In this document: positions 1-64,000 of the stretch, piece after piece
How positions within the stretch are numbered: the stretch's first letter is position 1
How the letters are laid out: each line of letters starts with the position of its first letter
NCBI GenBank assembly: GCA_947259355.1
Contig: CAMYMF010000007.1
Location: 13,143 to 77,142 of the forward strand
DNA length: 64,000 nt
Direction: 5' to 3'
DNA from: an uncultured Nitrospirota bacterium
GTDB taxonomy: Bacteria > CG2-30-53-67
Program-made: the position numbers and the translations under genes
The notes under the pieces: model-generated
What the model saw: the letters and a program-made list of their open reading frames with translations, nothing else
What the model was told of the DNA's origin: nothing
Databases searched by the model: none

Positions 1-529
1 GGTTGTAGCCCATGGCCTTCAGCATCCGCACCCCGCCGATGCCCAGTACCACTTCCTGCCGGAAGCGGTACTCTTCGTCACCGCCGTAGAGCTGCGCCGT
101 GAGTTCTCGATCCTGTGGCTCATTGTCTTCCATATTGGTGTCCAGAAAATAGACCGGCACTGCGGCCCCGGACCCCCCCTCGATCATGTATCGCCACGCC
201 CGGAGGGCCACGTCCCGGCCGGCGATGCGTACCTTGACCACGTAAGGCAACAGTTCCATCCGGGCGGCGGGATCCCATTGGACAGGCTCCTCCGTTTGAT
301 TCCCGTCACCGTCCAGCTTCTGAACGAAATAGCCCTTTTCGTGCAGCAAGGTCATTCCGACAACCGGCAGGTGTAGATCCGCGCATGACTTGAGGGTGTC
401 CCCGGCCAGGATTCCCAGCCCGCCGCTGTACGTCGGAATCCCCTGCGCGAGACCCACCTCCATGCTGAAATAGGCGATCTTCACCACGTACTTATTCATC
501 TGCTCGATTTTTTCGCTTTCGAGAGTCAT
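1..529 (-). CDS. glgP: Alpha-glucan phosphorylase, 5' part only (truncated by window edge)
   Basis: The first 176 codons of a glycogen/starch phosphorylase, which releases glucose-1-phosphate from alpha-1,4-glucans with pyridoxal phosphate as cofactor. The frame stays open to base 1. Family-typical early segments are visible: AYFSMEVGLAQGIPTYSGGLG about 20 residues in, then a stretch starting ILAGDTLKSC, and later QLYGGDEEYRFRQE. The early start of these motifs fits the short TIGR02094-type phosphorylases rather than the longer E. coli MalP/GlgP form. The ATG at 529 is the first start in the frame and lies about 50 bases below a good promoter at 583-611. The pyridoxal-phosphate lysine lies in the missing part. 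Confidence 0.88.
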   Translation of the reverse strand, partial: MTLESEKIEQMNKYVVKIAYFSMEVGLAQGIPTYSGGLGILAGDTLKSCADLHLPVVGMTLLHEKGYFVQKLDGDGNQTEEPVQWDPAARMELLPYVVKVRIAGRDVALRAWRYMIEGGSGAAVPVYFLDTNMEDNEPQDRELTAQLYGGDEEYRFRQEVVLGIGGVRMLKAMGYN

Positions 530-582
530 GGGTGCCGTCGCTCCTGTCAGGAAAGAACCTCAGCTTTTCGGAATTTGCACGG

Positions 583-611
583 ACTATAACAAAGTCGCCT
601 CGAATCTTCAA
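583..611 (-). promoter_or_regulatory. Predicted sigma70 promoter of the glucan phosphorylase gene
   Basis: Read on the minus strand: -35 TTGAAG (606-611), a 17-base spacer and -10 TATAGT (583-588). The start would be near 576, giving a leader of about 47 bases. The rest of the roughly 300-base gap between this gene and the next shows nothing else I can support. Confidence 0.6.
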
Positions 612-825
612 CCGGAATTACTCGGCATCGCAGACCATGATCCCGCTCGCACGGGGATATCGCGCATGCCGTCAGAATTTTCTCCTTGATTTTCAGCGTT
701 GCCATTAGTATATTTATGAGCTTGATTTGCCGATATTCGGTGCTGGCACCCTTCGCGGTGAAACAGCGGCGCCGACCGATCCCCTATGACCCCCGACGAT
801 CCTCAACGATCTATGGAGGACATGC

Positions 826-1320
826 ATGGTTTTGAAGGAAGCGATTCTCCCGGGAATCATTCTGTTGGCCCTCTACACCGCCGCCACAATGAGCGGCTGT
901 TCCGCTGAGAAGAAGCCATCCGATGCGCCGGTGAAGCCTCTGGTGAACACGGAGGGGACCTGGTCGGGATCGGCGCAGCAGACGGGCAGTGCCAACCCCA
1001 CGTTCACGCTGAAACTGAACCAAAAAGAAGACGGCTCGGTCTGGGGGACGATCACTTCCATGGACGGAACCTTCGAGGAGGCGAACATCGTGGGCGGGAC
1101 CCTGCGGGGCAACAGACTGACCTTTTCGGCAACGGCCAACGGCCCCAATCCCCGTCAAGGGCGGGCGTTCTCCTTCGAAGCCGAAATCCAAGATGCTAAG
1201 ATGGAAGGAACCTGGAAGGACATCCTGGCTCGCAACTGGGGCTCCTTTTCTCTGAATCGGGAAGGCGGTAGCAGCGCCACCCCTGCGCCCCAAGAGGCAG
1301 CGGAGTCCAAGTCCCACTGA
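826..1320 (+). CDS. Hypothetical lipoprotein
   Basis: A 164-residue protein with a lipoprotein signal. A hydrophobic segment at residues 8-22 is followed by the lipobox-like TMSGC, with Cys25 as the likely lipidation site. The mature part (GTWSGSAQQTG..., GTITSMDGTF, GTLRGNRLTF, MEGTWKD) has repeated glycine-tryptophan beta-strand units, typical of small beta-barrel or lipocalin-like envelope proteins that are described only as hypothetical. An AGGAC box precedes the ATG. It converges on asnS. The tail is Ala/Pro/Ser rich. I do not recognise a function. Confidence 0.75.
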   Translation: MVLKEAILPGIILLALYTAATMSGCSAEKKPSDAPVKPLVNTEGTWSGSAQQTGSANPTFTLKLNQKEDGSVWGTITSMDGTFEEANIVGGTLRGNRLTFSATANGPNPRQGRAFSFEAEIQDAKMEGTWKDILARNWGSFSLNREGGSSATPAPQEAAESKSH

Positions 1321-1483
1321 CGCCCTGGCGGCGCACCCCCTCAACGACCCTCCCAGCGGGACCGATGGGTTGGCGATCGCGAAAGGTATCTTTCGCCACA
1401 GACAGCGGCCTATCCGTCTTCGCAGAACGCTACGCCGCGACAAGTCCGGCCTCGGAATAGACTGAACTCGTGTCAGATTCGGG

Positions 1484-2779
1484 CTAAGGCGTCAACCGCT
1501 CCATCATTCTCGGAAAGGGGATCGTTTCGCGTACATGCTTGAGGCCGCAGATCCAGGCCACGGCTCGTTCGATCCCCATGCCGAAGCCTGCATGGGGCAC
1601 CGATCCGTACTGTCGCAGATCCAAATACCATTGAAAGGTTTCCGGCGACAGCCGGTGTGACTCGATCTTGCTGAGCAGCGTCCGGTAATCATCCTCCCGC
1701 TGGCCGCCCCCGATGATTTCTCCGTACCCCTCGGGCGCAAGCATGTCGACACAGAGCGCAAGCTTCGCATCGGCCGGGTCGTTCTTCATATAGAAGGCCT
1801 TGCACTGGGCCGGATAGCGGTGAATCATCACCGGTCGGTCGAATTCAGCCGAGATCAGGGTCTCCTCGTCACCGCCAAAGTCTTCCCCCCACTTCGTCTC
1901 GTTCCCCTTGCTCTGCAGGAGGTCGATGGCCTCGGAGTAGGTAATTCTCGGAAAGGGGCGCTGCACCCGGGCGAGCCCTGCTGGGTCGCGCGCCAGCGTT
2001 TCCAGCTCCGGCCGCCGCCGATCGATCACGCGCTGCACCACAGACTCGACAAAGGCTTCAGCCAGCTCCATCGTCTGCTCCAGATCGCAATAGGCCATTT
2101 CGGGCTCCACCATCCAGAATTCCGTCAGGTGGCGGCGGGTTTTTGATTTCTCCGCGCGAAAGGTGGGACCGAAACAGTAGACCTTTCCAAAGGCCATGGC
2201 CCCGGCCTCATTGTAGAGCTGGCCACTCTGGGTGAGATAAGCCTGCGTATTGAAGTACTCCGTGCTGAAGAGGGTGCTGGTGCCTTCGCATGCGTTGGGG
2301 GTAAAGACGGGCGCATCCAAAAGGGTGAAGCCCCGATCATCGAAGAAGTCCCGGACCGCCCGGATCACTTCGTGGCGAATCCGGAGAATGGCGTGCTGTC
2401 GGGACGAGCGGAGCCAGAGGTGGCGGTTGTCCATGAGAAAGGCTACCCCGTGCTCCTTGGGACCAATGGGGTAGTCCGTGCTCCCATCGACGAGGGTTAC
2501 GTTGGCGGTGGCCAGTTCATACCCGATGGGGGATCGTTTGTCCTTCTTCACGGTCCCCGTGACCTGCAGGGCCGATTCCTGCGTGAGCCCCCCGGCCAGC
2601 GCAAAGACATCAGCCGCTACATCGCCTTGAAAGACGACGCATTGAATAATGCCCGTTCCGTCCCGAACCTGAAGAAAGTGGAGCTTGCCGCTGGAGCGTT
2701 TGTTATAAAGCCACCCGCACAGGGTGACTTCCTTTCCCTCATGGCCGGAAATCTCGTCAATCCAGACCCGCTCCGCCAT
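1484..2779 (-). CDS. asnS: Asparagine--tRNA ligase
   Basis: Class IIb aminoacyl-tRNA synthetase that charges tRNA-Asn with asparagine in the cytoplasm. At 431 residues it has the usual family length. The N-terminal OB-fold anticodon-binding domain (residues 1-110) contains [17 protein letters not shown]. The catalytic core shows motif 2 ([20 protein letters not shown]) and motif 3 ([16 protein letters not shown]) with the terminal PFPR. A GGGGAGGG stretch directly precedes the ATG. The gene follows the TusA-like gene after only 9 bases, so the two are probably cotranscribed. A dedicated AsnRS implies that Asn-tRNA need not be made by transamidation. Confidence 0.97.
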
Positions 2780-2788
2780 GGCCCTCCC

Positions 2789-3031
2789 CTATGCCGAAAC
2801 GGGGCAGACGCAGGGGCCGATTTCCACCTCCAGTGCCCAGTAACCGTCTCGCGCTTCTACGCGATTGTCGTACCCCAGTATCGAGGTGAAGAGGCTGAGC
2901 TTGCGAGCGGTCTTCTCCCGATCCACAAGCACTTCTATGCCGCCCGCTGCACTACAATTGTCGTTCACAATGAGCTGCTCGAATTCCTCGAAGGGGTCGT
3001 CGGCTCCCCGGGCATCTATGATTCGTTTCAT
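2789..3031 (-). CDS. TusA/YedF-like small protein lacking the CPxP motif
   Basis: An 80-residue protein. It opens with MKRIIDARG, the beta-strand that begins TusA/SirA/YedF sulfur or selenium carrier domains. The second half (VLVDREKTARKLSLFTSILG, then a DGYWALEVE strand) matches the rest of that fold. The usual CPxP loop after DARG is missing: DARGADDPFEEF stands in its place, so sulfur relay through that cysteine is not possible. The protein instead ends in CVCPVSA. I chose the ATG at 3031 because GGAAAGG lies just upstream; an earlier in-frame ATG at 3058 has no such site. It is followed closely by asnS. Its role is unknown. Confidence 0.65.
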   Translation of the reverse strand: MKRIIDARGADDPFEEFEQLIVNDNCSAAGGIEVLVDREKTARKLSLFTSILGYDNRVEARDGYWALEVEIGPCVCPVSA

Positions 3032-3144
3032 GACTACCTTTCCTCTTCTGAACGCCACCGCAGGGCGGCGTCATGGGCTAGCGCGTACCCTCACTAAGCC
3101 ACGAAAGGAGGCCCCTGTCAAACGGGACGAGCCCTGCGCGCCCG

Positions 3145-3735
3145 TCACTCCGTGAGCGTGGCTTTCCGGATATGGATGGATTGATGCGGATTGTCCCGGG
3201 CATCCCGGGGCGCATGGACGATCTTGTCCACCACCTCCATCCCCTCCGTCACCCGACCGAATAGGGTATACTGACCATCCAGATAGGGCGCGGGGCCCAC
3301 ACAGATGAAGAACTGAGAACCCGCGCTGTCGGGATCGCTCCTGCGGGCCATGGAGACGCTACCCCGTACATGCTTTTGCGCGTTGAACTCGGCCTTGATG
3401 GTATAGCCCGGTCCGCCGGTACCATCGTTGGCACGGCTGTCATCCCGCGTGTTGGGATCCCCGCCCTGAATCATGAATCCTGGAATGACCCGATGGAAAT
3501 AAGTGCCGTCGTAAAAGCCTTGGGCCACGAGTTTCTTGAAGTTCTGGACGGTGCCGGGGGCGTCCTGCCCGTTCAACGCGATGACGATCCGCCCGGCATC
3601 GGTCTCCAGCACGACTTCCGCGACGGACGCTTTCGGCGCCGGCGTCCCCGCCTTGCCCGGCTGTTCTGCAGCGCAGGCTACGGTAAAAAGGGTAACGCAC
3701 AGACCAACCAAAATCATTTCAACTTGTCGTCTCAT
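3145..3735 (-). CDS. Cyclophilin-type peptidyl-prolyl cis-trans isomerase, exported lipoprotein
   Basis: A 196-residue peptidyl-prolyl isomerase that catalyses proline isomerisation during folding. Residues 1-22 form a signal sequence ending in a lipobox-like VACAAEQ, so the enzyme is probably a periplasmic lipoprotein. The cyclophilin domain follows, with NFKKLVAQGFYDGTYFHRVI, GFMIQGGDPN, GSQFFICVG and LDGQYTLFGRV. These include the catalytic Arg in FHRVI and the FxxQGG motif. The ATG at 3735 overlaps the engB stop as ATGA, which indicates translational coupling. Longer in-frame starts lie inside engB and are less likely. Confidence 0.92.
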   Translation of the reverse strand: MRRQVEMILVGLCVTLFTVACAAEQPGKAGTPAPKASVAEVVLETDAGRIVIALNGQDAPGTVQNFKKLVAQGFYDGTYFHRVIPGFMIQGGDPNTRDDSRANDGTGGPGYTIKAEFNAQKHVRGSVSMARRSDPDSAGSQFFICVGPAPYLDGQYTLFGRVTEGMEVVDKIVHAPRDARDNPHQSIHIRKATLTE

Positions 3736-4346
3736 CTGCTTCGCCCTTTCTTCTCTGACAGGGCCGCCATGGAAGCATGCAACTGGCCCCAAAGGGTTTT
3801 CTTGCCTTGCGCCGTCCGTGCGGAAAAGAGGATCAGCGGCGCCGCAGCATCGAGCGTGAGACCCTGCCGCACGACGACAGCCTGCTTTAATCCCTGGTGC
3901 CGGGTGAGCTTATCCGATTTGGTCGCCACCGTCAAGATGGGGATTCCGTGAAAGAGCAGGTAGTCCCGCATGAGTTGATCCCCTTGGGTCGGACGGTGAC
4001 GCAGATCGACGATGTGCACCACGCAGGCCAGGTAAGTGTTGCGCTCGAGATACCGCTCCACCATGGGTCCGAAGCGACTGCGCACCGCTCGGGGCACCCG
4101 GGCGTAGCCGTACCCCGGAAGGTCCACAAAATAGAACTGGTCGTTGATCCGGAAGTAATTGATCGTCTGGGTCCGGCCAGGCGTACCACTCACCTTAACC
4201 AGGCTTTTGCGGTTGAGCAAAGTATTGATGAGGGAAGACTTGCCCACGTTGGACCGACCCACGAAGGCCACCTCCGGCAGCCGCTGGGGAGGGTAGTCCT
4301 TCCGGTGCACCGCAGCAACAACGAATTCGGCAGACCATATCTTCAT
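3732..4346 (-). CDS. engB: Ribosome biogenesis GTP-binding protein EngB (YsxC/YihA)
   Basis: A 204-residue TRAFAC-class GTPase needed for large ribosomal subunit assembly. The P-loop GRSNVGKSSL lies near residue 30, switch/G2 is in SGTPGRTQTINYF, G3 is DLPGYGYA and G4 is TKSDKLT. Length and motif order match the family. The gene sits downstream of clpX on the same strand and overlaps the next gene by four bases (ATGA), so it belongs to the tig-clpP-clpX-engB-cyclophilin transcription direction. Confidence 0.96.
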   Translation of the reverse strand: MKIWSAEFVVAAVHRKDYPPQRLPEVAFVGRSNVGKSSLINTLLNRKSLVKVSGTPGRTQTINYFRINDQFYFVDLPGYGYARVPRAVRSRFGPMVERYLERNTYLACVVHIVDLRHRPTQGDQLMRDYLLFHGIPILTVATKSDKLTRHQGLKQAVVVRQGLTLDAAAPLILFSARTAQGKKTLWGQLHASMAALSEKKGRSR

Positions 4347-4461
4347 GGCACGTCCATCAGGCCGGCGGCATGGTACAGGGGCTATGAGGGTCGGGGAATG
4401 GAGGAGCGAAACGGATCGGCACCGGAACGACCCGATCAGCGGGGCGCTCCGGATGGCGGTC

Positions 4462-5703
4462 TCAGGCGCTCTCTTTCTTCTCGTAGATCAGGATGGGCTG
4501 CTCCTCTCCGATGACCACCTCTTCGGAAATGATGCATTCCTTCACGTTCACCTGGGAGGGCAGATCGTACATGACATCGAGCATCACGTTCTCGAGAACG
4601 GCCTTCAGCCCGCGCGCGCCTGTCTTGCGTTTCTGGGCCATGCGTGCCACCGCCACCAGCGCTTCCTTACTGAATCGCAGACTGACCCCCTCGAATTCAA
4701 AGAACTTCTGGTACTGTTTCACCAGAGCATTGTTCGGCTCAGTCAGGATGCGAACCAGCGCCTTTTCGTCGAGCTCGCTGAGGGCTGCAATGACGGGCAG
4801 GCGCCCCACGAATTCGGGAATCATCCCGCTTTTCAGCAGGTCTTCGGGCTCCACCTGCGCGAGAATCTCACCGATGGGCTTGGCCTCGCGACTCTTGATG
4901 TCGGCCCCGAAACCCATCGATTTCTCACCGATGCGGTTCTCAATAACCTTGTCAAGGCCCACGAAGGCGCCGCCGCACACGAAGAGGATGTTGGTGGTGT
5001 CCACCTGGAGGAATTCCTGGTGGGGATGTTTGCGCCCCCCTTGGGGCGGCACATTGGCGGTGGTCCCTTCAATGATCTTCAACAGGGCCTGCTGAACGCC
5101 TTCGCCGGAGACATCGCGTGTGATGGAGGGGTTCTCCGACTTGCGGGAAATTTTGTCGACCTCGTCGATGTAGATGATCCCCTGCTGTGCGCGCTCCACA
5201 TCATAGTCGGCATTCTGCAGCAATTTGAGGATGATGTTCTCCACATCCTCACCGACGTAGCCCGCTTCCGTCAGCGTCGTGGCATCCACGATGGCAAAGG
5301 GAACATCCAGAATGCGGGCCAGGGTCTGCGCGAGGAGGGTTTTGCCGGAGCCCGTTGGGCCAATGAGAAGAATGTTGCTTTTCTGGATTTCCACATCGCC
5401 CAGATTGATTCGGGAAGCGAGACGCTTGTAATGGTTGTGTACCGCGACAGAGAGGATCTTCTTGGCCCGCCCCTGACCAATCACATAATCACTCAGAATC
5501 TTGTTGATCATACGGGGCTCGGGAATCTTCTCGAACTTCTCAACCCCCTTGTCTGCGGTGTCCTCCGCGATGATTTCGTTGCAGAGGTTGATGCATTCAT
5601 CGCAGATATAAACGGTATGGCCCGCGATCAGCTTCTTGACATCTTCCTGGCTCTTGCCGCAGAAGGAACATCGTAGCGCGCCTGAGTTGTCACCCTTCTT
5701 CAT
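4462..5703 (-). CDS. clpX: ATP-dependent Clp protease ATP-binding subunit ClpX
   Basis: A 413-residue AAA+ unfoldase that feeds substrates into ClpP. The N-terminal zinc-binding domain shows CSFCG and CDECINLC. The AAA+ core shows Walker [13 protein letters not shown], Walker [11 protein letters not shown], the pore loop GYVGEDVE and sensor region [10 protein letters not shown]. The IGF-type ClpP-contact loop region is represented by [11 protein letters not shown]. It follows clpP after 16 bases. The lon gene that often follows clpX is absent; engB comes next. Confidence 0.98.
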
Positions 5704-5719
5704 TCAATCTCCCTTGATC

Positions 5720-6328
5720 TTAATCGCCCTCTTTGGACTGGCGGCCATCCCGTTCAATAATGACTTCGTCGACAAGGCCGTATTCCTTCGCCTCGAGGCC
5801 GGTCATAAAGAAATCCCGATCGGTGTCCTTCTGGATCTTCTTGAGGGACTGTCCCGAATGGCTGGCCAGGATCTCGTTGAGGAGCTCCCGCATCTTCAGC
5901 ATTTCCTTGGCATGGATTTCGATGTCTGCAGCCTGGCCCTGAAACCCGCCGAGGGGCTGATGGATCATCACCCGCGCATGGGGCAGGGCAAACCGTTTTC
6001 CCTTCTGTCCCGCAGCCAGAAGCACGGCGCCCATGCTGGCGGCCTGACCGATACAGATGGTTGAAACCTGGGGCCGAATATACTGGATGGTATCGTAAAT
6101 GGCGAGCCCGGAGGTCACGATCCCTCCCGGTGAGTTGATGTACAGATTGATATCCTTGTCGGGGTCCTCGGCCTCCAGGAAGAGCAGTTGCGCAATGATC
6201 AGATTGGCCACATAGTCATCGATGGGGGTGCCCACAAAGATAATCCTGTCCTTGAGAAGTCGCGAATAGATGTCGTAGGCTCGCTCCCCCCGCGCAGTCT
6301 GTTCCACCACCATTGGGATCAATGTCAT
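5720..6328 (-). CDS. clpP: ATP-dependent Clp protease proteolytic subunit ClpP
   Basis: A 202-residue serine protease, the barrel subunit of ClpXP. The catalytic Ser lies in [16 protein letters not shown], the catalytic His in [14 protein letters not shown], and the Asp in the KDTDRDFFM region. The N-terminus [11 protein letters not shown] is the conserved ClpP start, and AAAGGAG lies ahead of this ATG. A 9-residue longer reading exists but is not supported. It lies between tig and clpX in the conserved order. Confidence 0.98.
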
Positions 6329-6399
6329 GCAATGACTCCTTTCAGCCTTTCCCAAGACCCGCTGTTCTCAAAAAAAGAGAGGGGAGATGGGTTTCTCTG

Positions 6400-7710
6400 C
6401 TATGTTTCATCGCCAGTCCCCTCTGTTGTAACTGTAGCATTTTCAACGAGAAAGTCAAGAATCTTTTCGTTCAGCAGGCTCAAACGAAGCGGTTCCAGGG
6501 AGCCCACTTCGTTCGTATAGATGTCCTTCAACACCTCTTTCGTCATGCCGCTCTCCTGCGCCTGCTTTTCGAGCCCCTCCTCAAACTCCTCCGCACTGAG
6601 TGTGATGCCCTCGGCCTCCGCGATCTTCTCACTGATGAGACTCCAGGCCACGTCCCGATCCGCCTGCTCGTCCAGCCACTTCTGGTCCGCGGGGCTCAGC
6701 GGACTCGCCTCGCGGGCGGGGTTCTTCTGCATCCGATCGCCGAGGTAGCTTTTGTGGCGCTGAACCATGATCTCGGGCAACTCGAAGGAGTGACGTTTCA
6801 AAACCTCATCCATGACGTCTCCCCGAAGCTTTTCGCGAACCCGGCGGCTCTCATTCTTTTCGATGCGCTCGCGGATGCCGGCCCGTAGGGCCGCGAGGGT
6901 CTCGAACTGCTCCCCCACATCCTTGGCAAACTCATCGTCCACGTCGGGCAGGCTCTTCTTCTTGACGTCATGCAGGACCACTTTGAATATGACCGTTTTG
7001 CCCGCAAGATGCGGCGCGTGATACTCCTCGGGAAAGGTGGCTTCGATCTCCTTGTGTTCGCCCTTTTTCATTCCGATAAACCCATCCTCAAACCCGGGAA
7101 TCATACGTCCCTGTCCGATCTCAACGAGATGGCGGCTGCCCTGCCCCCCCTCGAACGGCTCGCCGTCGAGAAACCCCTCGAAGTCCGCTTCCACCACGTC
7201 GCCCGTCTCCACCACGTGGTCTGCGTCCTCGTAGGACGAGAGCTGAGACAGCCGTTCCCGCATGTCCTCGATAACCTTGTCAATCATCTCCTCCGAGACC
7301 GCCACGGCACCGGAAACGAGAGGGATGTTCTTGTAAGGCTGCAACTCAAAGTCCGGTTTGATATAGACGGTGGCGTCAAAACGGAGCGGCTCCCCTTCCT
7401 CCAGAGAGACGTTTTGAAGAATGGGCATGTCCACCGGCTCGAGGGCGCTTTCCCGAACAGCCTGTTCGTAGTATAGGGGCACCACCCGCTGCAACAGATC
7501 GGACTGCACCTCCCGGCCGAGACGTTTCCGGATCATCGTCAGGGGGACCTTGCCTTTTCGAAAGCCCGGAAACTGGGCCCTCTTTTGAAAGGCCTGGTAG
7601 GTCTTCTGCAACTCGGGCTGAATGGTTTCCGCCGGGACTTCCACCTTCAGAATCCGCTTGGTCTTGCTGGGTTCCTCGACGTTGACGCTGATCTTCTGCT
7701 GTTGTTCCAT
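6400..7710 (-). CDS. tig: Trigger factor
   Basis: A ribosome-associated chaperone of about 436 residues that receives nascent chains at the exit tunnel. The N-terminal ribosome-binding domain contains GFRKGKVPLTMIRKRLG, the signature of trigger factor. The FKBP-type isomerase domain covers roughly residues 160-245 (DVVEADFEGFLDGEPFEGG, PGFEDGFIGMKKGEHKEIE), and a helical C-terminal domain follows. I chose the ATG at 7710 (MEQQQKISVNV) because AAGGA lies at a suitable distance; ATGs at 7722 and 7719 sit almost on that box. It is first in the tig-clpP-clpX series. Confidence 0.97.
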   Translation of the reverse strand: MEQQQKISVNVEEPSKTKRILKVEVPAETIQPELQKTYQAFQKRAQFPGFRKGKVPLTMIRKRLGREVQSDLLQRVVPLYYEQAVRESALEPVDMPILQNVSLEEGEPLRFDATVYIKPDFELQPYKNIPLVSGAVAVSEEMIDKVIEDMRERLSQLSSYEDADHVVETGDVVEADFEGFLDGEPFEGGQGSRHLVEIGQGRMIPGFEDGFIGMKKGEHKEIEATFPEEYHAPHLAGKTVIFKVVLHDVKKKSLPDVDDEFAKDVGEQFETLAALRAGIRERIEKNESRRVREKLRGDVMDEVLKRHSFELPEIMVQRHKSYLGDRMQKNPAREASPLSPADQKWLDEQADRDVAWSLISEKIAEAEGITLSAEEFEEGLEKQAQESGMTKEVLKDIYTNEVGSLEPLRLSLLNEKILDFLVENATVTTEGTGDET

Positions 7711-7866
7711 GGCGAACATCATCCTTTCATGACCTGTGGGCCACCGGTGCGTTGGAGCGACTGGCGCGGGTCAACAGGGGCGTTGATCTGTTTGGGCAGG
7801 CGGCCCGACTCCTGAATACGGTGGCAGTCGCGTGCCGTATTGAGGCAAGGAGCCAAGAAGGCTCGT

Positions 7867-7952
7867 TGGTGCGAGAGGGGGGACTCGAACCCCCAACCGC
7901 GAAGCGGGCTAGATCCTAAATCTAGTGCGTATACCAGTTTCGCCACTCTCGC
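7867..7952 (-). tRNA. tRNA-Leu (anticodon UAG)
   Basis: An 86-base tRNA with a long variable arm, as expected for a class II leucine tRNA. The acceptor stem starts GCGAGAG and closes with CTCTCGC followed by encoded ACCA. The anticodon stem-loop is CTAGA-TTTAGGA-TCTAG with TAG in the middle, which reads CUA codons. The T-arm is GGGGGTTCGAGTCCCCC. A strong promoter lies upstream at 8063-8090. Confidence 0.95.
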
Positions 7953-8062
7953 GGAATGCATGTCCTGAGGGGCTGCGTCGCCGCCGACGACGGGGCGCCC
8001 GTCTCTAAGGAGAGCCGATTGCGGACATCCGCCATCTATCCGCCGATCTGTCTTGCCCCACC

Positions 8063-8090
8063 ATTATAGGTTTTTTGGAATCCTTGTCAA
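8063..8090 (-). promoter_or_regulatory. Consensus sigma70 promoter upstream of tRNA-Leu
   Basis: Minus strand: -35 TTGACA (8085-8090), 16-base spacer, -10 TATAAT (8063-8068); both hexamers are perfect. Transcription would start near 8056, about 100 bases before the mature tRNA, so 5' processing is needed. Read-through could also supply the tig operon, for which I see no other clear promoter. Confidence 0.8.
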
Positions 8091-8144
8091 CTCTTTGTCA
8101 TGAGGGCCGAGCGCCGGCCGGTGCTCTGCCCACCCACCCCGATA

Positions 8145-9254
8145 TCAGATCAACTCCGACTGAAACTTGTTGGGCAGGTCCTTTTTCATGAAGGCCAGCA
8201 ATTCCCTCCGACGCTCGTAGAGGTGCTTCGCTTCTCTCCGAGGTGCCCGTGCCAGGACATAGGCCGTCAGAATGGGCAGGGCGATGGTGGTGTCCACGTA
8301 GGCAACGACCGAATCGGGGAGCCGATCGGGATCCACCTTGCCCCAGGAAACCGCTTCCGCCGGCGTCGCACCGGAGAGCCCGCCCGTGTCTGGCCGGGCA
8401 TCGGTAATTTGGAGAAAATAGTCGTGTCCCGCCTCTTCCAGGCCGAAAACCTCCTGAATCTGCGGCTCCGTCTGCAGGACGAAGTTCTTGGGCGAGCCGC
8501 CGCCGAGCATGACGACACCGCTTTGCATCCTCTGCTTCTTGGTATGATAGACGATGGCCGACGTTTCGTTTACATCGAGGGAGACGTCTATCGTCGGCCC
8601 GATCCCTTTCATTTGAAGGGCCGCAATGTTCATGCCGATGGAGGAATCACCGGGAGAGGATGTGTAGACCGGCACGCCGTGTTGATAGGCGGCGGAAAGC
8701 AGGCTGACCGTTCCCAGTCCAAGCACCTTTTCCCGTTCTGCCACAAATTTCCCGATGAGGTAGTGCAGCTCGGCGCTGCCCATGGTCTTCTGAAATTCCG
8801 GCGCCGAGAGGATCTCGTAGAAGAAGCCGTCCGTCTGTAGAAGTACATCGAAGTCGAAGAGAATATCGTAGATGCGAACGACCTCCTGCTCCTTGAGCGC
8901 CGCATCGTCGACAAAGGGCGTGCCCCGGTGCAGGGTCAGGCCGATGCCGAAATGGGTATCGTGGTACAAATTGGCTCCGGTGGACACAATCCAATCCACA
9001 TAACCGTTCTCAATCAATGGGATGAGGCAGGAGCGGCCAAGTCCCGCCGGCGTCAAGGCCCCGGAGAGGCTCAGGCCCACCGTCACATTGTCCTTGAGCA
9101 TCTTATCGCATAAGAGCCGGCACGCCTCCCGGATGCGACCGGCGTTGTATGCAAGAAACGTCCGATCGACCAGCTCAGCGACCACCTCGTCTCCCCGGAG
9201 TGCATCCGGGCTGATCGGTTTTCCGGAAAGATATGGTTTTTTCGGTTCCGACAT
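8145..9254 (-). CDS. Deoxyhypusine synthase-like protein
   Basis: A 369-residue member of the deoxyhypusine synthase fold. This family transfers an aminobutyl group from spermidine with NAD. Family landmarks include [12 protein letters not shown] near residue 62, [30 protein letters not shown] and the active-site loop GGGSPKNF, whose Lys256 corresponds to the catalytic lysine of eukaryotic enzymes. Bacteria lack eIF5A, so the substrate must differ; some bacterial relatives act in homospermidine or other polyamine synthesis. The ATG at 9254 is preceded by AGGAGG at ideal spacing. It lies downstream of leuS-lptE on the same strand. Confidence 0.88.
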
Positions 9255-9301
9255 CCTCACCTCCTAGGGTATGTGCCAGCGGGCTTTGGAGCGCGTCCAT
9301 C

Positions 9302-9601
9302 TCAATCAATGGGTTTTACAATCATCCCCCCGAAAATTCCCTTGGCGTCGTGGATCTTTTTCAAGCGCTCGTTGTAGTGGGGTTTCAGTGAATCCCGGAT
9401 CGCAGCAAGTGCACCGATTTCATCCGGCGTGTAGGCCAGCCCATCCACTTCGCGAGCCAGCGCAGGCTCCGAAACAAGAAAGATCTCACAGTCCAGCGCT
9501 TCGCTGAAAATTCTGACCGCCAGTCGGGCTTGACGAAATTGCCCGGACGTCAGAGAAAGGAGCTTCTGGATCTGTTCGGGGCTCGGCTCATAGGCGATCA
9601 T
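9302..9601 (-). CDS. Hypothetical protein in the leuS-lptE operon
   Basis: A 99-residue soluble protein with no signal peptide or membrane segment. It is mostly helical by composition (PSPEQIQKLLSLTSGQFRQA, IRDSLKPHYNERLKKIHDAK) and ends in a glycine-rich GIFGGMIVKPID. It overlaps the end of lptE by 14 bases, with AGGATTGGGAA before the ATG, so it is translated with lptE. I do not recognise the family. In E. coli holA occupies this place after lptE, but this sequence is far too short and unlike HolA. Confidence 0.65.
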   Translation of the reverse strand: MIAYEPSPEQIQKLLSLTSGQFRQARLAVRIFSEALDCEIFLVSEPALAREVDGLAYTPDEIGALAAIRDSLKPHYNERLKKIHDAKGIFGGMIVKPID

Positions 9602-10121
9602 TTCCCAATCCTGCAGTGGTTCCGTTGATCATGTGACGCACCTGATCCTCGGCGAAATCGACGGCGCCGGACAACAGGGCTTCCGCCTCAGCCTGTTCAT
9701 TCTCTTCCAGAACACTGGATGCAAAGTACTCCTCCCGAAGCTGCGCCGCGGGATTCTGGAAAAGAATTCTGCCTTTGCGGTCCTTCAGTGTCAATGAGAC
9801 TATGGCCGAAAGACGGTATTCACTAACCGTACTGGCTGCCGTGCGCGCCACCGAACGGTTGCCGTAGCTGAGGATCCTTCCTTCGAGGATCTTATCGGCC
9901 AGCCGCGTGCTCACCACGGAGACCCCCGCCTGCTGGAGCTCCCGGATGACGGCGGTGGTGATCACCGACTGAATGTGCGGCTCCCCCGAGTGATTCACGA
10001 AGATCGGCACGGACACCGTTCCAAATGTTTCGGGGGCTTCCGGCCCCGTGCCCAGATGGTAGCCACAGGCGGCCATGCCGAGGAAGATAATGACACTGAA
10101 GAGATGCTTGCACCGACCCAT
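9588..10121 (-). CDS. lptE: LPS-assembly lipoprotein LptE
   Basis: A 177-residue outer-membrane lipoprotein expected to plug LptD and help insert lipopolysaccharide. The signal peptide runs to the lipobox LGMAAC, followed by GYHLG, the usual start of mature LptE. The body contains TVSVPIFVNHSGEP, a paired beta-strand TRLADKILEGRILSYGNRSV and YRLSAIVSLTLKDRKG, matching the LptE two-layer fold. It lies 24 bases after leuS, the conserved leuS-lptE arrangement. Confidence 0.88.
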   Translation of the reverse strand: MGRCKHLFSVIIFLGMAACGYHLGTGPEAPETFGTVSVPIFVNHSGEPHIQSVITTAVIRELQQAGVSVVSTRLADKILEGRILSYGNRSVARTAASTVSEYRLSAIVSLTLKDRKGRILFQNPAAQLREEYFASSVLEENEQAEAEALLSGAVDFAEDQVRHMINGTTAGLGNDRL

Positions 10122-10145
10122 GCCTTCCCCTCGCCTGCACCCCGG

Positions 10146-12635
10146 CTACACAACGATGTTCACCAGCCTGCCCGGTACGACGATCACTTTGCGTATCTGC
10201 TTGCCCGCCGTCAGTTCCTGAATACGGGGATCGCCGAGCGCCGCCGCTTCGAGCGCGTCCCTTGTCGTGTCTGCCGAAACCTGTACACGGCTCCTCAGCT
10301 TGCCGTTTATCTGTACCACCACGGTGATCTCTTCTTCCCGGGCAATGGTCTCGTCGAAGCTCGGCCACGGCGCGGCACTGAGACTGTCCCCATGGCCCAG
10401 GGCCTCCCACATCTCCTCTGCAATGTGGGGCGCGAAGGGACCGAGGAGCAGGCAGAGCGTTTCGAGCGCTTCTTTCAGCACCGGCGCCAATGCCGCCGAG
10501 CCGCTGTCCGTCTCCTCTTCCGGGAGCTGATTGAGCTGATTGACCAGCTCCATGATGGCCGCGATGGCCGTATTAAAATGAAACCGTCCGTCCAGGTCGT
10601 GGGTGACCTTCCGGATGGTCTGGTGCGTTTTTCGCCGCAGGGCAACCAGAGGCCCCGGCAGGGATTCGGGGATGAGGGCATCCGCCGGCAGTTCCGCCAC
10701 CTGATCGGCATACCTTGCCACAAGACGCCACACCCGGTGCAGGAAGCGGTAGGTTCCCTCCACCCCCTGGTCGCTCCAGTCGAGATCCTTCTCCGGCGGG
10801 GCCGCAAAGAGCGAGAAGAGCCGCGCCGTGTCGGCCCCGTATCGGTCGATCAGGAAATCAGGATCGACCACATTGCCTTTGGACTTGCTCATCTTGGCCC
10901 CGTCCTTGATCACCATCCCCTGGGTCAGGAGGTTGGAAAAGGGCTCGTCCAGGGAGGTCAAGCCCAGGTCGCGCAGCACCTTGGTGTAAAAGCGGGAATA
11001 CAGCAGGTGCATCACGGCATGTTCGATCCCGCCGATGTATTGATCCACAGGCATCCAGTAGCCTACTTCCTCCGGGTCGAAGGGTGCGACATTGCGCGCC
11101 AGCGAAGCATACCGAAGAAAATACCAGGAGCTTTCCACAAAGGTGTCCATGGTATCGGTCTCGCGCCGGGCGGGTCCGCCGCATCGATCACACCGGGTCT
11201 GCACGAAGGTTTGGTGCAACGCGAGGGGCGAGCTGCCGGTGCCGGTCAGTGCCACATCCTCGGGCAGCCTCACGGGCAGGTCCTTCTCGTCGACGGGAAC
11301 GATTCCGCAGGCATCGCAGTAAACAATGGGAATGGGGGCGCCCCAATATCGCTGGCGGGAAATCCCCCAGTCCCGAAGGCGATAGGTGACGGTCTTCTCG
11401 CCAAGTCCCCGGCGCTTCAGATCGTCGGCAATCTGCTCCTTGGCCGTTTCGTTGTCCAGGCCGGAGAACGTGCCCGAATCGACGAGCACCCCCGGATCGA
11501 CATAGGCTTCGGTCATCGTTTCCGCGACGAGTTCTCCGTCGGGCGGCTGAATCACCACCTTCACCGCAATCCCGTATTTTCGGGCAAACTCAAAATCCCG
11601 CTGATCGTGGGCAGGCACAGCCATGATGGCCCCCGTGCCATACTCCATCAGCACAAAGTTGGCCACATAGACCGGAATGGGGCTGTCCGTCATCGGGTTG
11701 ATGGCATAGGCCCCGGTGAACACCCCTTCCTTTTCGACGTCATCCGCCGCTCGAGCCAGTTTGTCCGCCTTTTGCATCCGCTGGACGAAGGCCGCCACAG
11801 CCTGGTGTTGCTCCGGTGTGGTCAGCCTTTCCACGAGTGGATTTTCGGGTGCCACACTCATGAAGGTGGCCCCGAAAAGGGTGTCCGGCCGCGTTGTAAA
11901 GATCCGGATCTTCTCCTCGCGGCCCTGCACCGCAAAATCGACCTCCACACCGTGGCTCTTGCCGATCCAATTCCGCTGCATGGTGAGGACCCGCTCGGGC
12001 CAGCCGGGAAGCGCCTCACAGTACTCCAGCAGCTCTTCGGCATAACGGGTGGTCCGGAAGAACCACTGGGCCAGCTGCTTCTGATCAACCTCCGAGTCGC
12101 AGCGCCAGCAGCGGCCCGTATCGACCTGTTCGTTGGCCAGGACGGTCTGACAGGAGTGGCACCAGTTCACGGAGGCGTCCTTACGGTAGACCAGGCCCTT
12201 GTCATACATTTTGAGAAAGATCCACTGCTCCCATCGGTAATAATCGGGGTCACAGGTAGCCAGCTCCCGATCCCAATCGTAGGAGAAACCCATCTGCTTG
12301 AGCTGGCTCCGCATGGTGGCGATATTCTCCTGGGTCCAACGGGCCGGGTGGACACCGTGCTGGATGGCGGCGTTCTCCGCGGGCATGCCGAAGGCGTCCC
12401 AGCCCATGGGATGGAGCACGTTGTAGCCCTGCATGGCGCGAAAGCGGGCGATTACGTCTCCGATGGAGTAGTTTCGGACATGCCCCATGTGGATCTTACC
12501 GGAGGGGTAGGGAAACATCTCGAGCACATAGCATTTCTGCCGATTCGGATCGGGCTTGGAGCGGAAGGTCTTCTCCCTCTCCCAGCGCTGCTGCCACTTG
12601 CGCTCCACTGCCGCCGGATTGTACTCTGCGTCCAC
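10146..12635 (-). CDS. leuS: Leucine--tRNA ligase
   Basis: Class Ia aminoacyl-tRNA synthetase of about 829 residues with an editing domain. HIGH-type motif is [11 protein letters not shown], the zinc-binding insert shows CHSC and CWRC, the editing domain includes [13 protein letters not shown], and the KMSKS loop is [13 protein letters not shown] place the start at the GTG at 12635: [15 protein letters not shown] is the normal LeuRS beginning and GGAGTGGAGAC lies just before it. In-frame ATGs up to 12791 would add about 50 unconserved residues. A weak promoter (TTGAAA, 17 bases, TAATTA) at 12792-12820 would leave a leader of about 150 bases. Confidence 0.95.
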
Positions 12636-12991
12636 GTCTCCACTCCATCCGTCTGAGACTTTCGGTCCGTGATGGCCGGCCGTCGCCTCCGCACACCCCG
12701 CCCTCGTGCCGAACGGCATCGCAGGGATCATGAATCGACCCAGGGGATTGAAAAACGGCCGGGAACATGTGGCTGATCGCCGGATGGGCACTAATTAGCA
12801 CAGCGCCCTCTTTTTTTCAAGGGGAAAGCCCCGGCATCGACACCCACGAAACGGTGGGCTGTGCGGACAAATGCTTCTGAATTCATGCACTTTGTGATAT
12901 GGTTTACGGTAATGGTCGATCCTGCCATGCACTCACCGCAGGAAGGATAAAAAGGCCGCACCGCTCTATCATTGGAAAGGAGATCCCACGG

Positions 12992-13993
12992 ATGAAGGCC
13001 ATGATCCTGGCTGCCGGGCTGGGCGAGCGCCTCCGCCCGCTGACCAACGAGCTTCCCAAACCGCTGATCCCGGTGGCCAACCGCCCCATTATCGAGTACA
13101 ACCTTCGTCTTCTGAAGAAACATGGAATTCAGGAGGTGGCGGTGAACCTGCATCACCTGGGAGAGAAGATTCAGGACCATCTCGGGGACGGCGGGCGGTT
13201 CGGTTTGCGGATCACCTATTCCCGGGAGCCTCGACTGCTCGGTACAGGCGGCGGCATCCGGCGTCTCCAGGCCTTCTTCGGCCATGAAGCCTTTATTGTC
13301 ATCAACGCAGACATCCTCATCGACATCGATCTGATGGATCTGGTCGTCTTTCACCGTGCACAGGGGGCGATGGCAACGATGGCACTGCGCCCCAACCAAG
13401 ATGCCGTGCGATATGGGACCATCCACACCGACGACAGGGGCCGGATTCGGGAGTTCTTGGGAAAACTTCGGGCGCGGACCGATGGGCTGCACCCCTGGAT
13501 GTTTACCGGCGTGCATGTCATGGAACCCGGTGTTTTCGAGCGGATGCCAGAGCGGGAGACTTTCTGCATCAATCGCGATGTCTATGCCCAGTGGATCCGC
13601 GCCGGCCATCCCTGTTTCGGATACATCCACCGGGGATATTGGCGCGATCTCGGCACACCGGCCGATTACCTTCAGGCCAATCTTGACCTGCTCGAGAGGG
13701 ATCGCGGCTTCTCCCCTCCTGAGGATCTCGAGGGAGCCTTCGAGCAGAGTCCTGAGGCCTTGCTCACGCCCCCCTGCAAGTTCGGCGCGGGATGCGTCGT
13801 GGCAGGCGATGCCACCGTAGGCCCCGGTGTGGTGCTCGGAGCGGGCTGTCATATCAGTGCGGGCGCCCGCATTGCGCGCAGTGTCCTGTGGCCTGGTGCG
13901 CGAGTGCAAGCAGGCGAAGTGCTGGAAGAAATGATCGTGACACGCTTCCAGCGGGTGCCTGCAGCCCCGCAAAGCACACCGACACTTTCATAA
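12992..13993 (+). CDS. Sugar-1-phosphate nucleotidyltransferase
   Basis: A 333-residue NDP-sugar pyrophosphorylase that makes an activated sugar nucleotide. The N-terminal Rossmann-like domain carries the signature ILAAGLGERLRPLTNELPKP and the substrate loop RLLGTGGGIRRLQ. The C-terminal part (residues 250-320) has short hexapeptide-like repeats (GAGCVVAGDATVGPGVVLGA, CHISAGARIARS), a left-handed beta-helix. Mannose-1-phosphate guanylyltransferase is the likeliest specificity but the sequence alone does not settle the sugar. GGAAAGGAG precedes the ATG. The 356 bases before it hold the leuS leader and otherwise nothing clear. Confidence 0.88.
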   Translation: MKAMILAAGLGERLRPLTNELPKPLIPVANRPIIEYNLRLLKKHGIQEVAVNLHHLGEKIQDHLGDGGRFGLRITYSREPRLLGTGGGIRRLQAFFGHEAFIVINADILIDIDLMDLVVFHRAQGAMATMALRPNQDAVRYGTIHTDDRGRIREFLGKLRARTDGLHPWMFTGVHVMEPGVFERMPERETFCINRDVYAQWIRAGHPCFGYIHRGYWRDLGTPADYLQANLDLLERDRGFSPPEDLEGAFEQSPEALLTPPCKFGAGCVVAGDATVGPGVVLGAGCHISAGARIARSVLWPGARVQAGEVLEEMIVTRFQRVPAAPQSTPTLS

Positions 13994-14210
13994 AATGGGC
14001 CAATACCGCCACAAGAAGTATCCCCATCCTCCCTTTTTTACTTCACAAGTAAGATAAACTAATCGGTTTAAAATATTGATTTAAAATGTTAATCTGTGTC
14101 CTTGCTTGACAACGGCTTGGGGTTCGGGCACCCTTGCGAGGTATTGATTCAATGGCGGTCCGCTGCGATTCGCTGTGCGGGCCTGCGACGTTCAGAAAAG
14201 GAGCATTTCC

Positions 14211-14771
14211 ATGGCACTGACACCCTCCAAGATGATCCCCCTCGGTACGACCGCACCGGATTTCGAACTTCCCGATACCGTTTCCGGGAAACCCATGCGT
14301 CTTGGTGCGCTGAAATCGGACCGGGCCACGGTGATCATGTTCATCTGCAACCACTGCCCCTATGTGCAACATGTACGGCAGCAGCTCATAGCCGTGGCTC
14401 GCGATTACGCCCCCCGGGGCATTGCGTTTGTGGCCATCAGTGCCAACGACGCTGAAAATTATCCCGACGATGCCCCGGAGAAGATGAAGATGGTCGCCCA
14501 GGAGCTGGGCTACCCCTTTCCGTTTCTCTATGACGAGTCCCAGGAGGTTGCCCGGGCCTACGGAGCGGCCTGTACCCCCGACCTCTTCGTCTTCGATGAA
14601 AAGTTGAAACTGGTCTACCGGGGACAGCTCGACGATGCGCGACCGGGCACCGATGTGCCGGTCACCGGCCGGGATTTGCGTGAAGCCCTCGATGCCATTG
14701 TCGCAGGGCAGCCGGTAAGTCCGGAGCAGAAGCCGAGTATGGGATGCAACATCAAATGGAAGAGCGGGTGA
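14211..14771 (+). CDS. Thioredoxin-family (redoxin/AhpC-TSA fold) protein
   Basis: A 186-residue cytoplasmic thioredoxin-fold protein. The opening PLGTTAPDFELPDTVSGKPM is the usual redoxin start, and the active site is FICNHCPYVQ, a CxxC pair at the end of the first strand. Later segments AISANDAENYPDDAPEKM and ACTPDLFVFDE, with a cis-proline-type TPD, complete the fold. Proteins with a CNHCPYV site form a conserved but poorly studied subfamily. It has an AAAAGGAGC ribosome site and stands alone. About 217 bases of AT-rich DNA precede it, in which I see no convincing promoter. Confidence 0.88.
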   Translation: MALTPSKMIPLGTTAPDFELPDTVSGKPMRLGALKSDRATVIMFICNHCPYVQHVRQQLIAVARDYAPRGIAFVAISANDAENYPDDAPEKMKMVAQELGYPFPFLYDESQEVARAYGAACTPDLFVFDEKLKLVYRGQLDDARPGTDVPVTGRDLREALDAIVAGQPVSPEQKPSMGCNIKWKSG

Positions 14772-14897
14772 GCGGGCGTCGGATCGGAACAGCTGGTGAG
14801 CGGTCCTCCCCTGGACTGCGCCACTTCGCCCATGGGTGCAACCACCCGGGGTGTCATCTGAATACCGAAGGACCATCGTTTTTTTGAAATTTTTTTC

Positions 14898-14926
14898 TTG
14901 CCAGGCGCGTCCTGTTGTGTTAGAAG
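14898..14926 (+). promoter_or_regulatory. Predicted promoter of the cold-shock gene with a long leader
   Basis: -35 TTGCCA (14898-14903), 17-base spacer, -10 TAGAAG (14921-14926). Transcription from about 14933 would give a 5' leader near 150 bases before the ATG at 15083. Long leaders are usual for cspA-type genes, where they fold differently in the cold. Confidence 0.45.
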
Positions 14927-15082
14927 AAGATAGTGGTCCACTCCTTCACCTTTTCATTAATCGAGCATTAGGGAAAAGAGAAGTTCACGGACACATTCAG
15001 GAGCGCGCAGTTTTTCATTCGGTGGAGCGTGAAAAGCTGCCAACAAAGAGAAGGTTCCACCGAGAAACAAAGGAGCAACAGC

Positions 15083-15283
15083 ATGGTAGAAGGAACAGTG
15101 AAGTGGTTCAATGAATCAAAGGGTTTTGGATTCATCCAGCAGGAGAATGGTCCTGACGTGTTCGTGCACTATACGGCCATCAAAGGTGAGGGTTTCAAGA
15201 CTCTGAACGACGGCGACAGCGTCCAGTTCGACATCACGGAAGGAGCCAAGGGACCGCAGGCTTCCAACGTCGTGAAGGTATAA
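15083..15283 (+). CDS. Cold-shock protein (CspA family)
   Basis: A 66-residue single cold-shock domain, an RNA chaperone that melts secondary structure. It contains both RNA-binding motifs: KGFGFIQ (RNP1) and VFVHYTAI (RNP2). The N-terminus [17 protein letters not shown] is family-typical, which fixes the start at 15083 even though the frame is open further upstream. It is followed directly by a strong intrinsic terminator, so it is a single-gene transcript. Confidence 0.97.
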
Positions 15284-15306
15284 ATTCGGAATCACTGACC
15301 ATCGCT

Positions 15307-15343
15307 GAAAAAAGCTCCGCGTTATATGGCGGAGCTTTTTTTC
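15307..15343 (+). terminator. Intrinsic terminator after the cold-shock gene
   Basis: Stem AGCTCCGC (15313-15320) pairs with GCGGAGCT (15329-15336) around an 8-base loop and runs into a tract of T. The flanking A and T runs extend the stem, so it may also stop transcripts coming from the opposite strand gene. Confidence 0.92.
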
Positions 15344-15360
15344 TGCCTGTCTCTAACCGA

Positions 15361-15951
15361 TTACAGGCGGCCTTTGATGCTGCGGATCATCCAGCCCACC
15401 ACGGGGATGTGTTCGAAAAGACCGCCCGCCGCATCCCAGTAATCCTGGTGGTAGACCACCTGCCCCCCCGAATTGAACCGCAGATGACTGATGCCGAGGG
15501 ACCGAGTCAACTGACCCCGCCGAAACTTCTTGAACTGGAGCTCCATGACCCAGCGGACGTAGTAATTGCCGCCCGATTGTGCCACATCCCGGACCTCCAC
15601 GCGGCCGACTTCCACGGCCTCCGCGCTTTCCACCAGATAAGCTTCGAGGGCATCGACACCCCGAATTTCCTTCAGCGTGTCATTGAAATAGACATCTTCC
15701 GCATAGACGCGCCGGACCTTTTCTCGCATGGCCTCTGGCGTAAACACCGCAAAAAGATCGGAGAATCTTGTTAGCGCCGCGGCCTCTTCCGGGCTGCCCG
15801 AAACCAGTGGACTCTCCTGGCTGATTGCCCCTTGCTCGAAAAGCTGTTCATAGGACATACCCACCTCCCGTTGGCCAGCCCCACCCCCACAACCGACGGC
15901 GGCCAGCATCGCGACGGCGCTGAGGATCGCAATTCGTGTTGCGTATGCCAT
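15361..15951 (-). CDS. NTF2-like (SnoaL-type) lipoprotein
   Basis: A 196-residue envelope protein. The signal sequence ends in the lipobox LAAVGC, giving a lipidated Cys21. Residues about 60-180 form an NTF2-like alpha+beta cone domain: FSDLFAVFTPEAM, RRVYAEDVYFNDTLKEIRG, YYVRWVMELQFKKF and QVVYHQDYWDAAGG. Similar lipoproteins are often found with cfa/DUF1365/FAD-oxidoreductase gene sets in proteobacteria, and such a set follows here. It diverges from the DUF1295 gene with 174 bases between them. The biochemical function is unknown. Confidence 0.8.
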   Translation of the reverse strand: MAYATRIAILSAVAMLAAVGCGGGAGQREVGMSYEQLFEQGAISQESPLVSGSPEEAAALTRFSDLFAVFTPEAMREKVRRVYAEDVYFNDTLKEIRGVDALEAYLVESAEAVEVGRVEVRDVAQSGGNYYVRWVMELQFKKFRRGQLTRSLGISHLRFNSGGQVVYHQDYWDAAGGLFEHIPVVGWMIRSIKGRL

Positions 15952-16125
15952 GATCCCCTCGTTCTCTCAGTGATCTCGCCGATCACCACACCATACCAAG
16001 AGTGCCGATCCTTGTCCAACGACGGCTTCCCAGGCATGAAGGCGCTTGACCGATGTCTGCAAAGGCAGTTAACTCAGAACCACGGACATGTCCCTGGTGA
16101 TGGGGGGACGGAAAAGGACTGAAAG

Positions 16126-16923
16126 ATGCCACAGGGACCCTGGACTCTGATGCTGATGGGGTGGGTCGCCATGGCCGTGCTCATGACCGCCCTCTATGGC
16201 GTCCAGCAGAAACGAACCGATGCCGGTATCGCCGATGTGGGGTGGGCCGGCGGTCTGGCCGCCCTGGCGATCTTCTACGCCCTGGCGGCCGACGGCTATC
16301 CCCCTCGGAGAGCGGCCCTGGCGCTGCTCGCGAGCTTCTGGGGCCTGCGCTTGGCCCTCTATCTGCTCGTCAACCGTGTTCTGCGGGGCCCCGAAGACGG
16401 CCGGTATCGGATGCTCCGGGAGCAGTGGGGCGAACGGGCACCGCTCTACTTCTTTTTGTTCTTTCAGATGCAGGCTCTCTGGGCGATTCTCTTTTCCATT
16501 CCGTTTCTGGTGGTCGCCGATCATTCCAACCCCGTTTGGAGCCCCTTCGACACGGGGGGCGTCCTACTCTGGTTGATGGCAGTTCTGGGTGAAGCCCTGG
16601 CCGATGCACAGCTGGCCCGCTTTCGGGCGGCGCCTGAGCACCGGGGCAAGACCTGCCGAGAAGGATTGTGGCGTTATTCACGCCACCCCAATTACTTTTT
16701 CGAGTTCCTTCACTGGTGGGCCTATGTGCTGCTGGGTGCCGGGGCCCCCTACGGCTGGTTGACCCTCCTCGGACCCGTAGCCATGCTGCTCTTTCTATAC
16801 AAAATCACAGGGATTCCCTATACCGAGAAGCAGGCACTGGCGAGCCGGGGGGAAGACTACCGGCAGTATCAGGAGAGCACCAGTGCACTCATCCCATGGT
16901 TTCCGAAGAAGGGCAAGCCATGA
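16126..16923 (+). CDS. DUF1295 membrane protein (steroid 5-alpha-reductase-like)
   Basis: A 265-residue integral membrane protein with about six or seven hydrophobic segments. The C-terminal half shows the family signature: [20 protein letters not shown], then [18 protein letters not shown] and [15 protein letters not shown]. The fold is that of NADPH-dependent steroid 5-alpha reductases and isoprenylcysteine methyltransferases, but the substrate of DUF1295 proteins is not established. Its stop overlaps the ATG of the following methyltransferase, so the two are coupled. Context points to modification of membrane fatty acyl chains. Confidence 0.88.
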
Positions 16924-17954
16924 ATCAGCGGTGGATTACCTGGGCCGAAAAAGGGGTACTGCCGGACTGGCTGATTCGTTGGGGGATCCGCCGCCTCAAT
17001 CGGCAGCGTTTGGCGGACGAGGCCCGCCGCCACGGCCCCACCTCCCCTCGCGCGCAGGCCGTTTTTGTGGAGATGTTGAAAAATGCGCCCATCGCCGTCG
17101 CCGTGGACCGGGTCAACGAAGAGCACTATGAGCTGCCCCCTGCCTTCTTTGAGGCGGTGCTCGGCCGGCGCCTGAAATACAGCTGTTGCTACTGGCCGGA
17201 GGGCACGACCGACCTCGACGCCGCTGAGGACGCCATGCTCGTGCTCAGCGCAAACCGGGCGGAAATCGAGGACGGCATGGAAATCCTCGATCTCGGCTGC
17301 GGCTGGGGCTCGTTCACCCTTTGGGCTGCACAGCGTTTCGCCGGTTCGCGGATTCTGGCCGTTTCCAATTCAGCCGCCCAACGTGAATTCATCGAGGCGG
17401 CCTGCCGATTCCGGAGGCTGCAGAACGTTCAGGTGCTCACTGCGGACATGAACGCCTTTCAGACCGACCGGCGCTTTGACCGAGTGGTCTCCATCGAAAT
17501 GTTCGAACACATGCGTAACTACCAAGCACTCCTCTCCCGCATCGCCCGATGGCTGCGTCCCGAGGGGAAGCTATTCGTGCACATCTTCTGCCACCGGCAA
17601 TGGGCCTATCTCTTCGAGACCGAAGGCGACAACAACTGGATGGGCCGTCATTTCTTCACGGGCGGACTGATGCCGTCGGACGATCTGCTCAGCCACTTCC
17701 AGGACGACCTGATGCTGGAGACACAGTGGCGGGTCGGCGGACGGCATTACCAACAAACCGCGGAAGCTTGGCTCAGCAATTTCGACGCGCAGGGGGCGAC
17801 GATTCTGCCCATCCTGGCATCGGTCTACGGATCAGGCTCAGCGCCGCTCTGGGCGCAGCGGTGGCGGATTTTTTTCATGGCCTGTGCTGAATTGTGGGGC
17901 ACCCGCGCGGGGCGGGAGTGGTGGGTATCACACTACCGGTTTCGCCGTCACTGA
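16920..17954 (+). CDS. Cyclopropane-fatty-acid-synthase-like methyltransferase, short paralogue
   Basis: A 344-residue SAM-dependent methyltransferase of the CFA/mycolic acid synthase family. The SAM-binding loop is [19 protein letters not shown], and the lipid-pocket signature [18 protein letters not shown] corresponds to the CfaS YSCGYW motif. [16 protein letters not shown] carries the catalytic-site Glu seen in this family. The N-terminal domain is shorter than in the second paralogue at 18493-19800, so the two probably act on different unsaturated chains or make different products. The ATG overlaps the DUF1295 stop (ATGA). Its 3' end overlaps the convergent DUF2878 gene by 7 bases. Confidence 0.88.
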
Positions 17955-18493
17955 TGCTGGCCACGGACGTCGGGGAGGCGCCCACTTCGGGTTATCCACC
18001 GCCCCATTCGAAAGAGCGCGGGCGTCACAATGCACCAGGCGAGACCGACTGCGAGCAGCGACACCGGAAGCGGCTGATCCATGGTGATGGCGCCCAGCTG
18101 ATCCCCCGCCCAGTAAGCCAACGGTCCTCCCACGGCGCCCAGGAGAGCCGCCAGCAGGGGCTTCCCCTGGAGCCAGGCCAAAGAGACGTTCAGGGTGGTC
18201 GAAAAGTTCACCCAGAGGGCCATGAGCCAGAGGGTGGTCCATGGAGGGGGCAGCAGCCAGCGCACCGGTACGTACGCGCCGAGTGCAATAAGCGTTGTGT
18301 CCACCAGGAGACCAGCTCCCGCCGCCACGAGGGCCAGCAACGCTTCGCCTCCAGGGCGGCGCGTGCGCGAGAGATGGAGGACCAGCACGAGCGCCACAAC
18401 GGCTGGGCCCCACAGTGGCTGGCCCCGCGCAGCCCCCAGGATGCAGGCAAACCAGCCCACCTGAAACGCGGCGAAGTTGATCAGCGAGCCCAT
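17948..18493 (-). CDS. DUF2878 membrane protein
   Basis: A 181-residue protein with about five or six transmembrane helices ([70 protein letters not shown]). The FQVGWF start and the NFSTTLN motif fit DUF2878, a family that regularly travels with cfa and DUF1365. The start ATG shares a base with the cfa stop (TGATG), so translation is coupled. A much longer in-frame reading exists within cfa but is not supported. The molecular role is unknown. Confidence 0.8.
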
Positions 18494-19800
18494 CAAAACT
18501 CGCGCGCTTGGGCCAGCATGGGAACCTGGGGTTCCCGGAGACAGTGCGGTTTCGTCAGGATCATCTGCACATTGCGAATATAGCGCTCCCGGAAAGCCCC
18601 TTCGCAATAACAGAAGTAAAATTCCCACATCCGGATGAATTCTTCCGGATAGCCCATGGCCCGCACCGCCTCGAGGCGCTTCGTGAAGCGCCGCCGCCAC
18701 TCCTGCAGCGTCCGCACATAATGGGAAGTGATCTCTTCGAGATGGAATAGCCGCAGGTCCGTTGCCCGGCCCACGGCGCGGCATATGGCCGTCACCGACG
18801 GAATGGAGCTTCCCGGAAAGATGTAGCGTTTGATGAAATCGGCCGATCGGACGTGACGCCCGTAGAGCTGGTCTTCGATGGTAATGGCCTGCAACACCAT
18901 CAGGCCATCCGGCTTCAGTCGCTCGCTGCAGCAGCGGAAGAAGGTCTCCAGGTACTGGTGGCCCACGGCCTCGATCATCTCGATGGCGGCGAGTTTGTCG
19001 TAACGGCCTCGCAGATCACGGTAGTCCTGAAGCAACAGCTCCACCCGATCCTGAAGTCCCGCTTCCTGAATCCGGGCGCGGGCCAGTTGATGTTGCCGTC
19101 GCGACACGGTGGTCGTGGTGACGCGGCAACCGTAATGGGTCGCGGCAAAAATGGCAAAGCCGCCCCAGCCGGCCCCGATCTCCAGCAGGTGGTCTTCCTT
19201 GCGGAGCCGCAGCTTATGGCAGATCCGGTCATACTTTGCCAGCGATGCGTCCCGCAGACTGCTCCCATCGTCTTCGAAGATCCCGCACGAATAGGTCATG
19301 GTGTCGTCGAGGAAGAGCGCATAAAAATCGTTGCCGAGATCGTAGTGGGCCGCAATATTTGCACGGGCCCCGTTGCGCGTATTGCGGCGCAAGCGGTGAA
19401 ACAGGTTATGGGCGGGGGCCGTCAGTTTCGCCCACCTCCCTTCCAGCGCGTCCAGGGCCTGCCGGTTCGACACCAGGATACGGACGAGCGCCGGCAAATC
19501 GCTGCAGCTCCAGTAACCCGCCATATAAGCTTGCGCGGCCCCAATGCTCCCACCGAAAAGGGTCTGCCCGTAAAACCGTCCATCGTGCACCCAGACCACG
19601 CTCTGCAGCGATGCCTCTGGCTCGGGCTCCCCGAAGACGCTCTGCTGTGCAGAATCGACGATGACGAGACGCCCCCGTTGCAGTTTTTGAAGGCGCGCAA
19701 ACAACAGGTTGCGGGCCCAGGCCGCCCGTCTGGTCAGCGGCGCACCCGATGCTGGCGAGAGGGGTGTGGCTTCTTTCGCAGCAGGCTTGACACCCTTCAT
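18493..19800 (-). CDS. cfa: Cyclopropane-fatty-acyl-phospholipid synthase, long paralogue
   Basis: A 435-residue SAM-dependent enzyme that adds a methylene bridge, or a methyl group in some relatives, to unsaturated acyl chains of membrane phospholipids. The N-terminal domain includes FYGQTLFGGSIGAAQAYMAG. The catalytic domain has IAAHYDLGNDFYALFLDDTM, the motif MTYSCGIFED, SAM loop LLEIGAGWGGFAIFAATHYG, and KYIFPGSSIPSV-type RYIFPGSSIPSV. The ATG at 19800 overlaps the DUF1365 stop as ATGA, favouring it over an upstream in-frame start at 19887. It is fourth in the desaturase operon. Confidence 0.95.
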   Translation of the reverse strand: MKGVKPAAKEATPLSPASGAPLTRRAAWARNLLFARLQKLQRGRLVIVDSAQQSVFGEPEPEASLQSVVWVHDGRFYGQTLFGGSIGAAQAYMAGYWSCSDLPALVRILVSNRQALDALEGRWAKLTAPAHNLFHRLRRNTRNGARANIAAHYDLGNDFYALFLDDTMTYSCGIFEDDGSSLRDASLAKYDRICHKLRLRKEDHLLEIGAGWGGFAIFAATHYGCRVTTTTVSRRQHQLARARIQEAGLQDRVELLLQDYRDLRGRYDKLAAIEMIEAVGHQYLETFFRCCSERLKPDGLMVLQAITIEDQLYGRHVRSADFIKRYIFPGSSIPSVTAICRAVGRATDLRLFHLEEITSHYVRTLQEWRRRFTKRLEAVRAMGYPEEFIRMWEFYFCYCEGAFRERYIRNVQMILTKPHCLREPQVPMLAQAREF

Positions 19801-20576
19801 GATCGGGCGACCTCCGACGGGTTGCGGCGCTTGGCCGGATGGGTATGAAAGGGTGCCCCCTTGCGCCAAAGCCTTAGGGCCTGCCAATGGATAGCCCCCA
19901 TCACCTTAAGAGTCATGAACGGATACTGCACGAGGACACGGGCGAGGTTCTTCCTGGATAGATCGCACCGCCGCAGCATGAGCGTGGCATCGAAGAGTTT
20001 CTGCCCCGCCTCGAAGCTGTTCATATGAATATGGAGCCTTTCCCCCGGCTCCTGCAGGCGCCAGTCGTAGTGCAGCTTCATGTCCATGAAGGGCGACACG
20101 TGAAAGGCCTTGGCGAACTCAAATCGCTTCCAGCAACCCTGACCGCTGTTGGCCGACTCGGCCAGGACATAGCAGTGCTGCTCGCCCCAGGGTGTGTTGT
20201 TGATCTCCGCCACAATGGTCTCCACCTCCTGACCGCTCCGATCGTAGCAGTAGTAAAAGCTCACGGGGTTGAAGCAGTGCCCGAAATAGCGCAGATGGGT
20301 GAGCAGCCGCACGGGCCCCCCTGGCCGGACCCCCGTCCTCTCAGCCACCAGCTTTCGCACCGCCCCATCCAGGGAGACGGCGGGATCACCGAGATGGTCC
20401 TGACGCCGCAGGTAAGCGAGATTGGAGCGCTCCGTCGACCAGAACCATCGCCCCCGGAAAACATCCTGCAACTCTGAGAGATCCAGATAGACGAGGAAAA
20501 GCCCGTAACGAAAGCTATTTCCGACCGGTGCGAATCTTCTGTGCCTGAGGTGGCCCCTATAGAGGCAGCTGTTCAT
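19797..20576 (-). CDS. DUF1365 family protein
   Basis: A 259-residue soluble protein. It shows the family pattern: NSCLYRGHLRHRRFAPVGNS at the start, LLTHLRYFGHCFNPVSFYYC in the middle and later FHVSPFMDMKLHYDWRL. Several conserved His, Tyr and Cys residues suggest a metal or redox role, but no activity is proven. DUF1365 genes are tightly linked to cfa and FAD-dependent amine-oxidase-like genes, as here, and in alpha-proteobacteria such sets are associated with lipid changes under oxidative stress. It ends within the cfa start (ATGA) and begins 3 bases after the oxidoreductase. Confidence 0.9.
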   Translation of the reverse strand: MNSCLYRGHLRHRRFAPVGNSFRYGLFLVYLDLSELQDVFRGRWFWSTERSNLAYLRRQDHLGDPAVSLDGAVRKLVAERTGVRPGGPVRLLTHLRYFGHCFNPVSFYYCYDRSGQEVETIVAEINNTPWGEQHCYVLAESANSGQGCWKRFEFAKAFHVSPFMDMKLHYDWRLQEPGERLHIHMNSFEAGQKLFDATLMLRRCDLSRKNLARVLVQYPFMTLKVMGAIHWQALRLWRKGAPFHTHPAKRRNPSEVARS

Positions 20577-20579
20577 GGC

Positions 20580-21824
20580 TCAAAGGTTTTTTCCAAAATA
20601 GCGGCCGACGGCCAATGCACTGTTGACGCCGTCCTCGTGGAAGCCGTAGCCCCAGTATGCGCCGCAGAAAAAAGTCCGATTTGAACCATTGATTGTATCG
20701 AAATCACGCTGAGCGTCAAGCGCGGCGGGCAGGTAGACAGGATGGTGGTATATTCTGCGCCGCAGAATGCTCGCCGGAGAGATGGCACGAGTCGCGTTGA
20801 GAGTCACGCAGAACTCTCTGGGGGCGGCGAGGCGCTGTAGGCGATTCATGCTGTAGGTCACCGTGGGGCCCATGCCCCTCTCTGCTAATACGTGGTAATT
20901 CCAGCTGGCCCGGGCCCGATGACATCGTGGCAGCAAAGTCTCATCGGTGTGCAGAACGGTCTCGTTTTCCTGATAGGAAATGGCGCCCAAGACCCGCTTT
21001 TCATCGTCCGTCGCATCGACCAGCAATTGGAGGGCCTCATCGCTGTGCGTGGCCAGAATAACCCGATCGAATCTTTCGGCAGAAGCGTTCACCGCACGTA
21101 CCTCCACCCGATTCGGGTAGCGACGTATGCCCGTGACCGGCGTGCCCAACCGTACCTGTTGTCGATAGGGGCGCGTCAAGACTGTTACATAGCGCTGGGC
21201 CCCGCCCCGGATGCTACGCCACTGCGGCTGCTTTCGCACGTTGAGAAACCCCTGGCGGTGGAAGAAGCGGCAGAAGAAGCGCGCCGGAAACGCACGGAAT
21301 CGGGTCGGATCGGCCGACCAGATGGCCGCGCCCATGGGCAAGAGAAACTCTTGCTGAAATACCCTAGAGTACTGCCTGTCCTCAAGGAATTCGCCCAGCG
21401 TGATGTTCGGTGCGTCCGGACGGAGCAGCGCTGCCGACTCCCTGCGGAATCGGAAAATGTCGGCAATTATGCGCCAGAACCGGGGGTTCAGGAGATTGCG
21501 TCGCTGCGCAAAGAGGCTGTTCAGGGTGGATGGAGAATACTCGAAGCCGCTTTCCTCACAGCGGAGACTGAAGCTCATAGGAGCCGTCTGGCTTTCCACG
21601 CCGAGCCGGCGGATCAAGGTTGAGAAGTTCGGATAATTGACTTCATTGTAGACGATGAAACCGGTGTCGATGGCGTGGCGCCGCCCGTCCGTCTCGATCT
21701 CTTCGGTACAGGTATGTCCGCCGATGTAATCGTTGGCTTCATAGATGACGAGCTCGTGATCGGCATGCAGCAGGTACGCCACGACCATCCCGGAGATGCC
21801 GGTCCCGACAATCGCGATTCTCAT
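20580..21824 (-). CDS. FAD-dependent amine-oxidase-like oxidoreductase
   Basis: A 414-residue flavoprotein. The N-terminal dinucleotide-binding motif is IAIVGTGISGMVVAYLL with the acidic end ELVIYEA and the second glycine motif YIGGHT. An internal RYVTVLTRPYRQQVRLGTPV segment and the C-terminal FCGAYWGYGFHEDGVNSAL complete the FAD site. Relatives include phytoene-desaturase and HpnE-like enzymes. In this operon position it is the NAD/FAD-binding protein that accompanies DUF1365 and cfa, so an oxidation or desaturation step on acyl chains is a reasonable guess. It follows the desaturase after 46 bases. Confidence 0.9.
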   Translation of the reverse strand: MRIAIVGTGISGMVVAYLLHADHELVIYEANDYIGGHTCTEEIETDGRRHAIDTGFIVYNEVNYPNFSTLIRRLGVESQTAPMSFSLRCEESGFEYSPSTLNSLFAQRRNLLNPRFWRIIADIFRFRRESAALLRPDAPNITLGEFLEDRQYSRVFQQEFLLPMGAAIWSADPTRFRAFPARFFCRFFHRQGFLNVRKQPQWRSIRGGAQRYVTVLTRPYRQQVRLGTPVTGIRRYPNRVEVRAVNASAERFDRVILATHSDEALQLLVDATDDEKRVLGAISYQENETVLHTDETLLPRCHRARASWNYHVLAERGMGPTVTYSMNRLQRLAAPREFCVTLNATRAISPASILRRRIYHHPVYLPAALDAQRDFDTINGSNRTFFCGAYWGYGFHEDGVNSALAVGRYFGKNL

Positions 21825-21870
21825 GAAAGCACCCTCGGAATTCGCCGCGGCCCGCCGATTTCTTCGGGAC

Positions 21871-22827
21871 TTATGACGAGGATGAGGCCGGCAGACGATC
21901 CCGTTCGCGAACGGCCTCCGTCACGGGACGCAGTTCTCGCACGATGCCGAACCACGACAGGAGCACCAACAGATAGTAGGTCACGTCGATTTCCCACCAG
22001 AAGAAACCCTGACGCGTGGAGACGGCGTAATGGTGATGGTTGTTATGCCACCCCTCACCGAGGGTGAGCAGTGCCAGGGCCCAGTTGTTGCGGCTTTCGT
22101 CCCCCGTTTCGTAACGCCGTCTGCCAACCATGTGGCAAAGGGAGTTGATCGTCGCCGTGGCATGAAGAAGTACGATCGTCGAAATGAAAAACCCCCAGAT
22201 CAGGAGTTGGGGCCCGCTGGTATGGAGGCCGGGCGCTGCGGATTCGAGATAAGCTCCCAAAAGGAATAGCAGAACAGCCAGGACCACCGGCACCACCACG
22301 TCGAATCGGTCGAGCCAGCGCAACTCCGGAAATTTCGCCCAGTCCCCGACCAGCTCGCTTCTGGGAAAGAAGTTTTCCGTGGAGACCAGCCACCCCACAT
22401 GACTCCACCAGAACCCCTGGCGGGCCGGGGAGTGAATGTCCTGTTCCTGATCGGTGTACTGGTGATGATAGCGATGGTGGGAAGCCCACCACAGCGGCCC
22501 CCGCTGCACGGCGGAATTTCCCAGCAGAGCGAAGACGAACTGCCACGGCCGGGAGGTTTTAAAGGTTTTGTGCGAAAAGTAGCGATGATAAAAAGCGGTC
22601 ACGGCAAACATGCGGACACCATAGAGCAGGGCCGCAATGCTGACGGCGGTCCAACTCCAGCCTACCCAGAGGACCGCTAGAATCGTGAGATGGGAGACCA
22701 GAAACGGAACGATTCGCAGCCAGTCAATTTCGCGGGATCTCGACGGAACCGGCTCTGCCTGACCGGCATAAGAGTCGAACCAACGCAGCAGAGACAGCAA
22801 CCAGGGAGAATACGTCTTGTTTCGCAT
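21871..22827 (-). CDS. Acyl-CoA/acyl-lipid delta-9-type desaturase
   Basis: A 318-residue membrane di-iron desaturase that introduces double bonds into saturated acyl chains using oxygen. Three histidine boxes are present: HRYFSH, HHRYHH and HNNHHH, separated by paired membrane helices, as in stearoyl-CoA desaturases. I place the start at the ATG at 22827 because the promoter's -10 lies at 22864-22869, which makes the upstream ATGs at 22893 and 22887 part of promoter DNA. It heads the operon with the FAD oxidoreductase, DUF1365, cfa and DUF2878: the double bond it makes is the expected substrate for Cfa. An O2-dependent enzyme implies some oxygen exposure. Confidence 0.92.
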   Translation of the reverse strand: MRNKTYSPWLLSLLRWFDSYAGQAEPVPSRSREIDWLRIVPFLVSHLTILAVLWVGWSWTAVSIAALLYGVRMFAVTAFYHRYFSHKTFKTSRPWQFVFALLGNSAVQRGPLWWASHHRYHHQYTDQEQDIHSPARQGFWWSHVGWLVSTENFFPRSELVGDWAKFPELRWLDRFDVVVPVVLAVLLFLLGAYLESAAPGLHTSGPQLLIWGFFISTIVLLHATATINSLCHMVGRRRYETGDESRNNWALALLTLGEGWHNNHHHYAVSTRQGFFWWEIDVTYYLLVLLSWFGIVRELRPVTEAVRERDRLPASSSS

Positions 22828-22863
22828 GCTTGATCGAAGCCAGGGTTGAAAACAGGAAAGGGG

Positions 22864-22893
22864 ATTATACGTCTGAATCCATTCCATTGTCAA
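22864..22893 (-). promoter_or_regulatory. Full-consensus sigma70 promoter of the desaturase-cfa operon
   Basis: Minus strand: -35 TTGACA (22888-22893), 18-base spacer, -10 TATAAT (22864-22869). Both hexamers match consensus exactly. Start near 22857, leader about 30 bases. It decides the desaturase start, since longer in-frame readings begin inside the -35. Confidence 0.85.
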
Positions 22894-22944
22894 CCCGGAG
22901 AAGTCCCCTGTGAACCCACCGCGCCGCGCGGCTGCTTGCTACGC

Positions 22945-22973
22945 TTGCCAACCCACGGGCTCTCGTCTATAGT
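22945..22973 (+). promoter_or_regulatory. Predicted promoter of the PPOX-like gene, divergent from the desaturase operon
   Basis: -35 TTGCCA (22945-22950), 17-base spacer, -10 TATAGT (22968-22973). Start near 22980, about 55 bases before the ATG at 23036. It lies back-to-back with the desaturase promoter. Confidence 0.6.
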
Positions 22974-23035
22974 TTGCAGGAATGTTTTTAGTATGAAAGT
23001 TCATTCGGTAATTCCAAGTATCAGGAGCTGGGAAC

Positions 23036-23410
23036 ATGAAGATAAAAGAGTACTTCGAGAGCCACAAAGGAACGGGCTATCTGGCCACCGCCGATGGTGC
23101 CGGTCGCGTGGACATCGCCATCTATTCGCGGCCCCATGTGCACCCGGACGGCACGCTCGCCTTCGGCATGGCGGACCGACTGACCCATGCGAATTTGCAG
23201 GAGAACCCCTACGCCACATACGCCTTCAATGAGAACGGTTATGCCGGCTTGCGTCTCTACCTGAAGAAGGTCCGGGAGGAGACGGAGGGACCCATGCTGG
23301 AGGCCATCCGGAAACGGGCCAACGAGGTGTCGGTGCCGGGTGCCGGCAATGCCGTGAAGTTTGTCGTCTACTTCGATCTCGTCCAGCAGCGGCCCCTTGT
23401 CGGCAGCTGA
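23036..23410 (+). CDS. Pyridoxamine 5'-phosphate oxidase-like FMN-binding protein
   Basis: A 124-residue split-barrel protein of the PPOX/FMN-binding superfamily. It begins MKIKEYFESHKGTGYLATAD, then VDIAIYSRPHVHPDGTLAFG and NLQENPYATYAFNENG, the pattern of small flavin-binding or heme-utilisation-type proteins in anaerobes. The substrate is not predictable. AGGAG lies 9 bases ahead of the ATG. It precedes the selenoprotein peroxiredoxin candidate on the same strand, with another PPOX-like gene further down, which suggests a redox-defence group. Confidence 0.82.
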   Translation: MKIKEYFESHKGTGYLATADGAGRVDIAIYSRPHVHPDGTLAFGMADRLTHANLQENPYATYAFNENGYAGLRLYLKKVREETEGPMLEAIRKRANEVSVPGAGNAVKFVVYFDLVQQRPLVGS

Positions 23411-23521
23411 GATCGCGACGTGCCGTCCGAACGGATCGGCGGCTGCGCGCACACTTGGCCCTTCGGCATGCTGCTGCGGCCCGTTGAATGCACGGCACGG
23501 CGACCGTAGAGAGGAGACATC

Positions 23522-24031
23522 ATGAAAAAGCTGATGACACTGCTGGTGCAGGGGGCGCTGGCCGCCTTGCCCGGCGGAGCCCTTGCTGCTGCGGTGGGGG
23601 AACTTGCGCCGCCCTTCGAGGCCAACTCCACCGAGGGTTTGATTCGGCTCGGCGATTATCAGGGCAAACGCAACGTCGTCCTGGCCTTTTACTATGCCGA
23701 TTTTACACCGGTCTGAAAGAGCGCGCTGCTGGCCTTTCAATCGGACCTGTCCGATTTCGAAGGCCTCGACACTCAGGTGCTGGGTGTCAGCTCAGACAGT
23801 CTGGAAACCCACAGCGAGTTCAGCCGCAAGCACAGCCTCGGTTTTCCGCTGATCGCCGACGAGGACGGTACGTTGCGACGTGACTACGGATGGGGGCGAG
23901 TCACGTTTCTCATCGACAAGGACGGCATCGTCCGTTATATCCAGAAGGGCGTCCCCCGAAACGATGAGTTCCTTCGGGAAATCCGTAAACTCAACGAGGA
24001 GTCCCCTTCGGTTGAAAAGAAAACGGGTTGA
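23522..24031 (+). CDS. Exported peroxiredoxin, selenoprotein candidate (in-frame UGA at the peroxidatic Cys position)
   Basis: A 169-residue peroxiredoxin if the in-frame TGA at 23714-23716 is read as selenocysteine (residue 65). Before it lies ADFTPV and after it KSALLAFQSDL, so the TGA stands exactly where BCP/AhpC-type enzymes have Cys in ADFTPVC. Downstream, QVLGVSSDSLETHSEFS, FPLIADEDG and VTFLIDKDGIVRYI continue the fold in the same frame. Residues 1-23 form a signal peptide ending ALA, so the enzyme is probably periplasmic. No other cysteine remains, which suggests a 1-Sec mechanism. A stable hairpin follows the TGA. A plain nonsense mutation is the alternative, but position and hairpin argue against it. 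Confidence 0.85.
23731..23765 (+). promoter_or_regulatory. SECIS-like hairpin downstream of the in-frame UGA
   Basis: Outer stem GGCCTT (23731-23736) with AAGGCC (23760-23765), a small TC/TCG internal loop, then inner stem AATCGGA (23739-23745) with TCCGATT (23750-23756) and apical loop CCTG. The apical loop starts about 30 bases after the UGA, inside the range used by bacterial SelB-binding elements. Confidence 0.72.
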
Positions 24032-24491
24032 GTCCGCTGCGGAAGATCTGTCCCAGTTACAACGCAGGATTGCGGCACTCCTGCAGAAGCAGAGCTTGGC
24101 CGTGCTCTCGACGCAGGGCGCGGAAGGTCCCTACGCAAGTCTCGTGGCCTTCGCCGAGTCCCCCGATCTGAAGCATCTGCTCTTTGCAACGACCCGGAGT
24201 ACGCGCAAATACAAGAATCTTTCCCGCAATCCCCGTGCGGCGCTTCTCATCGACAACCGGTCCAACCGGGTGAGCGATTTCGTGCGCGCCATGGCGGTGA
24301 CTGCCATCGGTGAAGCCCGGGAGCTGGCGGGACAGGAACGAGAAGCGCAGTGCACTTTATATCTCACCAAACATCCACGGCTGCGTGAGTTCGTTTCGTC
24401 GCCGAGCTGCGCACTCTTCTGCGTTCGCGTGGACACCTATCTCAGTGTCAGCCGCTTTCAAAACGTTCAGGAACTGCACATCAAAGCATGA
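24012..24491 (+). CDS. Pyridoxamine 5'-phosphate oxidase-family protein
   Basis: A protein of about 159 residues with a PPOX split barrel: LQRRIAALLQKQSLAVLSTQ, YASLVAFAESPDLKHLLFAT, YKNLSRNPRAALLIDNRSN and YLTKHPRLREFVSSPSCALF. These match the small flavin-binding PPOX group. No ATG fits well; the TTG at 24012 has GAGGAG about ten bases upstream and overlaps the peroxiredoxin gene by 20 bases. An ATG at 23964 would lengthen the overlap. The 3' end overlaps the next gene as ATGA, so the three genes form one translationally coupled unit. Confidence 0.78.
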   Translation: MKRKRVESAAEDLSQLQRRIAALLQKQSLAVLSTQGAEGPYASLVAFAESPDLKHLLFATTRSTRKYKNLSRNPRAALLIDNRSNRVSDFVRAMAVTAIGEARELAGQEREAQCTLYLTKHPRLREFVSSPSCALFCVRVDTYLSVSRFQNVQELHIKA

Positions 24492-26695
24492 ATTACGTCG
24501 TCCCCCTGGCAGAGATCGGGCATGAACTCTCCGCTCGCGCGGGCGGTAAAGCCCGCGCGCTGGCCCGGATGCTGCAGCACGGCTCCACGGTGCCCGCCGG
24601 CGTCTGCATCCTGACCGATGTCTACCACGAGTATGTGCGCCGCACGGGCCTGCAGACGAGCATCCTCATGGCCCTGAACCGCAGGAACCTGACGGGGGCG
24701 CGCTGGGAGGAACTCTGGGACACGGCCCTGAACATCCGGGCCCTTTTCCGAAAGACCCCTCTGCCCGCCGACTTGCAGAGCCAACTGGCGAGGGCGCTGG
24801 CGCCCCATGTCGCAGGCAGAGCAGTGGCTGTGCGTTCCTCCTCCCCCGGAGAAGATGACGCGCGAAGCTCCTTTGCGGGGCTACACGCTTCCTACCTCAA
24901 TGTGGTCGGCATGGACGCCGTGATCGATCGGGTGCGGGAGGTGTGGGCCTCTCTTTGGTCCGACGGGGCCCTGCTCTATCGCCGGGAGTTGAAGCTCGAT
25001 GTCGTGAAAAGTGCCATGGCCGTCGTGATCCAGGAGCTGCTGGCCGGCGAGAAATCGGGAGTGGCCTTCGGGATGAACCCCAATGATCCGGAGCAGTCCG
25101 TCATCGAAGCGGTGCACGGACTGAACCAGGGGCTCGTGGACGGCACGTTGGAGCCGGACCGCTGGATTCTGGAACGCTCTTCGGGACGGGTGCTCTCACA
25201 CGCGCCTGCTGCGCGCTCCCAGGTGGTCGTGTTGACGGCGCAGGGCGTTCAGGTGGCCCCGCTGCCGCCGGCCCTGCGCGAAAAAGCCCCCCTCAGTGCC
25301 CGCGAGGTTCACAGAGTCTACGGGGCGGTTTGTGACATGGAAAGACTCTTCGATGCCCCGCAGGACGTCGAGTGGACCTGGTGCGGGAAACAGATGCATC
25401 TCTTGCAATCCCGTCCGATTACGACGGTCTCGTCAGACGACCCGGAGGACCGGCGCAGCTGGTATCTGAGCCTTCGGCGAAGCTTTGAGAACCTCAAGGT
25501 TCTGCGCAAAAAAATTGAGACGATTCACATACCGGCCCTCATCGAAGAGGCTCGCGTCCTTTCGCAAATGGATTTCACAGAGCTCAGCGATGCGGCCCTG
25601 GACGCGGAGTGCCGTCGGCGGGCCGACCTGTATGTAAAATGGCATCGCATCTATTGGGACTGCTTCATCCCTTTTGCCCACGGCATGCGCCTCTTCGGCA
25701 TCGCGTACAATGAAACCGTGCAGCCGTCGGACCCCTTCGAGTTCGTGGAACTCTTGGCCTACGCAGACCTGGAGACGCATGCGCGCCATCGCCTGCTCGA
25801 AGCGATGGCAGCCCGCGTGCGCGCCGATGCCGCGCTTGGCCGGTGCCTCGCTGGGGGTCAGGGAGGGGACGCCGATTTTCAGGCAAGCCTGACGCGCTTT
25901 CACAAGCAATACGGCGGACTTCTTGCCATCGGCTCGGGCCCGGTTTCAGGGCCCGACCCTGTGGTCCGCCTCGTCCTGGAAATGGCCAAAGGTCCGCCGC
26001 GAGCCGCCGTGGAAGCCACCGCGAACAGGAAGACCCTGGCAGAGCGATTTCTTGCCCATTATGGCGGTGGCAAACGTCGCGAAGCCGAAGAACTTCTCGA
26101 TCTGGCCCGGGCGAGCTATCGCCTCCGGGACGACGACAACATTTATATGGGACGCATCAAGGGGGAGCTGCTCCGGGCGCAGACGGCACTGCAACAGCGG
26201 CGCCCAGGCGCTGCGGGGACACCAAAACAGGCGCTCGACGACATCGAACGACTGGACGCGCTCAAGAATCCAACCAGAGGGAAGACCGTGCGCCCCGCGA
26301 GCGTGCGGGAATCCGCCAGCTTTCGCATGGACACGCGGCAGGTTGTGGGACAGCCGGCGGGGCCGGGCATCGCCACGGGTGCTGCCCGGGTGATCGAGAA
26401 GGTTTCAGACCTCGCCGATTTCAAAGCAGGCGAGATTCTGGTGTGCGACGCCGTCGATCCGAACATGACCTTTGTCATCCCCCTGGCGGCCGGCATCGTC
26501 GAGCGGCGGGGCGGCATGCTGATTCATGGGGCCATTATTGCCCGGGAGTATGGTCTTCCCTGCGTCACCGGGGTCCCCGAGGCCACCCACATTATCCGCA
26601 CCGCCGACAGGGTCACCGTGGACGGGTATCTCGGAATTGTCATCATCGGTGAGGCAGCCCTGCGAGAGAAACTCTTGGGCCTCAGGGGGGGCTGA
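24488..26695 (+). CDS. PEP-synthase/rifampicin-phosphotransferase-like enzyme without the PEP barrel domain
   Basis: A 735-residue protein. The N-terminal ATP-grasp domain of the PPDK/PEP synthase family (residues 15-320) shows GGKARALARML, AVRSSSPGEDDARSSFAGLH and VEWTWCGKQMHLLQSRPIT. A long middle region (about 325-610) has no obvious family signature. The C-terminal phosphohistidine domain has GGMLIHGAIIAREYGLPCV, with catalytic His680. The large PEP/pyruvate TIM barrel of true PEP synthases is missing. The order ATP-grasp, middle domain, swivelling His domain is that of rifampicin phosphotransferase (Rph) and related dikinases, so it may phosphorylate a small molecule using both ATP phosphates. 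It overlaps the PPOX gene by four bases. Confidence 0.82.
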   Translation: MNYVVPLAEIGHELSARAGGKARALARMLQHGSTVPAGVCILTDVYHEYVRRTGLQTSILMALNRRNLTGARWEELWDTALNIRALFRKTPLPADLQSQLARALAPHVAGRAVAVRSSSPGEDDARSSFAGLHASYLNVVGMDAVIDRVREVWASLWSDGALLYRRELKLDVVKSAMAVVIQELLAGEKSGVAFGMNPNDPEQSVIEAVHGLNQGLVDGTLEPDRWILERSSGRVLSHAPAARSQVVVLTAQGVQVAPLPPALREKAPLSAREVHRVYGAVCDMERLFDAPQDVEWTWCGKQMHLLQSRPITTVSSDDPEDRRSWYLSLRRSFENLKVLRKKIETIHIPALIEEARVLSQMDFTELSDAALDAECRRRADLYVKWHRIYWDCFIPFAHGMRLFGIAYNETVQPSDPFEFVELLAYADLETHARHRLLEAMAARVRADAALGRCLAGGQGGDADFQASLTRFHKQYGGLLAIGSGPVSGPDPVVRLVLEMAKGPPRAAVEATANRKTLAERFLAHYGGGKRREAEELLDLARASYRLRDDDNIYMGRIKGELLRAQTALQQRRPGAAGTPKQALDDIERLDALKNPTRGKTVRPASVRESASFRMDTRQVVGQPAGPGIATGAARVIEKVSDLADFKAGEILVCDAVDPNMTFVIPLAAGIVERRGGMLIHGAIIAREYGLPCVTGVPEATHIIRTADRVTVDGYLGIVIIGEAALREKLLGLRGG

Positions 26696-27398
26696 CAGCC
26701 TGCTGCGGCGCGGCCGATGGGGCTGTGTCGTCCTGGTTCTCGATCCTGCCGTCACGGAGTCTAATGGTGCGACCCGTCTGGGCGGCCAGCTGCTCTTCAT
26801 GGGTGACGAGGATCACCGTATTGCCCGCCCGATGCACGGCGGCGAGGATCTCCATGATTTCCTGTCCGGTGGTGCTATCGAGATTTCCCGTGGGTTCGTC
26901 GGCCAGAATCAAGGCCGGTTCGGTGACCAGGGCGCGAGCGATGGCCACCCGCTGCCGCTGACCGCCTGAGAGCTCGCTCGGCTTGTGCTTGATACGATCC
27001 GAGAGCCCCACCTGCGCCAGCGCCTCTGCCGCGAGCTGTCGCCGGCGCCCCGCGGGCACGCCTGCGTAGATGAGGGGCAGTTCCACATTGCGCAGGGCCG
27101 TCGCCCGGGGCATCAGGTTGAAGGTCTGGAAGACGAAGCCGATCTTTCGGCTGCGGATCTCGGAGAGGCGATTGTCGCTGAGACGGCTCACCTCTTCGCC
27201 GTCCAGCAGGTACCGGCCGGCCGTCGGTGAATCAAGACATCCCACGATATTCATGAGTGTCGATTTGCCGGACCCCGACGGTCCCATGATCGCGACATAT
27301 TCGTTGGCGTCGATCTGAAGATCGACGCCGCAAAGCGCCGGCACATCAATCTTCCCCAACCGGTAGACTTTTTCCACGTGCTGCATGTCGATGAGCAT
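26682..27398 (-). CDS. MacB-type ABC transporter ATP-binding protein
   Basis: A 238-residue ABC ATPase. Walker A is GPSGSGKSTLMN, the Q-loop is FVFQTFNLMPR, the signature is LSGGQRQRVAIARAL, and Walker B is LILADEPTGNLD with the H-loop VTHEE. This set, including the FNLMPR segment, is typical of the MacB/LolD/FtsE group that energises type VII ABC mechanotransmission. It is third in a MacA-permease-ATPase operon. The 3' end overlaps the convergent dikinase-like gene by 14 bases. Confidence 0.95.
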   Translation of the reverse strand: MLIDMQHVEKVYRLGKIDVPALCGVDLQIDANEYVAIMGPSGSGKSTLMNIVGCLDSPTAGRYLLDGEEVSRLSDNRLSEIRSRKIGFVFQTFNLMPRATALRNVELPLIYAGVPAGRRRQLAAEALAQVGLSDRIKHKPSELSGGQRQRVAIARALVTEPALILADEPTGNLDSTTGQEIMEILAAVHRAGNTVILVTHEEQLAAQTGRTIRLRDGRIENQDDTAPSAAPQQAVSPP

Positions 27399-27422
27399 GG
27401 GCTTTACTCAGGCGCGGGCGCC

Positions 27423-28622
27423 TTACTCGTAGCGCAGCGCCTCGATGACGTTCCGGTTGGCGGCCCGCAGAGCCGGGTAGAGACCGGCGGCCACACCGAT
27501 CCCGGCGCAGATGACAAAACTGTAGCCGATCCAGTCCCACGGCAGGATCAGTACCTCCCCGGTCATGACCCGAATGAAGACGAGGCCGGCGGCGACTCCC
27601 AAAAGGCCTCCCAGCAACCCCAGCACCATGGCTTCGATGAGGAACTGCAGGAGCACGTGTATCTTCTTGGCCCCAATGGCCCGGCGAACACCGATTTCCC
27701 GGATCCGTTCAGTCACGGAGACCAGCATCACATTGGCAATCCCGATCCCGCCGACCATGAGGGAGACCAGCGCAATGAGTATCACGAAGTTGGCGATCTC
27801 CTTGGTGGTCTCCTGTACGGTGGCCAGGTAAAGGTCCTGGCGCCGGACACGAAAATCGTTGTCCGCATCCGCGCGCAGCCGGTGATTGCGCCGCAGAATG
27901 GTCTCGATGTCAAAGAGGGCTTCATCGTGGTCCTGAGCGGAGCGCATCTGCGCAAGGATGGTGCTCAAGTGGTCTACGCCGAAGAGCCGCTCCTGAGCCG
28001 TGGTCAGGGGAATGAAGATCTGATCGTCGGGGTTCCACCAGCTCTCCCCCTTGGCACCCAGAAGGCCGACGACGGTATATCGTTTGGACTTGATGGTCAG
28101 GGGCTCACCGATGGGCGAGACATTGCCGAAGAGTTTCTCATGGACGGTGGCACCCAGCACACAGACCCGGGCCCGCTGGTTCGTCTCTTCCTCTGTGAAG
28201 AAGTGCCCTTCGATAGGGTGGTCGTTGTTCACCCACTCGTAGGACGGCACGGTGCCGGTGATCCGGGTGTTCCAGCTCTGGTCCTTGTACTCCGCGACAC
28301 CAGGCGCCGTGTAGGTGGGGACGGTTTCGGTGATCACCTCCGAGGTGCTCGCAATCTCCCGGGCATCGCTCCATTTGAGGTTGACCACGCTCTGCCCGGT
28401 GCGGACCCCGCGCATGCGGGAATAGCCGGGGCGAATCAGCAGAACATTGGATCCGAGGGATTCCAGGCGCTGTTTGATCCGTTTCTCGGTAATCTGCCCG
28501 AGGACGACGACATAGAGGACCGCGCCGATGCCGACGGCGATCCCCACGAGGGTCAAAAAGGACCGGAGGGGATTGGCCCTGAGACTCTGCAGGGCCAGCA
28601 GAATGTTTTCACCCAGAATCAT
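27423..28622 (-). CDS. MacB-type ABC transporter permease
   Basis: A 399-residue inner-membrane protein with one N-terminal helix (FLTLVGIAVGIGAVLYVVVLG), a periplasmic MacB-PCD domain of about 220 residues (GATVHEKLFGNVSPIGEPL is typical), and three C-terminal helices of the FtsX domain (GGIGIANVMLVSVTERIREIGVRRAIGA). Together with the adaptor and ATPase genes it should form a tripartite exporter of peptides, lipids or antibiotics. Nothing in the sequence defines the substrate. Confidence 0.94.
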   Translation of the reverse strand: MILGENILLALQSLRANPLRSFLTLVGIAVGIGAVLYVVVLGQITEKRIKQRLESLGSNVLLIRPGYSRMRGVRTGQSVVNLKWSDAREIASTSEVITETVPTYTAPGVAEYKDQSWNTRITGTVPSYEWVNNDHPIEGHFFTEEETNQRARVCVLGATVHEKLFGNVSPIGEPLTIKSKRYTVVGLLGAKGESWWNPDDQIFIPLTTAQERLFGVDHLSTILAQMRSAQDHDEALFDIETILRRNHRLRADADNDFRVRRQDLYLATVQETTKEIANFVILIALVSLMVGGIGIANVMLVSVTERIREIGVRRAIGAKKIHVLLQFLIEAMVLGLLGGLLGVAAGLVFIRVMTGEVLILPWDWIGYSFVICAGIGVAAGLYPALRAANRNVIEALRYE

Positions 28623-28646
28623 CTGGAAACTTCCTTGAGCAGCATC

Positions 28647-29825
28647 CTATTCGCCGGCGGGCTTCTTGCGCGTCCGGCCGAAGGTGCGGCTGCGGCGAAT
28701 CCGCTCCTCGAGACGGAGGTTCTCCTCTTTGAGCCGCGAGGTCATGGCCACGCCGAGAACGCTCCCCTCCGTCAACCCCGAGAGGATCTCGGCCTGCTTG
28801 AAATCGGCGGCGCCGATTTCCACCGTGCGGGGCACGAAGGCATCCCCCTCTTTCACGAGCACCTGCCGGACATTCTTGCCGGCCTCCGGCCCGGAGGCCG
28901 GTGTCAGAGCCATGACCGGCGCCAACAGGATACCCTCTTTCTCCACAATGGTGATGCGGATCGTCGTGTTCATGCCCGATTTGAGCTTTCCGTCGGTGTT
29001 CTCCACCTCTACGATCACATTGAAGAGCGTCACGTTCTGCTCGACCCGCGCCTCGGGTGCAATCCGCACCACCTTGCCGAGAAACTCCACGGCCGGGTAG
29101 GCATCGGCCACGACCACCGCCGTCTGTCCCATGACGACCTTGCCGATATCGATTTCATCGACTCCCGCTTCGATGTGGACAAAGCGCATGTCCGCGAGAT
29201 CGACGATGGGGGTGCCGCCGCTCACATTGCTCACCCCCGAGGCAATGATCTGCCCCTCCTCCACTTTTTTCTGCAGAATAATGCCGTCCGACGGCGCCCG
29301 CACCACTGACTCGGCGAGCCGCTCTCTGGCACGGTCGAGGGTGGTGGCGGTCTGGACGACTTTTCCTTTGGCCACGGCCAGGCTCCGTTCGCTCTCGTCC
29401 CGCTCCTCCGCGGAGATGAAACCTTTGGCAAAGAGTTCCCGGCGCCGCTGGAAGGTCTGCTGCGCCTGTTTGAGCTCCGCTCTTGCGATGTCGAGTTCGG
29501 CCTGCGCCTTGGCAACCTCGGCCCGTTCGTCCTTCTGATCGAGCCTGGCGATCAGATCGCCCTTGCGAATAAAGTCCCCCTGCTCCACCGGCAGCTCTTC
29601 GATCTGTCCGCTGGCCTTCGATTTGACCTCGATCCGATCGATGGGCTTCACCACACCATCGGCCGTCACCGTAACCCGAAAGGTCCCATAGCCGACCGTC
29701 ACTTCTTTGTACCGGGGCTCGATCTCCTTGGAGTCGCTGGGCCGAGTCCTGGAAAGATAGAATACCGCCCCCGCCGCCAGGGTGAGCAGCAGCACACCAA
29801 TCAGGGCATATCTCAAAATACGCAT
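28647..29825 (-). CDS. Periplasmic adaptor of the MacAB-type exporter
   Basis: A 392-residue HlyD/MacA family membrane fusion protein. It has an N-terminal membrane anchor (ALIGVLLLTLAAGAVFYL), a biotinyl-lipoyl-like half (VKSKASGQIEELPVEQGDFI), a coiled-coil hairpin (residues about 100-165: AKAQAELDIARAELKQAQQT), the second lipoyl half (VRAPSDGIILQKKVEEGQII) and a beta-barrel domain. It heads the three-gene exporter operon. No outer-membrane TolC partner is encoded nearby. The 360 bases upstream hold only the terminator at 30117-30153. Confidence 0.93.
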   Translation of the reverse strand: MRILRYALIGVLLLTLAAGAVFYLSRTRPSDSKEIEPRYKEVTVGYGTFRVTVTADGVVKPIDRIEVKSKASGQIEELPVEQGDFIRKGDLIARLDQKDERAEVAKAQAELDIARAELKQAQQTFQRRRELFAKGFISAEERDESERSLAVAKGKVVQTATTLDRARERLAESVVRAPSDGIILQKKVEEGQIIASGVSNVSGGTPIVDLADMRFVHIEAGVDEIDIGKVVMGQTAVVVADAYPAVEFLGKVVRIAPEARVEQNVTLFNVIVEVENTDGKLKSGMNTTIRITIVEKEGILLAPVMALTPASGPEAGKNVRQVLVKEGDAFVPRTVEIGAADFKQAEILSGLTEGSVLGVAMTSRLKEENLRLEERIRRSRTFGRTRKKPAGE

Positions 29826-30116
29826 TTGCCGTCCTTCTCAACACTTACCACAGTGGAACGGGTCCAGAGCACGAATCACGCGGGGCCCTCAGGATAGCCC
29901 GATTTCCCCCTCCGGACCGACTCCCACGGCACTATATTACATCTTTTGCGTCAAAAAATCATCTGTTCGGGGGGCCAACTCGGGGGAGCAAATGCCGTGA
30001 TGGAGGGGATCGGTGCAAGGAGCACAAGATAGTCTGCATTCGAAATGGATGCCCCTCGCCTTGAACTTCTTCCCCGAGAGGGCGAGAACGGGAAAGAGAA
30101 TTTTCGGCGCCTGGGC

Positions 30117-30153
30117 ACAAAAAAACCCGCCGGTTTTGATCAAATAGGCGGGT
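30117..30153 (-). terminator. Intrinsic terminator of the small hypothetical gene
   Basis: Minus strand: stem CCCGCC (complement of 30147-30152) pairs with GGCGGG (complement of 30126-30131), followed by a run of seven or eight T (30118-30125). It lies about 35 bases after the stop of the 30186-30473 gene. Confidence 0.88.
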
Positions 30154-30185
30154 GCCGGCATGAGAGCAACTGGGTCTTCGGGCAC

Positions 30186-30473
30186 TCAGATCATAATGCC
30201 GCGCCGTTTCAGGCGTCGCTCCATCCGCACTACCAGTCGTGCCAGATCTTTCGTCGACAATCCATCGAGATAGTCGAAAAGTTCCGCCTGGGCATCGCTC
30301 CCTTGCGCCCGCAGCAGGGCTGCGAAAAGCTTCGTGTCCTCACCCCCACTGCGGATATCGCAAATCTGCCGCAGGGTCTGCAGGACATTCCGTGCGTCTT
30401 CTTCAGGTACCAGGAACGCATCTGGGGGCAATTTCTGACTGGCATGACCCGTCAGATTTGGGTTTGCCATCAT
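30186..30473 (-). CDS. Hypothetical protein
   Basis: A protein of about 95 residues (MMANPN start), soluble and mainly helical: EEDARNVLQTLRQICDI, TKLFAALLRAQG, LFDYLDGLSTKDLARLVVRM, ending in basic RRLKRRGIMI. The ATG pair at 30473/30470 is supported by a strong promoter 90 bases upstream and a terminator just downstream, so it is a free-standing small gene. An earlier in-frame start at 30524 is less likely. I do not recognise the family. Confidence 0.7.
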   Translation of the reverse strand: MMANPNLTGHASQKLPPDAFLVPEEDARNVLQTLRQICDIRSGGEDTKLFAALLRAQGSDAQAELFDYLDGLSTKDLARLVVRMERRLKRRGIMI

Positions 30474-30559
30474 GGTTGACTCCCCCGGCCTGCCGGCCGC
30501 AAAACCTCGCTCTGACGCAATCAAGTAGCACCCAAACGAAATCTGGGGTTTGACTTCAC

Positions 30560-30587
30560 ATCATAGCAGCAAATCACTGTTTGTCAA
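30560..30587 (-). promoter_or_regulatory. Strong sigma70 promoter of the small hypothetical gene
   Basis: Minus strand: -35 TTGACA (30582-30587), 16-base spacer, -10 TATGAT (30560-30565). Start near 30553 with a leader of about 80 bases. The rest of the 418-base gap up to rlmL shows nothing I can support. Confidence 0.75.
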
Positions 30588-30891
30588 GATGGCCTAGGGA
30601 AAAAAGCTTCCCATCGCAGGCCGGCGTGATCGTCATGCATGAACTGCAGGCGCGAACAGCCAAACACCGAAGATATAAGAGCTCATGTAACACAAAGCAG
30701 CATGCTGGCGCAATCGAGAAGATTGCCGCAGCGTTTACACAATCATCATCGGTGTTGACTCTCGGCAAGAATGCTGTCACATTGCTTCCCGACGGATGCA
30801 CGGGGCCTCAGTCCTGCGAGAAAGGGCAGCCTGAGCCAATCGCTCCGGTGGGACCACAGCGTCAGCACGTCCCGCCACCCAAGTGGTCATT

Positions 30892-32031
30892 ATGTATCAA
30901 TATCAGCAAACCCGACGTTTCTTCGCTCAGATCGCGGACGGCCTGGAGCAGATGGGATCGGAAGAACTTCTGGCGCTCGATGCCGAAGATCCCGCCCCCG
31001 CTTACCGGGGGGTTCATTTCACCGCCGATCAGGCCGCGCTCTACCGCATCAACTATGGCTCCCGCCTGATCACCCGGGTGCTGGCCCCGCTGATCAGCTT
31101 TCAGTGTCACAGCACCAAATACCTGCAGAAAACCGCGCGAAAGATCCCGTGGCCCGAATTGTTCGGAACAGAGCAGACCTTTGCCGTCTTCGCGACCGTG
31201 TCCAACAGTGCCATCCGCCACTCCCGCTATGCAGGGCTCTGTCTGAAGGATGCCATTGCCGACATCTTCCGGGAGTCCTGCGGCGCGCGACCCAGCATCG
31301 ACCCCCGCGCACCGGACGTCTGGATCAATCTTCACATCGACTCGAACCGGGCCACCATCAGCCTCGACACGTCGGGGGGCTCTCTGCATCGGCGGGGCTA
31401 TCGGCAGGAGAGCGTCGAAGCGCCCATGCAGGAAACGGTGGCCGCAGCCATCATCCGGATGACGGGTTGGGACGGCGCGCAACCCCTGGTCGACCCCCTG
31501 TGCGGCTCGGGCACCCTGATCACCGAAGCCCTCATGACCTACTGCCGGATTCCTGCGGGATACCTCCGACCGCGATTCGGATTCGAGCAGCTGCCTGATT
31601 TTGATCCGGCTCTGTGGGAATCGGTGAAAGCCGAGGCCGACGGGGCCATCCGCCCCCTGCCCGAGGGGTTGCTTCGGGCCAGCGATATTTCTTCGCAGGC
31701 GGTACGCGCCGCGACGGGCAATGCCCGAAAACTTCCTTCGGGCGATCGGATCCAATTCAACGTGACCGATTTTCGAAAGATCGAGAGGATCGACAAGTCG
31801 GTCATCGTCTGCAACCCCCCCTACGGCTTGCGCCTGAAGCAGGAGCAAAAGGCGGGCAAGTTCTATCGGGAGCTGGGCGATTTCCTCAAGCAGCGGTGCA
31901 CCGGTTGCACCGCCTTCATCTACTTCGGCAACCGGGAGTGGATCAAACAGATCGGTCTTCGAGCTGCCGCAAAAAGACCGCTCAAAAGCGGCGGTCTCGA
32001 CGGCAGGCTGGTGACGTATATGCTTTATTGA
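30892..32031 (+). CDS. rlmL: 23S rRNA guanine-N2 methyltransferase (RlmL/THUMP family)
   Basis: A 379-residue rRNA methyltransferase. An N-terminal ferredoxin-like/THUMP RNA-binding part (residues 1-160, with KYLQKTARKIPWPELFG and VWINLHIDSNRATISLDTSG) precedes the UPF0020 catalytic domain with LVDPLCGSGTLITEALM (SAM site) and IVCNPPYGLRL (the NPPY motif of N-methyltransferases). Length matches single-domain RlmL without the RlmK half. I chose the ATG at 30892 (MYQYQQTRRFF), the normal family beginning. Confidence 0.92.
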   Translation: MYQYQQTRRFFAQIADGLEQMGSEELLALDAEDPAPAYRGVHFTADQAALYRINYGSRLITRVLAPLISFQCHSTKYLQKTARKIPWPELFGTEQTFAVFATVSNSAIRHSRYAGLCLKDAIADIFRESCGARPSIDPRAPDVWINLHIDSNRATISLDTSGGSLHRRGYRQESVEAPMQETVAAAIIRMTGWDGAQPLVDPLCGSGTLITEALMTYCRIPAGYLRPRFGFEQLPDFDPALWESVKAEADGAIRPLPEGLLRASDISSQAVRAATGNARKLPSGDRIQFNVTDFRKIERIDKSVIVCNPPYGLRLKQEQKAGKFYRELGDFLKQRCTGCTAFIYFGNREWIKQIGLRAAAKRPLKSGGLDGRLVTYMLY

Positions 32032-32159
32032 CGGATCGGCGGAACCGACGATTGCCCCCACGAAGAAAAGCGGAAACCGCAAGAACCGGCATCCCTGTGG
32101 TCCATCTCATCGAAAAACCGGAGGCCTACTGTGGAGCCCCGCCCTTCATTCATGATTCA

Positions 32160-32236
32160 TGGTGCCCCCGGGGTGACTCGAACACCCGGCACTCGGTTTA
32201 GGAAACCGATGCTCTATCCGCCTGAGCTACGGGGGC
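32160..32236 (-). tRNA. tRNA-Arg (anticodon CCU)
   Basis: A 77-base tRNA. Acceptor GCCCCCG pairs with CGGGGGC and is followed by encoded ACCA. The anticodon arm is TCGGT-TTCCTAA-ACCGA with CCT at its centre, reading AGG codons. T-arm GGGTGTTCGAGTCACCC. Confidence 0.95.
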
Positions 32237-32262
32237 TTCGGATGGCTCTGGAAGGATTGCAA

Positions 32263-32292
32263 TTTCTAGCATGTTTCACGGGAAGGTGTCAA
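32263..32292 (-). promoter_or_regulatory. Predicted promoter of tRNA-Arg
   Basis: Minus strand: -35 TTGACA (32287-32292), 18-base spacer, -10 TAGAAA (32263-32268), about 20 bases upstream of the mature tRNA. It lies between the gspN stop and the tRNA. Confidence 0.6.
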
Positions 32293-32311
32293 GACGCCCT
32301 CGGGCTGGGCG

Positions 32312-33199
32312 TTACTGGACTTCGGGCTGACGAAAGGTGCCAAAGAGGCGAAAGGGATAATAGCCTTCGACATCGGGGATCTTGCCGAAGAGGGCCGCCA
32401 CGGAGTGCAGATTGGCGGGATCGCCCGGCTGCGGTCTGAGCCGAGCCTTCATGTTGAGTTGGCTGTCCCGCAAATCCCTGGGGTTCAACCGGATCTCGCC
32501 ATCCATGTCGGCCAGCAGCACTTCGCTATCGATGTGGCACTCCCGAAGCTGGAGGGTCCCGCTGTCAAGTAACCCATTGGCGCGGATCACCTTGAAGGCG
32601 AAATCGGGCAGGTCGAGGCCGCGCACGTAGATGTTTCGCACCTCGCCGTCATGCAGGGTGGCATCCATCTTGCCGCTCGCGGCGACGAGGTCTTTCAGGT
32701 CGCTCAGTGCAAGATCGGCCTCCCCGGTGAGCGCACCGGTCAGTTTGAAGTTGCGCAGATAAAAGGGCGCGAGAATCTCCCGCACATCGACCCCATCGAC
32801 TTGGAGCCGATAAGCGCCGGCACCGGAGCCGACCGGCAGCGCCAGGGCCGCCTTTCCCGCTATGCCGCCGCCGTAGCCGTCTCCTTCGAATCGCACACGG
32901 ATGTTCTTGCGAAAAAGGGAGAGGGGCGAAACCTTCAGGGTCAACTCTTCCCCCTTGTAGGCATGGATCTTTCCCACTTGGGTCGGCACCGCGATCTGTG
33001 CACGCTCAAGCCGGCACCCCGCGGGAAAGACGTATGCGAGATCCCGGTAGCTCACTTGAATCCCCGTCTGTTTTTCGATCCGTCGCAGCACGGTGGCGGC
33101 AAGACGGGAATAGGGAAAGAAGACAGCCACCAGCACACAGAAAAGGACCAGCCCGTAAATCAGATAGAGAATCGGGACGCGACCAGATGGATTTCTCAT
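32312..33199 (-). CDS. gspN: Type II secretion system protein GspN
   Basis: A 295-residue inner-membrane-anchored periplasmic protein. A single N-terminal helix (ILYLIYGLVLFCVLVAVFF) is followed by AsmA-like beta-strand repeats: IQVSYRDLAYVFPAGCRLER, LTLKVSPLSLFRKNIRVRF, LTGALTGEADLALSDL, and a C-terminal YYPFRLFGTFRQPEVQ. This is the GspN pattern of delta-proteobacterial type II secretion systems. No other gsp genes are next to it; the tRNA-Arg follows. Confidence 0.82.
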   Translation of the reverse strand: MRNPSGRVPILYLIYGLVLFCVLVAVFFPYSRLAATVLRRIEKQTGIQVSYRDLAYVFPAGCRLERAQIAVPTQVGKIHAYKGEELTLKVSPLSLFRKNIRVRFEGDGYGGGIAGKAALALPVGSGAGAYRLQVDGVDVREILAPFYLRNFKLTGALTGEADLALSDLKDLVAASGKMDATLHDGEVRNIYVRGLDLPDFAFKVIRANGLLDSGTLQLRECHIDSEVLLADMDGEIRLNPRDLRDSQLNMKARLRPQPGDPANLHSVAALFGKIPDVEGYYPFRLFGTFRQPEVQ

Positions 33200-33271
33200 G
33201 GAGCTTCGTTGTCGGCTAGGATTTCGCTTGTGATGGAAAGTGCTTTTTTGATACGGTTCGAGTTCAGCTTC

Positions 33272-33435
33272 GTGGCCCTATTCCTAAATACGGTGGCATT
33301 CGAGTGCCGTGGCGCGCACTGCTCTGCGTTTCGCTCCCTGCGACGTACCGCAGGAGGGTACGCCTCGGTCGCGCGCCTTGATGAGTGCGCGCTACAATTC
33401 TCTCGGTGCGTCACCCTATTTATGAACAGGGCCAC
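33272..33435. repeat. 164-bp inverted-repeat element (MITE-like)
   Basis: Outer arms of 26 bases, GTGGCCCTATTCCTAAATAC... at 33272-33297 and its imperfect reverse complement at 33410-33435, match at about 21 of 26 positions. An inner pair, GTGGCGCGCACT (33309-33320) and AGTGCGCGCTAC (33384-33395), matches at 11 of 12. Near the middle lies a palindrome CCTGCG-ACGTAC-CGCAGG (33337-33354). The nested symmetry would fold into one long hairpin. There is no coding capacity. It fills most of the gap between gspN and the CPBP protease gene. It is probably a non-autonomous transposable element or intergenic hairpin repeat. Confidence 0.72.
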
Positions 33436-33456
33436 CTTAGCCATTGAGGAAAGAGG

Positions 33457-34116
33457 ATGTCAAGGAGAAACTTGGCCGTCGAGTGCCTGTGGGTCTGCGT
33501 CGGGCTTTTTGCCCTCGTGGCCGTGCTCCAGGCCGTTTCCACCGCCAGCCCCTTCGGGCGAATCATCCATGCCTTCCTGCCCCTCGTCTGGATCGGGGTC
33601 CCCTGGGTTCTGCTCAACAGGCGGGACGAATCCTTCCACGCCTTCGGCCTGCACCTGGATGAGTTGGCCCCATCGCTTCGGACCGGGCTCTTCGTCTCTT
33701 TGATTGTCCTGGTGCCCTATTTCATCTTCCTTCACCTCTGGCTCGGCCGGCCGGCGGAGGACCCCGGCAGCAGTCTTGCCGTCGGCCGGTGGCTCGGCAT
33801 GTGCCTTTTCCAGTTTGTCGCCATCGCCTTCCCGGAGGAGTTCTTCTTTCGGGGGTATCTTCACAGCCGCCTGAATCAGATCTTCGGAACCCCGCGGCGC
33901 CTCCTCGGCGCCTCCGTGGGGCTCGGACTGCCCATCACTGCAGGGATCTTCATGCTCTTTCACCTGCTGCTCTCAGTCAATCTCTGGAACGTGGGCGTTT
34001 TCTTTCCGGCGCTGGTCTTCGGGTGGCTCCGGGACAAAACGGGCTCCATTGCGGCGCCGACACTCTTTCACGCCCTCTCCAATATCGGTCTCTTCACGGT
34101 TCAGGGCAACTACTGA
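33457..34116 (+). CDS. CPBP-family intramembrane metalloprotease
   Basis: A 219-residue membrane protein with about six helices and all CPBP (CAAX protease/bacteriocin-processing) motifs: motif 1 EEFFFRGYL with Glu127, Glu128 and Arg132, motif 2 with His169 in FMLFHLLLS, and motif 3 with His205 in TLFHALSN. Members cleave peptides within or next to the membrane, and several are linked to bacteriocin maturation or self-immunity. GAGGAAAGAGG precedes the ATG. It stands just upstream of the RiPP operon but before that operon's promoter, so a link in function is possible but not shown. Confidence 0.9.
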   Translation: MSRRNLAVECLWVCVGLFALVAVLQAVSTASPFGRIIHAFLPLVWIGVPWVLLNRRDESFHAFGLHLDELAPSLRTGLFVSLIVLVPYFIFLHLWLGRPAEDPGSSLAVGRWLGMCLFQFVAIAFPEEFFFRGYLHSRLNQIFGTPRRLLGASVGLGLPITAGIFMLFHLLLSVNLWNVGVFFPALVFGWLRDKTGSIAAPTLFHALSNIGLFTVQGNY

Positions 34117-34200
34117 TTCGCCGATCCTTCACTCCTGTTGCATCGGAGATGGGAGCGCTTTTCGCAGCTAAAGCTCTTGAAGATTCTGCCGATAATAGGA

Positions 34201-34229
34201 TTGACCGCACAAAGGCGATATCTTATAAT
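34201..34229 (+). promoter_or_regulatory. Strong sigma70 promoter of the RiPP operon
   Basis: -35 TTGACC (34201-34206), 17-base spacer, -10 TATAAT (34224-34229). Start near 34236. The stretch 34230-34260 is very AT-rich compared with its surroundings. GGAG at 34256-34259 serves the GTG at 34266. Confidence 0.8.
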
Positions 34230-34265
34230 TTTTATATACATACATACATTTTCTTGGAGTATTTT

Positions 34266-35342
34266 GTGAATTTTTTTGATGTCCGGTCCGAGCCTCGGCT
34301 GCACTCGGGAGAAGTCCGGTTGATGAAACTGCTCACCCGCGTTTCCGACGTCGACACGCCCGCGATCGAAGAGACGCTCGGCGATGATATCCGCTGGGAT
34401 CGGATCGCCCACACGGCTTCAAACCTCGGTGCGGCGCCTCTTTTTTATTACCACTTGAATGGGTTGGACAAATCTGCTCAGGAAACCGTTGAATGCTTCG
34501 AAGAGCTCCGCACCGCCTATTTTCAGACCATGGCGAGTAATCTTTATCTGGCGCATGAATTCGACCAGCTCGTCGAGCGACTGTCCGAGGCGGGCATTGC
34601 CGTGCTGGCCCTCAAAGGGATGGCCCTTTGCCGAGCCCTCTACCCTTCCCCGGCGCTTCGCCCCATGGTCGACATCGATCTTCTGGTGAAGCCTGAAGAG
34701 CTGGACGGCGTTTTCGAGGTCGCACATCGCCTGGGATATCCCCCGCCTGAGAAACGCTGGAACGGCCGGACTGCGGAGGGGCATTATCATCTTCACTGCA
34801 TCAAGGCAGGGGCGGTGCCGGTCATTCTCGAGATCCACTGGGGTCTCGGCGAGCCCCGGCGCTACCGGATCGATGAGAACGAGATCTGGTCGAGGGCGCA
34901 AGCCAGCCCCCATGGACCGTACCTGGAGATGTCGGACGACGACACCTTCCTCTATCTGGCGATGCATTTCTTCAAGCATTTCCTGTTCAAACGACTGAGC
35001 TGGCTTTGCGACCTGCACGAGTGGATCGCGCAGAGACAGATCGACTGGGACTGTGTGGCCGAACGGGCTCGGGCCCAGTCGATGGCGACCTTCCTCGGCT
35101 ACACCCTGACGGTGCTGGAGGACTTCTATGAGAAAGATCTCCCCCTCGATGCCACGGCGGTGGCCGGGACCGGCCCGATCCGAAAGAATCTGCTCGACTG
35201 GTACGTGCGTGAGTATCCCATGCTCGCTCCAGACCAAAGACACACATGGCTCCATCGGCGGCTCTTCGCATTTGCCTCCATCGACCGACTCTCTGATCGG
35301 CTGCGCTTCACGTGGGACGCCCTGAAGCGGGATGTCAGCTAG
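34266..35342 (+). CDS. Nucleotidyltransferase-family protein (PF14907-like), RiPP cluster
   Basis: A 358-residue protein of the nucleotidyltransferase group that often accompanies lasso-peptide and other RiPP genes. The core signature is present: GIAVLALKGMALCRALYP followed by RPMVDIDLLVKPEEL, whose DxD pair should bind metal-nucleotide, and HCIKAGAVPVILEIHWGLGE. The C-terminal half is helical. I chose the GTG at 34266 because GGAG lies 6 bases before it and the operon promoter just upstream; an ATG at 34323 is an alternative. The reading frame is open far into the CPBP gene, which is coincidental. In phosphorylating lasso clusters, such enzymes are thought to act after the kinase. The substrate here is unproven. 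Confidence 0.85.
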   Translation: MNFFDVRSEPRLHSGEVRLMKLLTRVSDVDTPAIEETLGDDIRWDRIAHTASNLGAAPLFYYHLNGLDKSAQETVECFEELRTAYFQTMASNLYLAHEFDQLVERLSEAGIAVLALKGMALCRALYPSPALRPMVDIDLLVKPEELDGVFEVAHRLGYPPPEKRWNGRTAEGHYHLHCIKAGAVPVILEIHWGLGEPRRYRIDENEIWSRAQASPHGPYLEMSDDDTFLYLAMHFFKHFLFKRLSWLCDLHEWIAQRQIDWDCVAERARAQSMATFLGYTLTVLEDFYEKDLPLDATAVAGTGPIRKNLLDWYVREYPMLAPDQRHTWLHRRLFAFASIDRLSDRLRFTWDALKRDVS

Positions 35343-35376
35343 CCCGAAACATCTCATGGAAGCGAGATATCTTAAA

Positions 35377-36369
35377 ATGACTATGGCCTATCACTTCCAA
35401 ATTCACGGCATCTCCGTCGGCATCTCGGGGAATCGACGGAAGATCTTAGAGGAACTCGCTCGGGAGCTTCGCTTCTTTGAGGCACCGGCCAAGCCCGCCC
35501 CCCGCATTCGGGTCTCCGTCGAGGAACAAAAGCACTGGCGGGTACGCCCCGGCGCGAACATCCAATGGTCGCGGTTGCCGGGCGATGAGGTCCACTGGAT
35601 CGACGAGACGATGGTCTCTATCCTGAATGTGCCGAACCGTTCGGTTCAACTCCACCTGAGTCCCGACGCCCCCACCGATGCCGCCGTGGTGGTCCTCTTC
35701 GGAGTCATCGGCTTTCTGGTTCATCTCGATCTCGCGCAGCAGGGCGACGTGGCCGCGTTCCACGGGGCCGCACTTCACAGAGAGGGAGAAGGCATCCTCC
35801 TGCTCGGAAAGACGAATTCGGGCAAGACCTCTTTGTCCTATCTTCTGAGCAACGGGGGTTACGCCTATCTTTCGGAAGAGGACAGTTGGGTCCAGCGGGT
35901 GGCGGAGAACCGATTCACGGTCCTGCCCTACCCCCGGCGCATCCGGATCGCCGAGGCCGTCATGGAAAAACGGCCGGAGCTGAACCGTCTGCCGTACGAG
36001 AAACAGCTGGTAGAGAGCCTGCACGAAAGGGTGTTCCGCATCGATCCTCGGGTGCCCTTCCCGCAGGAGGCCCCTTTGCAACACGTGGTCGTCCTTGACA
36101 ATCGGCCCGAGGCACCCACCCTCTCGGCCCAGCCCATGACCAAGGCGGCGGCCCTGCCAGCGCTGCTGGCCTCTTTGGAAGGTGCCACTGTGGCCGACTC
36201 CCCCGAGTCGGCGCAGCAGGCGCTCATCGTTCGCAATCGCACGGCTTTTTCCGTGGCCAATTCCATCGTTGACAGCCTCAACGTCACACGTGTAACATAT
36301 AATATTATAAGGGATTTTGGCGATTTACCGGATATCATCAACCGAATTTTTGAAACGACCCGCCCATGA
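35377..36369 (+). CDS. HPr-kinase-like protein, RiPP cluster
   Basis: A protein of about 330 residues resembling the C-terminal kinase domain of HPr kinase. It has the P-loop LLLGKTNSGKTSLSYLL (residues 144-151), then YAYLSEEDSWVQR, matching the HprK acidic base segment, and FHGAALHREGEG just before the P-loop. Its N-terminal region (MAYHFQIHGISVGIS) is the one seen in RiPP-associated kinases rather than in true HprK. Relatives in paeninodin-type lasso clusters phosphorylate the C-terminal serine of the precursor; the precursor here also ends in Ser. Start is uncertain: ATGs at 35332, 35356 and 35377 are all possible and none has a strong ribosome site. The end overlaps the radical SAM gene as ATGA. 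Confidence 0.85.
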   Translation: MTMAYHFQIHGISVGISGNRRKILEELARELRFFEAPAKPAPRIRVSVEEQKHWRVRPGANIQWSRLPGDEVHWIDETMVSILNVPNRSVQLHLSPDAPTDAAVVVLFGVIGFLVHLDLAQQGDVAAFHGAALHREGEGILLLGKTNSGKTSLSYLLSNGGYAYLSEEDSWVQRVAENRFTVLPYPRRIRIAEAVMEKRPELNRLPYEKQLVESLHERVFRIDPRVPFPQEAPLQHVVVLDNRPEAPTLSAQPMTKAAALPALLASLEGATVADSPESAQQALIVRNRTAFSVANSIVDSLNVTRVTYNIIRDFGDLPDIINRIFETTRP

Positions 36370-37388
36370 TTCTCAACGCTCCCCTGCAGGTCTTCTGGTG
36401 CCTCACGGACCGCTGCAACCTGCACTGTAATTTCTGCCTCAGTGAATCCGACTCGGGGACGCGCATGCATGAGCTCTCCGTCGGGCAGCGGGCTGTCATT
36501 CTGGACGAGCTGATTACACACAGAGTTCTGAAGGTCTATCTCACCGGGGGCGAGCCGCTGCTGATTCCCGAAACCGTCGACTATGTAGAACGACTGAAAG
36601 AGGCCGGGGTTTTCACGGTATTGACCACCAACGGTGTGCTGCTCGACCCCAGCGTCATCCAAGACCTTGCGGGCCAAGAAATCGACCGCATCCAGGTCAG
36701 CCTGCACGGCGGGACGCTCGAGACCAACGATGCCATCATGGGCGGCCCCGCCTTCGAGCGGATTCTGGACGCGCTCGGCTGGATTCGGGAGGCAGGCGTC
36801 GATCTGCATGTCAAGGTGACCCTCACACGAGAGAACGCCACGGAGCTGCCCCGCCTCATCCGGAGTCTGGCTCCCTTCTCCCCTGCGCTTGTCAATGTCT
36901 CCGAGCTCGTCGCAACGGGTCGGGGCTTTGAAAACTACGAAACGCTCCGACCTTCGCTTGAAACCTTGGCGTCGGTCCGAAAGGAGATTGCGGCGCTCAG
37001 AGACGAGGGATTCAATGTCTCGTTCAAAAACCATTCGCTTGCGAGTGCTGCGAACGGACGGCCGGGCACCTGCACCGTGGGGAGTGGGCGGGCCTCCTCT
37101 TGTCTAATTCTACCGGACGGTAACGTGACCCCCTGCACCCCCGCCCATGTCTGGGGGCTTTCCAACAACGTCTTGGAACACGGCCTGCAAGGGGCCTGGC
37201 ACCGCCTGCCCCTCTACCGGGAGTTTCTCGCCCCGGAGAAGCTGCAGGGCCACTGCAAAGCGTGTGATGTCGTCGAGGAGTGTAAGGGCGGGTGTCGCGC
37301 GGAGGCCTATCTTTATACACACAACGTCTGGAGCGAATACCCCGGCTGTGTTCGCATACCACATGAAGAAAAGGAGAAAACTTCATGA
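36366..37388 (+). CDS. Radical SAM/SPASM peptide maturase
   Basis: A 340-residue radical SAM enzyme. The [4Fe-4S] SAM motif is CNLHCNFC (Cys17, Cys21, Cys24), and YLTGGEPLL is the GGE methionine-binding motif. The C-terminal SPASM domain carries CLILPDGNVTPC, then CKACDVVEECKGGC and a final Cys in YPGC, the CX2CX5CX3C pattern that holds two extra iron-sulfur clusters. SPASM enzymes usually make thioether, C-C or related crosslinks in peptides. It is coupled at both ends by ATGA overlaps: with the kinase upstream and the precursor peptide downstream, so that peptide is its likely substrate. Confidence 0.95.
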   Translation: MILNAPLQVFWCLTDRCNLHCNFCLSESDSGTRMHELSVGQRAVILDELITHRVLKVYLTGGEPLLIPETVDYVERLKEAGVFTVLTTNGVLLDPSVIQDLAGQEIDRIQVSLHGGTLETNDAIMGGPAFERILDALGWIREAGVDLHVKVTLTRENATELPRLIRSLAPFSPALVNVSELVATGRGFENYETLRPSLETLASVRKEIAALRDEGFNVSFKNHSLASAANGRPGTCTVGSGRASSCLILPDGNVTPCTPAHVWGLSNNVLEHGLQGAWHRLPLYREFLAPEKLQGHCKACDVVEECKGGCRAEAYLYTHNVWSEYPGCVRIPHEEKEKTS

Positions 37389-37567
37389 AAATAAAAGAGA
37401 AAAAGGCATGGGAAAAACCGGAGTTGACGTCGCTAAGCGTCCAAGGCAAAGGGAACGAGTTTTGTACCTCCGGCCTGACCCGTGTCGTGGTCTGTAACGA
37501 GGAAGCCAGTGGCGCCATCGGTTCGGTGGCCTGCCATCCGAACTTCAAGAACAACGTCTTCAGCTGA
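37385..37567 (+). CDS. Three-cysteine RiPP precursor peptide
   Basis: A 60-residue peptide encoded directly after the radical SAM gene (ATGA overlap). The N-terminal leader is basic and contains WEKPEL (residues 9-14), resembling the YxxPxL motif by which lasso leaders bind their PqqD-like partner. The likely core starts after the GKG at 21-23: it has Cys27, Cys37 and Cys50, spaced 9 and 12 residues apart, in a Gly/Ser/Val-rich stretch (GLTRVVVCNEEASGAIGSV), and ends in NNVFS with a terminal Ser60. Cysteine-centred thioethers and C-terminal phosphorylation are plausible. There is no Tyr, so this is not a PqqA. A PqqD-like gene follows 31 bases later. Confidence 0.85.
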   Translation: MKIKEKKAWEKPELTSLSVQGKGNEFCTSGLTRVVVCNEEASGAIGSVACHPNFKNNVFS

Positions 37568-37598
37568 TCGCAGCCAAACAACTACGGGAGAGTGATGC

Positions 37599-37880
37599 AT
37601 GACGGAGGACATGAGAAAACCGGTCGTCCCGGCGAATATCCTCTGGCGGGAAGAAGGCGGCAACACCGTGCTCTTCAATGAAGCCGACGGCGAGCCCTAT
37701 CTCCTGAATGAAACAGGAAGCCGGATTTGGGCGCTGTGCCATGAGGGGAACACCGTCCATGAGATCCTCCGGCTGCTCCCCGAGGAATTCGACGGCGATC
37801 CGACGGCCATCGAAACGGAGGCGCTGGCACTCCTGCAGGAACTGGCTGAGAAGAAACTGCTTGAGCTTCACCCCTGCTGA
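37599..37880 (+). CDS. PqqD-family leader-binding protein (RRE), RiPP cluster
   Basis: A 93-residue PqqD-type RiPP recognition element. It shows the winged-helix pattern VVPANILWREEGGNTVLFNE, GEPYLLNETGSRIWALCHEG and TVHEILRLLPEEFDGDPTAIETE, including the signature LNxTGxxIW. These proteins bind the leader peptide and present the precursor to the modifying enzyme or peptidase, like lasso B1 proteins. It stands alone instead of being fused to the radical SAM enzyme or to the peptidase. GGGAGAG lies upstream of the ATG. Confidence 0.93.
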   Translation: MTEDMRKPVVPANILWREEGGNTVLFNEADGEPYLLNETGSRIWALCHEGNTVHEILRLLPEEFDGDPTAIETEALALLQELAEKKLLELHPC

Positions 37881-37944
37881 CGGTGCAGACTCGACGGGTT
37901 TCGCCTTTCGCGCACATCATACCTTCCGGGAACATTTCGATTCC

Positions 37945-38544
37945 ATGATCCTTGCAAGATTGCTCGAATGGGGCGCAGCACTGAGGGAGATGACATTTCC
38001 CGGTCGGTCCCCGACCGGAAAGCTTTACCGGTTGTTTCTCTTCCGCTTGTTCAACCCGGCTCTGCAACTGGCCTACTCTCTTCGGCTCGCCCTTCACACC
38101 AGGAGTTTGCACCCCTTCTCCCTCTCCGATTACCGGCTTCTGGAGGAAGTGCGCAGCCGGCACAGAAGACCTTATCTGATCCGCCACTGGCTCTCTTCCA
38201 GACAGGATCCTCTGGGACCGCCGAGCCCGCATCAACTGATCGCACACGTGAACACCTTGAAGGGCCGCACGACCCACGCCCCCTGGCTCCTGCCGGAGAC
38301 GGCCCTGCTGTCCCCTTCCCTCGATTGCAAGGGGTTTGCCGTTCTGCTCTCGGCCCTCTGTGATGTCTCGGGGTTTACGAATGAGCTCTGGGTCGGACTT
38401 CCAGCAGACGGAAGTTCGGGACATGCCTGGGTCGTCATCGAGACGAGCCGGGGCAGAATCGCCGTCGATCAGTTCAACGGCTTCGGCACCGAGGAGGCCC
38501 TCTACCGACGCCGGCACCCCTTTGCGATGACTTTCAGCATCTGA
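37945..38544 (+). CDS. Transglutaminase-like cysteine protease (lasso B2-like leader peptidase candidate)
   Basis: A 199-residue protein with a helical N-terminal half and a transglutaminase-type C-terminal domain. The triad is visible: Cys128 in SLDCKGFAVLLSALCD, His160 in SSGHAWVVIE and Asp175 in RIAVDQFNGFG. In lasso peptide clusters a protein of this fold (B2) removes the leader presented by the PqqD-like B1 protein; the adjacent PqqD gene makes the same role likely here. The start is uncertain: ATG 37945 has a weak ribosome site, and a TTG at 37861 overlapping the PqqD gene would add 28 residues. It is the last gene of the operon and ends 10 bases from a convergent ABC transporter gene. 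Confidence 0.8.
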   Translation: MILARLLEWGAALREMTFPGRSPTGKLYRLFLFRLFNPALQLAYSLRLALHTRSLHPFSLSDYRLLEEVRSRHRRPYLIRHWLSSRQDPLGPPSPHQLIAHVNTLKGRTTHAPWLLPETALLSPSLDCKGFAVLLSALCDVSGFTNELWVGLPADGSSGHAWVVIETSRGRIAVDQFNGFGTEEALYRRRHPFAMTFSI

Positions 38545-38554
38545 GGCGTTCGGG

Positions 38555-39382
38555 CTAGTATTGGAGAAGGGTGCCTTCTTCCTTGGCCCGGCCCAGCGCT
38601 CGCGCGAAAAGCACCAGACTTGCGGGAAGACCCACGGCGGCCAAGAGGCCGAGCACCCGGAGATCACCGGCCAGATCGGACACCGGTGCCCCCTGCAGGA
38701 TGGCCAGACGCATGGCCCGCAGGGAGTATGTCAGCGGCAGAAGGTCCGAGCACTTCTGAAGCATCTCGGGAAGAATGGACACCGGGTAGTAGGCCCCTCC
38801 CAGAAGGGCGGAGAGCGTGCCCGCCACAAACAATACAGGGTCCCCCCGTTTGTAGCGCACCACGAAGGCTGCGGAGAGTATACCGAACGCTGAGAAACAA
38901 AGAAGGGTCACCGCCAGCACCGCCGCCACCGACAAAAGGTTGGCGTGGCCCGCCTGGAATCCGAAGAATGCGGCCCCCAGAAAAAAATAGAGCAGCACTT
39001 CATAGCCCGCAAAGAGAAAGGGCCACAGGCTGGAAGAAATCAAGATGGTCACCGGTCTCGTGGGGCTCGCCAGCATCGCTTCCAGGGTCCCCGTGATCTG
39101 CCCTTCCCGGATAGCGTTGGAAAAGGCGGATAGCCCGACGCCGAGAAAACGGTAAAAGGCGATCCCGATCAGCACAAAGGGGAAATAGGCCCCGCCGTAA
39201 GCGGCCAGACTGGGGGCGGCCGTCTCCCCCACCAGGCGTGCAATGAAGTAAAACATGAAGACCGAAAAGAAGGTCCCCACCGTCTGATAGAGAAAGGAGA
39301 GACGATAGCTCTTGGCGATGCTGAAATCCCGCTGGAGAAAAACGAAGGGAAGTGCCATGACATGTATGGCCGATTGAGACAT
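38555..39382 (-). CDS. ABC-2 type transporter permease
   Basis: A 275-residue integral membrane protein with six helices. The ABC-2 signature is seen in FSNAIREGQITGTLEAMLAS followed by PTRPVTILISSSLWPF, and in the C-terminal GGAYYPVSILPEMLQKCSDLLPLTYSLRAMR. It starts immediately after the ATPase stop (TAG-ATG), so the pair forms one exporter. The gene converges on the RiPP operon with a 10-base gap. Export of the mature peptide, or self-protection from it, is a reasonable inference from position only. Confidence 0.92.
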   Translation of the reverse strand: MSQSAIHVMALPFVFLQRDFSIAKSYRLSFLYQTVGTFFSVFMFYFIARLVGETAAPSLAAYGGAYFPFVLIGIAFYRFLGVGLSAFSNAIREGQITGTLEAMLASPTRPVTILISSSLWPFLFAGYEVLLYFFLGAAFFGFQAGHANLLSVAAVLAVTLLCFSAFGILSAAFVVRYKRGDPVLFVAGTLSALLGGAYYPVSILPEMLQKCSDLLPLTYSLRAMRLAILQGAPVSDLAGDLRVLGLLAAVGLPASLVLFARALGRAKEEGTLLQY

Positions 39383-40372
39383 CTAGCCAACCTCCTGCCG
39401 TCTGTCCGTACCGACGCGTCTCTGGGCCGGCGCATCGGCCGATTCAACATGCAGGATTCGCAACCCCTTGCGGCCGAGAAGATCCAGCACCTTGGCGAGG
39501 TTCTGCGCCGGCTCCTCGATGGTCAAGGACAGAGTGGTCGTGTCACACTGCACGGCCGATGCGAAGCCGAATCCGTCGAGAGACTTCTCGGCTCGCCTGG
39601 CATCGGGTGCGGCGTGGAAGGTGTAGCGCTTCGCAGACCCAGCACCGTCACCGATGGCGTCCAGATCGGAAACCAATTTCAGGCGACCCTTGCTGAGAAT
39701 TCCAATGCGGTCGCAAACCGCCCGAGCTTCGCTCACCCGGTGTGTCACCATCATGATCGTCGCGCCGGCATCCCGTGAGAGCGTTTGTATCGCGCCGAGC
39801 AGATTACCCGAGGCAGCGGGATCGAGTGCGCGCGTCGGCTCATCGAGCAACAACACCGCCGCGCCCCCCAGGAGGCCCCGGGCCAGAGAGAGCTTCTGAC
39901 GCATCCCCGTGGAATAGGCATCGTAGCGCTGATCCAGATAATCACCCATGAAAAGGAGCGCGGCCACTTCCTCGATCCGCCGCGCCCCGGCCCGGCCCCG
40001 CAGCCCATAAAGCGCTGCGAAGAATCGCAGGTTCTGCCGTCCGGTGAGTCGCCAGTAGAAGCTTCGCTCATCACCGAGGACCAGCCCCACGTTCTCGCGC
40101 ACCCGGGCCTCGTCGCGCACCGTGTCGTGTCCCAGCACCCGGGCCTCCCCGCCTGTGGGATGCATGAGGGTGGCCAGGATTCTCAGCAGCGTACTCTTGC
40201 CGGAGCCGTTGGGCCCGAGCAGCCCGAAGATCTCCCCCCGCTGAACCTGAAAACTCAGACCGTCAAGAACATTCAGATCGTGCGAAATGGGAGAGGCCGA
40301 AAGCCAGCGGGCAAGACCCCGTCTCGGATAAAAGGTCTTGCGGAGGTTTTGGACGTCGATGGCAGGTGGCAT
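39383..40372 (-). CDS. ABC transporter ATP-binding protein
   Basis: A 329-residue ATPase partner of the ABC-2 permease. Walker A is GPNGSGKSTLLR, the signature STGMRQKLSLARGLL, Walker B VLLLDEPTRALDP and the switch His is in MMVTHR. The C-terminal 80 residues (KRYTFHAAPDARRAEKSLDG) form the extra domain seen in DrrA/NodI-type ATPases. It is 114 bases downstream of the HD-GYP gene on the same strand. I see no convincing promoter in that gap, so it may be read from the exeA-HD-GYP promoter. Confidence 0.94.
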   Translation of the reverse strand: MPPAIDVQNLRKTFYPRRGLARWLSASPISHDLNVLDGLSFQVQRGEIFGLLGPNGSGKSTLLRILATLMHPTGGEARVLGHDTVRDEARVRENVGLVLGDERSFYWRLTGRQNLRFFAALYGLRGRAGARRIEEVAALLFMGDYLDQRYDAYSTGMRQKLSLARGLLGGAAVLLLDEPTRALDPAASGNLLGAIQTLSRDAGATIMMVTHRVSEARAVCDRIGILSKGRLKLVSDLDAIGDGAGSAKRYTFHAAPDARRAEKSLDGFGFASAVQCDTTTLSLTIEEPAQNLAKVLDLLGRKGLRILHVESADAPAQRRVGTDRRQEVG

Positions 40373-40486
40373 AAACGTGGGCTTTCAACGGTTGTCGCAG
40401 GCGCAAAGGTCTTTCGATGGCAACATCGCGGTAAAGCCCTGTCACATGGGACATTGCGCGAAAGCAGCCAGTGTGTCCGGCCGGGG

Positions 40487-41719
40487 TTACACCTGCGGTG
40501 TCTGGTGGTGTTGTGCGGCCGCCTGAAGGTTCCAGCCGCTCTGCCTTCCGAGAATATCCTCTTCGTAGACCGACGCCGTAATGTAGATCAGAGGGGTGTC
40601 CTTGAGACGAATGACCCGGGAGGCCTTCAATTTCTCTCCGTCACCGTCATAGAGAATCTCCACCGTCGGCCGCAGGGGCCGCTCCTCGCTTGTCTCGATC
40701 ACCTTGCCGACTTCGCTGGTATTCAGCTTCACAAAACCCTCCAGCGGAAAGACGGAGATCTTCCGCAGCAGGGTCTTGAGAAGTTTGGGGGCGAACACGC
40801 CCTTTTCCTGTTCGACGATGATCTTCACGGCGTCGTAAGGCAGAAACCGCCTGCGCTGCGGGCGGGTATGGGTCAGGGCTTCATAATAATCGACCAACCC
40901 CACAATCTGTGCATATTCGTGAATATCCGCGGCGGCCAGACGACGGGGATAGCCGTTGCCGTTGATCCGTTCATGCTCCTGACGCACGACGGACGCGATC
41001 CATTCGTAGCGGGGCCCCAAGGTGGAGAGCATTTCATAGCTGTACTCGGGGTGCCGCTGCATCTCCTGGTATTCTTCTTTCGTCAGGACGCTCTCCTTGT
41101 TGATGAGCGCAGCGGGGAGTTTGGCCATGCCGATGTCGTGAAGAAGCCCGACGGTCCCCAGTCGAATCAGCTGGTTTTCGTTGTACTGCAGACCGGTTCC
41201 GATCTTGATGGCGAAGATCGCCACATTCACCGCGTGGGATACCAGATCCGTGGAGGAGTGACGATGATAGACGGCCTTCAAATAGAGGCGGTCGCTGGTG
41301 AGCAGGTTGTTCACCATCCGAACGGTGCACTCTGCGATCTGCTGAATGGGGATGGGATGCCCGGCCCTTCCCTGCACCATGGCCGCCTGCAATTGCTCTT
41401 TCGAGGCTTCGTAGATCTCGTGGACATCCCCCGAAGCCCATTCTCCATCCAGCGGCATGTTCTCCGCCCGCTCCCGAAGAATGCCTGAGGAACGGTGACG
41501 CAGCGCCTCCGGGGATATAAGATCCCCAATTCCCTTCTCCTCGTTTTCCCGCAGGAGATCATCCACCGACAGAATGTCGCTCAGTTTCAAGCTGGGCTTC
41601 TCTGCAGGCTTTTCCATCTCTTCGGGGCGTTCCGATGTTGCCGTGGACGATGCGGCGTGGCCGTCCCGATCCTCGCTGGATCCGCCCGTTTCCCTCAGGA
41701 TGTCGCTCATTCTCACCAT
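40487..41719 (-). CDS. HD-GYP domain protein (cyclic di-GMP phosphodiesterase-like)
   Basis: A 410-residue cytoplasmic regulator. The N-terminal 100 residues are charged and probably disordered. The HD-GYP domain (about 150-330) retains LLHDIGMAKLP, RHPEYSYEML and EHERINGNGYPRRL, so the HD metal ligands and the GYP motif are intact and cyclic di-GMP hydrolysis is likely. A C-terminal extension of about 80 residues (TVEILYDGDGEKLKASRVI) may be a small beta domain. GGGAGCAGCAAG precedes the ATG. It follows the ExeA-like gene after 11 bases in one operon. Confidence 0.92.
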   Translation of the reverse strand: MVRMSDILRETGGSSEDRDGHAASSTATSERPEEMEKPAEKPSLKLSDILSVDDLLRENEEKGIGDLISPEALRHRSSGILRERAENMPLDGEWASGDVHEIYEASKEQLQAAMVQGRAGHPIPIQQIAECTVRMVNNLLTSDRLYLKAVYHRHSSTDLVSHAVNVAIFAIKIGTGLQYNENQLIRLGTVGLLHDIGMAKLPAALINKESVLTKEEYQEMQRHPEYSYEMLSTLGPRYEWIASVVRQEHERINGNGYPRRLAAADIHEYAQIVGLVDYYEALTHTRPQRRRFLPYDAVKIIVEQEKGVFAPKLLKTLLRKISVFPLEGFVKLNTSEVGKVIETSEERPLRPTVEILYDGDGEKLKASRVIRLKDTPLIYITASVYEEDILGRQSGWNLQAAAQHHQTPQV

Positions 41720-41730
41720 CTTGCTGCTCC

Positions 41731-42528
41731 CTATACCGGGCTGTGGGCTGACTTGTCCACAATTCCCTGGTTGATGAAGTGCACACTCTCTCCGCAGCCG
41801 ATCAACAGACTGAGATCACAGATATTGTTGACCTTTCTCGGTATGCCGGCGCTGTACTCATAGATGCGCCGCAAGGCATCGTTGGTAAACATGTTCCGCC
41901 TGGCGCCGGCCTTCTTCAGGCGATGGAAGATGAACCGAACCATCTCCGATATTTCCAACGGTTTGAGATGATAGCGGATGGCGATTCGTTGATCGAGTTG
42001 CGGAATCTTTGCGATACGCTCATTGAGCTCGGGCTGCCCGATCAGAATGAGGCTCAGTAGAAAGCGGTCATTCATCTGGAAATTGAGCAGGAGCCGCAGC
42101 TCTTCATAGGTCCGTTCATTGCGGATCAGCTGCGCTTCGTCAACAATGATCACCGAGTCGACCCCGTTGTTTCGGTTGCGATAGAGATGATCGTTGAGCA
42201 GATGAACCATCTCTCGCTTGGACGCGTCCGGCGCCTCAATGGCGAACTGGTAGAGAATCTCCCGCAGAAACTCATCGGGCTCCAGAGAGGGGTTCTCGAT
42301 GAGAGCCAGCTGGTACGTTCGCGCACCCAGCCGCTGCACGAGTAAACGGCTGATGGTCGTCTTGCCGCAGCCGATCTCACCGGTCAGCATGGCAGCTCCC
42401 TTGCGGTTCTCGATCGCGTACACCAGCCTGGTCAGCGCCTCCTCATGCTCCGAAGAGTTGTAGAGAAAGGCGGGGTTCGGCAGATTCTCGAAGGGGTATT
42501 CGAGCAATCCCCAATAGTTCTTGTACAT
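41731..42528 (-). CDS. ExeA/GspA-family AAA ATPase
   Basis: A 265-residue AAA ATPase. MYKNYWGLLEYPFENLPNPA is the typical ExeA start, Walker A is GEIGCGKTTISRLL, Walker B VIIVDEAQLI, and the C-terminal helical domain includes GIPRKVNNICDLSLLIGC. Family members help assemble secretins of type II secretion (GspA) or serve pilus and polysaccharide systems; the peptidoglycan-binding domain of full GspA is absent here. Paired with an HD-GYP gene, so it may act in a cyclic-di-GMP-linked surface process. Confidence 0.9.
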   Translation of the reverse strand: MYKNYWGLLEYPFENLPNPAFLYNSSEHEEALTRLVYAIENRKGAAMLTGEIGCGKTTISRLLVQRLGARTYQLALIENPSLEPDEFLREILYQFAIEAPDASKREMVHLLNDHLYRNRNNGVDSVIIVDEAQLIRNERTYEELRLLLNFQMNDRFLLSLILIGQPELNERIAKIPQLDQRIAIRYHLKPLEISEMVRFIFHRLKKAGARRNMFTNDALRRIYEYSAGIPRKVNNICDLSLLIGCGESVHFINQGIVDKSAHSPV

Positions 42529-42637
42529 TCCTAGCGCCCCCCCGTGACGGCCATGGGGAAACCTGCCTTTGAATCAGACATTTCGGCAGATTCTGAGAGT
42601 ATGCGGGAAGAATCGAGAAATATTCTTAACTAATAAT

Positions 42638-42667
42638 ATGTTAAGGGGGCCAAACGAAATCTGTCAA
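42638..42667 (-). promoter_or_regulatory. Promoter of the exeA-HD-GYP operon with a palindrome at the -10
   Basis: Minus strand: -35 TTGACA (42662-42667), 18-base spacer, -10 TAACAT (42638-42643). A dyad CTTAAC...GTTAAG (42625-42644 region) covers the -10 and start, so it could be an operator or an early hairpin. Confidence 0.6.
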
Positions 42668-42734
42668 GACATTATTTGGGCTGCTGGTGGGAGGATCGGA
42701 TTCTTTGACGGAGAGAGAGCATGGCGCCAAGGGT

Positions 42735-43310
42735 CTATCCGGCCAGCAGTTGCAGAATCTGGTTCTCAAAAATCGACGGATCGACCAGCCCCATGTGACG
42801 ACTGAGAATCGTGCCATTTTGATCGATCACGAACGTCGTGGGGAGCCCGACGACACCTCCGAAGTCATAGAAAACCTTTTCATCACCGACCAGCATCGGG
42901 TAGTTGACGTTCAGCTCGTCGGCGAATGCCCGCAGCGCCTCGGGGCCGGCCGGATCGATGGCAATCCCGATCACCTGCACACCCCGATCCCGGTAGCGGT
43001 TGTAGAGGTCGATCAGGTGGGGAATCTCGATCCGACAAGGATGGCACCAGGAAGCCCAGAAATTGAGAATCACGATCTTTCCGGAATAGTCGGAGAATTG
43101 GACCTGATTGCCGTCCAGGTCGGGCAGCGTAAATGAGGGAACCTGACCAATCCCTTCCCGCATCGGTTGGGGACCGGGTTCCTTTCCCACGGAAGCCACG
43201 GGCTTATCGCTGCAGGCCCATAGACCTAACAGCAACCCCCAGAGAACCAGGAGGCGTCCCGCACCATAGACAATGGCGAATGTCTTTCTTATCATAATCT
43301 GAGCCCTCAT
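42735..43310 (-). CDS. TlpA/ResA-type thiol-disulfide oxidoreductase, lipoprotein
   Basis: A 191-residue membrane-tethered thioredoxin-like protein. The signal segment (LLVLWGLLLGLWACS) ends in a lipobox, so Cys is lipidated. The active site is NFWASWCHPCRIEIPHL (WCHPC), with FTLPDLDGNQVQFSDYSGK before it and the cis-Pro in GLPTTFVIDQ. It should reduce periplasmic disulfides, for example in apocytochrome c, with electrons delivered by CcdA. The first residues overlap the ccdA stop (ATGA), so the pair is coupled. Confidence 0.94.
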   Translation of the reverse strand: MRAQIMIRKTFAIVYGAGRLLVLWGLLLGLWACSDKPVASVGKEPGPQPMREGIGQVPSFTLPDLDGNQVQFSDYSGKIVILNFWASWCHPCRIEIPHLIDLYNRYRDRGVQVIGIAIDPAGPEALRAFADELNVNYPMLVGDEKVFYDFGGVVGLPTTFVIDQNGTILSRHMGLVDPSIFENQILQLLAG

Positions 43311-44035
43311 CCGAATCGCGACAGAAAGGGTAAATAATCGATGACGATCTTCGAAAGAAAGCCGAGGCGGTTTGTGAAAATCAGGATGCCGATGATAACC
43401 AACAGTAGGCCGGAAATAATCTCGACGGCCTTGAAGTGCCGCTTGAAGCGGTCAAAGAAGGAAAGAGACCAGCCCGTTGCCAGACCCGTCAGAATGAAGG
43501 GAATGCCAAGACCCATGGCATATACGAAAAGTAGAAAGATGCCCAGCGTTAGACTCTCCTGGGTGCCGGCCATGGCCAGTATGCTGGCCAGTATGGGTCC
43601 GATGCAAGGCGTCCAGCCGAACGCAAAGACCAGGCCCATGACAAAGGCCTCCACACCGGTCATCTTACGGGTCTTCAGATGGAGGCGCTTCTCATAATTG
43701 AGAAAGCCGATCCGGAAGATATGCATGGTATGCAGTCCGAAAACCACCAGAACGATCCCGGCGATTTTGCGAAGAAGCCCCATGTGCCCGGCAATGAGGC
43801 GCCCGAAAACCGTTGCGGAGGCGCCGAGGATGATAAATACCAGGGAGAAGCCGGCCACAAATAGGAGCGAGCTGACGGCCACACTCGGGATCAGAGACGC
43901 GGGACGCTCTTCATCCGTCAGCTGATCCACCGACACACCGGACATGTAGGAAATGTATGCCGGCAGCAGTGGCAGCACGCAGGGAGAAATAAAGGAAAGA
44001 AAACCGCCCAAGAAGGCGAACAGAAACTGATCCAC
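43307..44035 (-). CDS. ccdA: Cytochrome c biogenesis protein CcdA (DsbD membrane domain)
   Basis: A 242-residue inner-membrane protein with six helices that carries electrons from cytoplasmic thioredoxin to periplasmic thiol proteins. Both redox cysteines are in place: FISPCVLPLLPAYISYMSGV at the start and FGWTPCIGPILASIL in the second half. It is followed directly by a TlpA-like lipoprotein gene, its natural partner. An upstream lipoprotein gene lies 21 bases away on the same strand. Confidence 0.96.
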   Translation of the reverse strand: MDQFLFAFLGGFLSFISPCVLPLLPAYISYMSGVSVDQLTDEERPASLIPSVAVSSLLFVAGFSLVFIILGASATVFGRLIAGHMGLLRKIAGIVLVVFGLHTMHIFRIGFLNYEKRLHLKTRKMTGVEAFVMGLVFAFGWTPCIGPILASILAMAGTQESLTLGIFLLFVYAMGLGIPFILTGLATGWSLSFFDRFKRHFKAVEIISGLLLVIIGILIFTNRLGFLSKIVIDYLPFLSRFG

Positions 44036-44056
44036 GAAAAACTCCTGGAAACACCT

Positions 44057-44818
44057 TTAATTCAACGAACGCCCGCCCTTGCCCTTGTCGGGGTTTCCGA
44101 CCCCTGGGAATGCGCGGGCCACCCGGTCGATTCCCGTCCTGGCCAGCTGCTCGGCCGTGAGCCAGCGGAAACGGAGCGTGCCCGGACGCAGAAGGCGCTC
44201 CGGCTCCTCACTGATGGGCCGCTGGGTCTCGTCGAAAACCGCACGATACAGCTCGGCGCCATCGCTGGCGCGAATCAGCGTGACCCTAAAAGAGACGGAT
44301 GCCGGTTCCGTCACCGAGTAGGTCTCGCCCTGCCGTTCCCGAACCCGCAGAATCTCGCTCACGACCAGCGCGTCGGCGCCGAGTTTTCGCCCAAATTCTC
44401 TGAGGAATGCTCTGTCCGAGAAGTGATCCCGCCGATGGGCCAGCTGCAACTCGGCCAACGTCTTCTCCGGGGGAATAAGTTCATACGGCACAATCCGCTG
44501 GAGCGCTTCGTAAAGATTAATGGCCAACCGGTCACCGGCCATGGAAAAATCTTTGTGCTCAGTAACGGGATGTCCGCAAAACGAACAGAGGAGCGCGTGA
44601 TCTTCGACGTGCTTGGGAGGCGGGGGCGTCTCAAAGGGGAGCACCGCGACGGCCGCAAGGCTCTTCGGATCGAGATCCCTGGCCGTCCAGACCTCGAGCG
44701 TCTTGTGGAGCCCCATGTCGTCGCGCCCCGGGCCCGTCGCGCAGGCCCCGAGGAATCCGGCAAGCAGACAAATGAGAATGACATGGATGATGAAGCACCG
44801 TGATTTCCATTTGAACAT
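44057..44818 (-). CDS. Hypothetical lipoprotein with CxxC-G motif
   Basis: A 253-residue lipoprotein. The signal peptide ends in the lipobox LAGFLGAC. The mature part has AVAVLPFETPPP and, later, FGRKLGADALVVSEILRVRE and SFRVTLIRASDGAELYRAVFDE, the pattern of CsgG/LpoB-like periplasmic nucleotide-binding-fold domains. An inserted LLCSFCGHPV suggests a metal site or a disulfide. I chose the ATG at 44818 because GGGAGC precedes it; the frame is open further up into ubiD. The function is unknown. Possible cotranscription with ccdA-tlpA. Confidence 0.75.
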   Translation of the reverse strand: MFKWKSRCFIIHVILICLLAGFLGACATGPGRDDMGLHKTLEVWTARDLDPKSLAAVAVLPFETPPPPKHVEDHALLCSFCGHPVTEHKDFSMAGDRLAINLYEALQRIVPYELIPPEKTLAELQLAHRRDHFSDRAFLREFGRKLGADALVVSEILRVRERQGETYSVTEPASVSFRVTLIRASDGAELYRAVFDETQRPISEEPERLLRPGTLRFRWLTAEQLARTGIDRVARAFPGVGNPDKGKGGRSLN

Positions 44819-44912
44819 GTCTGCTCCCTGTTTCCTCGCCAATGACCCGGGCACCGCCAGTTGTTGTATAGTAGCACAAAAACAAAACCTATCCAACCAG
44901 ACAGGGAGTGTC

Positions 44913-46355
44913 TTAAAGCCCATACTCCTGCCATCGCCGGTTCACCAGGTCCCGGATCTGCTCCGTCATCAAAATATCATCAGGCCATTCCCGAAGATGC
45001 CCCTCGGACGGCCACTTCTTCGTTGCATCGATGCCGATCTTGGCGCCGTATTTGGAAAGCGGCGAGGAGTGATCCAGCGCGTCCAGCGGCCCTTCCACAA
45101 CCTCGATATCCCGCTTCCAGTCCACGTTGTTTCCGAGCCGCCAGAGTACCTCCGAGCTGTTCTGCACATCCACGTGGGCATCGACAATGACGATCATCTT
45201 GGTGAACATCATCTGCCCGGTGCCCCAGATGGCATGCATGAGCTTTCGCGCATGGCCGGGATAACGCTTGTCGATGGAGAGAAAGACGATGTTGTGAAAG
45301 ATCCCCTCCAGCGGCAGGTTCATGTCGACCACCTCGGGCATCTGTTTTTTCAGCAAGGGCAGAAAGATGCGCTCTGTCGCTTTGCCCAGGTAGCAGTCCT
45401 CCATGGGCGGCTTGCCAACGATGGTCGTCGGATAGAGGGGATCCCTTCGCCGGGTGATGCAGGTGATGTGGAATACGGGATAGGCCTCGGCCAGCGAATA
45501 ATAGCCCGTGTGGTCTCCGAAGGGTCCTTCGATACGTGACTCCTCAGGATCGACGTAGCCCTCGAGAACGATCTCAGCCTGGGCCGGCACTTTCAGGTCC
45601 ACTGTTTCGCAGGGGACTAGCTCGACGGGTTCCTTGCGCAGGAAACCGGCAAAGAGCATCTCGTCAAAATCGTCGGGCAGCGGCGCCGTGGCAGCGTAGA
45701 TCACCGCCGGGTCTGCGCCCAGTGCTACGGCTACCGGAAGGCGCTCCCCTTTGCGGCCGGATTCCCGGAAATGCCGGGAGCCGTGTTTGTGAATGTGCCA
45801 GTGCATCCCCGTGGTGCGCTCATCGTAGACGTGCATCCGGTACATGCCGCAGTTGGGACTGCCGGTCACCGGGTTTTTTGTGAACACCAACGGCAACGTA
45901 ATAAAGGGGCCGCCGTCCTGGGGCCAACACTTGATAATGGGAAAAGGATCGAGCGAGGGGTTCTCCTTCTCGATGACCTCCTTGACCGGCCCCGTCTTGA
46001 CAGTCTTTGGAATGAAGCTCGCCAGCCGCTTCAGCTTGGGGAGTTGTTTGAGCTTTCCCATGAGATTGGTTGGGATCTCGGGCTCGATGATCTCCAGAAT
46101 CTCCCGGCCGATGTCGTCCAGAGAGTCCACCTCGAGCGCCAGGCACATCCGCTCCCAACTGCCGAAGGCATTGATCAGCAACGGATAAGGCGAGCCCTTG
46201 ACCTTCTCGAAAAGCAGTGCGGGACCCTCGGCTTTCGAGATGCGATCGGTGATTTCCGTAATCTCCAGGTCGGGATCGACTTCGACACGGATTCGCTTCA
46301 GGAGATTACCTTTCTCCAGGATCCGTACAAACGCACGCAGATCTTTGTAGGCCAT
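44913..46355 (-). CDS. ubiD: UbiD-family decarboxylase
   Basis: A 480-residue prenyl-FMN-dependent decarboxylase. Family segments include MAYKDLRAFVRILEKGNLL at the start, WPQDGGPFITLPLVFTKNP, MHWHIHKHGSRHF and the active-site stretch EESRIEGPFGDHTGYYSLAE with the catalytic acid residues. MEDCYLGKATERIFLPLLKK follows. Menaquinone or ubiquinone precursor decarboxylation is the common role, but relatives act on aromatic acids. No ubiX prenyltransferase is nearby. I chose the ATG at 46355; the next upstream frame start at 46409 has no conserved sequence. Confidence 0.93.
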   Translation of the reverse strand: MAYKDLRAFVRILEKGNLLKRIRVEVDPDLEITEITDRISKAEGPALLFEKVKGSPYPLLINAFGSWERMCLALEVDSLDDIGREILEIIEPEIPTNLMGKLKQLPKLKRLASFIPKTVKTGPVKEVIEKENPSLDPFPIIKCWPQDGGPFITLPLVFTKNPVTGSPNCGMYRMHVYDERTTGMHWHIHKHGSRHFRESGRKGERLPVAVALGADPAVIYAATAPLPDDFDEMLFAGFLRKEPVELVPCETVDLKVPAQAEIVLEGYVDPEESRIEGPFGDHTGYYSLAEAYPVFHITCITRRRDPLYPTTIVGKPPMEDCYLGKATERIFLPLLKKQMPEVVDMNLPLEGIFHNIVFLSIDKRYPGHARKLMHAIWGTGQMMFTKMIVIVDAHVDVQNSSEVLWRLGNNVDWKRDIEVVEGPLDALDHSSPLSKYGAKIGIDATKKWPSEGHLREWPDDILMTEQIRDLVNRRWQEYGL

Positions 46356-46442
46356 GTGAGCTTGATTCCGGTTCGATGATCCCGGGGCGGCCCCTTTCCG
46401 CCGACACATCCCCGGGAGGGGGAAAGCCTGGAATGAAGAACC

Positions 46443-46517
46443 TGGAGCCGCTGGTCAGAATCGAACTGACAACCTACGCATTACGAATGCGTTGCTCTAC
46501 CTTTGAGCTACAGCGGC
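46443..46517 (-). tRNA. tRNA-Thr (anticodon CGU)
   Basis: A 75-base tRNA. Acceptor GCCGCTG pairs with CAGCGGC, followed by TCCA. The anticodon arm is ACGCA-TTCGTAA-TGCGT with CGT central, reading ACG. T-arm TGTCAGTTCGATTCTGACC region is intact. Confidence 0.94.
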
Positions 46518-46554
46518 CCGAACGAAAGCATCACTCTCGCAACAGACGGGGGCA

Positions 46555-46583
46555 TTTCTACCATTTTTTCTGAGTCCCGTCAA
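46555..46583 (-). promoter_or_regulatory. Predicted promoter of tRNA-Thr
   Basis: Minus strand: -35 TTGACG (46578-46583), 17-base spacer, -10 TAGAAA (46555-46560) with a TGG before it. It lies about 38 bases from the mature tRNA. Confidence 0.55.
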
Positions 46584-46713
46584 GCGCTTGTGGGCCACTT
46601 GTCCGGCGAGAGATTTTCTGACTAAGTACTTGGCGACGTGCGTGGAAGCACCGGACGCGCACCACAGCACCGCACGCGGTTTCAAAACATTTCTGATTAA
46701 AAAGGAGAAAGTC

Positions 46714-46929
46714 GTGGGGCCATTGTGCGAGAACCTACAGGAGCGGATGCACCGCTACTGGAACGCCACCAACTACCTCTCGGTGGGACAGATTTATCTC
46801 TTCGACAACCCCCTGCTCCGAGAGCCGCTGAAACTGGAGCATATCAGGCCGCCGCACCTCGGCCATTGGGGAACCACGCCGGGACTGACTTTCATCGCGG
46901 GGCCCATCGCGAAAGCTCCCACCCTGTAG
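46714..46929 (+). pseudogene. Phosphoketolase N-terminal remnant
   Basis: A 71-codon reading frame with an intact start: AAGGAG at 46702-46706 and GTG at 46714. The product contains [40 protein letters not shown] and TTPGLTFI, which is the N-terminal signature of xylulose-5-phosphate/fructose-6-phosphate phosphoketolase. Intact enzymes are close to 800 residues. Here the match ends after TTPGLTFI and the frame closes ten codons later ([10 protein letters not shown]). The thiamine-diphosphate site and the rest are absent from this window. The decayed gene lies 200 bases from tRNA-Thr, a common integration and deletion site. Confidence 0.82.
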
Positions 46930-46948
46930 CACCTCTCTCCACCAGTGT

Positions 46949-46977
46949 TTGACAAGCATTGTGCCGCATTCTATAGT
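46949..46977 (+). promoter_or_regulatory. Promoter positioned for a leaderless mRNA
   Basis: -35 TTGACA (46949-46954), 17-base spacer, -10 TATAGT (46972-46977). Normal spacing puts the transcription start at about 46984, which is the A of the downstream gene's ATG. There is no ribosome-binding sequence before that ATG. Confidence 0.75.
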
Positions 46978-46983
46978 ACGCCC

Positions 46984-49635
46984 ATGGACGTCGTCACGAC
47001 GCATATCAATGCCGACTTTGACTGCCTCGCTTCGATGGTGGCCGCGAAGAAGTTCTACCCCGAGGCAAAGCTGGTCTTCCCGGGAGCGCAGGAACAGAGC
47101 CTGCGCCAATTCTTCCTTCATGCCGCGGGCTACACACTGGAGTTCGAGCGACTCAAGAACGTGCCCCTGGACCAGGTCACCCGACTGATCCTGGTCGACA
47201 CCAACTCGTCCTCGCGCATCGGCAAATTTGCCGAGCTGATCGGCAAACCGGGGGTGACCATCCACGTTTATGACCATCACCCGGTGACCCCGGGCGATAT
47301 CCCGGCGGACTACGCGGTCATCCGCGACAGGGGATCGACCACGACCATCTTCGTGGAATTGATCCGAGAGCAGGGCCTGACAGTGAGTCCGTTGGAGGCC
47401 ACCATCATGGCCCTTGGCATCTACGAGGACACCGGCTCCCTCACCTTCGCCTCGACCCGCAAGGAAGACCTGGAGGCGGCTGCCTACCTCCTCGAGCAGG
47501 GGGCCGATCTGAACATGGTCTCCGATTTCGTGACGCGCGAGCTGACGGCCGAGCAGATCTCCCTTTTGAACGATCTGATCCATTCGGCCAAAACTTACGT
47601 CATCAAGGGGATCCCCATCGTGCTGGCCACCTCTTCCACCGAGAAATATATCGGTGATCTGGCGGTGCTGGTCCACAAGCTGCGGGACATGGACAACATC
47701 AATGCCCTCTTCGTGCTTGTGCGGATGGAAGACCGGGTTCATGTCATTGCCCGCTCGCGCCTGCCCGAAGTCAATGCGGGGGAGATCCTGAACGAAATGA
47801 ACGGCGGTGGACACCCTTCGGCGGCGTCGGCCACCGTCAAGGACAAACCGCTGCTCCACGTACAGGAGGCGCTGCTCCGGATTCTGAGAAAGCACATTCT
47901 CCCTGTCCGACGCGCGGAGGAGATCATGACGGCGCCCGTGATCACGATCGAGGCCGACAGGAGCCTCGGGGAGGCCTCGGAGGTTATGACCCGTTACAAT
48001 GTGAACGCCCTCCCGGTGGTGGCCGACGACAAGTACGTCGGCGTGGTGACACGGGAGATCGTCCAGAAGGGGATCTTTCATGAGCTCCATCGGGAACCGG
48101 TGGGGGAATACATGAGCACCGATCTGACCACCGCCGATGCGGCGACCTCCCTCTTTGCCATTGAGGAGACGATGATCGGCAAGAACCAGCGTCTCATGCC
48201 GGTTCTGGATGGCGAACGACTCATCGGGGCCATCACGCGGACCGATCTGTTGATGGCCCTGCACGAGGATATCCGCAAGAAGCCGCAGGCGCTGCACGAT
48301 TTCGGCGACGATGACGAATACCTCTTCAGCAAGAATCTGCGCAAACTGATGCAGGAGCGGATCCCCTCGCGAGTGATCCGCACCCTGCGGAAACTCGGCG
48401 AGGTGGCAGACGCCCTGGGCTATTCGGTCTACGTGGTCGGGGGGTTCGTGCGGGACCTGCTGCTCGGCATCGAAAACCTCGACATCGATGTGGTCGTCAA
48501 GGGCGACGGCATCCGACTGGCCGCGGCCTTTGCCAAGGAGGTCGGGGGGCGGATGAAAAGCCACCTGCGCTTCGGGACGGCCGTCGTCATTCTGCCGGAC
48601 GACTTTCGCATCGACATTGCCACGGCGCGCACCGAGTACTATGAGTATCCTGCCGCTCTGCCCACCGTAGAAATGAGTTCCGTCAAGAAAGACCTCTATC
48701 GGCGGGATTTCACCATCAACACGCTCATCATCCAGCTTAACCGCAAGGAGTTCGGACGGCTCATCGACTTCTTCGGGGGCCAGCGCGATCTGAAGGATCG
48801 GGCCATCCGGATTCTGCACAACATGAGCTTTGTGGAGGATCCCACCCGCGCGTTTCGGGCAATCCGGTTCGAGACACGCTTTGATTTCACCATCGGGCAG
48901 CACACGGCCAACCTGATTCGAAGCGCTGTCCGGATGGGTCTGTTTCAAAAGCTGTCGGGCAAACGCCTCTACGTGGAGTTGAAGTATCTCTTCCAGGAAG
49001 AGGACCCCTATCCGTCCGTCGAACGCATGGCATCGTTTGATCTGCTCCAGTACATCCATCCCAAGCTGACCCTGCAGCGGGATACGGCGCGGATATTCGC
49101 CGCCATCAAGAAGGTCCTTGCCTGGTTTCACCTTCTCTTTCTCGACATTGACATCAAGCCGCACCTCGTCTATCTCATGGGACTCCTGATGCCGCTCAGG
49201 GGTGAAGAGATCCGGCAGGTGGAGTCCCGCCTCGACCTGGGCAAAGGTTTCCTGGGGCGCTACCTCATCGGCACCGAGCAGTTTCTGAAGATCCTCAATC
49301 GCTTCAAGAACAGGCGAAGGATCCTTCCGAGCGAAATCTATCGAATCCTTTCGGCTGTCCCCACGGAGACAATTCTGTTGATGATGGCGGCCACCACCTC
49401 GCAGATTGCCACCAAGCGGTTTTCCTATTACCTGACCAGTTTGCGGACGGTGGAGCCCGAGCTCACGGGACGGGAAATCCGTGCTTTCGGCTTCAAACCG
49501 GGTCCCATCTACCGGGAGATTCTGGACTGCCTCCGGGAAGCCCGGCTCGACGGAAAGGTCAAGAACAAGGAGGACGAAATCCGCATGGTTCAGGAACATT
49601 ACAAAGCACACCCAACGCTGAAGGGAGGGAAATGA
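46984..49635 (+). CDS. DHH/CBS/poly(A)-polymerase protein, A-adding-type tRNA nucleotidyltransferase
   Basis: An 883-residue multidomain enzyme. Residues 1-310 form a DHH/DHHA1 phosphoesterase unit: HINADFDCLASMVAAKKFYP, LILVDTNSS, VYDHHPVTP and the DHHA1 glycine motif MNGGGHPSAASATVKD. Two CBS domains follow (about 320-440). The class II nucleotidyltransferase domain starts near 480 with VYVVGGFVRDLLLGIENLDIDVV and includes RRDFTINTLIIQL and FVEDPTRAFRAIRFE. In Geobacter and Aquifex, proteins of this layout add the final A to tRNA 3' ends while a second enzyme adds CC. Several tRNAs here encode CCA, so repair is the likely role. The start appears leaderless. Confidence 0.93.
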   Translation: MDVVTTHINADFDCLASMVAAKKFYPEAKLVFPGAQEQSLRQFFLHAAGYTLEFERLKNVPLDQVTRLILVDTNSSSRIGKFAELIGKPGVTIHVYDHHPVTPGDIPADYAVIRDRGSTTTIFVELIREQGLTVSPLEATIMALGIYEDTGSLTFASTRKEDLEAAAYLLEQGADLNMVSDFVTRELTAEQISLLNDLIHSAKTYVIKGIPIVLATSSTEKYIGDLAVLVHKLRDMDNINALFVLVRMEDRVHVIARSRLPEVNAGEILNEMNGGGHPSAASATVKDKPLLHVQEALLRILRKHILPVRRAEEIMTAPVITIEADRSLGEASEVMTRYNVNALPVVADDKYVGVVTREIVQKGIFHELHREPVGEYMSTDLTTADAATSLFAIEETMIGKNQRLMPVLDGERLIGAITRTDLLMALHEDIRKKPQALHDFGDDDEYLFSKNLRKLMQERIPSRVIRTLRKLGEVADALGYSVYVVGGFVRDLLLGIENLDIDVVVKGDGIRLAAAFAKEVGGRMKSHLRFGTAVVILPDDFRIDIATARTEYYEYPAALPTVEMSSVKKDLYRRDFTINTLIIQLNRKEFGRLIDFFGGQRDLKDRAIRILHNMSFVEDPTRAFRAIRFETRFDFTIGQHTANLIRSAVRMGLFQKLSGKRLYVELKYLFQEEDPYPSVERMASFDLLQYIHPKLTLQRDTARIFAAIKKVLAWFHLLFLDIDIKPHLVYLMGLLMPLRGEEIRQVESRLDLGKGFLGRYLIGTEQFLKILNRFKNRRRILPSEIYRILSAVPTETILLMMAATTSQIATKRFSYYLTSLRTVEPELTGREIRAFGFKPGPIYREILDCLREARLDGKVKNKEDEIRMVQEHYKAHPTLKGGK

Positions 49636-50123
49636 TGAACGTGTCCACCGTACCGCTGAAGATCCCTGAAGGGTGCAACATCATCCTCGGCCAGACCCAC
49701 TTCATCAAAACCGTGGAGGATCTCTACGAGATCATGACGGCACAGGTGCCTGGCGCGAAATTCGGTCTGGCCTTCTGCGAAGCGTCGGGCCCATGCCTGA
49801 TCCGCCATGACGGCAATGATGCCGGTCTCGTGGAGGAAGCCGTCCAAAACATGCAACGGGTCGCGGCAGGCCACAGCTTCCTCATCATGATGCAGGAGGC
49901 ATTTCCCATCAACGTCCTGAACGCCGTCAAGGCGTGCCCCGAAGTCTGCCGGATCTTCTGCGCAACGGCCAACCCGGTGGAGGTCGTCATGGGAGAAACC
50001 GAGCAGGGGCGCGGGATTCTCGGTGTTATCGACGGCTTTGCCCCCAAGGGCATCGAGCAGGACAAGGACAAAGCACAGCGCCTGGCGTTCTTGAGAAAAA
50101 TCGGTTACAAGAGGGGTGGTTAA
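49632..50123 (+). CDS. Adenosine-specific kinase family protein (PF04008)
   Basis: A 163-residue protein. Family segments are VPLKIPEGCNIILGQTHFIK, AKFGLAFCEASGPCLIRHDG, AGHSFLIMMQEAFPINVLNA and CRIFCATANPVEVVMGETEQ, ending in GRGILGVIDGFAPKGIE. The archaeal founding member binds adenosine and was described as an adenosine-specific kinase; the bacterial role is unclear. ATG at 49632 overlaps the tRNA nucleotidyltransferase stop (ATGATGA), so it is coupled to it. Confidence 0.9.
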   Translation: MMNVSTVPLKIPEGCNIILGQTHFIKTVEDLYEIMTAQVPGAKFGLAFCEASGPCLIRHDGNDAGLVEEAVQNMQRVAAGHSFLIMMQEAFPINVLNAVKACPEVCRIFCATANPVEVVMGETEQGRGILGVIDGFAPKGIEQDKDKAQRLAFLRKIGYKRGG

Positions 50124-50188
50124 GCCACCGACGGCTGTGGCCAACAGAGGGGCACACACAAACCAAACACCCGGGAGAAGAGACTGAT

Positions 50189-50575
50189 ATGCTGAAACTG
50201 CTTGTGCTGCTGGCCGGCGGAGCCCTAGGCACCCTGCTCCGTTATGTTGTCTCGGGGCTGACGTATCGCCTCTTAGTCGGCGCGTTTCCGTGGGGGACCC
50301 TGATGGTCAATCTCGTTGGGTCATTTCTGGCCGGCTGCATCTGGGGTCTCTTTGAAATGAAGGATATCTCGCCCCAGGCCCGGGCCTTTGTATTTCTCGG
50401 GCTGCTCGGCGGATTCACCACATTTTCCACCTACACGCTCGAAACGTTGAACTTATTCCGCGAGGGGGAGACAAAACTGGCGTTGCTCAATGTCGCTGCG
50501 AGCAATATCCTGGGCCTTGCGCTGGTAATCGCTGGATTCGTCCTGTCGAAAATGATCGTCGGTGCAGCGCGGTAG
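50189..50575 (+). CDS. crcB: Fluoride efflux channel CrcB/Fluc
   Basis: A 128-residue membrane protein with four helices that dimerises into a fluoride channel. The typical motifs are GGALGTLLRYVVSG, NLVGSFLAGCIWGL and the pore segment GLLGGFTTFSTYTLE. Length is standard. Upstream sequence shows no recognisable fluoride riboswitch. It is followed after 8 bases by a DUF190 gene, the common partner of crcB in bacteria. Confidence 0.95.
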   Translation: MLKLLVLLAGGALGTLLRYVVSGLTYRLLVGAFPWGTLMVNLVGSFLAGCIWGLFEMKDISPQARAFVFLGLLGGFTTFSTYTLETLNLFREGETKLALLNVAASNILGLALVIAGFVLSKMIVGAAR

Positions 50576-50583
50576 AAGGGGGG

Positions 50584-50931
50584 ATGACCATGAAACATCC
50601 CGAAGAGGGTACGTTGCTGAGAATCTTCGTTGGTGAGACGGACACCTACAAGGGAACGACCCTCTATGAAGCCATTGTGCTAAAAGCCCGAGAGCTCAAC
50701 CTGGCTGGTGCCACGGTGATTCGCGGCATCATGGGATACGGCGCACGCAGCCGCATTCATTCGGCAAAGCTTCTAAGGCTCTCGGAGGATCTACCCATTG
50801 TCATCGAGATCGTCGACCGCGACGAGAAGATTGATTCTCTGCTTCCCTTCCTCGATGAGACGGTTCACGAGGGTTTGATCACCATGGAGAAGGTGCGACT
50901 CATCACATACCGCCACAAGAAGAAAATCTGA
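50584..50931 (+). CDS. DUF190 (PII-like fold) protein
   Basis: A 115-residue soluble protein with a PII-like ferredoxin fold: LLRIFVGETDTYKGTTLYEA, AGATVIRGIMGYGARSRIHS and LPIVIEIVDRDEKIDSLLPF. DUF190 genes very often follow crcB, and a role in regulating fluoride export has been proposed. GGGGGG precedes the ATG; a second ATG lies two codons further in. Confidence 0.92.
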   Translation: MTMKHPEEGTLLRIFVGETDTYKGTTLYEAIVLKARELNLAGATVIRGIMGYGARSRIHSAKLLRLSEDLPIVIEIVDRDEKIDSLLPFLDETVHEGLITMEKVRLITYRHKKKI

Positions 50932-51067
50932 ACCGCTCGGTTCAGAAATATTGATAAGAATCGCTTGAAAACAAAGTGTTACAACAGAAAACTTAAGACG
51001 ACACTTGATGTTCTTCGCTGGTGAGTCTGATAGGCTTCTGATGGAACGGCCGGAAGGAAATTTGGCG

Positions 51068-51406
51068 CTACTTGAGGATCTCGATGACCTCTCTTAATTC
51101 GGCTTTGGCCTGTTCGAGGGTGGCCGGGAGGCCCGGTTTGCTGGTCGCCAGCTCGGCGAGCCCATGCTCTTCCTCAATCCGTTTCTTGGCGCCGGCGATG
51201 GTGTATTTCTGCTCATAGAGGAGTTCTTTGATGTTGAGGATCAGCAGCACGTCCTTCTTCTTATAGACCCGCTGGCCGGCCTTGTTCTTCTTGGGACGGA
51301 GGGTTTTGAATTCCGTTTCCCAGTACCGGAGCACGTGCGGCTCCACACCGGTGAGCTTGCTCACTTCTCCGATGCGAAAGAAGAATTTGTTCGGTATCTT
51401 GGTCAT
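51068..51406 (-). CDS. MerR-family transcriptional regulator
   Basis: A 112-residue DNA-binding protein. The winged helix-turn-helix is clear: FRIGEVSKLTGVEPHVLRYW, then ETEFKTLRPKKNKAGQRVYK, followed by a dimerisation helix (KRIEEEHGLAELATS). No metal-binding cysteines are present, so it is a minimal MerR, like the ones usually found next to ihfA in delta-proteobacteria. It is read after ihfA, 44 bases downstream, probably in the same transcript. Confidence 0.93.
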   Translation of the reverse strand: MTKIPNKFFFRIGEVSKLTGVEPHVLRYWETEFKTLRPKKNKAGQRVYKKKDVLLILNIKELLYEQKYTIAGAKKRIEEEHGLAELATSKPGLPATLEQAKAELREVIEILK

Positions 51407-51450
51407 GCGCGTTACCCCCGGGAGGCTTCGAACGGGGACAGTCCAAGGCC

Positions 51451-51774
51451 CTATTGGGTTATGGATTCACCCTTCTCCTGGCTTTCCGGCACCTGTGATG
51501 CGTTCAGGATATGCTCTTTGAACACCTGACTCGGCTTGAAGGTGACCACCTTGCGGGGGGTGATCTCGATCTCCTCACCGGTCTTCGGGTTCCGTCCCTT
51601 GCGGGAGCCCTTGCTTCGGATCACGAAATTACCGAAACCGGCGATTTTCACCATTTCGCCCCGTCCCAAGGTCTGCTTGATTGTCTCCAGCACGGTTTCG
51701 ACCACTTCAGACGATTCTTTCTTGGAGAAACCGACCCTGCTATAGACTTCCTCCACGATATCCGCCTTGGTCAT
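51451..51774 (-). CDS. ihfA: Integration host factor subunit alpha
   Basis: A 107-residue DNA-bending protein of the HU/IHF family. It begins MTKADIVEEVYSRVGFSKKE and carries the DNA-contacting arm region KIAGFGNFVIRSKGSRKGRN with the PKTGEEIEI turn. A C-terminal extension (SQVPESQEKGESITQ) goes slightly beyond the usual end. A GGGAGG site and a promoter at 51827-51856 lie upstream. The pair ihfA-merR is a familiar arrangement. Confidence 0.95.
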   Translation of the reverse strand: MTKADIVEEVYSRVGFSKKESSEVVETVLETIKQTLGRGEMVKIAGFGNFVIRSKGSRKGRNPKTGEEIEITPRKVVTFKPSQVFKEHILNASQVPESQEKGESITQ

Positions 51775-51826
51775 GCCCTAGCCTCCCTTGAACTTCTAAT
51801 AAGTCTTTCCCTGAGTCCCTTATAAA

Positions 51827-51856
51827 AAAATACTACAAGAACCCATTTCCGGTCAA
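51827..51856 (-). promoter_or_regulatory. Predicted promoter of ihfA-merR
   Basis: Minus strand: -35 TTGACC (51851-51856), 18-base spacer, -10 TATTTT (51827-51832) within an AT-rich stretch. The leader is about 45 bases. Confidence 0.5.
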
Positions 51857-51921
51857 GTTTTTTATTTCTTATTAAGCACTTAGGGAAACATGACCGTTGA
51901 GGTGACGGCTGGGCCCGCAAT

Positions 51922-54027
51922 TTAGGATTCAGCCTCTTCCCGGGCCCGCTTCTCCGCGTTCACCACTTTTTCTGCCAGGTGAGCCGGCAGTTCCTGGTAG
52001 TGTTCAAACTCCAGTTCGAAAAACCCTCGTCCCCCCGTGATGGAGCGAAAAGTGGCCGAATAGGTCAGGGTTTCCGACATGGGCACATGCGCGGAGATGA
52101 TCTGATTCTTCCCCCGCGCATCGACACCGAGCACCTTACCCCGACGGGAGTTGAGATCGCTCATGACCCCCCCGACGAAATCATCGGGCACGGTCACATA
52201 CATCTTCATGATCGGCTCCAGCAGGACCGGCTTCGCGTCCAGACATCCCTTTTTGAGAGCCATGGACGCGGCGATTTTGAAGGCCATTTCGGACGAATCG
52301 ACGCTATGGTAGGAGCCATCGTAAAGGGTCGCTTTGAGGTCGACCAGCGGAAAGCCGGCCATGGGTCCCTTGCGAATCGCTTCCAGCAGGCCCTTCTCCA
52401 CGGCGGGTATGTACTGTCTCGGCACCACGCCGCCCACGACCTCTTCGGCAAATTCGAAGCCCGACCCCTTGGGCAGCGGTTCAAACCGGATCCAGACATC
52501 GCCATACTGCCCGCGCCCGCCGGACTGCTTCTTGTACTTGCCCTGCACCTCCACTTTGGACCGGATGGTCTCCTTGTAAGGAACCTTGGGCTCCTTCAGG
52601 TTCACCTCCACCCCGAATTTACGCTTGAGTATGGCGAGGATGACCTCCATCTGGACCATGCCCATCACGGAGACGATCAATTCCAGCGTCTCTTCATGAC
52701 GCTCGACCTTCAGGGTCGGCTCCTCTTCGCACATGCGCTGCAGCGCATTGCTCAGCTTATCCTCATCTCCTTTGGCTTTGGGCTCCACAGCGTAGGAAAT
52801 CACAGGATCGGGAAAAGCGATCGGGGCAAAGCGGATAGGTGCTTTGTCCTCGCAGAGGGTGTCTCCGGTCTGGGTGTTCTTCAGTTTGGCCACTGCGGCG
52901 ATCTCACCGACGCCCACTTCTTTGACCGGCTTCTGATCCTTTCCGATGAGTGAGAGAAAATTGCCCAGCCGCTCTTTCTCCCCGAGCCTCGGATTCAGCA
53001 CCACCGTATCGGAGCGCAATACACCAGACCAGACGCGAAAGAGCGAGAGCTTCCCGGTAAAAGGATCCACAATAGTCTTGAAGACTTGTGCCGAGAAGGG
53101 GGCGTCGGGGCTTGCCTCCCGGGTCCCTTCCTCCTCGGTTTTCGGGTCCGCCCCCCGGATCGGTTTTCGAGACGCTGCCTCAGCCGGGGAGGGCAAGAAG
53201 TCGGCCAGGCCGTTCATGAGCCGGTCGACCCCGAAATTGGGCGTCGCCGCTCCGCAGTAGACCGGCACGAATTCGCGGTTCAGAGTCCCCCGAGCGACAG
53301 CGGTCAGCAGCTCGTCCTGACTGACCTCGCCACCCTCCAGATAGCGCTCCATCAGCGCATCGTCGGTCTCCACCGCCGATTCCACGAGCTTTTCCCGAAA
53401 ACTGTTGGCCTCATCGAGAAGCTCCCCGGGGATCTCAGCCAGCTTGGTGGCGGTTCCGGAGCCCCCCCCGGCGTATTCGAAGGCTTCCATGGTGAGCAGG
53501 TCGACAACCCCCTTGAAATTCGCCTCCTGGCCGATGGGAAGCTCCATAACGACGGCCCGGGTATTGAGCGTGCTTTCCACATCTTCCACAGCCTTGTGAA
53601 AATCGGCGCGCTCCCGGTCCATCTTGTTCACGAAAACCAGACGGGGGATGTCGTATTCATCGGCGAATCCCCAGACCCGCTCGGTCTCCACCTTCACCCC
53701 CGAGATGGCACTCACGAGAACGAGTGCTGCATCCACAGCACTGAGTACCCCTTTGGTATCCGCCAGAAAATTGGTGTATCCCGGACTGTCGACGAAATAG
53801 ATCTCTTTACCTTTCCAGGAGAAGGCAGCAGTCGACGAGGAAATGGTGCTCTGGCGGTCAACCTCTTCAGGCGTGAAATCGAGAATGGAATTCCCCTCGT
53901 TGACCCGGTTCAAACGGCTCGTGACCTTCGCATGGAAAAGCATCGCCTCGCAGAGAGAGGTCTTACCGGCCCCACCGTGACCAATGACAGCTAGGTTTCT
54001 GACTGCAGACGGATCTTTCTTAGCCAT
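51922..54027 (-). CDS. Elongation factor G-like GTPase (EF-G paralogue)
   Basis: A 701-residue translational GTPase with all five EF-G domains. The G1 motif is GHGGAGKTSL rather than the GHVDHGKT/AHIDAGKT of housekeeping EF-G; G3 is DSPGYTNF and G4 VNKMDRE. Domain IV shows KEPKVPYKETIRSKVEVQGK and SGGRGQYGDVWIRFEPL, and domain V ends GGRGFFELEFEHYQELP. The altered G1 and G3 place it in the second EF-G-like group (FusA-like/EF-G2), which may act in translocation, recycling or stress rather than as the main factor. The gene stands alone between ihfA and a small hypothetical gene. Confidence 0.9.
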   Translation of the reverse strand: MAKKDPSAVRNLAVIGHGGAGKTSLCEAMLFHAKVTSRLNRVNEGNSILDFTPEEVDRQSTISSSTAAFSWKGKEIYFVDSPGYTNFLADTKGVLSAVDAALVLVSAISGVKVETERVWGFADEYDIPRLVFVNKMDRERADFHKAVEDVESTLNTRAVVMELPIGQEANFKGVVDLLTMEAFEYAGGGSGTATKLAEIPGELLDEANSFREKLVESAVETDDALMERYLEGGEVSQDELLTAVARGTLNREFVPVYCGAATPNFGVDRLMNGLADFLPSPAEAASRKPIRGADPKTEEEGTREASPDAPFSAQVFKTIVDPFTGKLSLFRVWSGVLRSDTVVLNPRLGEKERLGNFLSLIGKDQKPVKEVGVGEIAAVAKLKNTQTGDTLCEDKAPIRFAPIAFPDPVISYAVEPKAKGDEDKLSNALQRMCEEEPTLKVERHEETLELIVSVMGMVQMEVILAILKRKFGVEVNLKEPKVPYKETIRSKVEVQGKYKKQSGGRGQYGDVWIRFEPLPKGSGFEFAEEVVGGVVPRQYIPAVEKGLLEAIRKGPMAGFPLVDLKATLYDGSYHSVDSSEMAFKIAASMALKKGCLDAKPVLLEPIMKMYVTVPDDFVGGVMSDLNSRRGKVLGVDARGKNQIISAHVPMSETLTYSATFRSITGGRGFFELEFEHYQELPAHLAEKVVNAEKRAREEAES

Positions 54028-54199
54028 GGTTCACCTCATCGAGAAGAGTTTGGAGCGGCCCAACAACGATGATTTCTATTCAGGATAAAGAGGTGGGAAG
54101 ACCCCATTCCCAAAAGGGTTCCACGCGACCAAGTTCGAATAAGAGCACTCACGGCGGCGGCCCGTTTCGAGCTGCCCACCCGGCGAGGAAGAAGGGATG

Positions 54200-54463
54200 T
54201 TACCAGATATCCGACTCTATCTTGCCCCCCTTCTTCACGAGTATATCCACGACGGCCTGGTTGAAATAGTTGGTGCGCTCTGAAATGTCCGGCGACACCC
54301 GGCTCCGGTAAAGCTCGCGCCCTTTCTTAAGATCCTCTTCCAACACATCGAAAAGATTGTCGTTCTTGATGCCCGACTCTATCTTGGTCTGGTTGTACAA
54401 AGAGATATCTGAGAGAATGGTGCGGGCCAGACGTTTGGCCTTCTCGTGGTCCGTGATCCGCAT
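54200..54463 (-). CDS. Small hypothetical protein
   Basis: An 87-residue helical cytoplasmic protein: MRITDHEKAKRLARTILSDI, SLYNQTKIESGIKNDNLFDV, LEEDLKKGRELYRSRVSPDI, SERTNYFNQAVVDILVKKGG. The even spread of charged residues suggests a helical bundle. The ATG at 54463 has GGGGAGG upstream and a good promoter at 54495-54523. Its function is unknown to me. About 170 bases without features separate it from the EF-G paralogue. Confidence 0.75.
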   Translation of the reverse strand: MRITDHEKAKRLARTILSDISLYNQTKIESGIKNDNLFDVLEEDLKKGRELYRSRVSPDISERTNYFNQAVVDILVKKGGKIESDIW

Positions 54464-54494
54464 GAAAGCGTCCTCCCCTCGTCGGCTCTTTGAA

Positions 54495-54523
54495 GTTTTA
54501 CACAGTCTAAATGATAATGTCAA
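54495..54523 (-). promoter_or_regulatory. Predicted promoter of the small hypothetical gene
   Basis: Minus strand: -35 TTGACA (54518-54523), 17-base spacer, -10 TAAAAC (54495-54500), about 32 bases before the ATG. Confidence 0.65.
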
Positions 54524-54590
54524 CAATTTCAAGAGATTTCGTCATTCCAACCGCTTTTTGCAGCTGTCAAATAACCCCAGGCTTAATCGG

Positions 54591-54619
54591 TTGCAAAGCC
54601 CAATGTGATATGGTATGAA
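54591..54619 (+). promoter_or_regulatory. Predicted promoter of prfB
   Basis: -35 TTGCAA (54591-54596), 17-base spacer, -10 TATGAA (54614-54619). Start near 54626, giving a leader of about 95 bases before the ATG at 54720. Confidence 0.5.
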
Positions 54620-54719
54620 ACAGCGGAAGCAAATTGCGGGAAAACGAAACGCCAATGAATCCAGGACCATAGCGCAAGCGCGCCCGTCGGTCCGGCCCGC
54701 TTGAGAGGAGGAACCGAAG

Positions 54720-55818
54720 ATGATTGACGAGTTGAAGAAAGATCTCAAAGAGATTGCCAACGACATGGATCTGCTCAGGAGTCATCTTTGACCTCTCCCG
54801 AGATCAACGGCGACTGCAGGAGATCGAAAAACAGATCGCCGAACCCACCTTCTGGGACAACCCGCAAGCCAACCAGAAAGTCCTGAAAGAACGGGCCGCC
54901 ATTCAGCATCGCCTCGCCGAGTGGGACCGCCTTAATCGTACCTTTGAAGACAGTGAAGCCCTCGTCGAGCTTGCGGTGGAAGAGGCGGACGAGTCCCTCT
55001 ATCCGGAAATCCGCAAAGAACTCAAAACCCTGCGGGAGCAGTTGACCCAGCTGGAGCTTCGCGCCATGCTCGGCGCTGAAACCGACATCAACAACGCCAT
55101 TGTCAACATCCACCCCGGAGCCGGCGGTACCGAATCCCAGGACTGGGCCCAGATGCTGCTGCGCATGTACCAGCGATGGGCGGAACGCAAGGGGTTTCGC
55201 GTCACCGTCCTGGACATCATGTACGGCGAGGAGGCCGGCATCAAGAGCGCCACCTTCACCGTGGAGGGCCCTTATGCCTTCGGGCTCCTCAAGGCGGAAG
55301 ACGGCGTGCACCGCCTGGTTCGCATTTCCCCTTTTGACGCGGGCAAGCGGCGTCACACCTCCTTTGCGTCGGTTTTTGTTTATCCCGAGTTGGACGAAAC
55401 CATCGAGGTGCCGATCCGGGAGGAAGATCTCCGGATCGATACCTATCGTTCGAGCGGCGCCGGCGGTCAGCACGTCAATGTGACCGACTCAGCAGTACGG
55501 ATCACCCACGAGCCCACGGGCATTGTGGTCCAGTGTCAGAACGATCGGTCTCAACACAAGAACAAGGCGGCAGCCCTGAAGGTCCTGAAAGCCAGGCTCT
55601 ACGAATTGGAGAAAGAGAAGCAGCAGGAGAAGCTGGAAGACATGATGGGGGAGAAGAAGGAGATCGCCTGGGGCAGCCAGATCCGCTCCTATGTATTGCA
55701 GCCCTATCAGCTTGTCAAAGACCAGCGGACGAAGCTGGAAGCCGGCAATGTGGAGGCCGTCCTCAATGGAGAGATCGACGCCTTCATCAAAGCCTACCTC
55801 TTGCAGAAGCCCGTCTGA
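54720..55818 (+). CDS. prfB: Peptide chain release factor 2 (programmed +1 frameshift)
   Basis: RF2 of about 365 residues, which terminates at UGA and UAA. Translation starts at the ATG at 54720, preceded by AGGAGG, and reads 23 codons (MIDELKKDLKEIANDMDLLR, SHL) to an in-frame TGA at 54789-54791. It must shift +1 there, skipping T54789, to continue LDLSRDQRRLQEI. The stop-codon-recognition SPF motif (ISPFDAGKRRHTSF) and the catalytic GGQ (SSGAGGQHVNVTDSAV) are intact. It starts the prfB-lysS-lolC run. Confidence 0.97.
54776..54792 (+). other. Programmed +1 frameshift site of prfB
   Basis: Internal Shine-Dalgarno-like CAGGAG lies just upstream of CTT TGA C (54786-54792). This is the classic RF2 autoregulation signal: scarce RF2 makes the ribosome pause at TGA and slip from CUU to UUU. 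Confidence 0.95.
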
Positions 55819-55944
55819 TCTGGACATGCCATGGCCGGAGCTAGTCCGAGACTCTTTGCCGATGAGCGCACCTGCCAAGCAAACGCAGGAGCGGCCCACG
55901 GAGAGTCTGGCCGTCCTGCCATCTTGAAACGGCTGCAGGATACC

Positions 55945-55973
55945 TTGACGGCGGTGGCGAACTCCTCTATAGT
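55945..55973 (+). promoter_or_regulatory. Predicted promoter of lysS
   Basis: -35 TTGACG (55945-55950), 17-base spacer, -10 TATAGT (55968-55973). Start near 55980, leader about 60 bases. It gives lysS-lolC transcription independent of prfB. Confidence 0.65.
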
Positions 55974-56038
55974 ACCCTGCGGCAGCCGCGCCCGAGGGGT
56001 GCTCGATCTGCAACGGCAATAAACACTAAAGGCCCGTC

Positions 56039-57541
56039 ATGAAAACGGACAATAATGAACTGATTCAGCAGCGCAAGAAAAAGATTCAGGAGATGCGCGC
56101 CGCGGGCATGACGCTCTACGCCTATCGGTTCGATCCTGAGCATACGGCCAAGCAGCTCCACGAGGCACACGGTACGGCCTCGGCAGAAACCCTGGCCGAG
56201 CAGAAGCCCGTTGTCATCCTGGCGGGACGGGTGATCGCCCTGCGGCGATTTGGCAAGGCCGCGTTCGCGCACATCCAGGATGCCACGGGCAAGATTCAGG
56301 TTTTCGCGGCCCGGGACATTCTGAGCGAAGCGGACTTCCGTCTTTTCCGTCGCGTCGATATCGGCGATTTCATCGGGGTGCGGGGCCCGCTTTTTCGCAC
56401 CCGTACCGGTGAGCTCAGTGTCGAAATCCAAAGCCTCCAACTGTTGACCAAGTCCCTGCGACCCTTGCCCGAGAAGTGGCATGGACTCCGGGACAAGGAA
56501 ATCCGCTATCGCCAGCGCTATCTGGACCTCGTGGTCAATCCTCAGGTGAAAGAGACCTTTGCCGTACGAAGCCGCATCATTGCAGCGCTGCGACTGTTCA
56601 TGAACCAACGGGGCTTCCTCGAGGTGGAGACACCCATGATGCAGCCCATCCCGGGCGGCGCAACGGCCCGTCCCTTCCGGACGCATCACAATGCCCTGGG
56701 GATGGATCTCTATTTGCGGATTGCGCCAGAGCTCTACCTCAAACGCCTGCTGGTCGGCGGGTTCGAACGGGTCTACGAGCTGAACCGCAATTTCAGAAAC
56801 GAAGGGATGGACCTGGAGCACAACCCCGAATTCACCATGATGGAGTTCTATCTAGCCTATGCGGATTACACCGATCTGATGACACTCACCGAAGAGCTGC
56901 TGAAGCACGTCACGCAGGACTTACGGGGATCCCTTGAACTTCAGTTCAAAGGCCATAGGATCGACATGACGCCCCCCTATCGCCGGATTACCTACACAGA
57001 ATCCATTACGGAAGCTCTGGCGGAAAAGGGTTATGACCGCAAGACCCTGGAAGATCGGGACGCGTTGAAAAAGGCCGCGGCAACCCTCGAGATCTCCGTC
57101 GACCCGAAAGCTTCGCGCACCAAACTGTTGGACAAGCTCTTTGAGGTACTGGTGGAAAGCCAACTGATTCAACCTACCTTCGTCATCGACTACCCCACGG
57201 AGCTCTCCCCCCTGTCCAAGCGCAAGCGGGACAATCCCGAGTTGGTGGAGCGCTTTGAGCTTTTCATCGCCGGCAAGGAGATCGCCAACGCCTTCTCCGA
57301 GCTGAATGACCCGGAGGACCAGCGGGGACGATTCGAACAGCAGGCCGCCGAACGGGACGGCGGTGACGAGGAGGCCATGTATATGGATCACGACTTCGTC
57401 CGGGCCCTGGAGTACGGCATGCCGCCGGCTGCAGGAGAAGGGATCGGCGTGGACCGGTTGGTCATGTTGCTGACCGGCAATGAATCGATCCGGGATGTCA
57501 TCCTCTTTCCTCAGATGCGCCCCGAATCGACGGGCCACTGA
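56039..57541 (+). CDS. lysS: Lysine--tRNA ligase (class II)
   Basis: A 500-residue class IIb synthetase. The N-terminal OB-fold anticodon-binding domain covers residues 55-150 (VIALRRFGKAAFAHIQDATG). Motif 1 lies in NQRGFLEVETPMMQPIPGGA, motif 2 in YELNRNFRNEGMDLEHNPEF and motif 3 in GEGIGVDRLVMLLTGN. Length matches the family. It follows prfB, a conserved order in many proteobacteria, and is 29 bases ahead of the LolC/E gene. Confidence 0.97.
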   Translation: MKTDNNELIQQRKKKIQEMRAAGMTLYAYRFDPEHTAKQLHEAHGTASAETLAEQKPVVILAGRVIALRRFGKAAFAHIQDATGKIQVFAARDILSEADFRLFRRVDIGDFIGVRGPLFRTRTGELSVEIQSLQLLTKSLRPLPEKWHGLRDKEIRYRQRYLDLVVNPQVKETFAVRSRIIAALRLFMNQRGFLEVETPMMQPIPGGATARPFRTHHNALGMDLYLRIAPELYLKRLLVGGFERVYELNRNFRNEGMDLEHNPEFTMMEFYLAYADYTDLMTLTEELLKHVTQDLRGSLELQFKGHRIDMTPPYRRITYTESITEALAEKGYDRKTLEDRDALKKAAATLEISVDPKASRTKLLDKLFEVLVESQLIQPTFVIDYPTELSPLSKRKRDNPELVERFELFIAGKEIANAFSELNDPEDQRGRFEQQAAERDGGDEEAMYMDHDFVRALEYGMPPAAGEGIGVDRLVMLLTGNESIRDVILFPQMRPESTGH

Positions 57542-57570
57542 CGCACAGACCGTAACCAGAGAGGAAGCCC

Positions 57571-58944
57571 GTGACCGACGTCATCTCCCCTGAAAACAGA
57601 ATGCGCTCCCAAACGGCAGGACCAGCGGCCGCCCCGGCTCTGCCTGAAATCAAACGCCCTGGCTTCCTCAGGAGCTTCAGCTACGAGCTCTTCATTGGGC
57701 TGCGTTACCTCAAATCGAAACGCAAGAGCGCCTTCATTTCGCTGATCACCGTCATCTCTATCGTCGGCATCACCGTAGGGGTGATGGCGCTGATCATTGT
57801 GCTGGCCGTCATGAGCGGATTTGAGGAAGACCTCAAATCGAAGATCCTCGGGACCAATTCCCACGTCGTGGTTGTCACGCTGGACAAACAGGGGATGGTC
57901 AACTATCCGCAGATCGTGCGCCAGATCCAGGAGGAGGAGTACGTCGTGGCAGCCACGCCCTTCATCCTGAGCCAGGTTATGCTGACCACACGGGACAATG
58001 TGGCGGGCGTGGTGCTGCGCGGGGTGCTCCCCACCGAAGAAGGCAATGTCACCGATATTACCAAGAACATGGTGGAAGGCAATATTCTCGACCTGGAGAC
58101 TCGGGCCACAGGCCCTGACGGGTCCGAAACCCGTGGCATCGTCATCGGTAGAGAGCTGGCCGGCATGCTGGGTGTCTTTCTGAATGATCCCGTCAACGTG
58201 GTTTCGCCCCTGGGGCGCATTACCCCGCTCGGCATGGTTCCGAAGATGACTCAATTCCGCGTGGTGGGCATCTTCGACGCCGGTCTGTACGAGTACGATA
58301 CGGGCCTGGCCTATATTTCCCTGCAGGAGGCGCAACGCTTCTTTGACATGGGGGATCGGGTGACGGGAATCGAAGTGAAGCTGGATGACATCTATGCCGC
58401 CAACAGGGCCCGCCAGGGCATCCAGGAAAGACTGGGCCACGGCTACTGGGCCAAGGACTGGATGCAGATGAACCGCAATCTGCTCTCCGCTCTCAAACTG
58501 GAAAAAATCGTGATGTTTATCATACTGTCGCTGATCATCCTGGTCGCCGCACTGAACATCATCAGCACTCTGACCATGGTGGTCATGGAAAAAGGCAAGG
58601 AGATCGCCATCCTGAAGTCCATGGGGGCCCGGCGGCAGAGTATCATGAGGATCTTCATGGTGGAGGGGATGGTCATTGGGCTTGTTGGCACCCTCCTCGG
58701 CTGCGCGCTGGGCCTTTTGGTGGCCCTGAACCTGGAGACCATTGTAGCCTTTCTGGAGAACCTCTTCCATTTCAAGGTCATCGACAGCTCAGTCTATTAC
58801 ATCGATAAACTGCCGTCTCGGGTGGAACCGCTGGACGTGATTCTGGTGACCGCCATCTCTTGCCTGATCAGCCTGCTCTCAACCTTGTATCCCTCTTACA
58901 AGGCGTCCAAGCTAGCGCCTGTTGAGGCCCTCCGTTACGAGTAA
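57571..58944 (+). CDS. Lipoprotein-releasing ABC permease (LolC/LolE family)
   Basis: A 457-residue inner-membrane permease of the LolCDE complex, which extracts lipoproteins from the inner membrane for the outer membrane. It has an N-terminal helix (AFISLITVISIVGITVGVMA), a large periplasmic domain, and three C-terminal helices of the FtsX type (IVMFIILSLIILVAALNIIS, KGKEIAILKSMGARRQSIMR). FIGLRYLKSKRKSAFISLIT is the LolC/E start signature. A GTG start at 57571 has GAGGAAG upstream; the first 30 residues are an extra Pro/Ala-rich tail. No lolD ATPase gene follows directly, which is unusual. Confidence 0.92.
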   Translation: MTDVISPENRMRSQTAGPAAAPALPEIKRPGFLRSFSYELFIGLRYLKSKRKSAFISLITVISIVGITVGVMALIIVLAVMSGFEEDLKSKILGTNSHVVVVTLDKQGMVNYPQIVRQIQEEEYVVAATPFILSQVMLTTRDNVAGVVLRGVLPTEEGNVTDITKNMVEGNILDLETRATGPDGSETRGIVIGRELAGMLGVFLNDPVNVVSPLGRITPLGMVPKMTQFRVVGIFDAGLYEYDTGLAYISLQEAQRFFDMGDRVTGIEVKLDDIYAANRARQGIQERLGHGYWAKDWMQMNRNLLSALKLEKIVMFIILSLIILVAALNIISTLTMVVMEKGKEIAILKSMGARRQSIMRIFMVEGMVIGLVGTLLGCALGLLVALNLETIVAFLENLFHFKVIDSSVYYIDKLPSRVEPLDVILVTAISCLISLLSTLYPSYKASKLAPVEALRYE

Positions 58945-58967
58945 CGCGCCCTGGCTTACATTCCTTA

Positions 58968-58996
58968 TTGTCGGTACTCCGCAACCTTGATATAAT
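58968..58996 (+). promoter_or_regulatory. Predicted promoter of the PilT-like ATPase gene
   Basis: -35 TTGTCG (58968-58973), 17-base spacer, -10 TATAAT (58991-58996). Start near 59003, about 40 bases before the ATG. Confidence 0.65.
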
Positions 58997-59043
58997 GAAT
59001 TTATCTTCAAATTCCTGACAGTTCATTGTGTGCGGAGGAGTCC

Positions 59044-60609
59044 ATGAGCGCGACCAAGGTCAAGGCCAGCCAAAAGCTTGGAAAAATCCTGGTAGAAAAC
59101 CAGATCATCACCGAAGAGCAGTTGAAGGAAGCGTTGAAACGTCAATACCAGCATGGTGGATTCCTAGGCACCAATCTGGTCCAGCTGGGTTACCTCGATG
59201 AAGATACGCTCCTGAAGATTCTAACGAGCAAACTGGGAATTCAAGCCATCCACCTCGCCGGACACGAGATCACCCCCGCGCTGCAGGCCACCATCCCCTT
59301 TGAGAAGGTGAAGCTGCATTGCGTGCTCCCGGTGGCGGACGAAGGGAGTACCCTGGTAGTGGCCATGGCGGATCCCACCGATCTAAAAATCCAGGACGAC
59401 CTACAGTATACTCTTCGCCGCCCTGTGCGCGGCGTGCTGGCCCCGGAAACGGATATTCAGGAAGCCATCACCTTCTTTGAGAAAGAAGGGTATGGAATTC
59501 GAACCTTCGTGAAGTCATCGTCCAGAGTTCCATCCGTAAGCAAACATGAACTCAGCCTGCGCGCGCTGTTGCAGGAGGCCGTGGAGAAACATGCGGAGGA
59601 CCTTCTCATCACCGCGGGCGTTTCGCCCAGTCTGAAGATCAACAACAAGGTGGTGCGGCTCAAGTATCCCGCCCTGACACCGGGCCAGGTGCAGGAGTTG
59701 GTCTGTTCCATTCTCACGGAGAGACAGAGGGAAAAGCTGGAGACGCAGCGGGAGTTGGACTTTGCCTATTCCCTTCTCGACGTCAGTCGCTTTCGGGTCA
59801 ACATCTACAAGCAGCGCGGTTCCTACTCCCTGGCCGCGCGCAACCTCATGGAGCAGATACCGACGCTGGACGAGCTCGGTCTACCCGAATGGGTCGGAGA
59901 GTTCCCCCTGCGCCAGCAGGGACTCGTCCTGGTAACCGGACCTGCGGGGCACGGCAAGTCCACGACCATCGCCTCCCTAGTGGAGATCATCAATACGGAA
60001 ACATACTCCAACATCATCACCATCGAGGATCCCATTGAGTTTCTCTTTCAGCACAAAAAGAGCAATATTAATCAGCGGGAAGTGGGCACGGACACCCAGT
60101 CCTTTGCTGACGGGCTGCGGCAGATTTTCCGTCAAAGCCCCAACGTCATTGTCATCGGCGAGTTGCGGGATTTCGAAAGCATCTCCATTGCGCTCAGCGC
60201 CGCCGAAACGGGTCACCTGGTCCTGGGGACGCTCCACACGCTCAATGCCACCAATACCATCGATCGCCTAATCAACGTCTTTCCAGGGGAACATCAGAAC
60301 CAGGTACGCGCCCAGCTGGCAGAATCGCTGCTCCTCATTCTGTCCCAACGCCTGATTCCAAGTACGGACGGCAAGAGCCGGGTCCTGGCTTACGAGAAGC
60401 TCATCAATACGACTCGGATCAAGAACCTCATTCGCAACAGCAAGAGCCACCTGATCCGCACGCAGGTTTCCAACGGGAATTCCGACTTCGAAACCATCGA
60501 TGCCAGTCTGGCCCGACTGGTCCGACAAAACAGAGCGCGTTATGAAGAAGCGATGAAGTACGCGGACAACATGGCGCAATTCAAGGAGCTGGCCCAGAAG
60601 AGCCGCTAG
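59044..60609 (+). CDS. PilT/PilU-type ATPase with N-terminal MshEN domain
   Basis: A 521-residue hexameric motor ATPase of the type IV pilus retraction class. Residues 1-150 form an MshEN-like domain (LGKILVENQIITEEQLKEAL, LGTNLVQLGYLDEDTLLKIL), which in related ATPases binds cyclic di-GMP. The catalytic half shows Walker A GPAGHGKSTTIASL, the Asp box ITIEDPIEFLF, Walker B VIVIGELRDFESISIAL and the His box GHLVLGTLHT. PilT itself lacks the N-terminal domain, so this is a PilT/GspE hybrid. GGAGGAG precedes the ATG. Nucleotide sensing through MshEN would link it to the HD-GYP signalling seen elsewhere in the window. Confidence 0.92.
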   Translation: MSATKVKASQKLGKILVENQIITEEQLKEALKRQYQHGGFLGTNLVQLGYLDEDTLLKILTSKLGIQAIHLAGHEITPALQATIPFEKVKLHCVLPVADEGSTLVVAMADPTDLKIQDDLQYTLRRPVRGVLAPETDIQEAITFFEKEGYGIRTFVKSSSRVPSVSKHELSLRALLQEAVEKHAEDLLITAGVSPSLKINNKVVRLKYPALTPGQVQELVCSILTERQREKLETQRELDFAYSLLDVSRFRVNIYKQRGSYSLAARNLMEQIPTLDELGLPEWVGEFPLRQQGLVLVTGPAGHGKSTTIASLVEIINTETYSNIITIEDPIEFLFQHKKSNINQREVGTDTQSFADGLRQIFRQSPNVIVIGELRDFESISIALSAAETGHLVLGTLHTLNATNTIDRLINVFPGEHQNQVRAQLAESLLLILSQRLIPSTDGKSRVLAYEKLINTTRIKNLIRNSKSHLIRTQVSNGNSDFETIDASLARLVRQNRARYEEAMKYADNMAQFKELAQKSR

Positions 60610-60668
60610 GTGGATGGCTCTTCAGCCGAGACGGCGCGGTGCGGAGAACGGGCAAAGGCAGAAAAAGA

Positions 60669-60980
60669 TCAGAATCCGCCGGGATTCACAGGTTGGCCTG
60701 AGGAGGCTTCGCTTTCGTCGCCCCGACGCTGAAGGGCCGCTTCCTCAAGCAAGCGGCGCACTTCGGGTTTCAGATAGACATCATCTAACGGCAGCGCGGC
60801 CAGTGCTTGTGAAAGAACATCCACTCTCTCCGGAACGGTCAGGTTCTTGCGAACAATAATCATCTGCTCGTCGTTTACGCGGCAAAGCCCGCCGCGACTC
60901 CTGCACTTCTCGTAACGAACCTTGATCGCGATATGTTCGGCAAGCGCCTCCAACTCCTCCAAAATATCACTAGCATCCAT
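60669..60980 (-). CDS. Hypothetical protein
   Basis: A 103-residue soluble protein: MDASDILEELEALAEHIAIK, VRYEKCRSRGGLCRVNDEQM, IIVRKNLTVPERVDVLSQAL, AALPLDDVYLKPEVRRLLEE. The central RGGLCRVNDEQMIIVRK strand and PLDDVYLKPEVRRLLE tail recur in small delta-proteobacterial proteins of no known role. It begins 10 bases after the DUF4388 gene and closes the operon. It converges on the PilT-like gene. Confidence 0.75.
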   Translation of the reverse strand: MDASDILEELEALAEHIAIKVRYEKCRSRGGLCRVNDEQMIIVRKNLTVPERVDVLSQALAALPLDDVYLKPEVRRLLEEAALQRRGDESEASSGQPVNPGGF

Positions 60981-60990
60981 CACACCACCT

Positions 60991-62238
60991 CTACAGATCG
61001 AACTTTCTTTCCAAATCGTCTTGGGTCGTCTTCCGCCCATCCCTGCCAACACTGAAGAGCACGAGCTTTCCGTCGCGGATGGCGAATTCGTAAGGCCGTC
61101 CCCATGGATCCAACAGATGCTGCGGCTCGAGGAGATTCTTTCTCACCAGTTCCTTTAAGACCGTCGGGTATTTTTGTTCTTCCAAATAGAAGACGCGGCA
61201 TGAGAACTGGATTCGGTTCATCTCCTGCCCCGCGTGCACCGTTCTGAGCGGTTCAAACCAAGCGAGCACGTCTCCCGCCACATGGGACAGTGCGCTGCCC
61301 CCGCGCACCCCCAGTATCGTGGCCACCATGAAAACGCACAGGAACATGATGGCATAGGCGAGCAGGTTGCGCAAGAGTTTCCTGCCCCGGAAACGGCGGG
61401 CATGACCGCCCGTGGACAGGGTGAGACGGCTGCCCGTGGTCTCCTCGATCAGGCCCGCACTGAGGAGGCTGTATAGTGCTTTGCAGGTTTCGAAGCGCCC
61501 CGCTCTTCCCGCGAGGATGACCTGCTCCACCGTTCGCCGGCCATCAACCAGCCGATAGATTTTCTCCTCCACTCCGCTGAGAGGAAAATCCTTCTGCAAG
61601 ACGCCATCCGGTGCTTCCGCTGCAGGCGCGCCGTCCACATTCATGGCCTGGTCGATGGCCCGTCCGACATCGTCGTCCGACAATACCTTCCTTCTTCGCC
61701 GAGGGTCGGTCTGGTCGAACACCATCTCCGTCGAGGGAATGGCTTTCTGCACGAAGGGCTTCTCGTCCATGATCCGCATCGCTTCCATGAGGATCTTCTC
61801 ACAGGACAGGGGCTTCATGTTCGCCCGGTCGTACGTCACCGGGACCTGCTCAAACCGGTACGTCCCTTCGTGCCAATCAAAAATGCTGTAGACTGTTTCC
61901 TGCGCCTGGAGCTGTATGATGGAAGCAAGATCCTCGGACGCAACAATCCCCTCCCCCACAAGAACATGCCCCAACTTCTGACCGGTCTCCTTCTGGAGCG
62001 CCAGGGCCCGATCCAGAGACGTTTCTTCCAGCAATTCCGCCTCCAAGAGCGCCTGGCCGAGAATCTCGTTCTGCGGCCGGTGATGCGCTTCAGCCCCCAC
62101 CACCATGCCTGTCTCAAAGCTGATGGTCACGGTATCTTTGGGAGAAACCAGTGTGAGCACTCCGCTCTTCTTCTGCATCCCGATGAGCTGCAAAATGTCG
62201 CTCATTCCGAAATCTTTAATCTTTCCCTCAAGAGCCAT
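60991..62238 (-). CDS. DUF4388 (PATAN) protein fused to a GspG-like pseudopilin tail
   Basis: A 415-residue protein. The N-terminal DUF4388/PATAN domain (residues 1-150) starts MALEGKIKDFGMSDILQLIG and contains KKSGVLTLVSPKDTVTISFE and YSIFDWHEGTYRFEQVPVTY. A helical linker carries VEEKIYRLVDGRRTVEQVIL. One transmembrane helix (LLAYAIMFLCVFMVATILGV) follows near residue 300. The C-terminal part ends DPWGRPYEFAIRDGKLVLFS and VGRDGRKT, which matches the C-terminal calcium-site region of GspG major pseudopilins. Such a fusion would join a cytoplasmic signalling module to a periplasmic pseudopilin-like domain. I chose the ATG at 62238; 32 upstream codons look unconserved. Confidence 0.85.
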   Translation of the reverse strand: MALEGKIKDFGMSDILQLIGMQKKSGVLTLVSPKDTVTISFETGMVVGAEAHHRPQNEILGQALLEAELLEETSLDRALALQKETGQKLGHVLVGEGIVASEDLASIIQLQAQETVYSIFDWHEGTYRFEQVPVTYDRANMKPLSCEKILMEAMRIMDEKPFVQKAIPSTEMVFDQTDPRRRRKVLSDDDVGRAIDQAMNVDGAPAAEAPDGVLQKDFPLSGVEEKIYRLVDGRRTVEQVILAGRAGRFETCKALYSLLSAGLIEETTGSRLTLSTGGHARRFRGRKLLRNLLAYAIMFLCVFMVATILGVRGGSALSHVAGDVLAWFEPLRTVHAGQEMNRIQFSCRVFYLEEQKYPTVLKELVRKNLLEPQHLLDPWGRPYEFAIRDGKLVLFSVGRDGRKTTQDDLERKFDL

Positions 62239-62340
62239 GGGAGTCCATCTCCATAAACAATCACCCCGTCTCGAAAAAACAGCCTCCAACCCTGGCGGGC
62301 AGGATATCGGCTCCTCGGAGGCCGCGACGCGCACCCTGGG

Positions 62341-64000
62341 TCACTGGCGCAGCCGATACATATGCAAGACGGACAGGACGTAGAGAAACAGTGCCGGAAT
62401 CAGGGCCCACACCCGGGGACCCCAGGGACCGCCGCGCCAAGCCAAGGGACCACCGGCCAACGCATCCCCGAAAAGGCCGTAGGTCAGACAGCAGACGATG
62501 ATAAACAGCACGACAAATCCCGTGGCCAGCCAGCCGAAGTATATGTGCCCGCCCCCGGGGATCAGCAGTCCCAGCAGGCGACCCGTATCCCCGTGTTGTT
62601 CTCGGTTACGCCGGATCTCTATGATCTTGCGGGTGCGATCCTTAACACCGATGCTCGCTCCCTCTGCGAAGACATAGACGCACTGGGAACAGACGGCGCC
62701 CTGGGGAACCGCCGTTTGGCATTTCCTACAGAAGATTCTCCCGCATTTTTCGCACCGGCGCGCGACGCCGAACAACTGCCGCAAGAAACTGAGCAGCAGA
62801 AGCCCGAACAGAAGGAGCGCACCATGAATCAACTGGCTGCGTTGTCCAGAGACAAATTCATTGAACAAGCTGCCTATACTTTTGCCCTGGGCAACCTCCC
62901 TGTGGAACTCCTGGAACAGGGTACGCCATGGAAGAGTCGCATCGATGACTATGCGGTTGTAGCTCGGCCCAAGAATGTTCACGTAGTAAGACGTCTGCAC
63001 CGGGTCAATCTGCCGGGCCTTGGTGTATGCCGCCTCGCTCTCTTTGAGCATAAAGAGGTCCCGCTGAACGGCACTCAGGTTGAAATGAAAGGCAGCGCTG
63101 TCGGGATCCAGCCCAATGGCCTTTTCATACATCTGCTGTGCCTGCTGGGGCTCCCGCAGGGCATAGAGCGTGTTGCCCAGGTTGTTGTAATAAATAGCCC
63201 TTCCCGGATTCATGGAGACAGCCCTTTGAAGAATTTCACGGCTCTTCCCATACTCGCCCCGTTTTTTGTAGGCCGTCCCCAGCATGAAAAGGAGCTGGGG
63301 ATCGTGCGGGCGTTCCTTGCGCAGTCGCAGGAGAGTGCCGAGGGTTGCGTCATCGGAGAGTCCGTCTCGATGCTGGATCAACTGCTGGATGTAATCTCCG
63401 TAGAACACCTCGCTGCTTCGTTGAATCCCCCCCGTCCACAGGGGAATCGACAGCGCGAAGAACAGAAAGAGAAGATAAACCGCGCGCTCCTTGTTGCCGG
63501 CATAACTCCAGAAGAGAACGAGCCAGACGATGCAGAGCCCATAGAGTCCCCACCCCACCAGAAGCGGGAAAGCCAGAAGCAGCAGCAATACCATGGCGGC
63601 TGTAACACGGCTGCTCACGCCTGGCAATCGCTCAGAGACTTCATGCACGAGCAGGAGGGCGTAGCGTACTAGCTGCGTCAGAAAGAAGATTCCGAAAAAC
63701 GACGCCACCGCCACCAGTAACAAGAATGCTAAGTTGATCATGAGAACAGCGAAGCCACTGAAACCGAACCAATAGGCTCGTGCGGCCTGCACCACTTCTT
63801 GCACCACACCAGTGATGTCGAGCCTGTTTTGCAACCATGTGATGCGCGCAAGTGTGAGGTGAGCTTCCGGCAAGATTTGTCCAAAGGTAACAGCCGCGCG
63901 GCACAGCGCGATCGCCTTCTCGTATTCCCCCCGGCCCGCCAGGAGACGGGCCTCCCGCAGCAAGGATGCCGCGTATGGGCGTAGATTGGATGCACCCAGA
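62341..64000 (-). CDS. TPR-repeat membrane protein with zinc ribbon (truncated by window edge)
   Basis: The frame is open to the right edge, so the N-terminus is missing; about 552 residues are visible. An N-terminal TPR-like segment (EYEKAIALCRAAVTFGQILP) is followed by three or four membrane helices, a run of TPRs in the middle (LLFMLGTAYKKRGEYGKSRE, YYNNLGNTLYALREPQQAQQ, AAFHFNLSAVQRDLFMLKES), another helix, a zinc ribbon CEKCGRIFCRKC with CSQC, and two C-terminal helices. It is probably a scaffold in the inner membrane. It is followed by the DUF4388 gene after 102 bases. Confidence 0.85.
   Translation of the reverse strand, partial: LGASNLRPYAASLLREARLLAGRGEYEKAIALCRAAVTFGQILPEAHLTLARITWLQNRLDITGVVQEVVQAARAYWFGFSGFAVLMINLAFLLLVAVASFFGIFFLTQLVRYALLLVHEVSERLPGVSSRVTAAMVLLLLLAFPLLVGWGLYGLCIVWLVLFWSYAGNKERAVYLLFLFFALSIPLWTGGIQRSSEVFYGDYIQQLIQHRDGLSDDATLGTLLRLRKERPHDPQLLFMLGTAYKKRGEYGKSREILQRAVSMNPGRAIYYNNLGNTLYALREPQQAQQMYEKAIGLDPDSAAFHFNLSAVQRDLFMLKESEAAYTKARQIDPVQTSYYVNILGPSYNRIVIDATLPWRTLFQEFHREVAQGKSIGSLFNEFVSGQRSQLIHGALLLFGLLLLSFLRQLFGVARRCEKCGRIFCRKCQTAVPQGAVCSQCVYVFAEGASIGVKDRTRKIIEIRRNREQHGDTGRLLGLLIPGGGHIYFGWLATGFVVLFIIVCCLTYGLFGDALAGGPLAWRGGPWGPRVWALIPALFLYVLSVLHMYRLRQ

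Follow-up and report, generated by a model that had tools for sequence, protein, structure and literature searches.

HprK-like kinases that modify peptides have been described within and outside lasso peptide biosynthesis. PadeK, ThcoK, SyanK, and PsmK phosphorylate a C-terminal serine prior to lasso folding, and PsmN adds a hexose onto the phosphorylated serine (PMC9266682). The HprK-like RiPP kinases BsfK (PMC10368454) and LppK (PMC13381572) instead phosphorylate Ser3 of the core – so the analogy drawn in an initial sequence-only reading of this DNA, that such kinases act on a C-terminal serine, holds for the first four enzymes but not for these two. The LPP (linear polyphosphorylated peptide) system contains a kinase–nucleotidyltransferase (NTase) module outside lasso peptides (PMC13381572). 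HprK-like genes also occur with PqqD-like and radical SAM/SPASM genes in the SynChlorMet cassette (ScmC, ScmD, ScmE, ScmF), and in mycofactocin biosynthesis (MftA/B/C) a PqqD-like protein and a radical SAM/SPASM enzyme act on a short precursor. The open-licence papers examined describe no HprK-like kinase in a radical SAM cluster, and absence from that set proves little.

Within the window – the whole 64,000-nucleotide stretch of DNA that was analysed – we identified a close-packed run of plus-strand genes that encode, in order, a PF14907 NTase, an HprK-like kinase, a radical SAM/SPASM enzyme, a precursor peptide, a PqqD-family protein, and a B2-like peptidase, with reading frames that overlap or almost touch (Table 1). 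The NTase had earlier been placed after the kinase; its gene in fact lies upstream.

Table 1. Features of the RiPP locus and its flanks (positions in the window).
Feature	Position	Strand	Evidence and remarks
CPBP/myxosortase-family intramembrane protease	33457..34116	+	NF040914 Mrt_core 109.8 bits vs cut-off 100; cluster membership uncertain
PF14907 NTP_transf_5 nucleotidyltransferase	34266..35342	+	Pfam E 3e-51; DxD (VDIDLL) present; possible second tailoring enzyme
HprK-like kinase, 330 aa	35377..36369	+	H129, P-loop G144-T151 with K150, E167-E168
Radical SAM/SPASM maturase	36366..37388	+	PF04055 E 2e-25, PF13186 E 7.5e-5; CX3CX2C and full SPASM cysteines
Precursor peptide, 60 aa	37385..37567	+	W9xxP12xL leader motif, Cys27/37/50, terminal Phe59-Ser60
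Ser60 codon AGC, proposed phosphorylation site	37562..37564	+	Ser in 12/12 homologous precursors
PqqD-family discrete RRE (leader-binding, lasso B1-like)	37599..37880	+	PF05402 E 8.5e-15
B2-like leader peptidase	about 37945..38544, start codon uncertain	+	Cys-His-Asp, transglutaminase type; PF13471 E 0.014, below cut-off
ABC-2 permease, candidate exporter, convergent	38555..39382	-	PF01061 E 2e-13
ABC ATPase, permease partner	39383..40372	-	PF00005 E 1e-28, drrA-like

The locus shares with paeninodin-type lasso clusters a [Y/W]xxPxL leader motif, a discrete PqqD RRE, a B2-type peptidase, an HprK-like kinase, an NTase, and a precursor with a C-terminal serine. Its leader motif (W9EKPEL) conforms to the lasso-type pattern [Y/W]xxPx[L/V/I], with tryptophan in place of the paeninodin-type tyrosine, and the precursor matches the NF033524 paeninodin leader model weakly (E 0.034). 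Unlike paeninodin-type clusters, the locus has a radical SAM/SPASM enzyme and conserved cysteines, and no cyclase was seen: none of the nine proteins encoded at 33457–40372 matched a lasso macrolactam synthetase (asparagine synthase-like C protein), and the open reading frame list for 28–46 kb held no cyclase candidate. A plain lasso cluster was rejected for this reason, though the tailoring line appears to work like the paeninodin type.

Likeness to the other systems is more partial. As in LPP, an HprK-like kinase, an NTP transferase, and an RRE occur together outside lasso peptides; LPP differs in its archaeal-type signal peptidase, MsbA-like exporter, phosphorylation at Ser3, and lack of a reported radical SAM enzyme. 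The scanned cluster proteins gave no match to archaeal-type signal peptidase I and include the B2-like transglutaminase-type protein instead. Comparable kinase-linked radical SAM enzymes fall elsewhere in the tree than ours, and membership of the kinase in ScmC was rejected (TIGR04249, 21.1 bits vs a cut-off of 125). Mycofactocin clusters are without kinase, NTase, or B2, and their precursor ends differently; although TIGR03962 was the best-scoring model for the radical SAM enzyme, MftC membership was likewise rejected (158.3 bits vs a cut-off of 265).

Among the accessory genes, the B2-like peptidase motif LDCKG...GHAW...AVDQ is kept in a related genome (G005); its structure model was poor (pLDDT 50) and unusable. 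An ABC-2 permease gene also lies downstream of the cluster in G001. The PqqD gene is the only one found in its genome, which leaves the kinase without another evident RiPP partner. In four family genomes, a CPBP/myxosortase-family protease gene directly precedes the cluster or the kinase, and its product may belong to the pathway; homologues flank the kinase in L024 (9210–9869) and L025 (7823–8482) and the NTase in L159 (577–1284).

The intact P-loop of the HprK-like gene, and its place in the same operon, had been noted from the sequence at the outset, and the reading frame bears this out, containing LLLGKTNSGKTS. No HprK family model scores the kinase above its cut-off (Pfam Hpr_kinase_C, E 0.25; the best NCBIfam model is ScmC, 1.6e-4). 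Its AlphaFold model is confident (pLDDT 86.7), with Foldseek matches to PEPCK and HPr kinases (1oen, E 1e-8; 1ko7, E 1e-6; 1kkl, E 3e-6; also 1knx), and we confidently predict from this model an HprK/PEPCK-like P-loop kinase fold. His129, the P-loop Lys150, and Glu167-Glu168 align with the BsfK motif H148...K169-S170-D186-D187, which has been studied experimentally (PMC10368454).

That the gene does not encode a peptide kinase at all, being inactive or acting on another protein, is very improbable. The sub-threshold family scores and the acidic pair would be consistent with such a role: where the paeninodin-type motif calls for Asp-Asp, this kinase has Glu-Glu and those of G003, G005, and G049 have Asp-Glu, and at the first acidic position of the BsfK motif the present kinase and those of G002 and G004 have glutamate, a caveat for activity. 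Against it, the catalytic histidine, P-loop lysine, and an acidic pair are all retained in the alignment, the predicted kinase fold is confident, and the frame, which overlaps that of the radical SAM gene, is undisrupted and has been kept in at least six genomes. A contig profile search with the kinase returned only nine loci.

Profiles of the kinase and the radical SAM enzyme identified close relatives in each of the family's five other genomes (G001–G005) and in two more, G049 and G195, which belong to a different phylum-level group. In G002, G003, G004, G005, and G049 the kinase has been inherited together with this radical SAM clade, although in G003 the two genes sit on two contig ends. 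The G195 contig carries no more of the kinase than its C-terminus, adjoining the radical SAM gene, and the contigs of G001 break between the NTase and the radical SAM gene, so its kinase was not seen. A close NTase homologue lies upstream of the kinase in G002. Other close NTase homologues are unlinked in G005 and G003 (L157, 7942–9036; L158, 7991–9073), at apparent polysaccharide/glycosyltransferase loci.

A sister set of radical SAM enzymes occurs in family f107 (G250, G112, G376, and G391), where PqqD, radical SAM, and precursor genes are the only ones found together and the clusters have no kinase, NTase, or B2. The ten radical SAM proteins used for the tree form a group supported at 100/99; f107 falls within it, though its placement there is weakly supported (82/63). 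A radical SAM search across a phylum of 95 genomes found none.

The precursor gene encodes MKIKEKKAWEKPELTSLSVQGKGNEFCTSGLTRVVVCNEEASGAIGSVACHPNFKNNVFS, confirming the initial observation that the peptide ends in NNVFS with Ser60 as its last residue. We aligned it with 11 homologues from other genomes, four of them from f107. All 12 share the W..P.[LI] motif, two cysteines, and a terminal serine, while the rest of the core is very different between groups; as these sequences are interrelated and represent about five lineages, the invariance of the serine carries no proper probability. The preceding residue is phenylalanine in eight and leucine in four. The terminal serine is encoded by AGC, AGT, or TCA, and since no single serine-keeping substitution converts AGY to TCN, selection likely acts on the amino acid itself. 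Conservation at the DNA level was ruled out on these codons, the differing stops (TGA/TAA), and the unrelated downstream DNA. Invariance of this residue supports a conserved function for Ser60, with the kinase as the obvious candidate to act on it.

The G049 and G195 precursors (L023, 6614–6817; L112, 1394–1603) begin MKRREFL and carry AYAD after a W.SP motif. These starts resemble a Tat signal with a signal peptidase site, and no B2-like gene lies alongside.

Wherever a kinase accompanies the clade – here and in G002, G003, G004, G005, G049, and G195 – the precursor ends in serine, as anticipated when the idea was put forward. The terminal column is the only one with a hydroxyl in every row of the 12-precursor alignment, which makes it a very plausible site in the kinase-bearing clusters. 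Phosphorylation of a different core hydroxyl, with the terminal serine kept for another reason, would agree with the Ser3 targets of BsfK and LppK, and Thr28, Ser29, Thr32, Ser42, and Ser47 are on offer in this core. We regard it as improbable because no second hydroxyl column is conserved and the G003 precursor, whose kinase is retained, has no serine other than terminal Ser68 (its other hydroxyls are Thr2, Thr20, and Thr41).

The part of the phosphorylation idea that fared less well concerns f107: the serine is equally invariant in its four precursors, whose clusters have no kinase, so that a linked kinase alone does not explain serine conservation. Were the serine kept by a linked kinase alone, f107 would have been free to lose it, and it has not. 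We rejected f107 as a clean kinase-free control, as three of its genomes carry a separate, though very divergent, HprK–NTase pair ahead of mtnA, and neither PqqD nor a precursor lies nearby. These HprK-like and PF14907 pairs (L144, 8689–10378; L145, 3494–5186; L146, 9211–10900) are far from RiPP genes, and each of the three genomes has a second PqqD elsewhere. In the fourth, G391, a 91% complete draft, HprK was not found and the only NTase found was unlinked.

The f107 pattern fits either phosphorylation in cis and trans or a role for the terminal [Phe/Leu]-Ser in the shared radical SAM/PqqD step. Under the latter explanation the radical SAM/PqqD pair would recognise the dipeptide or use it as a substrate, and the kinase would act elsewhere or later. 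The serine is, after all, invariant throughout this radical SAM clade, one of the next-best radical SAM matches (E 1e-51, L128) is a mycofactocin MftC, and MftC acts on a C-terminal dipeptide, the Val-Tyr end of MftA (PMC7491314). The tree, however, does not place the clade specifically beside MftC. The cysteines are likewise invariant, and cysteines are the usual targets of radical SAM RiPP enzymes; we know of no radical SAM enzyme that takes a terminal serine as its substrate, which counts against this explanation. We consider it unlikely, though it is the main rival, and our best reading ranks kinase-linked modification of Ser60 above it.

The sequence-only reading had proposed that precursors without a terminal serine despite a kept kinase gene would speak against phosphorylation. 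None occurs in the clade; outside it, likely precursors beside kinase-linked radical SAM clusters end in Gly, Thr, or Glu (L068), Gly (L076), and Ala (L072), and only L078 has one ending in serine. An operon kinase by itself is thus not predictive of a terminal serine, at least among these precursors, which were called by motif and position in clusters that the radical SAM tree places far away from ours.

L068 (3980–10549) combines PqqD, radical SAM, HprK-like, and NTase genes and has four lasso-like precursors, whose last residues are G, T, E, and T. PqqD–HprK–radical SAM–B2 (PF13471) clusters occur at L077, L079, L080, and L105 in the G049 phylum; a search for precursors of these SynChlorMet-like clusters identified none. 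Short open reading frames near HprK-like kinases at L075 (1626–2283), L081 (5738–5914), L088 (10210–10380), and L106 (4246–6207) have Tat-like starts, a YxxPxI-like motif, and some Gly-rich ends, and may be precursors for a further type of kinase-linked RiPP.

Phosphorylation of Ser60 by the cluster kinase is the best-supported single hypothesis, and from comparison of the sequences we consider it probable, with modest confidence. The pathway would consist of paeninodin-type tailoring parts – leader motif, PqqD/RRE, B2-like peptidase, HprK-like kinase, and PF14907 NTase – arranged around a radical SAM/SPASM enzyme that replaces the lasso cyclase. The RRE would bind W9xxPxL of the leader, and the radical SAM enzyme would most likely crosslink the core via two or three conserved cysteines. 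The kinase would move a phosphate from ATP onto the C-terminal Ser60 hydroxyl of the leader-bound precursor. Next, the NTase may attach a nucleotide or hexose to the Ser60 phosphate, a speculative step drawn solely from analogy with PsmN. B2 would take off the leader, and the product may exit through the ABC-2 exporter. The observed basis of this scheme is gene content, intact kinase motifs with the modelled fold, and terminal serine invariance.

A broader proposal, which we put forward only tentatively and think doubtful as a whole, is that the phosphoserine C-terminus of a radical-SAM-crosslinked peptide serves as an NTase handle for a nucleotide, sugar, or polymer. The kinase–NTase module would then be shared with lasso peptides, in cis or trans, and the products would form a phospho-conjugated class of radical SAM RiPPs. 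Codon switching between AGY and TCN at the invariant serine, together with natural clusters with and without a linked kinase, offers a direct test of the role of the C-terminal serine. If the hypothesis is true, phosphopeptides would join the radical SAM RiPPs, and C-terminal serine phosphorylation would be a portable tailoring module rather than a lasso peculiarity.
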